Positions 1 to 28,893 of a stretch of 28,893 nt of DNA are shown one piece after another. The translations under genes were made by a program, and so were the position numbers. The stretch comes from a virus. How positions within the stretch are numbered: position 1 is the stretch's first letter; the number at the start of each line of letters is the position of its first letter. Where the stretch lies: positions 1 through 28,893 of IMG/VR virus record IMGVR_UViG_3300017917_000782; one strand, written 5' to 3'. A model generated the notes under the pieces. That model did no database searches. It had not been told where the DNA came from and worked only from the letters and a program-made list of their open reading frames with translations.

Positions 1-22
1 GAATTATTTGATGTATTGACTT

Positions 23-241
23 ATGATTACGATAACACTTAAAAATGGATTGAGCAGTGAGCAAGAACAATGGCTCGCAAAGAATATCGGACCTAGAATG
101 CATTACATTCATAATAGCATAGGCGGTCAAGGTTGGTTAGCGAAAAAAGTTTGGCATCCAAATATGGTCTATGAAGACTGGAGTCTCACTATTGAAGATG
201 AAAGATATGCAACCTTTTTTAGATTGATGTTTCCAGAATGA
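23..241 (+). CDS. Small conserved phage protein, tandem paralogue 1
   Basis: 72 aa, function unknown. It opens the visible part of a chain of small proteins that share a layout: an N-terminal stretch with WLAKN or WCRxN followed by (I/L)G, a central W-rich beta-like part, and a C-terminal 'E-D/N-E-x-x-x-x-x-F-x-L-x-(F/W)' end. Here these are WLAKNIG near residue 18, EDW near 51 and IEDERYATFFRLMF at the end. The ATG has no clear Shine-Dalgarno. Its stop overlaps the next start as ATGA, so translation is probably coupled. The paralogy is read by eye from the shared motifs; no function is inferred. Confidence 0.72.
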   Translation: MITITLKNGLSSEQEQWLAKNIGPRMHYIHNSIGGQGWLAKKVWHPNMVYEDWSLTIEDERYATFFRLMFPE

Positions 242-528
242 TATGTTTAGAGTTTTATTTACCTAGTGGTGCAGCAGGAATGGCTGCAGGTATGACCAAG
301 ATGGGCATCAGTAAAAAATTAAAAGATTTGGTAGATAGAAAACTAATAAACAACTACAAAGGTCACACTCAGGGATACAGATTTTATGTTTGGTTTGAAA
401 ATGAAATTGATTACACTACTTTCTTCCTTGTTTGGGACCCAGAAGGGCATCCATATCGTATTCCTAAAGTTATTGAAAAAGATTATCCGGAGGAATGGGG
501 CGAGAATCCGTGGGTACAAAGCAAATAG
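238..528 (+). CDS. Small conserved phage protein, tandem paralogue 2 (possibly 5' part of a frameshifted gene)
   Basis: 96 aa, function unknown. The start overlaps the previous stop (ATGA). Residues 1-60 are not recognised. Residues 66-84 carry the family ending (YVWFENEIDYTTFFLVWDPE), but the protein then runs on for about 27 further residues, which other members do not do. The next frame is open from 386 to 901, lacks a convincing start, and ends with another copy of the family motif. The two may therefore be one gene of about 220 codons broken by a single-base shift near 500-515. A genuine two-gene arrangement with an internal start is the alternative. Confidence 0.6.
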   Translation: MICLEFYLPSGAAGMAAGMTKMGISKKLKDLVDRKLINNYKGHTQGYRFYVWFENEIDYTTFFLVWDPEGHPYRIPKVIEKDYPEEWGENPWVQSK

Positions 529-901
529 AAAACTTAAAAAGAGTGGGTATCCTACATGGAGACATTATAAACACAATCGTGATCCTGATGTAGTACCCTA
601 CGCAAATACTGTTGAAGATTTTTATAAAAATTATCCTTATGTTTATGCTATAAGAGATTATAGACACTATGCTTTTAAATGCGTTAGTGATTATGGACCG
701 TTTGGTACTATTTATGGATATGATGAAATGACAGCTTGGTGTGAAGAAAAAATTAGATGGAACTATCGCCGTGATATTCATCGTGTGTTGGAGAATTACC
801 GGGGTAGAGATGAATTCAATGATGTAGGTGGTAGTGACATTGTTTATTTTGCATTTAAGAATGAAAAAGACTTTATGCATTTCTTGTTGAGGTGGGCATG
901 A
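473..901 (+). CDS. Small conserved phage protein, tandem paralogue 3 (start uncertain)
   Basis: The frame is open from 386 to 901, but its ATGs at 386 and 401 lie deep inside the upstream gene. After them there is only a TTG at 473 and no ATG until about 728, and none has a good Shine-Dalgarno. The C-terminal half is plainly coding and family-like: AWCEEKI followed by a W/Y/R-rich middle and FKNEKDFMHFLLRWA at the end. The segment between (YPTWRHYKHNRDPDVVPYAN) also looks like real protein. TTG 473 is given as a conventional start. It could equally be reached by a +1 shift out of the upstream frame near CCG-TGG at 508-513. The stop overlaps the next gene's start. Confidence 0.5.
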   Translation: MKKIIRRNGARIRGYKANRKLKKSGYPTWRHYKHNRDPDVVPYANTVEDFYKNYPYVYAIRDYRHYAFKCVSDYGPFGTIYGYDEMTAWCEEKIRWNYRRDIHRVLENYRGRDEFNDVGGSDIVYFAFKNEKDFMHFLLRWA

Positions 902-1116
902 AAAACTTGCCTTATTCTGTGAGAATACACAAGTCTAACCAGCGTGAGGCAGAGCGTTGGTGTAGAGAAAATTTGGGTAAGCCATGGAGTGTAACTGACA
1001 ACAGAGAAGGTATTTGGTGTTGCTTTTGGGTAGGCTTTAGATCAGCATTTCCGGGTTACATCTTTCATTTTGAAAATGAGCAAGATATGATTTGGGTTGC
1101 GTTGAGGTGGCAATGA
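898..1116 (+). CDS. Small conserved phage protein, tandem paralogue 4
   Basis: 72 aa, function unknown, and the clearest example of the family: AERWCRENLGKPW near residues 18-30, WCCFWVGF in the middle and FHFENEQDMIWVALRWQ at the end. ATG 898 is chosen over GTG 892 because it overlaps the previous stop (ATGA) and has GAGGTG just upstream. It is coupled to the next gene by another ATGA at 1113. The conserved W, C and (E/D)-rich ending suggest a small alpha/beta fold, but nothing in it names a function. Confidence 0.75.
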   Translation: MKNLPYSVRIHKSNQREAERWCRENLGKPWSVTDNREGIWCCFWVGFRSAFPGYIFHFENEQDMIWVALRWQ

Positions 1117-1310
1117 TACGAAGTTTTAAGAAAACATTTTGGAATGGTAATGATTGGGAAACTATGAATTTCTATGAGTTAAAACAAGATATTAAAACAA
1201 TCGATTGGTGTAAGAAACACTATATGAAAAAACATGACATATGGTACACAACATTTGGCAGCATCGTTATGAACGAAAAGGTCTACATACATTGGAAGTT
1301 ATGTGAATGA
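1113..1310 (+). CDS. Small conserved phage protein, tandem paralogue 5
   Basis: 65 aa, function unknown. ATG 1113 overlaps the previous stop and is preceded by GAGGTGG; the TTG at 1092 is rejected. The family pattern is present but worn: IDWCKKHYMKKHDIWYTTFGSI, then MNEKVYIHWKLCE in place of the usual F-x-(D/N)-E-x-D ending. It overlaps the next gene by four bases. Confidence 0.7.
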   Translation: MIRSFKKTFWNGNDWETMNFYELKQDIKTIDWCKKHYMKKHDIWYTTFGSIVMNEKVYIHWKLCE

Positions 1311-1525
1311 TCGAAGTTAAAGTACTTGATAAGATGCCCAATGATGTTATAGAGTTAGTCAGAGAACTTAGAAATAACGGATATGTTCAGGGTAAAGACT
1401 TTGACTTTGAATACCGCCCACCCAAATATGATGACTGGGCAATGGATGCCGAGTATAATAGAACAACTATTTTTATGTTTCATACAGAAGAATTAGCCAC
1501 ATGGTTTAGTCTGAGGTATCTATAA
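1307..1525 (+). CDS. Small conserved phage protein, tandem paralogue 6
   Basis: 72 aa, function unknown. It begins in an ATGA overlap and ends with FMFHTEELATWFSLRYL, the family C-terminal signature. The N-terminal half (DVIELVRELRNNGYVQGKDFDFEY) replaces the usual WCRxNLG motif with a helix of similar length, so this is a diverged member. Its TAA shares its last base with the next ATG at 1525. Confidence 0.72.
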   Translation: MIEVKVLDKMPNDVIELVRELRNNGYVQGKDFDFEYRPPKYDDWAMDAEYNRTTIFMFHTEELATWFSLRYL

Positions 1526-1806
1526 TGGCAATACAAAAAAGTTTGGGTGTGAGCACCGGCACATATGCTCCTATGATGACAGGTAGTTTAACAGACCGTA
1601 GTGGAGTAGAACATAAAGATGGTCATTCATTGTATAAGATTGATTTGAGATTTCACAAGATTGATGAAACAGAACACATTAAATGGTGTCGTAGAAATCT
1701 AGGTGAACGAAGTAGAGAATGGGATTTTTGGTTAGCAGGCGGTATATTATACATTGAGGTCTGGGGAGACAAAGCAAAGTTTACGTATGAAATGTGGAAG
1801 AATTGA
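1525..1806 (+). CDS. Small conserved phage protein, tandem paralogue 7
   Basis: 93 aa, function unknown. Residues 1-50 are an extra N-terminal extension with a T/S/G-rich start. Residues 51-93 are a compact family copy: HIKWCRRNLGERSREWDFWLAGG, then LYIEVWGDKAKFTYEMWKN, in which WGDKAKFTYEMW stands where other members have F-x-E-x-x-D-x-x-x-F-x-L-R-W. Start and stop are both shared with neighbours (overlaps of one base). Confidence 0.72.
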   Translation: MAIQKSLGVSTGTYAPMMTGSLTDRSGVEHKDGHSLYKIDLRFHKIDETEHIKWCRRNLGERSREWDFWLAGGILYIEVWGDKAKFTYEMWKN

Positions 1807-2012
1807 TGAACACGAAAATAGAAAACACTTGGAGGCAATTGCAGGGCTTAAAGCCTATTCAGTCTTGGCGTTGTAGACTTGGTTGGCATCGTTGGACAAG
1901 TTACGAGACACTAGAACGGAATGATTATGGTGGAGTTTGGGCTAGATGTAATTGTGCAGATTGTGGTTTACCTAGACTAGAACCACCATATACAAAGAGT
2001 AAAAACAAATGA
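1806..2012 (+). CDS. Small zinc-ribbon-like phage protein
   Basis: 68 aa. ATG 1806 follows the previous gene directly (TGATG); the GTG at 1794 is rejected because it would extend into that gene. Cys/His residues suggest a small metal-binding fold: WRCRLGWHRW (Cys, His) near residues 23-32 and CNCADCG near 49-55. Similar C-x-x-G-x-H-x-W plus C-x-x-C-G proteins occur in many phages without an assigned role. It is not clearly related to the paralogue family upstream but shares its operon. The next gene has its own late promoter. Confidence 0.68.
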   Translation: MNTKIENTWRQLQGLKPIQSWRCRLGWHRWTSYETLERNDYGGVWARCNCADCGLPRLEPPYTKSKNK

Positions 2013-2017
2013 TATAA

Positions 2018-2057
2018 TGATTGACGAATGATAAATAACTATATCAGGAGTCAATTA
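2018..2057 (+). promoter_or_regulatory. Hairpin enclosing a late promoter, closing the HNH start
   Basis: ATTGAC (2020-2025) pairs with GTCAAT (2050-2055). A G-U and a U-A pair (2019/2056, 2018/2057) extend the stem to the A of the start codon. AGGAG (2046-2050) sits at the foot of the stem and the late promoter is in the loop. RNA from upstream would fold; RNA from the late promoter would lack the 5' arm. Confidence 0.5.
2030..2037 (+). promoter_or_regulatory. Late promoter (GATAAATA) for the HNH gene
   Basis: Matches the T4 late promoter TATAAATA at seven of eight positions, 20 bases before ATG 2057. It lies inside the loop of the inverted repeat at 2018-2057. A TATAAT hexamer at 2013-2018 could also serve host sigma70. 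Confidence 0.6.
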
Positions 2058-2674
2058 TGAGTTATAGAAAAATATGGGAATCACACAACGGTCCGATACC
2101 AAAAGACAAAGACGGTAGAAGTTATGAAATACATCACATTGATGGTAATCATCAAAATAATTCTATTGAAAATTTGAAATTAGTCACGATACAAGAACAT
2201 TATGATGTTCATTTTTCACAAGGTGACTATGGCGCATGTTTAGCCATTATAATGAGAATGAATATTCCAGTTGAACTTTCTAAGAAATTACAGAGTAAAC
2301 TCAGTAAAGCAGTAGCAGCCAAAAGAATTACTGAGGGCACACATAATTTTTCATCAGAATTGAGCAAACAAGTCCAGGCTCAACGGTTAAAAGAAGGAAC
2401 CCATAATTTTCAAGGTGAGCAAGGTAGCCTTAATGCTTTACAACGAAACAAAAAATTAGTAGAATCAGGGAAACATCCGTGGGCCGGCGAATTAGGAAAG
2501 ATTCATAATAAGAAATTAGCAACCGAAAGAGTAGTGAATGGGACTCACAATTTTCAAGGTGAGATGAATCCTAATAAAAATATGCCTAAAGTTGTGTGCC
2601 CACATTGTAGTAAAGTTGGTGGTAGAAATCAAATGAAAAGATATCACTTTGATAATTGTAAAAATAAGGAATAA
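2057..2674 (+). CDS. HNH homing-type endonuclease with NUMOD3-like repeats
   Basis: 205 aa. Residues 22-55 form an HNH core (EIHHIDGNHQNNSIENL), the metal-dependent nicking or cleaving module of phage homing enzymes. After it come four spaced repeats of the type (E/N/S)G-x-H-x-(F/W): EGTHNF at 93, EGTHNF at 113, SGKHPW at 137 and NGTHNF at 161, resembling NUMOD3 DNA-binding repeats. The C-terminus has a possible zinc finger (C181, C184, H197, C201). ATG 2057 has AGGAG six bases upstream. It is free-standing, with its own late promoter inside a start-blocking hairpin, an arrangement known for T4 I-TevI. It is most likely a mobile gene inserted between the small-protein array and the exonuclease. 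No intron boundaries were seen. Confidence 0.88.
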   Translation: MSYRKIWESHNGPIPKDKDGRSYEIHHIDGNHQNNSIENLKLVTIQEHYDVHFSQGDYGACLAIIMRMNIPVELSKKLQSKLSKAVAAKRITEGTHNFSSELSKQVQAQRLKEGTHNFQGEQGSLNALQRNKKLVESGKHPWAGELGKIHNKKLATERVVNGTHNFQGEMNPNKNMPKVVCPHCSKVGGRNQMKRYHFDNCKNKE

Positions 2675-2675
2675 C

Positions 2676-3233
2676 ATGGCGGCGGATATTATGATTGACA
2701 TTGAAAGTTTGAACACAACACCTGATTGTGTTATACTTTCTATCGGCGCAGTTAGATTTGATCCTAAAGGTCAGGGTGTCGTTGAAAAACTAGAACTTAA
2801 ACCTACTGTAGAGGACCAAACAGAAATATATAATAGAAGTATCAATGAAGATACATTACGTTGGTGGAGTGAACAAAACCCAGCTGCACTTGATGAAGCA
2901 TTTGACGAAACTGGACGCATACCATTTAGAGAGTGTATGGAGATCCTTTATAAATTTTGTTGGAACCGTCGTGCTGTGTGGAGTAATGGTGCTCCCTTTG
3001 ATTTGGTAGTCATGGAACACGCATGGCGTCAAACAAGTGACAAGCCAAACCCCATACCCTGGCCTTTCTGGTCAATGCGAGACACAAGAACGTTATATGA
3101 AATAGCAGGAGTAAGTTTAAAAGACGGCGGACATTCTACTAGTCACAAAGCAGTTGAAGATGCAGAACGACAGGCTATTGTTGTGCAACAAGCATACATG
3201 AAACTAATCAAAGCAGGACTAGCACAAAGATGA
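2676..3233 (+). CDS. dexA: DexA-like 3'-5' exonuclease (DEDDh family)
   Basis: 185 aa with an RNase-H-like exonuclease fold. The acidic motifs are visible: Exo I D8-I-E10, Exo II around D109 in NGAPFDL, and Exo III H157-x4-D162 (HKAVEDAERQA), i.e. the DEDDh type. T4 DexA (exonuclease A) has the same order and a similar size, and degrades DNA 3'-5'. ATG 2676 is preferred over the upstream extension from 2649, which would read back into the HNH gene; translation starts two bases after that gene's stop. It is followed by an ATGA overlap with the epimerase. The family call is firm. The exact substrate (DNA repair, host DNA degradation or RNA) is inferred. Confidence 0.85.
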   Translation: MAADIMIDIESLNTTPDCVILSIGAVRFDPKGQGVVEKLELKPTVEDQTEIYNRSINEDTLRWWSEQNPAALDEAFDETGRIPFRECMEILYKFCWNRRAVWSNGAPFDLVVMEHAWRQTSDKPNPIPWPFWSMRDTRTLYEIAGVSLKDGGHSTSHKAVEDAERQAIVVQQAYMKLIKAGLAQR

Positions 3234-3691
3234 AAACATACGGTGAGTTACTATCAGGTTTAAAAATTGTTGAACATGTAAAGCATAACGATAACAGAGG
3301 CAATTTTTGCGAAACTTGGAAAACAGTAAATGATGGAATGAGAGGCACCTTCCGTCAGTTAAACACGGCAACATCCAAGCAACATGTAATTCGAGGTATG
3401 CATAGACAAAATCAATCAAAATTAGTTATGCCTGTGTATGGAAGAATTTTTGATGTTGCACTAGAACCTGAAACTGGTAAGTGGTTTGCTATCGAACTAG
3501 ACAACACATGTGGACTATTAATTCCTCCTCAATACGCACATGGATACATGTCATTGTCTGAATTGGCAATAGTTCAGTATATTATTGATATGCCTTATAA
3601 TAAAGAATTAGAAGAAAACTTTAAATGGAATCAATATAATATTGCATGGCCCACTGTAATCACTCCTCTATTATCGGAGAAAGACAAATGA
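3230..3691 (+). CDS. RmlC-like sugar epimerase (dTDP-4-dehydrorhamnose 3,5-epimerase family)
   Basis: 153 aa, slightly shorter than the usual ~180. It is a cupin with RmlC landmarks in order: DNRGNFCETW (21-30), FRQLNTATSKQHVIRGMHRQ (41-60, with the catalytic-type His58 in RGxH), KLVMPVYGRIFDVALEP (64-80), IPPQYAHGYMSLSELAIVQY (98-117) and a C-terminal W-x-x-x-x-I-A-W-P. Family members epimerise nucleotide-linked keto-sugars. Next to the nucleotidyltransferase at 3688 this suggests a sugar-nucleotide module, perhaps for modifying host surface glycan or a phage sugar. The start overlaps the dexA stop. The missing ~25 residues are mostly at the C-terminus, so a related epimerase specificity is possible. 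Confidence 0.85.
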   Translation: MKTYGELLSGLKIVEHVKHNDNRGNFCETWKTVNDGMRGTFRQLNTATSKQHVIRGMHRQNQSKLVMPVYGRIFDVALEPETGKWFAIELDNTCGLLIPPQYAHGYMSLSELAIVQYIIDMPYNKELEENFKWNQYNIAWPTVITPLLSEKDK

Positions 3692-4179
3692 AAATAGGAT
3701 TTAATTGTTCAAGTTTTGATTTGTTTCATGCAGGGCATGTAACGATGCTAAAGATGGAAAAACAGTTATGCGATTATTTGATTGTTGCACTACAAGTTGA
3801 CCCTACAGTTGATAGACCTGGTATTAAAAATAAACCCACGCAAAGCATCTATGAACGTTATGTACAATTACAGGCTTGTAAATACGTAGATGAAATATTA
3901 GTGTACTCAACCGAATATGATTTGTTGCAATTATTAATGACACAAAAAATTGACATTAGGTTTCTTAGCGAAGAATATCTTAACAGAGATTTTACGGGCA
4001 AACAATATTGTATTCAAAACGGAATTGAGTTATACTATCACAAACGTCAACACGATTATAGTTCAACTGAACTAAGAAATCGGGTATATGAGTTAGAAAA
4101 ATTAAAGCGTGATGCAAAAGAACAAGATAGTGTTCTACCTCAACATAGCCCAGAACTAATAAAGAAAAATGAAATTTAA
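3688..4179 (+). CDS. TagD-like cytidylyltransferase family protein
   Basis: 163 aa from ATG 3688, chosen because the open frame upstream (to 3646) reads through the end of the epimerase. The nucleotidyltransferase signature HAGH is at 14-17 (HxGH superfamily), followed by a D-x-L-I-V-A-L strand, the RYVQLQACKYVDEIL segment (57-71) and SSTELRNRV (125-133), equivalent to the ISSTxIR motif. The family transfers CMP or AMP to glycerol-3-phosphate, ethanolamine phosphate or sugar-1-phosphates; the substrate cannot be told. It overlaps the stop of the epimerase (ATGA at 3688) and is itself overlapped by the DnaE-like gene, so three enzymes are co-translated. The last ~25 residues are a charged tail. 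Confidence 0.82.
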   Translation: MKIGFNCSSFDLFHAGHVTMLKMEKQLCDYLIVALQVDPTVDRPGIKNKPTQSIYERYVQLQACKYVDEILVYSTEYDLLQLLMTQKIDIRFLSEEYLNRDFTGKQYCIQNGIELYYHKRQHDYSSTELRNRVYELEKLKRDAKEQDSVLPQHSPELIKKNEI

Positions 4180-4819
4180 CTCGGATGTAGATATTGACTT
4201 TGGTGACAGAGATAAAATACTGAAATTTATTTCTCATACCCCTGCGGCAATGAGAAATGTTTCACCTATCCGAAAACATGCAACAGGGGTGCATGTAACT
4301 GATATTCCATACGATGCTATTAATGACATGGCTAGTATAGATTATGCTGTTGCAGAGCAAAGGGGATATTTGAAGTTAGACTTTTTGAATGTACATGTCT
4401 ACAATCATGTTCGTGATGAAAAGCATTTAATTGAATTGATGCGTGACCCTGATTGGTCTAAGTTAAAAGACAAGAACTTTGTTGAAAAATTAATACATTT
4501 GGGCAATCACTATTGGTCTTTGCAAAAGATGCCTGAACCAATAGATACTATTCCCAGACTGGCAATGTTTTTGGCTGTAATTAGACCGTCAAAAAAGCAT
4601 TTGATAGGCAAAACATGGAAAGAAGTTAGTGAAACTATCTGGGACAAGGATGACACTGGATATAGCTTCAAAAAGAGTCACGCAATAGCTTACGCACATC
4701 TTGTAGTAGTGCATATGAATCTAATTGAAGAATTAGGAGATGCGCTTAACGAGGGTGATACTCTTGCGTTTGGATCTACGCTTGGCCAGTTCGTTAATAC
4801 TACAGACGGGTCCATGTAA
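4169..4819 (+). CDS. Reduced DNA polymerase III alpha (DnaE/PolC)-like protein
   Basis: 216 aa, about a fifth of a bacterial DnaE. Segments align in order with the C-family polymerase core: SDVDIDFGDRDKIL (5-18) with the PDxDxDF motif, RKHATGVHVTDIP (35-47) with the K-H-x-A-G-V motif, RGYLKLDFLNVHVYNHV (65-81) with the L-x-K-x-DFLGL motif, AVIRPSKKHLIG (136-147) with the RPG region, and FKKSHAIAYAHLVVVHMNLIE (167-187) with N-K-S-H-A-x-A-Y. The three catalytic aspartates (here D8, D10, D71) are retained. The PHP, thumb, beta-binding and OB domains are absent, and the D10-R35 spacing is far shorter than normal. Activity is unproven; it could be a regulator or a decoy of the host polymerase. The 3' end overlaps the convergent gene by 87 bases. 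Confidence 0.72.
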   Translation: MKFNSDVDIDFGDRDKILKFISHTPAAMRNVSPIRKHATGVHVTDIPYDAINDMASIDYAVAEQRGYLKLDFLNVHVYNHVRDEKHLIELMRDPDWSKLKDKNFVEKLIHLGNHYWSLQKMPEPIDTIPRLAMFLAVIRPSKKHLIGKTWKEVSETIWDKDDTGYSFKKSHAIAYAHLVVVHMNLIEELGDALNEGDTLAFGSTLGQFVNTTDGSM

Positions 4820-5110
4820 TATCGTCAAATTTTTATTTGTAAAAGTCCTTAAATAAGGTCTAAAAATAAGCCATTCTTCCTTAAGGAATAGGTTTATGGG
4901 AACAAGTCTATTACTTTCCCACCACCATTGGTCACCTAACTCTAAAAACTTAGATTTTACTATAGGATCAACTATAGATCCATAGTCATATATCGTTGTC
5001 ACTGTATCATCACGATTTTGTACTATTCCAACATAATCTTGGTTGGCATAACTACATACTGTTATAAACGGGTGATTTTCACTAAGTTTTCTGAAAAATT
5101 CATTCTGCAT
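4733..5110 (-). CDS. Conserved phage protein of unknown function
   Basis: 125 aa, function not recognised. It reads as a genuine globular protein: YVGIVQN, TIYDYGSI, a WWWESNRL segment near residues 61-68, FRPYLRTF near 83-90 and a basic C-terminus (KRRSKRKSITLVKRIS). ATG 5110 is the only ATG near the start. The last 87 bases overlap the convergent DnaE-like gene, and both frames look coding there. A minus-strand late promoter (5144 to 5137) lies 27 bases upstream of its start. It is a single gene on the minus strand between + strand blocks, which suggests late expression apart from its neighbours. Confidence 0.75.
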   Translation of the reverse strand: MQNEFFRKLSENHPFITVCSYANQDYVGIVQNRDDTVTTIYDYGSIVDPIVKSKFLELGDQWWWESNRLVPINLFLKEEWLIFRPYLRTFTNKNLTILHGPVCSINELAKRRSKRKSITLVKRIS

Positions 5111-5136
5111 TATTATAAAATAGAAAACAATTACTC

Positions 5137-5144
5137 TATTTAAT
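5137..5144 (-). promoter_or_regulatory. Late promoter (ATTAAATA), minus strand
   Basis: On the minus strand reads ATTAAATA, 27 bases upstream of ATG 5110. It fits the NNTAAATA pattern seen before most late genes here. Confidence 0.5.
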
Positions 5145-5181
5145 CTGGGTAAACCATTGTTAATATTTTACTATTTTCCTT

Positions 5182-5189
5182 GCTAAATA
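5182..5189 (+). promoter_or_regulatory. Late promoter (GCTAAATA)
   Basis: Fits the T4-type late pattern. It would give a leader of about 90 bases before ATG 5286, which contains short possible stems (CAAC/GTTG around 5238-5253). Confidence 0.5.
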
Positions 5190-5285
5190 CATTAAAGGAA
5201 AATTCTTGTGTACGCAACTTCAGTTTTTTATTATACCCAACGACAGATTGTTGTACTTTTGACCGGCTTTTCACCGAGGAAATAT

Positions 5286-5984
5286 ATGCCACAGTATGCT
5301 AAACCCCTAACACTACACAAAGGAGTTGACAATCAAATACAGTTTCAATTCCTCAACCAAGAGCAAAAACCTGTAGATATCACAGGCAAAGAAATTACTT
5401 GTAGAATTATCAGTTATACAGGTAACCAAATATTAATACAAAAAGCCTTAACGTTGCAGTTACCTGCAACTGGCATAGCATCACTATATTTGAACCCTGC
5501 AGACTTAGAAGATATCGTGCCGCAAAAAGCATATTATTCATTAGAAATACCGGTCGGTGCATTTGATTTCCCAGTGTTCGTAGACCAAAATGCAGGTGCC
5601 CGTGGGGATATGAACATAGTAAATTCAGTATTACCTTCATTTGTACCAAGCGCAGAAATATCCATCCCCACTGGACAACCTTTTCCTAACTTAGCAAGTG
5701 TTCCTAATATACAATTAGGAAATGCTGATTATACTTATGTTACTAGTGTGTTTGAAACTAATGACAATCCAGTGTTAACAATACAAGTAAATTACCATGA
5801 GTTCTATGGTAACGTGGTTGTTCAAGGTTCTACTATACCCGACGGTGACTGGTACCCCATTCAATTGCATTCATATGCTAATACTAGCGCAACTGAAGGA
5901 TATGTAGTCAAAGGTTATCATCCATACATCCGTGTTAGCTTTACAAGCAACAGTGGACAAGTGGATAAAGTCTTATCCAGATAA
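5286..5984 (+). CDS. Baseplate/virion protein with BppU-like N-terminal domain
   Basis: 232 aa from ATG 5286, which has GAGGA six bases upstream. The open frame extends to a GTG at 5208 that also has an AAAGGA site, but the extra 26 residues look like translated leader. Residues 1-115 resemble the N-terminal beta-sandwich of phage baseplate upper proteins (K-G-V-D-N-Q-I-Q-F-Q-F, then V-D-I-T-G-K-E-I-T-C-R-I), a fold that anchors receptor-binding parts to the baseplate. Residues 150-232 look like a second beta-rich domain (LTIQVNYHEFYGNVVVQGS, IRVSFTSNSGQ). A late promoter at 5182 agrees with a structural role. The fold assignment is by motif only. Confidence 0.65.
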   Translation: MPQYAKPLTLHKGVDNQIQFQFLNQEQKPVDITGKEITCRIISYTGNQILIQKALTLQLPATGIASLYLNPADLEDIVPQKAYYSLEIPVGAFDFPVFVDQNAGARGDMNIVNSVLPSFVPSAEISIPTGQPFPNLASVPNIQLGNADYTYVTSVFETNDNPVLTIQVNYHEFYGNVVVQGSTIPDGDWYPIQLHSYANTSATEGYVVKGYHPYIRVSFTSNSGQVDKVLSR

Positions 5985-6006
5985 TTATCCTATATACTTG
6001 AAAAGT

Positions 6007-6014
6007 CTTAAATA
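6007..6014 (+). promoter_or_regulatory. Late promoter (CTTAAATA) before primase
   Basis: NNTAAATA type, 19 bases upstream of ATG 6033. The predicted RNA start (about 6 to 8 bases downstream) falls in the middle of the palindrome at 6014-6036. Confidence 0.45.
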
Positions 6015-6036
6015 CATCGTTATACTATAACGATGT
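6014..6036 (+). promoter_or_regulatory. Perfect 23-bp palindrome over the primase start codon
   Basis: Two 11-base arms (6014-6024 and 6026-6036) are exact inverse complements around a single C at 6025. The ATG of the primase (6033-6035) lies in the right arm. It may act as an operator for a dimeric protein or as an RNA hairpin that hides the start codon. Upstream read-through RNA would contain both arms; RNA from the late promoter at 6007 would lack most of the left arm. Confidence 0.6.
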
Positions 6037-7004
6037 TTGATATTCTGACCTTAATCCCCGGCAAGAAAAAACATACCCAAAGTGGTTGGTACAGTTTCAA
6101 TGCTGTATGTTGTACACATATGGGTCATCGCCAAGATAAAAGGGGTCGCGGTGGTATCAGAATGGATGGTGAGAATTGGAGCTATCATTGCTTCAATTGT
6201 AACTTTAAATGTGGCTTTCAGTTAGGTAAAGCAATTTCAAAGAATACTAGAAAACTGTTGTCATGGATGGGAATCGATGAACAACAGATTCAACGTTGGA
6301 ACTTAGAAAGTTTACAAAAGAAAGACCTAATTGAATATGTCAGAGTCAAAAAAGAAAAATTCAAAGCAGGCTTCAAAGAGACTACACTTCCTGAAGGTCA
6401 ACTGATTGACGAAAATAATCCAGATCATAAAATATATGTTGATTATTTGAAAAGTAGGAAAATAAATGTTCGTGACTATCCCTTCTTGATTACTCCACAT
6501 GAAGAAGGTAGAATGGGAAATCGTATTGTTATTCCATATACATTCAACAACAAGATTGTAGGTAACACAAGTAGATTCTTAGACGATAGAATCCCAAAGT
6601 ATCTAAACGAACAACAGCCAGGCTATGTGTTTGGCTACGACTTTCAAAAAAGAGATTATGAAGTTTGTATATTGGTTGAAGGTATTTTTGATGCACTGAG
6701 CATAAATGGTTGCGCATTAATGCATAATGATATCAGTGAAGACCAAGCACTATTGTTAAGTAACTTAAACCGTCGTATAATATTTGTACCCGACAGAGAC
6801 AGTACAGGTTTAAAATTGTGCAATAGGGCATTAGAATTAGGTTATAGTGTAAGCATTCCCCCATGGGAAGCTGGTGTAAAAGATGTAAATGATGCAGTAG
6901 TAAAATATGGCAAGCTGCCTACGCTATTAAGTATATTACAATATGCCACAACAAGTAAAGTAAAAATAGAAATGATGAGGAAGAAAATTGAGCATAGAAT
7001 ATAA
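6033..7004 (+). CDS. DNA primase (T4 gp61-like)
   Basis: 323 aa, close to T4 gp61 (342). It synthesises RNA primers for lagging-strand replication together with the helicase encoded next. An N-terminal zinc-binding region carries CCTHMGH (26-32) and CFNCNFKCGF (53-62). The TOPRIM catalytic core shows LVEGIFDAL (214-222, E216), the PDRDSTG motif (253-259, D254 and D256) and KDVND (283-287). It overlaps the helicase start by 17 bases, so the two primosome partners are co-translated. Its start codon lies in a perfect palindrome with a late-type promoter immediately upstream, which is unusual for a replication gene. Confidence 0.92.
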   Translation: MFDILTLIPGKKKHTQSGWYSFNAVCCTHMGHRQDKRGRGGIRMDGENWSYHCFNCNFKCGFQLGKAISKNTRKLLSWMGIDEQQIQRWNLESLQKKDLIEYVRVKKEKFKAGFKETTLPEGQLIDENNPDHKIYVDYLKSRKINVRDYPFLITPHEEGRMGNRIVIPYTFNNKIVGNTSRFLDDRIPKYLNEQQPGYVFGYDFQKRDYEVCILVEGIFDALSINGCALMHNDISEDQALLLSNLNRRIIFVPDRDSTGLKLCNRALELGYSVSIPPWEAGVKDVNDAVVKYGKLPTLLSILQYATTSKVKIEMMRKKIEHRI

Positions 7005-8403
7005 TATTGACATGCAAACATTGTTCCTTCGTATGATGGTTACGAATGCGGAACTTTATACTAGAGTGATGAACATTATGAATCCGGCTAACTTTGACAA
7101 GAAGTTGCGCCCGGTAGCAGAATTTTTAACAGAACACAGTACAAAATACAATGTAATGCCTGAGCCTGCACAAATCAAAGCAGTGACAGGCGTAGAGATT
7201 GATACATTGCCCGAACTAGATCAGGGACATTATGAATGGTTCTTGGCTGAGTTTGAGAAGTTTACTAAACGACAAGAATTAGAACGTGCGATTCTTAAAT
7301 CAGCAGACTTGCTTGAAAAGGGTGAGTATGATCCTGTTGAGAAACTAATCAAAGACGCTGTGCAAATCAGTCTACAGCGAGACATGGGTACAGACTACTT
7401 TGCTGATCCTCGAGGTCGATTGATGGCATTGAAATCTAACAATGGACAGAACTCGACAGGTTGGCCAAGCATGGATCAAAAACTCTATGGTGGTTTTAAT
7501 CGTGGCGAATTACAGATTTTTGCAGGCGGTTCAGGCTCAGGTAAGAGTTTGTTCATGCAGAATCTAGCAGTCAACTGGGCGCAGGCAGGACTCAATGGTG
7601 TTTATGTAACACTTGAATTGAGTGAGGGATTGTGTAGTATGCGTATCGATAGTATGATGACAGAGACCTCAAGTCGTGAGATTTTTAAATCTATTGACGA
7701 TATTGAGATGAAAGTAAAAATGATGGCAAAGAAGGCAGGTAAACTTAGAATTAAGTACATGCCAGCACAATCAACAGTAAATGACTTACGAGCATATTGT
7801 AAGGAATTGCAGATTCAAACAGGCACAAAAGTAGACTTTTTGTGTGTTGACTATCTGGACTTGCTTATGCCCGTCAGCGCAAAAGTCAGCCCATCAGACT
7901 TGTTCGTTAAGGATAAGTATGTATCGGAAGAATTGCGTAATTTAGCGAAGGAACTGAATGTTCTATTCGTAACTGCTTCCCAGTTGAACCGATCAGCAGT
8001 TGAAGAAATCGAGTTCGACCATAGTCACATTTCTGGTGGTATTAGTAAGATTAATACTGCGGATAATGTGTTCGGTATTTTTACAAGTCGCAGTATGCGT
8101 GAGCGTGGCCAGTATCAATTACAGTTGATGAAAACCCGTTCAAGTTCAGGTGTAGGTCAGAAAATTGAGTTGGAATTCAATGTAGAAACGCTTAGAATTA
8201 CAGACCCTAATCCTGAAGGATATCAACCCCCTAGACAAGCACAACCTAGTCCAAACGATTTAATGAGTAAACTGAAACCGCAGTCAAATGTTACAGAAGT
8301 GATTGATTCTAATACCGGGGAAATAGAACCTTTAGCTAAAAAAGTCGTGGCCGATGTGCAAAGTGCTAAACTTAAAACATTGCTAAATTCATTGAAGAAA
8401 TGA
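6988..8403 (+). CDS. Replicative DNA helicase (T4 gp41-like, DnaB family)
   Basis: 471 aa; the hexameric 5'-3' helicase that unwinds DNA at the fork and partners the primase. A DnaB-type N-terminal helical domain spans about 1-135. The RecA-like motor has Walker A GGSGSGKS (180-187), Walker B with VDYLDLL (287-293), and the usual TASQLNRSA and SGGISKINTAD segments. The last ~60 residues are a hydrophilic tail. TTG 6988 is chosen as start because GAGGAAG lies five bases upstream and the first residues (SIEYNIDMQTLFL) fit the family; ATG 7012 is the alternative. It overlaps the primase by 17 bases. Confidence 0.93.
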   Translation: MSIEYNIDMQTLFLRMMVTNAELYTRVMNIMNPANFDKKLRPVAEFLTEHSTKYNVMPEPAQIKAVTGVEIDTLPELDQGHYEWFLAEFEKFTKRQELERAILKSADLLEKGEYDPVEKLIKDAVQISLQRDMGTDYFADPRGRLMALKSNNGQNSTGWPSMDQKLYGGFNRGELQIFAGGSGSGKSLFMQNLAVNWAQAGLNGVYVTLELSEGLCSMRIDSMMTETSSREIFKSIDDIEMKVKMMAKKAGKLRIKYMPAQSTVNDLRAYCKELQIQTGTKVDFLCVDYLDLLMPVSAKVSPSDLFVKDKYVSEELRNLAKELNVLFVTASQLNRSAVEEIEFDHSHISGGISKINTADNVFGIFTSRSMRERGQYQLQLMKTRSSSGVGQKIELEFNVETLRITDPNPEGYQPPRQAQPSPNDLMSKLKPQSNVTEVIDSNTGEIEPLAKKVVADVQSAKLKTLLNSLKK

Positions 8404-8412
8404 CCCAAAACG

Positions 8413-8420
8413 CATAAATA
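8413..8420 (+). promoter_or_regulatory. Late promoter (CATAAATA)
   Basis: Seven of eight match to TATAAATA, 18 bases before ATG 8439, just after the helicase stop. AGGA at 8426-8429 provides the ribosome site in the resulting short leader. Confidence 0.6.
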
Positions 8421-8438
8421 CTGTTAGGACTATTTTTT

Positions 8439-8687
8439 ATGCAAAAGAAAACCCGTAGCCTTTTAGAAGAACTAGAATCGATTGGTAATAATCGTGATAT
8501 GTCGCATGTTATTGAGAGCAGGGCACATAATATTATTACCAGCGCAATCAATTTGATTGAACTTATCAATCGTCACTATGATGGTGAAAAGGCTCAAATT
8601 TTAGAAAAGAAGTTGCTTTCTGCTATTAAGTCCAAAGATCAAAATAGATTCAGTAAAAGTATAAAAAGGACAACAGATGAAAGCTAA
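8439..8687 (+). CDS. Small conserved phage protein, helical
   Basis: 82 aa, function unknown. It is predicted almost entirely helical with regular charged/hydrophobic spacing (LLEELESIGNNRDMSHVIES, then IITSAINLIELINRHY and ILEKKLLSAIKSKD). Similar short proteins occur near head or scaffold genes in marine T4-like phages, as I recall, so a small capsid or core role is a guess. It has its own late promoter and overlaps the next gene by 11 bases. Confidence 0.7.
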   Translation: MQKKTRSLLEELESIGNNRDMSHVIESRAHNIITSAINLIELINRHYDGEKAQILEKKLLSAIKSKDQNRFSKSIKRTTDES

Positions 8688-9237
8688 TGAGTTTTTAACA
8701 GAAGCTAGTATTATAGATAAACTTAAGGGGGCTTTTAAAAAGAAACAACCTCCTGCTGAATTTAAACCTTCAGGAGTTCAGGCTTCAATGTCTCCTGATT
8801 ATGAAACACCTGCATATCAAAGAAAACAGGCTTATTTTGATAAACAAGCAGCAGCATCTGCAAAACCTGTTACACGAATCCCTAAGATGAAAGTCAAAAA
8901 GACTGATCCTAGAACTGCTTTAGGTGCTAAGGGCGGGTCCCCTGAATTCAAAGCTGCACAATCTACAATACAACAAAAAGCTGTACAGCCCGCTGTTGCA
9001 CAACCTTCCGCTACTACTGCAACTAGAAAAAGACCTGCACAGGATCCTGCTACAGGAAAATTTACCAGTAGTAAAACTTCAGCGCCTGCTGCACCAGCTA
9101 AATCAACCACTACATCTGTTCCAGGAATAGATCAAAACATGCTAGCAAAGGCTGTATTGGGGTCGATAAAGCAAATAACTGATCCTGATTTATTAAAAGG
9201 TATACGTGCTTATTTGGACAGTAAGGCTAGTAAGTGA
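8677..9237 (+). CDS. Candidate internal head protein with capsid-targeting-like N-terminus
   Basis: 186 aa. It begins MKANEFLTEA, which resembles the short capsid-targeting leader of T4 internal proteins (MKxYxEFxxE-type). LTE-A fits the (L/I)-x-(x)-E cleavage rule of the gp21 prohead protease. The body is basic and low in complexity, rich in K, P, A and T (about residues 20-145), with a folded-looking end (MLAKAVLGSIKQITDPDLLKGIRAYLDS). A basic, disordered, leader-bearing protein under a late promoter would suit packaging with DNA. This is inference; a scaffold or core component is the alternative. Confidence 0.55.
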   Translation: MKANEFLTEASIIDKLKGAFKKKQPPAEFKPSGVQASMSPDYETPAYQRKQAYFDKQAAASAKPVTRIPKMKVKKTDPRTALGAKGGSPEFKAAQSTIQQKAVQPAVAQPSATTATRKRPAQDPATGKFTSSKTSAPAAPAKSTTTSVPGIDQNMLAKAVLGSIKQITDPDLLKGIRAYLDSKASK

Positions 9238-9238
9238 T

Positions 9239-10441
9239 ATGCACCTAAATGAAGCACTCAGAAGTTTATCAAATAAACTTTCTAAAATAGAAAAACCATT
9301 GTTTGAAGCAAAGGGGCACATGGATCATCCTGAGGATCTAGTGTTTCTTCAAGGACAATTTGGAACAGACAGAGCAATACAAGCAATAGTAGATACTGTA
9401 AAAAATCCTAAGGCAATTACTATTAAATGGGACGGATACCCAGCATTGATATGGGGATACGGTCCTGATGGTAAATTCAGTGTCATGGATAAACATATGT
9501 TTAACAAAGGCACTAATTCTGAGGCAAGGTACATACATAGCCCCGAACAATTTATTCAATATGATAAAAACAGGGGTGTGGATAGAGTAGGATTGCATCA
9601 AATATTAAATCAGATTTGGCCCGAACTACAGCAAGTAACACCTAAAAAGAAGGGTTACTATTGGGGAGATTTGTTATTCAATCAACCTCTAAAAGTACAA
9701 AAAGATGGATTATACCATTTTCAAGCTAATCCTAATGGCATTAGATACACAGTAGATCCCAACAGTGAAATAGGAAAAAAGTATTTTACTGGAAAAAATG
9801 CAGCTATTGTAGTGCATCAATTTATTCCTGCAGGTGCTGAAAGTACTGATGATGCACAGTCACTAGAGGGCACGACAGGTGGATTGGGTCAAGGGAAATC
9901 TCTAGCAATACTACCAGCACAAATGCCAGTAGTACCCAGTTTAAAATTAAACAAAGACCTAGTAGCCAAAGCAGAACAAAGCGCAAAACAATATGGACCT
10001 GAACTAGATAAGTTTTTTAGTAATCCTCCCCAGGCAGTTGATAGTTTCACTAACTTATTCACCAGTTATATTAATAAAAAAATAGTTGCTAAAAATCTGC
10101 AAAATTTAACTGATGATTTCTTCAAGTATGTTTCTAGTAGACCAATGACAGACAGTATGCGTAAAAAATTATTGGGCTACACAGATCCACAAACTAATCA
10201 GCATGTTCCGGGTTATCTTGACGGCAATAAAGACGTAATACAGCATATATTTCAAATTTGGATCGATATTTACAATTTAAAAATGAGCCTTGTACCTCAA
10301 CTAGATAAAGCAGCGGAAACTGCCCCTGTACAGGGATACTTACAAGACGGTACTAGAACACAAGAAGGATTCGTATCTAACGGACTAAAACTTGTAAATC
10401 GAATGGGATTCAGTGCTCAGAATTTAGCCGGCCAGCGTTAA
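9239..10441 (+). CDS. DUF6267-like protein with ligase-type KxDG motif
   Basis: 400 aa from ATG 9239, just after the previous stop; the open frame to 9206 is read-through. It matches my memory of the marine-phage DUF6267 family: GHMDHPEDLVF (26-36), then ITIKWDGYPALIWG (60-73). KWDG (63-66) has the form of motif I (KxDG) in covalent nucleotidyltransferases such as DNA and RNA ligases, where the Lys is adenylylated. YYWGDLLF (140-147) and VVHQFI (191-196) may be later strands of the same fold. A C-terminal helical half (about 225-400) is unlike known ligases. Function is unproven. It sits among head-associated genes rather than repair genes. Confidence 0.7.
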   Translation: MHLNEALRSLSNKLSKIEKPLFEAKGHMDHPEDLVFLQGQFGTDRAIQAIVDTVKNPKAITIKWDGYPALIWGYGPDGKFSVMDKHMFNKGTNSEARYIHSPEQFIQYDKNRGVDRVGLHQILNQIWPELQQVTPKKKGYYWGDLLFNQPLKVQKDGLYHFQANPNGIRYTVDPNSEIGKKYFTGKNAAIVVHQFIPAGAESTDDAQSLEGTTGGLGQGKSLAILPAQMPVVPSLKLNKDLVAKAEQSAKQYGPELDKFFSNPPQAVDSFTNLFTSYINKKIVAKNLQNLTDDFFKYVSSRPMTDSMRKKLLGYTDPQTNQHVPGYLDGNKDVIQHIFQIWIDIYNLKMSLVPQLDKAAETAPVQGYLQDGTRTQEGFVSNGLKLVNRMGFSAQNLAGQR

Positions 10442-10476
10442 TTTTACATCCAAAACCAAGATTTTTTTGTATCTGG

Positions 10477-10484
10477 CATAAATA
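10477..10484 (+). promoter_or_regulatory. Late promoter (CATAAATA)
   Basis: 46 bases upstream of ATG 10530. A hairpin GAAGC-AGTAG-GCTTC (10492-10506) lies at the 5' end of the predicted leader and may stabilise the RNA. AAAGGA (10516-10521) is the ribosome site. Confidence 0.6.
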
Positions 10485-10529
10485 AGTGTATGAAGCAGTA
10501 GGCTTCAAACTTATAAAAGGAATATTAAA

Positions 10530-10919
10530 ATGGCACAATTTACAAAAGTTAACGGTGACTATCAACCAGTCGTAGTATTGGATTCTGGCGTTGTTGCATC
10601 TGCACCTGGTGCAGGTTGGAACAGTGGTTTAAACGCAGTTGTTTCTGGCGCAACAGTACAACCACAAGGTCCTAAGTTAGACTTCTTCACTCTAACAAAA
10701 GACACTGGCGCTTTCAGCACAGACAACATCAATACTATTGTTCAGACACTACAACAGTTAGCAACAATTTACATCTATGAGTACACAGATACTTCAAATG
10801 ACACATTTGCAGTTGCTGTATACCCAACAGGTGCATGGACAACATCTAGCATCGACACAGCAGTTACAGCAGCAGGTGTTGCAGTAACAGTTGCAGCAAG
10901 TGCTACATTCACAAACTAA
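10530..10919 (+). CDS. Small late virion protein, monocistronic
   Basis: 129 aa, no family recognised. Rich in A, T, V and G with alternating hydrophobic residues and no Cys, as expected of a beta-rich structural protein (VVVLDSGVVASAPGAGW, IYIYEYTD, FAVAVYPTGAWT). It is the only gene here with its own late promoter, a 5' leader hairpin and a strong terminator, so it is probably made in large amounts. A capsid decoration or other abundant virion protein is the best guess. It shares style with the small protein at 16438. Confidence 0.65.
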   Translation: MAQFTKVNGDYQPVVVLDSGVVASAPGAGWNSGLNAVVSGATVQPQGPKLDFFTLTKDTGAFSTDNINTIVQTLQQLATIYIYEYTDTSNDTFAVAVYPTGAWTTSSIDTAVTAAGVAVTVAASATFTN

Positions 10920-10941
10920 TCTAATCTTTTAGATTAAACAA

Positions 10942-10966
10942 CCCGAGATTTATTCTCGGGTTTTTT
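10942..10966 (+). terminator. Rho-independent terminator
   Basis: CCCGAGA (10942-10948) and TCTCGGG (10954-10960) form a perfect 7-bp stem with a 5-base loop, followed by six T. A smaller stem TAATCT/AGATTA (10922-10936) precedes it. It ends the 10530 transcript. Confidence 0.9.
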
Positions 10967-10971
10967 ATTGA

Positions 10972-10979
10972 TCTAAATA
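10972..10979 (+). promoter_or_regulatory. Late promoter (TCTAAATA), leaderless type
   Basis: The last base of the motif is only five bases before ATG 10985, so the predicted RNA would start at or within the start codon. Confidence 0.5.
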
Positions 10980-10984
10980 ATAGT

Positions 10985-11440
10985 ATGATTGTAATTACCT
11001 GTTATACGTTGTTTGATATTACACATACTGGAGTCAGAAACAGGGCTAAACCACCTGAGGATCAGGATTTTGAACTTTGGTTGAAAAAACGAAATACCCA
11101 ATGCAATTTTGATACTATACAACAGGCAATTTCTTTAAGGTCTCAACCAGATATTATTTCTAATCCAAAAAAGATTAATATTAGGTTGGATGAGTTTAAC
11201 AATTTTGGATTTTTGTATAGACAACTAGAAGATGAAACTTATCCATGTTGGACATTTAAATTTACGGTTCAGCACCCAAGTGTGTTTGCTGACGGAATAA
11301 ATGAGTTGGGTGCGTTATATAATGATTGTCATGGCGTACCTATGATTAAATGCGACACTCAATGGGATAAATTATCTGAGTCATTAGATGGATCCGATGA
11401 ACTTAGAAACATCTATTTCGAGGTAGCCAAAGATGATTAA
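10985..11440 (+). CDS. Conserved T4-like phage protein of unknown function
   Basis: 151 aa. The opening MIVITCYTLFDITHTGV followed by RNTQCNFDTIQQAISLRSQP recalls a protein conserved across marine T4-like phages (from memory, unnamed). The middle (CWTFKFTVQHPSVFADG) and LYNDCHGVPMIKC look like a compact alpha/beta domain. No catalytic motif is evident. A terminator and a late promoter directly precede it, with no Shine-Dalgarno, so it may be made from a leaderless late RNA. It overlaps the next gene by eight bases. Confidence 0.7.
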   Translation: MIVITCYTLFDITHTGVRNRAKPPEDQDFELWLKKRNTQCNFDTIQQAISLRSQPDIISNPKKINIRLDEFNNFGFLYRQLEDETYPCWTFKFTVQHPSVFADGINELGALYNDCHGVPMIKCDTQWDKLSESLDGSDELRNIYFEVAKDD

Positions 11441-11900
11441 AAACATAGAACATTATAAAGTCCAAAACTTCTTTAATTCAGATTTTGTCAAAGATTTAGT
11501 AACCATTTCAATTTTTAAAAATCCAGACGGATCCTATGAATTGTTTGATACATACACTATTAAATTAATAGATAAAAAATATCATATAGAAACCAAGCAT
11601 ACTTTTGAAACTATCGAATTTTATTCACTACAGAATGCTGTTACTTGGTGCATATATACTCGAAAAGATAAAATCACAGAAGCAAATAGAATTTACAATT
11701 TAGACAAGTTAATAGAAGGAATCAACTTTTCTATTTTTTCTCTTAGGTCTAAGTTAAAAAATACTAAGGATTTGGACAATATCGTCATATACAGCGGTAA
11801 ATTGTCACAAGACGAAGTAAAAAAGCACAATCTAATACATGAATTATCTGAGTACAGGTCTCAGGCTAATTATTGGCAAATAAATGATTTGACGATATAA
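11433..11900 (+). CDS. Conserved phage protein of unknown function
   Basis: 155 aa. An N-terminal half with beta-like segments (YELFDTYTIKLIDKKYHIET) leads into a helical half (EFYSLQNAVTWCIYTRKDKI, EANRIYNLDKLIEGINFSIF) and a charged C-terminus with SEYRSQANYWQINDL. The combination resembles an unnamed family of marine T4-like phages, by recollection only. It starts inside the end of the previous gene, so translation is probably coupled. No active-site pattern was found. Confidence 0.68.
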   Translation: MIKNIEHYKVQNFFNSDFVKDLVTISIFKNPDGSYELFDTYTIKLIDKKYHIETKHTFETIEFYSLQNAVTWCIYTRKDKITEANRIYNLDKLIEGINFSIFSLRSKLKNTKDLDNIVIYSGKLSQDEVKKHNLIHELSEYRSQANYWQINDLTI

Positions 11901-11902
11901 AG

Positions 11903-11945
11903 TCCAAAACTTATGTAAAATGATAAATATATTATAACCTTTGGA
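11903..11945 (+). promoter_or_regulatory. Hairpin enclosing a late promoter before 11954
   Basis: TCCAAA (11903-11908) can pair with TTTGGA (11940-11945). The GGA of the right arm is the only purine-rich ribosome site before ATG 11954, and the late promoter GATAAATA (11922-11929) is in the 31-base loop. This is the weakest of the six such hairpins. Confidence 0.35.
11922..11929 (+). promoter_or_regulatory. Late promoter (GATAAATA)
   Basis: 24 bases upstream of ATG 11954, in the loop of the inverted repeat 11903-11945. Confidence 0.6.
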
Positions 11946-11953
11946 ATACTATT

Positions 11954-12649
11954 ATGAAATTAACCGATTTCGACAAAAAAGAATATGCTAACCAGGCTCT
12001 AAAAGAGAACTATAAGATTGATCTTGATGTAAGCAAAATGACTATGCCTGCAACTAGAACTATGCTTAAAAAAGTTCGTTCATTAGCTATGGAAGCTAAA
12101 CAAGCACATGACATTGCTAACCCAGCATACATGAAGCTAGTTTTTATGGAGCAAGCTCTTGTTAATCATTACAATGAGTTAGCAACCAATCGTCCTCGCA
12201 TAGTTGTTGAGAACGAAGAAGTTGAAAAGTCTCAAGTTGTTTTAGCTGCTCAGGACATGGTAGATAGCGTTCAAAAAATGATCGAAGAAGTTAGTGACAT
12301 GCTTGTAAAAGAATTGCCTGCATTAACAGACAGCATTCAATCTGAAATTGGTGTTAATGAATCTGAGCAATTCAATCAACAAGTCACAGAAGCATTAACA
12401 TCTTTGCAATCAGCATTAACACAAAGTCAAGGTACACTAAAAGGTGCTCTAGGTACTATCACCGGTCAAGGTGGTGGATTTGGTGCAGAAATGGGACCTG
12501 AATTAGATGCTGATGTTGGTGTAGAGGAACCACTTCCTGCAGGCGGAGAAGAAACAGTTGATGTTGACTTAGAAGAACCCGCTCCTGAACTACCACCAGA
12601 AGAGCCAGAAGCAGCACCATTGGGCGGAGCAGGTAGAGCCAAGAGATAA
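11954..12649 (+). CDS. Virion/prohead-core-like protein with acidic tail
   Basis: 231 aa. Starts MKLTDFDKKEYANQALKENY. A long helical region follows (about 40-165), with NPAYMKLVFMEQALVNHYNE and a conserved-looking VVENEEVEKSQVVLAAQDMVDSVQKM. The last ~50 residues are very acidic and P/G-rich (EEPLPAGGEETVDVDLEEP and onward), ending in basic AGRAKR. As I recall, marine T4-like phages carry a homologue annotated only as a structural protein. The helical body plus acidic tail suits a prohead core or scaffold-associated role, but this is inferred. It has its own late promoter. Confidence 0.68.
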   Translation: MKLTDFDKKEYANQALKENYKIDLDVSKMTMPATRTMLKKVRSLAMEAKQAHDIANPAYMKLVFMEQALVNHYNELATNRPRIVVENEEVEKSQVVLAAQDMVDSVQKMIEEVSDMLVKELPALTDSIQSEIGVNESEQFNQQVTEALTSLQSALTQSQGTLKGALGTITGQGGGFGAEMGPELDADVGVEEPLPAGGEETVDVDLEEPAPELPPEEPEAAPLGGAGRAKR

Positions 12650-12651
12650 TC

Positions 12652-12972
12652 ATGCGCCTCTATGAGTTCGCTACGGACCCACTAATACCTAAACTTATTG
12701 CCGTCTCCGATCAATTAAAAAGTGATTTGGATGACGGCAGTATCCAACCTGAGATGACTTTGCAAACATTCATTGAATACTTGCAAGCATTTGGTATAAC
12801 ATTGGGTGCTAATGACTTATATAACATGATTAAAAAACCACCATTAAATCAACTAATAAGCAATATCAAGGGAAACCAGGTTGTGTTTAAAGGTTATGGA
12901 ACAATAGATCAACCTGAAGACGAGAAAAAGAAAATCGTCCAACAAATGGCAAAATCAGCACAAAAATCATGA
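12652..12972 (+). CDS. Small conserved phage protein with MRLYEF start
   Basis: 106 aa. The N-terminus MRLYEF resembles the T4 capsid-targeting leader form (MKxYxEF), as in the 8677 gene. The rest is helical: LIPKLIAVSDQLKSDLDDG, MTLQTFIEYLQAFGITLGAN, DLYNMIKKPPLNQLISNI, then IVQQMAKSAQKS at the end. Marine T4-like phages carry similar unnamed proteins next to the acidic-tailed protein, by recollection. It lies three bases after that gene and overlaps the IscA-like gene as ATGA, so it is part of the same late operon. A head-core role is possible but unproven. Confidence 0.68.
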   Translation: MRLYEFATDPLIPKLIAVSDQLKSDLDDGSIQPEMTLQTFIEYLQAFGITLGANDLYNMIKKPPLNQLISNIKGNQVVFKGYGTIDQPEDEKKKIVQQMAKSAQKS

Positions 12973-13289
12973 TAACCGCTACTGATAAAGCAGTATCAAA
13001 AATCAAGCAGCAAATCGATAAAAGAGGAAAAGGAATAGGAATACGAGTAGGAATCAAAACTACAGGTTGTTCCGGGCTTGCCTACACCTTAGAGTATGTT
13101 GATAGTAAGATTCCAGATGATTTAGAATTTGATTGTGATGGTTGTAAAATATATGTTGATCCAAAAAGTTGTCCTTATGTTCAAGGCATGACAATTGATT
13201 ATATAAGAAATGGACTGAATGAGGGTTTTGAATTTAAAAACCCTAACGAGAGAGACAGATGCGGTTGTGGTGAAAGTTTTCGAGTATAA
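12969..13289 (+). CDS. IscA/HesB-like iron-sulfur carrier protein
   Basis: 106 aa, full family length. Three ligand cysteines are in canonical places: C34 in TGCSGLAY, and C98 and C100 in CGCGESF. A-type carriers of this kind receive and pass on Fe-S clusters. The core strands (GIGIRVGIKTTGCSG, IYVDPKSC) and the YVQGMTIDYI segment are normal, so it should be active. It starts within the previous stop and is probably an auxiliary metabolic gene that helps mature Fe-S enzymes during infection. The RecB/Cas4-type nuclease downstream belongs to a superfamily in which some members bind Fe-S, but that nuclease shows no Cys cluster. Confidence 0.93.
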   Translation: MITATDKAVSKIKQQIDKRGKGIGIRVGIKTTGCSGLAYTLEYVDSKIPDDLEFDCDGCKIYVDPKSCPYVQGMTIDYIRNGLNEGFEFKNPNERDRCGCGESFRV

Positions 13290-13317
13290 CCAATTAAATA
13301 TGATTTATATTAAAATG

Positions 13318-13326
13318 TGTTATAAT
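13318..13326 (+). promoter_or_regulatory. Extended -10 sigma70 promoter, leaderless
   Basis: TG-T-TATAAT (13318-13326) is a perfect extended -10 element with no good -35. RNA would start about seven bases later, at the A of ATG 13333, giving a leaderless mRNA. No Shine-Dalgarno is present. Confidence 0.55.
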
Positions 13327-13332
13327 CGTTAG

Positions 13333-14019
13333 ATGTATATACCAAACAAATACAATTACATAAACATAAACAGAGAGAACATCAATGGAGAACGTAGATA
13401 TGCTACACCTGATGGTGAGAAACTACCTAGCGTAACTACGATACTTTCAGCTACTACTCCCAAAGAAAAACTCCAAGCGTTACAAGAATGGCGTAACCGC
13501 GTGGGGCATAAACAAGCACAGGCTATTACCACTGAGGCAGCGGGCCGAGGAACTCGTATGCACAAGTGGCTTGAAGATTACGTCAAAACGGGAAAAATAG
13601 GAACTCCCGGTTCTAATCCTTACTCTATTCAAAGTCACAAAATGGCTGAGAATATCATTTATCAAGGACTCAGTAAATGTAATGAATTTTGGGGAACAGA
13701 AGTAGGACTGTATTTTCCTAAAGTTTATGCAGGAACCACTGACTTGGTCGGAATCCATGATGGTTCAGAAGCAATCATGGACCATAAGCAGACTAATAAG
13801 CCCAAGAAAAAAGAGTGGATAGAAGATTATTTCATTCAGCTAGCAGCCTATGCTAACGCACATAACGAAGTTCACGGAACAAACATACGCAAGGGCGTCA
13901 TTTTTATGTGTTCCGCAGACAATATATACCAAGAATTCATTTTAGAGGGTAATGAATTTATTGAGGCTTCCGATAAATGGTGGCGCAGGGTAGAACAGTA
14001 CTACACACAGTTCATATGA
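13333..14019 (+). CDS. PD-(D/E)XK nuclease, RecB/Cas4-type exonuclease
   Basis: 228 aa. The superfamily motifs occur in order: GRGTRMHKWL (71-80, His77), E123 in FWGTEVGLYF, AGTTDLVG (133-140, D137), the D150-x-K152 catalytic pair in IMDHKQT, and the QxxxY motif IQLAAY (168-173, Q169). This pattern is typical of the single-domain RecB-family nucleases of phages used in recombination or DNA degradation. No helicase domain and no Cys cluster for Fe-S binding were seen. It has its own extended -10 promoter and is probably early, unlike its late neighbours. Confidence 0.88.
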   Translation: MYIPNKYNYININRENINGERRYATPDGEKLPSVTTILSATTPKEKLQALQEWRNRVGHKQAQAITTEAAGRGTRMHKWLEDYVKTGKIGTPGSNPYSIQSHKMAENIIYQGLSKCNEFWGTEVGLYFPKVYAGTTDLVGIHDGSEAIMDHKQTNKPKKKEWIEDYFIQLAAYANAHNEVHGTNIRKGVIFMCSADNIYQEFILEGNEFIEASDKWWRRVEQYYTQFI

Positions 14020-14028
14020 TGATTTAGT

Positions 14029-14036
14029 GATAAATA
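14029..14036 (+). promoter_or_regulatory. Late promoter (GATAAATA) of the fibre gene
   Basis: 27 bases upstream of ATG 14064. Its last base is the first of the inverted repeat at 14036-14063, so initiation would fall inside the left arm. Confidence 0.65.
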
Positions 14037-14063
14037 GATGTAATAACCTTAAAGATTACATCT
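14036..14063 (+). promoter_or_regulatory. Start-adjacent 9-bp hairpin of the fibre gene
   Basis: AGATGTAAT (14036-14044) and ATTACATCT (14055-14063) are perfect inverted repeats with a 10-base loop, directly abutting the ATG. Late RNA should begin at about 14042-14044 and so lack most of the left arm. Upstream read-through RNA would fold and hinder initiation. Confidence 0.6.
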
Positions 14064-16424
14064 ATGGCAATCATTCAGATATCAAAAATCCAACAACGTG
14101 CAGGAAACATTGTTGATTTACCACAATTAGACGAAGCAGAATTCGGCTGGGCAACCGATGTTAAAAGACTTTACATAGGTAAGACTAGTCCAAATGAAAA
14201 CATTGAAGTTTTAACTGCATATTCTAACATTAGTTTTAGTCAAATTAATGGTAGCTACGGAAACCTCAATATAGACAGCGGCAATTTGCAAGATGGGCAA
14301 CCTCTTGTGTACGATTCTGTAGCACAGGACTGGACTAATCGTGGCGGCAACATAGGTGGATTAATAAATTTAGGCGATGTAGCAAATGTAAAGATAGGTG
14401 GCGGTGCTTTAAGTTATGTGTTAGAAACAGATGGTACTGGAAATTTAGCCTGGGCGCCAAAGACGACTATCATTGCTTTCATTGAAAATGTAACACAAGC
14501 TGATCCAGGAGTCGTAACTACAGTTGAGGATAACTTTTTTGTAAACGGATCAGAAATTACAATTACAAACGTTCCGGGAATGACGGAATTGAATGGGGGT
14601 ACTTTCTATACTAAAGTACTTACCTCTAACACGTTTGAACTTTACGAAGATCCTTTATTAGCTAACACGGTTGATACACAAGTATCTAACGGATTCAGTG
14701 CGTTTTCATTTACAGACGTTACAGAAACTTTTGCAGGTACAGATAAAATAACAATAGGAAATACAGCCTTAGTAAATGTTAATGATCCTATTAGATTTTT
14801 AGGTACAGTGTTCGGTGGTCTTGAAAATAATTTAACATATTATATCACCGATATTCCAGATCCTGGGGCACCTGGAAATATTTCCGTTTCTTATATAGAA
14901 GGAGGATCGAATGTTTCCTTATTCAATGGCAACGGGTCTGCAAATTTATATGTAACAGGTGGCAGAGCAGTATCATTGGTTTCAGGTGGTGCAGGTGGAG
15001 CTAACGGTGTTGCTGGCGGAACAGACACCATGGTTCAGTTCAATTCCAGTGGTGTTTTAGCTGGTGACTCAGACTTTACTTACACTGCAACAGCACCTAA
15101 AGTATTAACCTTAAATGCAAATGCTAACGTAGGAAATTTAAATGCTACAGGTACTGTTACAGCAACAAGATTAATCAGTAATGTAAGTATAGGAACAGAA
15201 CCTATAACTGTTACAAGCACTACCCGTGTTGCTAACTTGAATGTAACAAGTGCAAACATGGCTGACTTTGCAGGTAACGTAACTGTAGCAGCTCAAGGTA
15301 ACATCACAAGTTTAGGCACATTGACAACACTAAACGTTAATGCTACAGTCAATGCAGTTGGTTTCACAAGCAATGTGGCAACAGGCACTGCACCGTTAAC
15401 TGTTTCTAGTACAACCAGAGTTGCAAACTTGAATGTTAACTATGCTAACGTAAGTGATTTTGGGGTAGTAACATTACAAACTACAGGAACCTTCTTCCCT
15501 ACATTTGTAAGTTCAAGTGCAACAGGCAATAGAGCATTAGGTGCAAATGCTAATTTAGCATTTGATGCTGCAACTGGAAATTTACAAACAAATATTTTAA
15601 CAGCTAATGGTAATGTAACAGGTGGTAATATTAATACAACTGGCACAGGAAACATTGCAACATTGATTGTACCAACTTTAGCTAACATTACTTCTACTAC
15701 TGCTGCAACAACTACCACTAGTGGTGCATTAAGAGTTGCAGGTGGTGTGGGTGTCGCCGGCAACATAGTTGTGGGTGCAAACATAGTAGCAGGTAATATA
15801 TCAACTACTGGTACTGCAAATATTGCAACATTAGTTGTGCCAACACTGGCTAATATTACTTCTACGACAGCAGCGTCAAATACAACAACAGGTGCTTTAA
15901 GAGTCGCCGGCGGCGCAGGAATAGCAGGTAACTTATTTGTAGGCGGAACTATAAATGGAAATATAACTTCGTTATCTACAGGGGCTAATACTACTGCTGG
16001 TACTGTAACGGGTAATTGGACTTTAACTGCTGGTTCTCGTTGGAATGCAACATATGCTGACTTGGCAGAATATTATACAAGTGACGAGCATTATGAACCA
16101 GGCACTGTATTAGAATTTGGCGGTGACTATGAAGTAACACTAGCATCAAGTCAAACCAGCAAAGTTGCAGGTGTTGTATCTACAGATCCTGCTTTTGCCA
16201 TGAATGCAAAATGCGCAGGAGATCATGCAGTCCCGATAGCATTGCAAGGTCGTGTACCAACAAAAGTTACAGGTAACGTATCTAAGGGTGATATGATGGT
16301 CAGTGCAGGTAACGGATATGCAATGGCATGTGCTAGCCCAACGATCGGAACTGTTATTGGTAAATCACTAGAAAACTTTAATGGCCAAAACGGCGTAATT
16401 GAAATAGTAGTAGGAAGACTATAA
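14064..16424 (+). CDS. Tail-fibre-like virion protein with Mtd_N-like head and chaperone-like C-terminus
   Basis: 786 aa. Residues 1-45 (IQISKIQQRAGN, DLPQLDEAEFGWATDVKRLYIG) match the N-terminal domain of the major tropism determinant family, which attaches fibres to the virion. The middle is Ser/Thr/Asn/Gly-rich with internal repeats: two copies of P-(I/L)-T-V-x-S-T-T-R-V-A-N-L-N-V, then two 56-residue repeats at about 521-632 (TANIATLVVPTLANITSTTAA, GALRVAGG). Residues ~658-786 (ADLAEYY, VAGVVSTDPAF, VPTKVTGNVSKGDMMVS, IGKSLENFNGQNGVIEIVVG) resemble the C-terminal domain of many phage fibres that aids folding or is auto-cleaved. Late promoter with start-adjacent hairpin upstream. Confidence 0.83.
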   Translation: MAIIQISKIQQRAGNIVDLPQLDEAEFGWATDVKRLYIGKTSPNENIEVLTAYSNISFSQINGSYGNLNIDSGNLQDGQPLVYDSVAQDWTNRGGNIGGLINLGDVANVKIGGGALSYVLETDGTGNLAWAPKTTIIAFIENVTQADPGVVTTVEDNFFVNGSEITITNVPGMTELNGGTFYTKVLTSNTFELYEDPLLANTVDTQVSNGFSAFSFTDVTETFAGTDKITIGNTALVNVNDPIRFLGTVFGGLENNLTYYITDIPDPGAPGNISVSYIEGGSNVSLFNGNGSANLYVTGGRAVSLVSGGAGGANGVAGGTDTMVQFNSSGVLAGDSDFTYTATAPKVLTLNANANVGNLNATGTVTATRLISNVSIGTEPITVTSTTRVANLNVTSANMADFAGNVTVAAQGNITSLGTLTTLNVNATVNAVGFTSNVATGTAPLTVSSTTRVANLNVNYANVSDFGVVTLQTTGTFFPTFVSSSATGNRALGANANLAFDAATGNLQTNILTANGNVTGGNINTTGTGNIATLIVPTLANITSTTAATTTTSGALRVAGGVGVAGNIVVGANIVAGNISTTGTANIATLVVPTLANITSTTAASNTTTGALRVAGGAGIAGNLFVGGTINGNITSLSTGANTTAGTVTGNWTLTAGSRWNATYADLAEYYTSDEHYEPGTVLEFGGDYEVTLASSQTSKVAGVVSTDPAFAMNAKCAGDHAVPIALQGRVPTKVTGNVSKGDMMVSAGNGYAMACASPTIGTVIGKSLENFNGQNGVIEIVVGRL
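15624..15959 (+). repeat. Tandem 168-bp coding repeat in the fibre gene
   Basis: Two in-frame units (15624-15791 and 15792-15959) encode near-identical 56-residue blocks (GNINTTGTGNIATLIVPTLA versus GNISTTGTANIATLVVPTLA). The codons have diverged, so it is not a recent duplication. Repeats of this kind lengthen fibre shafts. Confidence 0.75.
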
Positions 16425-16427
16425 ATA
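16420..16427 (+). promoter_or_regulatory. Late promoter, perfect TATAAATA
   Basis: Exact T4 late consensus, containing the stop codon of the fibre gene (TAA, 16422-16424). The predicted RNA start is only a few bases before ATG 16438. Confidence 0.7.
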
Positions 16428-16437
16428 GGAAAAACAA

Positions 16438-16713
16438 ATGGCATCAGCAATTTATACAGCAAATAGTACAAGTCAGTTGACATCAGTAGCAAGTACGGAT
16501 AAAGTGCGTATTGCTACAACTACATCAGCAATAGCAGTAGCAGTAGGTGATGCTAATGTTACTGCAAATTTAACGGCATGTGAAATCATTCCGGCGAACA
16601 CAGTTGATAATAATTTTTTAGTAGGTCAAGGCAATTACATAGCATTTATCAATGTAGCAGGAACAGCCGGCGCATTCAGCGTTACTGATTTGGGTGCACC
16701 AACTGATAATTAA
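16438..16713 (+). CDS. Small late virion protein
   Basis: 91 aa, no family recognised. A-, T-, S- and V-rich with alternating hydrophobics (VRIATTTSAIAVAVGDANV, NYIAFINVAGTAGAFSV), consistent with a beta-rich structural protein. It follows the fibre gene by 13 bases and has a perfect TATAAATA late promoter, so it is probably abundant late. In composition and size it resembles the 10530 protein, but no convincing alignment is visible by eye. Confidence 0.65.
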   Translation: MASAIYTANSTSQLTSVASTDKVRIATTTSAIAVAVGDANVTANLTACEIIPANTVDNNFLVGQGNYIAFINVAGTAGAFSVTDLGAPTDN

Positions 16714-16723
16714 TTGTATATTA

Positions 16724-16731
16724 GATAAATA
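16724..16731 (+). promoter_or_regulatory. Late promoter (GATAAATA) of leader RNA copy A
   Basis: Ten bases before the first hairpin of leader A. The predicted RNA would start about three bases before that hairpin, exactly as in copy B. Confidence 0.65.
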
Positions 16732-16740
16732 TATAATAAT

Positions 16741-16794
16741 ATTCTCATAGGGGGAATTTATGCAGTAACCCACTGCGTAGCGGCTAGAACCCGC
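16741..16794 (+). promoter_or_regulatory. Structured 5' leader RNA, copy A (three hairpins)
   Basis: Hairpin 1: ATTCTC (16741-16746)/GGGAAT (16752-16757), loop ATAGG. Hairpin 2: GCAG (16762-16765)/CTGC (16773-16776), loop TAACCCA. Hairpin 3: GCGG (16780-16783)/CCGC (16791-16794), loop CTAGAAC. An unpaired A-rich stretch with AAAGGA precedes ATG 16817. Copy B at 18461 has the same order, loop sizes and TTTATGC/GTAG/TAGAACCC sequences, with stem bases changed in pairs. Confidence 0.7.
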
Positions 16795-16816
16795 ATACAA
16801 AATAAAGGAAAAACAA

Positions 16817-17710
16817 ATGGGACGTGCTTTAAAAATTAGAAAATATCAGGGTGAGCAGGTTGTTGACCAAGGCTTCCCTAATGACGGATCTACAAATAAT
16901 GGATACGATGACAATCAGCCCGGTATCGTAGGTGGTGTCAATGAAAACTCCGATCAAATTCGTTGTGATGCAGCTATTCTTGTAAAAGGTTTAGGTACTA
17001 TCACAGCCGACACAGGAAGTGGAACTGTAACAGGTACAGGCACCCACTTTACAACTGATGCATTCCGAAGCGGTTCAAGTCAGATTTGGGTAAGTGATGG
17101 CGCAGGTGGATATACGTCATTAGGTATCTATGACAGTACAACTGACGATACAGAAATATCATTGGGTGATCCTTCTGCTGAAAACGTCACTGATAGTGCA
17201 TGGTATTATACAGCAACTGGTAATGGATCTATCGTTCGTCAAAAAGGTTCTAGAAGATTCTTAGTTGCAGGAACTACTGATGCTATTCAAGATGAATCTA
17301 TCGCCGCTGGTCAAGCATATATGATTGCTACGGTTAGTGATACTGATTGGGCGGCATTGGGTGCTGATCCTACTGCAGGACAATACGATATTTTCACAGC
17401 TACACAAGATGGCACTGGATTGACAACAAACGGTGAGGTATATCCAGTTGCCACATGTTTGTTAGTAGACTTAAATAGTCCAACAGAACCTAACACAATG
17501 AGTGTTGCAATTTATGATGATGGTGATACGTATTATGCACAGCGTTTGAAGAACAAGTTTAGTATGAACTTTGACGAACCATATGCAAATGCAAATCCTG
17601 GCGTTCAATTCTCTGCTACATTCTTTAATGATAGTGGTAATACTTTACCTGATCCATCAGCACCTGGTGATTTAGTATACACATTAGTTGGAACAGAAAA
17701 CTGGTGCTAA
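16817..17710 (+). CDS. Virion structural protein, MGRALKI family (paralogue of 18535)
   Basis: 297 aa, no named family. Starts MGRALKIRKYQ, like MGRPLKIAKAQ at 18535. The pair also shares a GTI-x-x-D-T-G segment with a G-T-x-F (residues ~60-80) and SIVRQKGSRRFLVAGTTDA (137-155) against FIVRQKGKQKYLVQGTTTG. Between them is a segment AYMIATVSDTDWAALG...FTATQDGTG that resembles a motif of marine T4-like fibre proteins. The fold is likely beta-rich. A late promoter plus structured leader precede it, and a terminator follows. Probably a virion component; its place in the particle is unknown. Confidence 0.7.
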   Translation: MGRALKIRKYQGEQVVDQGFPNDGSTNNGYDDNQPGIVGGVNENSDQIRCDAAILVKGLGTITADTGSGTVTGTGTHFTTDAFRSGSSQIWVSDGAGGYTSLGIYDSTTDDTEISLGDPSAENVTDSAWYYTATGNGSIVRQKGSRRFLVAGTTDAIQDESIAAGQAYMIATVSDTDWAALGADPTAGQYDIFTATQDGTGLTTNGEVYPVATCLLVDLNSPTEPNTMSVAIYDDGDTYYAQRLKNKFSMNFDEPYANANPGVQFSATFFNDSGNTLPDPSAPGDLVYTLVGTENWC

Positions 17711-17728
17711 TCGGTTTTCATTCTAAGA

Positions 17729-17750
17729 AAAAGCGGCGCAAGCCGCTTTT
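17729..17750 (+). terminator. Rho-independent terminator with GCAA tetraloop
   Basis: A nine-base stem AAAAGCGGC/GCCGCTTTT with loop GCAA (17738-17741). The T side is short (four T), but stem and loop are strong. It ends the 16817 transcript; a late promoter starts three bases later. Confidence 0.85.
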
Positions 17751-17752
17751 CC

Positions 17753-17760
17753 ATTAAATA
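17753..17760 (+). promoter_or_regulatory. Late promoter (ATTAAATA), leaderless type
   Basis: Four bases separate it from ATG 17765, so RNA would start at or within the start codon. It directly follows the terminator. Confidence 0.5.
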
Positions 17761-17764
17761 CCAT

Positions 17765-18445
17765 ATGATTAAATTTCGTCACCCATCTACATTAGGTCAT
17801 CTTAAAGAAGACTGGATTGAAACATATCGCAGTTTCAGTAATAATAGTTATTACGATCCAAACTATATTCACTTTAGTGATTTAGAAGTTATTAACGATG
17901 ATAGAGTTCAGCCTAGAAATTGTGTACCCATTCACCAACATTGTGATATGGAAATTTTAGGATATATCATAAACGGTCCCTGCTATCACAATGACAACTT
18001 ACACAACTATGGAGAAGTACCTAGTGGCTGTGTTCAAAAAATGAGTTCAGGTACTGGTATTTGGCACACAGAAGGTAATCTATCTGACCATCCTATTCGT
18101 TATTTGCAGATATGGTTGCGTCCTAACAAGCACAATTTTCCACCTCAATATGATGCGATGGAATTTACAAGAGAAGATAAACTAGACAATTTCTGCCCTA
18201 TCGCTAGCGATAAAGGTCCTATAGTTATACATAGTGATGCAAAAGTCTTTGCAGGCATATTCACCAAAAATTTTACATATAAACTCAATAAAACTCGCAG
18301 ATATTATGTATATATAATTTCAGGAAATGCCACAATCAATGATATTGAAAGCCCTGAATTAGGTGGATTTAGTATTGAAGATGAAGAATCACTAACAATT
18401 ACTAATCCTAATAATTCTGAGATACTGCTTTTTGACCTTCGTTGA
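17765..18445 (+). CDS. Pirin-like bicupin
   Basis: 226 aa, about the size of small pirins such as YhhW. The N-terminal cupin has the pirin metal ligands: H57 and H59 in VPIHQHCDMEI, H101 and E103 in GTGIWHTEG, with GYIINGPCYHNDN between them, equivalent to the E-G-x-x-x-H-x-D-S strand. The C-terminal cupin is shorter. Pirins bind Fe and act as oxygenases of flavonoid-like substrates or as redox-sensing regulators. In a phage the role is unknown; candidates are detoxification or a structural cupin. It sits between two paralogous virion genes and behind a leaderless late promoter, so late expression is likely. Confidence 0.83.
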   Translation: MIKFRHPSTLGHLKEDWIETYRSFSNNSYYDPNYIHFSDLEVINDDRVQPRNCVPIHQHCDMEILGYIINGPCYHNDNLHNYGEVPSGCVQKMSSGTGIWHTEGNLSDHPIRYLQIWLRPNKHNFPPQYDAMEFTREDKLDNFCPIASDKGPIVIHSDAKVFAGIFTKNFTYKLNKTRRYYVYIISGNATINDIESPELGGFSIEDEESLTITNPNNSEILLFDLR

Positions 18446-18451
18446 TAAATA
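18444..18451 (+). promoter_or_regulatory. Late promoter (GATAAATA) of leader RNA copy B
   Basis: Ten bases before the first hairpin of leader B, the same spacing as copy A. It overlaps the stop of the pirin gene. Confidence 0.65.
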
Positions 18452-18460
18452 GATAGTACG

Positions 18461-18514
18461 CTCACATACGGTGAGTTTATGCGGTACCCCGCCGCGTAGT
18501 GGAATAGAACCCAC
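18461..18514 (+). promoter_or_regulatory. Structured 5' leader RNA, copy B (three hairpins)
   Basis: Hairpin 1: CTCAC (18461-18465)/GTGAG (18471-18475), loop ATACG. Hairpin 2: GCGG (18481-18484)/CCGC (18492-18495), loop TACCCCG. Hairpin 3: GTGG (18499-18502)/CCAC (18511-18514), loop AATAGAAC. An unpaired A-rich stretch with AAGGAG follows, before ATG 18535. Stem changes relative to copy A keep pairing: GCAG/CTGC becomes GCGG/CCGC, and GCGG/CCGC becomes GTGG/CCAC. Confidence 0.7.
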
Positions 18515-18534
18515 AAATAACAAGGAGAAAACAA

Positions 18535-19806
18535 ATGGGAAGACCTCTAAAGATCGCAAAAGCGCAAGCCATACTAACAATCACAGACTCTGATGCTACT
18601 ACAGAAGAAGTAACAGTAGCTCAAGACTTATTGGATCCAGAAAGTGCAGCATATGGTGTTATCAAAGGTATGACTTTTATACCGGCATCAAGCACAGGTG
18701 GACTGACAGCTAATACAATTTATTGGATTTTACAAGTTACAGGCAATAGCACATTTACAGTTTCAGCAACAGATTTAAGTGCTAACCCAACTTTCACACC
18801 TGTAAATCTTTCAGCAACATCAGGTACAACAGTGTCTGCATCAGTTAATGTTGTAGATGCATATTTCAACAATCCAAACGGTGGTGTAGGATTCCCTACA
18901 ACAAATAGTAATACATACAGTGTTGTCGGTGGTAACACTGCAATTATTGGACCTCAAGTTCTAACTCGTGTTGCTATCGGTATTGATGGTACAGGAACAA
19001 TCTACGGTGATACTGGTAATCTAAATGTATACGGTGAAGGTACTGACTTTGCAAATACGTTGTCTGTTGGATCTGCACTTCAAGTAGCAGTTGCAAACAC
19101 TAACGGCAATACTGACTTTGTAAACATCGGATTCGTTCAAACAAACACGGGTTATATCACTGTTGCAGTAGCTAATACCAGCGCTACTGGAAATGTTATT
19201 GGTACTTCCGGTAATGCACAAACATTATTTGTAGGTGCCCCAGTTACATTTGATGCAAATACAGGTGGTTTAGTAGCTGGCACAACATACTTTGTAAAAA
19301 CTATTGCAAATGCTTCAGCATTTACCGTATCTAATACACAATATGGTGCTACAACTGCACTGACTACTGGTACTACTGCTGCCAATGCAACAATTGATGT
19401 TACTGTATTAGCAGTTGAGCCTCCAATTGATTTTACAGATGCTGCATTTATATATGCTGATGACGAAGCAGGATTTATTGTTCGACAAAAAGGTAAACAA
19501 AAGTATCTTGTACAAGGCACAACAACCGGCTTACAGGCACAGTGCTATACAGCAAATCTTGCTAATACAGCATTGACTCCAAATACAATGAATATTGTTG
19601 CTACATATGCAAACTCTGCAACACAAAATGTACAAAGTCTAAGTGACCACACAGGTGAATTGTTTACTGCAACATCAGGACCAATTGCGACTGGAAATAT
19701 TGTATTCCAAAATGCAGCTCCTGTCTTTGCTACATTTAACAGTGCAGCCGATGCAAACGCCGCAGCTGGCCAACCATACCCATTAGTAACAATTTCTAAC
19801 GCTTAA
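18535..19806 (+). CDS. Virion structural protein, MGRPLKI family (paralogue of 16817)
   Basis: 423 aa, no named family. Shares the MGR(A/P)LKI start and the (F/S)IVRQKG-x-(R/K)-(R/K)-(F/Y)-LV-x-GTT block with the 16817 protein, but has about 125 more residues. The extra part holds two similar A/T/N/V-rich units: SSTGGLTANTIYWILQVTGN...FTVS (residues ~48-80) and ANTGGLVAGTTYFVKTIANASAFTVS (~242-267), a pattern of sticky beta-rich virion proteins. Late promoter, structured leader and AAGGAG are upstream. Its place in the particle is unknown; a fibre or decoration protein is the likeliest class. Confidence 0.7.
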   Translation: MGRPLKIAKAQAILTITDSDATTEEVTVAQDLLDPESAAYGVIKGMTFIPASSTGGLTANTIYWILQVTGNSTFTVSATDLSANPTFTPVNLSATSGTTVSASVNVVDAYFNNPNGGVGFPTTNSNTYSVVGGNTAIIGPQVLTRVAIGIDGTGTIYGDTGNLNVYGEGTDFANTLSVGSALQVAVANTNGNTDFVNIGFVQTNTGYITVAVANTSATGNVIGTSGNAQTLFVGAPVTFDANTGGLVAGTTYFVKTIANASAFTVSNTQYGATTALTTGTTAANATIDVTVLAVEPPIDFTDAAFIYADDEAGFIVRQKGKQKYLVQGTTTGLQAQCYTANLANTALTPNTMNIVATYANSATQNVQSLSDHTGELFTATSGPIATGNIVFQNAAPVFATFNSAADANAAAGQPYPLVTISNA

Positions 19807-19811
19807 TTATT

Positions 19812-20123
19812 ATGCCAACAAGAGCCGTTAAAATTAATCAACAGACCGAGACTGAAGTAGCAATACTTCAAGTCAAGGTTGAAAATATCGAACAAGATGT
19901 CATGGAAATCAAAAGTGACATAAAAACCTTATCCGATACAGTTAATAAAAGAACGGAGGACACGCATAAGCTACTAAAAGAGATGTCCGAAGAAGCTCAA
20001 AATGCTCACAAGTCTTTGAATAATAAAATATCTAGTTTAGAAAAGTGGCGTTGGATGATGATGGGAGCAGGCGTTGTAATAGGATCATTGGGATTCGATA
20101 CAGTTGCAAAACTGCTAAAATAA
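19812..20123 (+). CDS. Coiled-coil protein with C-terminal membrane segment (XhlA-like)
   Basis: 103 aa. Residues ~10-75 form a heptad-rich coiled coil (VAILQVKVENIEQDVMEIKS and on). WRWMMMGAGVVIGSLGFDTVA (about 79-99) looks like one membrane span following the basic/aromatic boundary LEKWRW. This topology resembles the XhlA/haemolysin-type accessory proteins of phage lysis cassettes and could anchor a holin or spanin-like function, but no endolysin or holin is adjacent. It follows the virion gene by five bases without a clear Shine-Dalgarno, and ends at a bidirectional terminator. Confidence 0.68.
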   Translation: MPTRAVKINQQTETEVAILQVKVENIEQDVMEIKSDIKTLSDTVNKRTEDTHKLLKEMSEEAQNAHKSLNNKISSLEKWRWMMMGAGVVIGSLGFDTVAKLLK

Positions 20124-20150
20124 AAAAGGGGCTCTTAGGAGCCCTTTTTT
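20122..20150. terminator. Bidirectional terminator between convergent genes
   Basis: GGGCTC (20129-20134) pairs with GAGCCC (20139-20144) around loop TTAG. Six A before and six T after give a poly-U tail on both strands, with one bulged G on the left. The stop codon of the minus-strand Nudix gene lies in the loop (20135-20137). Confidence 0.9.
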
Positions 20151-20548
20151 GTTAATGTCTTTAATTTTTCTTGAACCACATCGAAATTAACTGTACTGAA
20201 CAGCCCGGGATGTAATGGTTTAGGATATTGATTATCCCCCACCCAAGCATAACCGCAATGTTCTTCATTTAGTTTGGGTATGAATTCAGCAGTTACTTCA
20301 CAAAAAAATGTATGGTAAGTAAATGTGTTATTGACAAATTTTTGAATTGGAATTAATTTAGCTTCTTTAGGAAAGAATCCTATTTCTTCTAGGCATTCTC
20401 TTTCGATACCTTCAAGCAATGTTTCTTCTTTTTCTATCTTTCCTCCGGGAATACCCCAATTACCCGGATTCTTGCTATCGGTTCTTAACAAATATAAAAA
20501 TCTTTGGGTAACATTACTGTAGAAAAAAATGCCAGCACTAGTATTCAT
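20135..20548 (-). CDS. Nudix hydrolase
   Basis: 137 aa with a perfect Nudix box at 36-58 (G-x5-E-x7-R-E-C-L-E-E-I-G-F), preceded by the usual WGIPGG. Members hydrolyse nucleoside diphosphates linked to other groups (NTPs, oxidised dNTPs, ADP-ribose, Ap4A); the substrate cannot be told. The WGIPGGKIEKEE and FFCEVTAEF context looks MutT/ADP-ribose-pyrophosphatase-like. T4 also carries a Nudix enzyme (NudE). The gene has its own likely promoters at 20554-20576 and ends in the loop of the shared terminator. With MazG and dNMP kinase in the window it fits nucleotide-pool housekeeping. Confidence 0.92.
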   Translation of the reverse strand: MNTSAGIFFYSNVTQRFLYLLRTDSKNPGNWGIPGGKIEKEETLLEGIERECLEEIGFFPKEAKLIPIQKFVNNTFTYHTFFCEVTAEFIPKLNEEHCGYAWVGDNQYPKPLHPGLFSTVNFDVVQEKLKTLTKKGS

Positions 20549-20553
20549 TTAGA

Positions 20554-20576
20554 GATTATATCATAATTTATTTAAA
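20554..20576 (-). promoter_or_regulatory. Promoters of the Nudix gene (extended -10 and late-type)
   Basis: On the minus strand, TTTAAATA (20576 to 20569) is a weak late-type match that overlaps the gp15 stop. TG-A-TATAAT (20562 to 20554) is an extended -10 that would give an almost leaderless RNA at ATG 20548. Confidence 0.45.
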
Positions 20577-21948
20577 TTACAATACTATAATCGCCCTCTC
20601 CGTACCAGCCTTCAACTGATTTCATCCAAATACCTTCTTGAGGAACATAACGATATTGTACATTTGTAGTTAGATTGGTTACATATTGTACAGTTGTCGC
20701 CTCTGCACTATTAAATGCAACTTCCCATTTTCCTAATAAAGCATTGAATTGTATAATATCATTTGCATTCGCAACCAAATCTCCCCAGGCAACAGTAGTA
20801 TCACCACTGCTACCAATGTTTTCTACGATTAAGTATCTGCGATTCGGTATAGGACCTGGTAATCCTGCATTTGGACCTGAATTTAATGGATTGATAATAC
20901 TATCTACCGGTGGCATAGTATTCTGAGGTAAGGTGTCGGGGTCAATGTTGTATATCAATAATCTATCATCTAATGGATCAGAAACAAAAGTACCTACAAT
21001 ATCAGTATCTAAGTATGGATTTTGCAACCAAATTTGACTTATACCTGGTCTTACAGTACCGTATACGTTTAATAAGCTAGACCAATACAAATCAGTATTG
21101 GGTGGAGTAGGTAAATTTATGCTTTCATTTGTAGGATTGAAAGCTGTATTGTTAGGCAACAATTGCAGTTTGTTTCCAAGTAACAACACTTTGTAACCAT
21201 ATGGACTTATTTTTTGTCGAGTACCTAATAGTAAATCATCATTTTGAATATCTTGCAATGCACTTCCTTTGTAAATGCTTGCAATAATCTTTTCGATGAC
21301 TCCCATCTTTTTAAGTTTACTTGCAGTACTGATCCAAATAGGCATATAAAACTTCCAAGTTAGCACATCTATTGGATTACCAGTGCCTACAGGAATAGTT
21401 CTACTACTGAATGTAAGACCATCTTGATAAACAACACTCAAACTAGTCCAGTCAACAAAGTTGTCAGTAGATTGAATCTCAAGTGCAGGGTTAAATAATG
21501 TCCCTAATTGTTCTACTATCTCTAATTTTTGATTATAGTTAGTAGTCCATAATTCAAGTGTAACTCTTAATGTATAAGGTACTGGCATTAGTCTTTCAAC
21601 TGTAAATGCTTGACCTTGAGTTTGTTCGTATTGTCCTGTTTCTGTGTTATATGCACGTTGTCTTACATTTATTTTGTCAATAAATGTAGGATCTTGTGTT
21701 CTTCTTTGATCGTATTCAAGTCCTGAAATATAATACGTGAACAACGGAGCACTAGGTAAATTACTTGCACTGTTATTTGCAATGATAGTTGCTGCCTGCC
21801 TAGAACTGTCACCATACATTATTGGAACACGCACTAATATATCGTTTCCATTAGGATCTTTTCCCTTAGTAACATACCAGGAGCTGAATATCTTTGCAAA
21901 TTGTACTAAGAATCTGCGTATCTGATTATCGTAAAAAAATTGTGCCAT
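20572..21948 (-). CDS. Tail sheath stabiliser and completion protein (T4 gp15-like)
   Basis: 458 aa; T4 gp15 has 272. The first ~240 residues carry the gp15 pattern: FFYDNQIRRFLVQFAKIFSS (4-23), ILVRVPIMYGD (37-47), ISGLEYDQRR, MPVPYTLRVTLELWTTNYNQ and KLEIVEQLGTLFNPALEIQS, ending in the YQDGLTF/WKFYMPIWI strands. gp15 caps the tail sheath and joins it to the neck. The C-terminal ~190 residues are an addition containing IPNRRYLIVENIG and a WYGEGDY-ended beta domain, possibly surface-exposed. It starts one base after the gp14-like stop, so the two form an operon on the minus strand, opposite to gp13 and gp18. Confidence 0.78.
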   Translation of the reverse strand: MAQFFYDNQIRRFLVQFAKIFSSWYVTKGKDPNGNDILVRVPIMYGDSSRQAATIIANNSASNLPSAPLFTYYISGLEYDQRRTQDPTFIDKINVRQRAYNTETGQYEQTQGQAFTVERLMPVPYTLRVTLELWTTNYNQKLEIVEQLGTLFNPALEIQSTDNFVDWTSLSVVYQDGLTFSSRTIPVGTGNPIDVLTWKFYMPIWISTASKLKKMGVIEKIIASIYKGSALQDIQNDDLLLGTRQKISPYGYKVLLLGNKLQLLPNNTAFNPTNESINLPTPPNTDLYWSSLLNVYGTVRPGISQIWLQNPYLDTDIVGTFVSDPLDDRLLIYNIDPDTLPQNTMPPVDSIINPLNSGPNAGLPGPIPNRRYLIVENIGSSGDTTVAWGDLVANANDIIQFNALLGKWEVAFNSAEATTVQYVTNLTTNVQYRYVPQEGIWMKSVEGWYGEGDYSIVI

Positions 21949-21949
21949 A

Positions 21950-23659
21950 TTATAAAACTGGTGGTAATGGGTCCGGGGAAATAGTCAATATCGAGGACAA
22001 TGGTTGTGCTTGCTCGACAACTGTTCCGTTTGTTAGAACAGTTACGTTACTGTTATTTATGAAGCTACTCAATTGACTTGTATCTTCCGCAGTCATGCCT
22101 GTATCAGTTCTTACATCTGTAGATATTCTTATCCATAAATTTCCGTCCCAACGATATAGTATTTGTGGGAAGTAGTCGATACGCAAGAAATAGTCCCCGA
22201 TTTGTGGGTTTTGTGGGAAACTGATTCCTGCACCTGTTGGGAAGCCGTTTGGTGCTGTGCCGTCTCCTGTCAAATAACCCGCAGTATACCCAAATGATCT
22301 TGGACTTGATCTTGCAATATATTGGAATCTAGGGTCACAGTCTGCACGATAATCCATCTGCTGAGTGATATCACCAGTAAAGCCAGGAGCCACTGGATCT
22401 TGGTCAGCAGTTGCGTATGTATTATCTGCTGTACCATATGGACCTGTAATAGTACCTAAAGAAAAAACCGAAAGTCTTGTTTCTCCTGACACAGGTCCTG
22501 AATTATTTCCTATTCTTTCAGGAGCAAACTGAACCAATTGTAAATTTGTTTGGTGATGAACATCAAGCAAGTTTCCGCCATCAACTGTTAGATCCCATAT
22601 ATTTTTTAATGATGCCTTAGGAATTCTAATTGCAGGACTAGCCATTCTATAATTGCTACTACGCATCAACGTAAACGTACCAGTAACCGGCGCAGCTGGT
22701 GCGTTTTGAGAACTTGTTACGATATTTACAGGCGGAGCAGGTTGATTGTATCTAGGTGAGAATAGTCCATCTTGCTGAAATGCACCATATGTAGGAACAA
22801 TATACAAATCGTTCATATTGTATCCTGACTTAGGTACAAGTCGTTTTGCTTCTTCTAATACAGCATTATTGATTTGAATATTTTTATTATATGTTGCAAG
22901 AATATCTTTTAAATTACTGTTTGTGTCTAATTCCCAATATGTAGCATTAGGTGGAGTGACACCTGCAGGAACTTCTGTTTTTGAAATATAATTTTTATCA
23001 CCAAATGAAATTACATATCCTGCAGGATATGTTTTGTTCTTATCCCAAAGACCAAGATAATTATCCTGATTGACTGGCTCTTGTAATATCTGGCTAAATT
23101 CTTGACTGTCAACTAGTTTTTCACACTTAATACGCCATAAGTGAGGATACCATGTTTGCGTAAAACCTTCACTTGCAAAGTTTGCATCAGTTATTTGATA
23201 AAATCTTTTTAGGGCTACTGGTATTTTTTCATCTAGTGGGTTATAATCTAATAAATGAGGTAACTCAAGTACATCACCTACCATTAATTTACGACCAACA
23301 ATATCAATCATGTCGTTATAATGAACGACAATAAACAAAATATCATTATTTAAAAACAGTCCAAATTGACTTAAATCAAAATCAAGATTTTGTACATTAT
23401 AATGTCCGCGAAGTCTGTAAACATTCGGGTCATAGGTTCTATCCCTGTTTTCTAAAAATAACAAATCTTGGATATTTAAAGGGCTTAATGTAGCATATTC
23501 AGGTTGTGTATAATCAATACTTGCACCTTGATTAGTTGGTCCTAAGTATTTGTGAATATATAAATCTGTGCCACCCACAGTTAATTGTTCGGATATTGTC
23601 CTATCCATGAATCTATAATCATTCTGTTTATTTGGGCGGTAAAGGCTAAGTCTTGGCAT
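21950..23659 (-). CDS. Neck protein (T4 gp14-like), enlarged
   Basis: 569 aa; T4 gp14 has 256. The N-terminal ~200 residues fit gp14: RFMDRTISEQLTVGGTDLYI (16-35), then a G-R-K-L-M-V-G-D-V-L-E-L-P segment and KRFYQITDANFASEGFTQTW (150-169), which correspond to the gp14 beta core. The middle and C-terminal parts (from ~200) are extra, with a domain around KNKTYPAGYVISFGDKNYIS (209-228, resembling carbohydrate-binding or chitin-binding-like modules of phage proteins) and a later segment ending FPQILYRWDGNLWIRISTDV. It forms part of the connector between head and tail. A late promoter GATAAATA lies 18 bases upstream on the minus strand. Confidence 0.7.
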   Translation of the reverse strand: MPRLSLYRPNKQNDYRFMDRTISEQLTVGGTDLYIHKYLGPTNQGASIDYTQPEYATLSPLNIQDLLFLENRDRTYDPNVYRLRGHYNVQNLDFDLSQFGLFLNNDILFIVVHYNDMIDIVGRKLMVGDVLELPHLLDYNPLDEKIPVALKRFYQITDANFASEGFTQTWYPHLWRIKCEKLVDSQEFSQILQEPVNQDNYLGLWDKNKTYPAGYVISFGDKNYISKTEVPAGVTPPNATYWELDTNSNLKDILATYNKNIQINNAVLEEAKRLVPKSGYNMNDLYIVPTYGAFQQDGLFSPRYNQPAPPVNIVTSSQNAPAAPVTGTFTLMRSSNYRMASPAIRIPKASLKNIWDLTVDGGNLLDVHHQTNLQLVQFAPERIGNNSGPVSGETRLSVFSLGTITGPYGTADNTYATADQDPVAPGFTGDITQQMDYRADCDPRFQYIARSSPRSFGYTAGYLTGDGTAPNGFPTGAGISFPQNPQIGDYFLRIDYFPQILYRWDGNLWIRISTDVRTDTGMTAEDTSQLSSFINNSNVTVLTNGTVVEQAQPLSSILTISPDPLPPVL

Positions 23660-23677
23660 ATTTTTAAACTCTATTCA

Positions 23678-23685
23678 TTATTTAT
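23678..23685 (-). promoter_or_regulatory. Late promoter (GATAAATA), minus strand, for gp14-gp15
   Basis: Reads GATAAATA on the minus strand, 18 bases before ATG 23659. It confirms that the minus-strand neck operon is late. Confidence 0.65.
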
Positions 23686-23710
23686 CGCTAAAGTGTTACC
23701 TTTCTAGGAC

Positions 23711-23739
23711 TTGACAATAAATGGATTCTGATATATAAT
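23711..23739 (+). promoter_or_regulatory. Consensus sigma70 promoter (TTGACA-17-TATAAT)
   Basis: TTGACA at 23711-23716, a 17-base spacer, and TATAAT at 23734-23739. All twelve positions match the consensus. It should be a strong host-polymerase (early) promoter for the 23765-25722 operon. Confidence 0.85.
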
Positions 23740-23764
23740 ATTCATATTATTAACAGGAGTATCT

Positions 23765-24928
23765 ATGGCAACTCGCAAGCCTAAAAAGACTAGTGACCAT
23801 TTTATCAAATCACTGAATCCTCGTGACCCCGATACTAAGTATTTGGGTGAAGAACCGTTCTTTCCACTGCAACCTGAGGAAGAATATCGAGGCATTGCTC
23901 TAGCCCGAAGTTTTACTTGGTATGGTCGTTTTTATGGCAAAAAAGATGCAAAAGAACTAATGTGTCAATATCTTGAGCATCATGACCGAATCCAAGAATC
24001 TAAAATTCTACGCAAAGTAGAAGAAAAAGAATTCAATTCCACATTGTGCTGGTTGTCTCGTATGACTATGCGAGGTCTTGAATTAACCGAACATGAAGAA
24101 GCTACCCTTCAAAATGAAATCAGCCGGCTTCTTAAACTTATTGCTAAACCTCAGGTAGTTGAAAAACTTGAGGAAGAAAAACCTGTAAACAATCGTCCTA
24201 ATGTTCAGGAAATCATGCGTGACAAAGCCCGCGAAGCCGCCGGCGAACTTGAAGGCATGTTTGATGAATTTTTCTTGGATGGCAAAACACCACAAAAGAC
24301 AGTTGACATTGTAGCACGATTTAATGTCCTCCCACAACACATTCCGTTGATTGTTGAATTCTGGAAGCGTAAGCAGGAAGAATTCAATTTGTTAAGCGAA
24401 GGTGACAAAGAAATCAAAGAGGGTTATGGTGACATGGGCAAGATTCAGTTGCGTAACCTGCTCAAGTTTATTGACCAAGTACTGGGTGACTTGAATAGTT
24501 ATATCAGTATCAAGAAAGCAAGCAAAGCCCCGCGTAAGAAAAAAGCTGTACCCATTGAAAAGCTGGTTGCAAAACTCAAGTACCTTAAGGAATTTAAAGA
24601 TCCTGCAAACAAACTTGATCTGGTAAGTGTACATCCTACGAAACTGCACGGTGCAAGTGAAGCCTGGGTTTATGATACTGCTAAACGCAAGCTCCATCAC
24701 TATATTGCGGATGAGTACAGTAAGACTTTTACTGTCAAGGGAAATACTATTCTTGGCTTTGATACAAACAAATCTGAGATTAAAACATTGCGTAAGCCGG
24801 GTGAACAAATCAAAGAAGTCATGGGTTCGAAGCCTGCGGCACGTAAATTCTTTGATGGTATCAAAGCTGTTGCAACTACCCCCAATGGGCGTTTCAACGA
24901 AAACATGATTATTCTGAAAGCATTTTAA
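23765..24928 (+). CDS. Conserved T4-like phage protein of unknown function
   Basis: 387 aa, function not recognised. K/E-rich and probably soluble. Helical segments dominate residues 70-260 (SKILRKVEEKEFNSTLCWLS, QEIMRDKAREAAGELEGMFD). A basic linker (SKAPRKKKAVPIEKL) near 255-270 leads into a C-terminal beta-type domain (DLVSVHPTKLHG, WVYDTAKRKLHHYIAD, TILGFDTNKSEIKTLR) ending FNENMIILKAF. ATG 23765 has AGGAG upstream. It is the first gene behind a perfect sigma70 promoter, in an operon with a Zn-ribbon protein and MazG, so it is probably early and involved in DNA, RNA or nucleotide metabolism. Confidence 0.8.
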   Translation: MATRKPKKTSDHFIKSLNPRDPDTKYLGEEPFFPLQPEEEYRGIALARSFTWYGRFYGKKDAKELMCQYLEHHDRIQESKILRKVEEKEFNSTLCWLSRMTMRGLELTEHEEATLQNEISRLLKLIAKPQVVEKLEEEKPVNNRPNVQEIMRDKAREAAGELEGMFDEFFLDGKTPQKTVDIVARFNVLPQHIPLIVEFWKRKQEEFNLLSEGDKEIKEGYGDMGKIQLRNLLKFIDQVLGDLNSYISIKKASKAPRKKKAVPIEKLVAKLKYLKEFKDPANKLDLVSVHPTKLHGASEAWVYDTAKRKLHHYIADEYSKTFTVKGNTILGFDTNKSEIKTLRKPGEQIKEVMGSKPAARKFFDGIKAVATTPNGRFNENMIILKAF

Positions 24929-25137
24929 TGAAAGAAAAAATTAAGGAATTAATGAGTCAGGCTGGTACTGACATTAGCGGTAAATGGATGAGTGTTGACA
25001 ATGCAGAAAAATTCGCCGAGTTGATTGTTCGGGAATGTATTGACATTTTAGATGATGAAGATGACGGTGAAGATACAGGCCGCAGTGTTAGGATTGCTAA
25101 AATTAGGATTAAACAACATTTCGGAGTTGAAGAATGA
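24928..25137 (+). CDS. Small conserved phage protein
   Basis: 69 aa. Matches in style a widespread short phage protein: KIKELMSQAGTDISGKW, then EKFAELIVRECIDILDD, an acidic linker and a C-terminal IRIKQHFGVEE. Function unknown. The start shares the last base of the previous stop (TAATG), and the end overlaps the next gene as ATGA, so it is translated with the operon. Confidence 0.75.
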   Translation: MKEKIKELMSQAGTDISGKWMSVDNAEKFAELIVRECIDILDDEDDGEDTGRSVRIAKIRIKQHFGVEE

Positions 25138-25325
25138 GTGGTCGTGGATTTATTGCTGAGGAATTACCTCAAGTGTGTGAACTGTGTGGCACTATAGCTG
25201 AATGTCGTCCATATGGTCCTAACAACGAACAAATTTGTTTTGATTGCGGGATGAAAGACGAAGAAACGACACTTAAAAAAATGGAACAATATATTTTCGG
25301 AGAAAACAATGACACAAAAAATTGA
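25134..25325 (+). CDS. Small zinc-ribbon protein
   Basis: 63 aa with two CxxC pairs, CELCG (15-19) and CFDCG (35-39), spaced as in a zinc ribbon, followed by an acidic helical tail. Such small proteins are common in phage early operons. DNA or protein binding is possible but not shown. It overlaps both neighbours (four bases upstream, 17 bases into mazG). Confidence 0.72.
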   Translation: MSGRGFIAEELPQVCELCGTIAECRPYGPNNEQICFDCGMKDEETTLKKMEQYIFGENNDTKN

Positions 25326-25722
25326 CCTAAATAAATATCAGGATTTTGTCCAAGCAGTTACCAGTGACGCAAGCAACGATTTTGCGGTTATGGTTAAACG
25401 TCTACAAGAACTTGATGACCAACCTAATTTAAACATCAGTCTGTTGATGACTGCTGGTATCGGACTTGCAAGTGAGGGCGGCGAGTTTAATGAGATTGTC
25501 AAAAAGATGGTCTTCCAAGGTAAACCCTTCAATGAAGAAAATCGCTTTCACATGAAACGTGAACTGGGCGATATCTTTTGGTACTGGATCAATGCTTGTA
25601 GGGCACTTGGCTACGATCCCAACGATGTTATCGCTGAGAATGTAGGCAAACTTGAAGCACGATATCCCGGCGGTTCTTTTAATGCATTTTATAGTGAGAA
25701 TCGTAAAGAAGGTGATCTGTAA
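25309..25722 (+). CDS. mazG: MazG-like nucleotide pyrophosphohydrolase
   Basis: 137 aa. The all-alpha NTP pyrophosphatase signature is clear: E56-G-G-E59 in LASEGGEFNEIVKKM and E85-L-G-D88 in MKRELGDIFWYWINACRALG, followed by DVIAENVGKLEARYPGG, as in phage MazG proteins. It removes pyrophosphate from (d)NTPs; in marine phages it is often discussed as affecting nucleotide pools or (p)ppGpp, though this is debated. ATG 25309 overlaps the Zn-ribbon gene. It is the last gene of the sigma70-driven operon, ended by the hairpin at 25731. Confidence 0.9.
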   Translation: MTQKIDLNKYQDFVQAVTSDASNDFAVMVKRLQELDDQPNLNISLLMTAGIGLASEGGEFNEIVKKMVFQGKPFNEENRFHMKRELGDIFWYWINACRALGYDPNDVIAENVGKLEARYPGGSFNAFYSENRKEGDL

Positions 25723-25730
25723 ATAACATA

Positions 25731-25764
25731 AAACTCCAGATAAATACAATATCTGGAGTTTTTT
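25731..25764 (+). terminator. Hairpin plus T-run: terminator/start-blocker enclosing a late promoter
   Basis: AAACTCCAGAT (25731-25741) and ATCTGGAGTTT (25751-25761) form a perfect 11-bp stem with a 9-base loop, followed by T to 25764. Late promoter GATAAATA (25739-25746) spans the end of the left arm and the loop. The GGAG ribosome site (25755-25758) for ATG 25765 is in the right arm. It can both stop upstream transcripts and hide the site in any read-through RNA. Confidence 0.8.
25739..25746 (+). promoter_or_regulatory. Late promoter (GATAAATA) of gp13
   Basis: 19 bases upstream of ATG 25765. The predicted RNA start, at about 25752-25754, removes the left arm of the stem and leaves GGAG six bases from the ATG. 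Confidence 0.7.
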
Positions 25765-26562
25765 ATGAGCATAGGTCCAATCGCAAGTCCTTTATCTACA
25801 CCGTCAGGTTTGACACTTGACGAATTGAAACAAGCGTTGTTTCAGAACCTCCGTTATCGTTTAGGTGACGGAATCATTGATTTGGAATTAGATCCTCAAC
25901 ACTTTGAGGCTGCTTATAACTACGCAATAAAAATCTATCGTCAGAGGGCACAAAATGCTACAGTAGAGTCATACACACTAATGACTGTCATAAAGAATGT
26001 AGACACATATACATTGCCCCAAGAATTCATTAATGTGCGTAGCATATTCCGTAGAACAGTTGGTTTAGAAACAGGACCAAGCTCTACAGCGTTTGATCCA
26101 TTCTCAAGTGCTATTCTTAACACTTACCTGTTGAATTATAATTACACAGGGGGTATGGCAACATATGACTTCTATGCAGGTTATGTTGAGTTAGCGGCTC
26201 GTATGTTCGGTGGATATGTTGTTTATACATTCAACCCGGTTACAAAAGTATTACGTGTGGTTCGTGATTTCAAAGGTACAGGTGAGCGTATATTGATTTG
26301 GGCTGATGTTCAAAGACCTGAAATTGAATTATTACAAGATCCAGGTGCAGGTGTTTGGATCGGTGACTTTGTGTTAGCTACATTAAAACTAACGATCGGC
26401 GAAGCCCGTGAAAAATTTAATACTATTGCTGGCCCGGGTGGCGGCACAAGTCTAAACGGTACAGCCATGAAGGCTGAAGGTGTCGCACTACAAGCCCAAC
26501 TAATTGATGAACTCAAGCGTTATGTTGATTACAGTCAGCCATTGACTTGGGTACAAGGTTAA
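25765..26562 (+). CDS. Neck protein (T4 gp13-like)
   Basis: 265 aa; T4 gp13 has about 309. Helical N-terminus (LTLDELKQALFQNLRYRLGD, DPQHFEAAYNYAIKIYRQRA), a beta part with VDTYTLPQEFINVRSIFRR, and a C-terminal helical region beginning IGEAREKFNTIAGPGGGTSL with LKRYVDYSQPLTWVQG at the end. The GPGGGTSLNG-x-x-M-x-x-E-G segment is as I recall it from gp13 of marine T4-like phages. gp13 and gp14 join head to tail. It lies apart from the gp14/gp15 operon, which is on the other strand. Expressed from the late promoter inside the hairpin. Confidence 0.7.
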   Translation: MSIGPIASPLSTPSGLTLDELKQALFQNLRYRLGDGIIDLELDPQHFEAAYNYAIKIYRQRAQNATVESYTLMTVIKNVDTYTLPQEFINVRSIFRRTVGLETGPSSTAFDPFSSAILNTYLLNYNYTGGMATYDFYAGYVELAARMFGGYVVYTFNPVTKVLRVVRDFKGTGERILIWADVQRPEIELLQDPGAGVWIGDFVLATLKLTIGEAREKFNTIAGPGGGTSLNGTAMKAEGVALQAQLIDELKRYVDYSQPLTWVQG

Positions 26563-26582
26563 CCTAAACACTTTAATTTGTC

Positions 26583-26619
26583 AAACTCCTGTCATAGAAT
26601 AAGTACTTGACAGGAGTTT
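26583..26619 (+). promoter_or_regulatory. 12-bp hairpin over the ribosome site of the dNMP kinase gene
   Basis: AAACTCCTGTCA (26583-26594) pairs perfectly with TGACAGGAGTTT (26608-26619). AGGAG (26612-26616) is the ribosome site for ATG 26624, so it is hidden in full-length RNA. The 13-base loop contains AATAAGTA (26598-26605), a weaker late-promoter match (6 of 8). The stem shares AAACTCC/GGAGTTT ends with the 25731 hairpin. Confidence 0.65.
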
Positions 26620-26623
26620 CTAC

Positions 26624-27253
26624 ATGATTTTAGGCGTAACCGGCTTTATTGGTTCTGGCAAAGATACTGTTGCTGATTATCTTTGCACATTTTATGGATT
26701 TAAAAGACTAAGTTTTGCAGCTAGTCTTAAAGATGCAGTTGCAGCAGTGTTTGGCTGGGACCGAGAACTCCTAGAAGGCACTACTAAAACTAGCCGTGAA
26801 TGGCGTGAACAGCGTGATGAATGGTGGAGTAACAGATTGGGAATGGAAGTTACTCCTAGATATATCTTGCAACAATGGGGCACTGAGGTATGTCGTAACG
26901 GATTTCATAGCGATATTTGGGTAGCAAGCGTAGAAAACAAACTACGAAATACCAAAGATAATATAGTAATCACCGACTGTAGATTTGTCAATGAAGTACA
27001 AGCAATAAAAAATGCAGGTGGAATTACTTGCAGAGTAGAAAGAGGTCCTAGGCCAGAATGGTATCAAGACGCAGTAAATGCTAACAAAGGCCCATCACAT
27101 ATAGGATGGTCATTGGGAAAAGAAAAATTACTAAAATTAAAAGTACATGCAAGTGAATACTCTAGCGTTGGCTTAGACTACGATTATTATATTGATAATA
27201 ACGGAACTATTGACGAACTACATACAAAAGTCAAATCAATAGTCAACCTCTAA
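26624..27253 (+). CDS. Deoxynucleoside monophosphate kinase (T4 gp1-like)
   Basis: 209 aa. Walker A GFIGSGKDT (7-15) starts an adenylate-kinase-type fold. SFAASLKDAVAAVFGWDREL, VTPRYILQQWGTEVCRNGF and VITDCRFVNEVQAIKNAGG follow the order seen in T4 gp1, which phosphorylates dNMPs (dGMP, dTMP, hydroxymethyl-dCMP in T4) for dNTP synthesis. Size is near T4 gp1 (241). The ribosome site is in the right arm of a 12-bp hairpin, implying translational or stage control. The 3' end overlaps the convergent HNH gene by 18 bases. Confidence 0.88.
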   Translation: MILGVTGFIGSGKDTVADYLCTFYGFKRLSFAASLKDAVAAVFGWDRELLEGTTKTSREWREQRDEWWSNRLGMEVTPRYILQQWGTEVCRNGFHSDIWVASVENKLRNTKDNIVITDCRFVNEVQAIKNAGGITCRVERGPRPEWYQDAVNANKGPSHIGWSLGKEKLLKLKVHASEYSSVGLDYDYYIDNNGTIDELHTKVKSIVNL

Positions 27254-27580
27254 ATCGCCTCTTTTCCAGTTAACTTCTTTCTTTTTAACAACTTCAACAC
27301 AGTTTAGACAGATAGACCTTAGATTAACAGGTAATGTGTTTTCTAAATTTCCGTCAATGTGAAATACTGTAAGTTGACTGGGGAACAAACTCTTAAAGCC
27401 ACATAAATCACATGTGGCTTTTTTCTTATATCCGCTCTTTTGCCATGCTGGTTTTCTAGGTTTCTTTTTGTTTTTCTTTCTACCACACTCGTCACATATG
27501 CTACGATAGTACGTTTTATTATTACGTACATAGTTTATAGCACATAAATTTTTGTTGCAACTTTTGCAAATAGGTCTCAT
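27236..27580 (-). CDS. HNH-type, zinc-rich endonuclease-like protein
   Basis: 114 aa from ATG 27580 (a TTG one codon upstream is rejected). Four CxxC pairs: C5/C8, C29/C32, C57/C60 and C91/C94. Between the last two lies FHIDGNLENTLPVNLRSIC, an HNH-like core (H74, D76, N78) in a zinc-finger frame. Similar small proteins are conserved in marine T4-like phages, I believe. It may be a nuclease or an HNH-derived DNA-binding protein, so enzymatic activity is not certain. It is antisense to the space between dNMP kinase and the sheath gene, and the late promoter AATAAATA abuts its start. Confidence 0.78.
   Translation of the reverse strand: MRPICKSCNKNLCAINYVRNNKTYYRSICDECGRKKNKKKPRKPAWQKSGYKKKATCDLCGFKSLFPSQLTVFHIDGNLENTLPVNLRSICLNCVEVVKKKEVNWKRGDLEVDY
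27395..27424 (+). terminator. Candidate + strand terminator inside the antisense HNH gene
   Basis: AAAGCCACAT (27395-27404) pairs perfectly with ATGTGGCTTT (27412-27421), loop AAATCAC, followed by T to 27424. On the + strand it would end the dNMP kinase transcript before the sheath gene. On the minus strand the same bases encode the C57/C60 CxxC region, so the repeat could be incidental. Confidence 0.5.
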
Positions 27581-27584
27581 CAAG

Positions 27585-27592
27585 TATTTATT
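27585..27592 (-). promoter_or_regulatory. Late promoter (AATAAATA), minus strand
   Basis: Reads AATAAATA on the minus strand, ending four bases before ATG 27580, so the RNA would be leaderless. Confidence 0.5.
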
Positions 27593-27611
27593 GATCCTAA
27601 CCTTTAAAGGT

Positions 27612-27631
27612 ACGGTTATACCGTCTTTTTT
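27612..27631 (+). terminator. Weak terminator before the sheath promoter
   Basis: ACGGT (27612-27616)/ACCGT (27620-27624) with loop TAT, followed by C and six T. It is short, but placed just before the gp18 late promoter. Confidence 0.45.
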
Positions 27632-27640
27632 GGTAAATTT

Positions 27641-27648
27641 AATAAATA
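27641..27648 (+). promoter_or_regulatory. Late promoter (AATAAATA) of the sheath gene
   Basis: 55 bases upstream of ATG 27704. The leader contains a small stem AGGT/ACCT (27664-27676) and the ribosome site AAAGGA (27690-27695). Confidence 0.6.
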
Positions 27649-27703
27649 GTTATATAACAATCTAGGTGGTAAACCTCATAATTTTACATAAAGGAAAACA
27701 AAA

Positions 27704-28893
27704 ATGGCATTAACATCTCCAGGCGTAGAAGTCACGATAATCGACCAAAGTCAGTATTTACCTGCACCAACTGGTACGATTCCTCTCGTTGTGATAGCAA
27801 CAGCCCAAAATAAAGCAAATCCAAATGGTATAGGCGTTGCTGCGGGAACTACAGCCGCCAATGCAAATAAATTGTTCCAAGTTACAAGTCAACGTGATCT
27901 TACAACATTGTATGGTACACCTTTCTTCTATACTACAACAAATGGTACTCCTATTCAAGGTTACGAATTAAATGAGTATGGCCTATTAGCAGCATACTCA
28001 GTATTAGGTGTAACCAATCGTGCATACGTTCTACGTGCTGATGTTGATTTAGCAAGTTTAGTTGGACAAACTGCTCGTCCATCAAGTCAGCCTACTGATG
28101 GAAGTTATTGGTTAGATTCTACAACTTCTAACTGGGGTATTTTCCAGTGGAACGCAACAACACAGAAGTTTGTAGAACAACAGCCTATCGTAATTTACGA
28201 CAGCACAGATTTGTCAGGTGGTTTCCCACTACAAACTTTAGGTTCAATAGGTGATTACGCTGTTAATGCCATAGCTATAACAGAAAGACCTTCATACGAT
28301 TCTCCTGAGCAATTCTTCTACAAGAATGAAAACAATCAATGGGTAGTAGTTGGTGCAGAAGAATGGTTAACTAGTTGGCCTACAGTACAAAGTACTGAAT
28401 CTAATCCTACATTGATTTCAGGTACATTCACTATTACATTATTTGGTGGTAGTTCAACTGTTATAACAATAACCAGTGGTGACACAGTTTATAACGTAGC
28501 GACTGCTATAAATAATTTAGGATGGGCATCACTATCTGCTAGAGTAAATGATGGTAAACTAGCACTTTACAGCTCACAACAAACCTCATCCTCAAATCCA
28601 TTAAGCCTACAAATTTCTAGCGGAACTCCTGGATTATTAGCAGCGTTAGGAATTGCAGCTGGATCTTATTATCAACCTATTGCACAATATGGTACTTCTT
28701 CACAAATGCCATTATGGAGCACTGGACAAACTTATCCAAGACCAACTGGCTCAGTTTGGATGAAGGCTGGCGCAGCCGGTAACGGATTAAACGTAGCCCT
28801 TTCAAAATACAGTGCAGCTACTGGCAATTGGTCTGCTCAAACAGTTACATATGCACCCTCAGAAACAGAAGGAACAAATGCATTAGATCCTAC
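27704..28893 (+). CDS. Tail sheath protein (T4 gp18-like), 3' end outside window
   Basis: 396 complete codons are open to the window end with no stop. The first residues, MALTSPGVEVTIIDQSQYLP, are typical of contractile tail sheath proteins, followed by TIPLVVIATAQNKANPNG and a LYG-x-P-F-F motif. The middle contains an insertion-like region with a LySM-unlike beta pattern (SSTVITITSGDTVYNVATAINN) also seen in sheath domains of marine myoviruses, and VWMKAGAAGNGLNVALSKY. gp18 forms the contracting sheath. It has its own late promoter and AAAGGA ribosome site; the neighbours are neck genes. Confidence 0.85.
   Translation, partial: MALTSPGVEVTIIDQSQYLPAPTGTIPLVVIATAQNKANPNGIGVAAGTTAANANKLFQVTSQRDLTTLYGTPFFYTTTNGTPIQGYELNEYGLLAAYSVLGVTNRAYVLRADVDLASLVGQTARPSSQPTDGSYWLDSTTSNWGIFQWNATTQKFVEQQPIVIYDSTDLSGGFPLQTLGSIGDYAVNAIAITERPSYDSPEQFFYKNENNQWVVVGAEEWLTSWPTVQSTESNPTLISGTFTITLFGGSSTVITITSGDTVYNVATAINNLGWASLSARVNDGKLALYSSQQTSSSNPLSLQISSGTPGLLAALGIAAGSYYQPIAQYGTSSQMPLWSTGQTYPRPTGSVWMKAGAAGNGLNVALSKYSAATGNWSAQTVTYAPSETEGTNALDP

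Follow-up and report, generated by a model that had tools for sequence, protein, structure and literature searches.

The window analyzed here comprises the 28,893 nucleotides of the IMG/VR virus record IMGVR_UViG_3300017917_000782. It holds two late-type leaders, copies A and B, which share a series of three hairpins and lie in front of two paralogous genes. This arrangement raises the question of what these leaders are, which viruses carry them, and how they may act on the gene that follows. The features of the locus are as follows.

16724..16731, + strand: T4-type late promoter GATAAATA of copy A (TAAATA upstream in 111/112 relatives chosen by gene start)
16741..16757, + strand: hairpin 1 of copy A, AUUCUC/GGGAAU, loop AUAGG (Rfam alignment, folding)
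16759..16779, + strand: hairpin 2 of copy A, UAUGCAG/CUGCGUA, loop UAACCCA (Rfam alignment, covariation)
16780..16794, + strand: hairpin 3 of copy A, GCGG/CCGC, loop CUAGAAC (Rfam alignment, covariation)
16741..16819, + strand: freshwater-2 RNA copy A with Shine-Dalgarno AAAGGA (16804-16809) and AUG (RF02980, 67.0 bits)
16817..17710, + strand: gene A, MGRALKI..., 297 aa, probable virion protein (open reading frame, blastp family; AlphaFold mean pLDDT 77.7)
18444..18451, + strand: T4-type late promoter GATAAATA of copy B (pattern search)
18460..18476, + strand: hairpin 1 of copy B, GCUCAC/GUGAGU, loop AUACG (Rfam alignment, folding)
18478..18498, + strand: hairpin 2 of copy B, UAUGCGG/CCGCGUA, loop UACCCCG (Rfam alignment, covariation)
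18499..18514, + strand: hairpin 3 of copy B, GUGG/CCAC, loop AAUAGAAC (Rfam alignment, covariation)
18460..18537, + strand: freshwater-2 RNA copy B with Shine-Dalgarno AAGGAG (18522-18527) and AUG (RF02980, 66.2 bits)
18535..19806, + strand: gene B, MGRPLKI..., 423 aa, paralogue of gene A with 30% identity (open reading frame, blastp family)

Identity of the two leaders

Both leaders are real structured RNAs of a catalogued family, freshwater-2 (Rfam RF02980). Copies A and B match its covariance model with E values of 2.2e-08 and 3.2e-08, well above the gathering score of 49.9 bits. The alignment runs end to end in both copies, over model positions 1-84 and up to the ATG at 16817 or 18535. Hence, the element belongs to an already known family, and the statement of the initial annotation that no named motif has this form is wrong. 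The window copies share with RF02980 the same sequence, all helices, the loop bases, the ribosome site and the AUG, and we found no difference in the element itself. In particular, alignment and folding place the conserved UUAUGC, CGUA and UAGAAC over three consecutive hairpins in both copies. The leaders also occupy a cis-regulatory position directly 5' of a coding start, the Shine-Dalgarno site and AUG forming the 3' end of the model, and the Rfam catalogue enters freshwater-2 as a cis-regulatory RNA. The literature searched contained no mention of its carriers or target, and no paper there names the family. To our knowledge, freshwater-2 had previously come from metagenomes only, with no organism or gene assigned to it. 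The new finding is its placement: in large T4-like phages, this RNA forms the 5' leader of a single late gene, the product of which is probably a head-surface protein. The carriers, the late promoter, the target gene, and the joint duplication of leader and gene are likewise new.

Folding and Rfam alignment both recover the three hairpins in the order first described, with predicted energies of -18.0 and -23.0 kcal/mol (z of -1.8 and -2.7) for A and B. The hairpin blocks do start 10 bases past GATAAATA, but hairpin 1 of copy B begins at 18460, one base earlier than it had been placed. Two segments previously read as conserved linkers, TTTATGC and GTAG, are mostly paired and are absorbed into a 7-bp hairpin 2 stem (UAUGCNG/CNGCGUA), which joins 16759-16765 to 16773-16779 in copy A and 18478-18484 to 18492-18498 in copy B. 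The conserved unit spans the hairpins and extends through the Shine-Dalgarno site to the AUG. Taken on its own, GATAAATA is not enriched in the record (7 occurrences against 5 for the reversed pattern); the promoter, RNA and gene together are near-universal among relatives. Among the relatives, hairpin 1 can be minimal, helix 2 can be replaced, and the score can fall just under the gathering score (L057, 48.0 bits; L024, 45.3 bits).

Selection on the RNA structure

Relatives were gathered in several ways, including searches for a helix 2/3 pattern, for nothing but the ribosome site with the gene start, and for a coding motif within the protein alone. The last two selections leave the RNA free, and both sets were aligned with a covariance model built from 54 leaders. 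In the gene-start set, 98.5% of the helix 2/3 cells are paired, a figure to be read knowing that the aligning model already contained these pairs, and 10 of the 11 pairs have changed on both sides. There are 136 double-change cells in this set, against 26.6 after shuffling and 8-23 in slid controls, which do not fully remove relatedness. The coding-motif set, to which the same limits apply, gave 99.1% paired cells, both-side changes in 8 of the 11 pairs, and 99 double-change cells versus 23.1 when shuffled. The earlier suggestion that the stems are under selection as RNA, drawn from two copies, is thus strongly supported by double changes at 4-5 times the shuffled number with 98-99% of the cells paired. 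Many matches with covarying stems, the outcome named at the time as support, were likewise obtained.

In some leaders the replacement of helix 2 is drastic, the L241 type having an unrelated yet still paired sequence. A U-G wobble in helix 2 is retained in 56/62 leaders of the gene-start set and 50/53 of the coding-motif set. Neither DNA nor an antisense transcript would keep such a pair, and the sense RNA is therefore the molecule under selection. This result bears on the idea of a DNA-level element, such as an extended promoter, a terminator, or a recombination cassette that shuffles late genes. The leader does follow the late promoter directly, and it has been duplicated together with its gene in the window and in three other loci (L010, L149 and L224). 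However, the conserved wobble and the RNA-type covariation speak against a role as DNA; moreover, the same gene family follows in every case and is not shuffled, and the terminator is a separate structure upstream of the promoter. We consider this explanation the most improbable of those weighed here.

Hairpin 1 is variable in sequence. Nevertheless, a stem of at least 4 bp ending beside UUAUG is present in 206/228 leaders, compared with 42% in shuffles, and in mid-length leaders its own two sides match (57 against 26.6 with swapped sides). Conservation extends to unpaired bases, namely the UAGAAC of the hairpin 3 loop, whose final A, A and C are nearly invariant, and the C's of the hairpin 2 loop.

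Several further pairings were considered and rejected. A GUC/GAC terminal closing pair in long hairpin 1 variants is conserved in sequence and shows no covariation above swaps (35 vs 31.6). Pairing of UAGAA/AGGAG in the hairpin 3 loop with UUCUA/CUCCU in the linker, which would form a pseudoknot, reached a count of 35 against 32.4 with loops swapped (maximum 36), and it is absent from both window copies. An outer helix around all three hairpins (GAGCC/GGCTC in L080 and L022) is, by eye, not kept in the neighbouring L077. Two variants deserve a separate mention. Six leaders (L241, L245, L257, L288, L293 and L400) have an unrelated paired helix 2 beside an unchanged hairpin 3. In eight others (L240, L244, L249, L251, L265, L267, L277 and L298), hairpin 3 has the loop GGAGAAC, which resembles a Shine-Dalgarno site, and a CUCCU linker is complementary to both this loop and the Shine-Dalgarno site itself.

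Carriers and the downstream gene

All carriers found are virus contigs from IMG/VR, of up to 525 kb, and several are of jumbo size. A scan with the helices only hit at least 120 virus stretches, and among the matches listed every one has an ATGG(G/C) start shortly downstream. The association with late promoters, proposed from the two window copies, was strongly supported by the TAAATA found in all but one of the 112 distinct upstream regions picked by gene start. When genes were selected by the coding motif, the RNA was present in 49/52 complete new genes by a strict pattern, or 50/52 counting L400 with its variant helix 2. Each of 20 virus contigs of 79-525 kb has one strong match (56-83 bits), the next best reaching about 22 bits or less. 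With a single strong match on every long contig, freshwater-2 is no general-purpose device of late mRNAs.

The two exceptions, L374 and L416, have the gene with a TAAATA promoter and no RNA; in L416 a second paralogue does carry it. Around 6442 and 8160 of this locus, the MGNALKIR paralogue has the promoter only, and the MGRPLKIA paralogue has promoter and RNA. The RNA can thus be gained or lost per paralogue. The isolated jumbo phages Atu_ph07 and Phosso also have probable homologues of the gene behind ATAAATA promoters, with short leaders that lack the RNA. Together with the two metagenomic loci, these phages indicate that the element is dispensable. Blastn with three leader types found no carrier among named phages, covariance-model matches in PA5oct and Atu_ph07 were background (at most 22 bits), and Phosso gave no such match. 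Six helix-pattern matches in GTDB bacterial genomes all lack the promoter, the ribosome site and the gene, and are therefore due to chance.

The RNA is tied to one gene family. Both window leaders precede paralogous MGR(A/P)LKI genes, as had been noted, starting at 16817 and 18535. The 285 downstream products begin with MGRPL (194), MGRPI (51), MGRAL (26), MGRPV (11) or close variants, and all 250 distinct proteins of at least 60 aa fall into one blastp cluster. Codon choice varies within the N-terminal MGR(P/A)(L/I/V) residues, so it is the peptide that is conserved. A beta-rich domain with a confidently predicted fold (pLDDT 89) makes up the protein core. No solved structure in the PDB resembles the protein by profile or by fold, and neither window protein has a match in PHROGs or Pfam. 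The significant BFVD matches, which include two Atu_ph07 proteins, are to uncharacterized or unnamed phage proteins. The homologues in Atu_ph07 and Phosso are weak tblastn matches (E of 0.9 and 0.07) whose alignments begin at residue 1; by fold, there is also a match to a 326-aa protein of Atu_ph07, which is as long as AUZ95257.1.

Genomic position gives a further clue. A T4-type major head protein gene lies at most three genes upstream in 120/246 loci, often accompanied by scaffold and protease genes. Where the head gene is the nearest neighbour, a hairpin resembling an intrinsic terminator separates it from the late promoter in 62/65 loci, and the leadered gene is thus probably a separate transcription unit. 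In the window, the paralogues sit among tail-fibre, tail-sheath and other structural genes. Judging from gene position and late promoter, the leadered gene probably encodes a virion protein of the head surface. The expectation that such leaders would lie upstream of virion genes stood in that the major head gene is near in about half of the relatives, but the RNA belongs to one gene family and not to virion genes generally.

Some neighbours were unexpected. Between the two leadered paralogues of the window lies a pirin/quercetinase-like cupin gene (PF02678, PF17954; 17765-18445), odd company for virion genes. In three loci, manA RNA (RF01745) stands between the head gene and freshwater-2: L185:4502-4706 (78.6 bits), L036:5288-5494 (54.7 bits) and L024:1141-1341 on the minus strand (49.8 bits; threshold 55.2). 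A glutamine riboswitch aptamer occurs in L036 as well, at 5003-5050. The manA RNA is a structured leader-type RNA of T4-like phages (PMC2864571). Apart from lying just upstream of freshwater-2 in these loci, it is an unrelated Rfam family of 192 positions that is associated with other genes.

The 5' end and the initiation site

Transcription from T4 late promoters starts about one helical turn past the TATA box (PMC2988020), so that the presumed 5' end falls no more than a few bases from hairpin 1. With the transcript start inferred in this way, the first predicted pair lies at most 4 nt from it in 90% of 228 leaders, versus 57% when the 5' segment is shuffled; other late-type leaders of the same phages also pair near the 5' end in 74% of cases. 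The initiation site is mostly open among the leaders, with a ribosome site near the consensus AAGGAGAAAACAAAUG. This site had been described as lying outside the element. Although folding predicts no pairing there in either window copy, the site belongs to the conserved unit, and the linker of 84-88/228 leaders, about one third, holds a CUUC/CUCC-type block able to pair with the Shine-Dalgarno site. These complementary linkers suggest translation control, as judged from sequence. Since the Shine-Dalgarno site is fixed, such pairing cannot give covariation.

The complementarity of linker and ribosome site in this subset would fit a metabolite- or ion-sensing riboswitch, as would a conserved structure with conserved loops before one gene. 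Yet the RNA consists of three small, simple hairpins with no junction or supported pseudoknot, the gene is of virion type and not metabolic, and folding reveals no evident expression platform in the window copies, all of which makes a riboswitch improbable. Similarly, the roughly 55 nt of compactly structured RNA at the 5' end could be processed from the leader or act in trans as a small RNA. The ribosome site and AUG are, however, conserved within the unit at short distance, and no terminator was seen after hairpin 3 in the leaders read; we give this origin a very small chance.

A much stronger contender is a constitutive device acting with no regulator, in which the hairpins would block 5'-end-dependent decay, leave the A-rich ribosome site open, and so sustain high output of one abundant late protein. 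The predicted sealing of the 5' end in nine of ten leaders and the open, near-consensus initiation site are both consistent with it, as is a gene set behind its own promoter and the terminator of the head gene. Works cited in PMC3997798 report that bacterial mRNA is stabilized by 5'-terminal stem-loops, which also supports this reading. The ompA/papA-type stabilizing stem-loops resemble freshwater-2 in having a hairpin near the 5' end and an open initiation site. We know of no such stem-loops that form gene-family-specific structured motifs with fixed loop bases. A generic stabilizer, moreover, would be expected on the major head gene as well, yet long contigs have a single strong copy. The fixed UAGAAC loop and the conserved helix 2 sequence exceed what a barrier needs, and an anti-Shine-Dalgarno linker would lower translation in about one third of the leaders. 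On balance, we regard a stabilizer and enhancer as almost as likely as an operator. The roles suggested at the outset, namely mRNA stabilization, translation enhancement and protein binding, are still the main candidates.

A gene-specific operator as the preferred explanation

The best explanation, to which we assign a probability of roughly 45%, is that freshwater-2 is a cis-acting 5'-terminal leader of T4-like phages that serves as a gene-specific translational operator for one virion-associated gene family. Demonstrated parts of this view are the identity of the RNA, the late promoter that each leader has to itself and from which it is transcribed, the selection on the sense RNA, and the link to one gene family, MGR(P/A)(L/I/V)-. 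Hairpin 1 would seal the 5' end of the mRNA within a few bases of the transcription start and protect it, and the coaxially stacked hairpins 2 and 3 would present fixed loop bases (UAGAAC, and the C-rich loop of hairpin 2) to a protein. This protein would most likely be the product of the gene itself or another late assembly protein, and its binding would set the access of ribosomes to the adjacent open, A-rich initiation site. As a result, the supply of the probable head-surface protein might be matched to assembly. We infer both the end protection by hairpin 1 and the recognition of the hairpin 2-3 core; recognition is favored over a plain barrier because of the restriction to one gene and the fixed loop bases. 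A narrower version, in which a head-surface or other capsid assembly protein of these tailed dsDNA phages binds the core and thereby tunes its synthesis to capsid production, is doubtful. Its logic would be like that of ribosomal-protein feedback and of the coat-protein operators of RNA phages.

The nearest working precedent for the proposed operator, by analogy, is that of gene 32 in T4 and RB69, in which a 5' fold in a phage leader is followed by an unstructured initiation region (PMC535899). Freshwater-2 is predicted to share this arrangement of a 5'-terminal fold and a less structured initiation region. The two differ in that the gene 32 operator consists of a pseudoknot and UUAAA repeats and controls an ssDNA-binding protein, whereas freshwater-2 has three hairpins and precedes a probable head-surface protein. 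A pseudoknot of the gene 32 type found no support in freshwater-2, the loop-linker pairing being the one rejected above (35 vs 32.4 swapped; absent in the window copies). Knowing that freshwater-2 follows late promoters of T4-like phages and precedes a single virion-type gene family gives this RNA a defined target and a testable function. If its core is bound by a protein, synthesis of a virion protein would be controlled at the level of RNA, in a way that is unusual for dsDNA phages.

Finally, two other regions of the window attracted our attention. Positions 23-1806 contain tandem small open reading frames of 72-171 aa that by eye seem interrelated (WCxxNLG, ...F..W..W endings), and the open reading frame at 12969-13289, with its CGCGESF end, looks, also by eye, like a phage-borne A-type iron-sulphur carrier.
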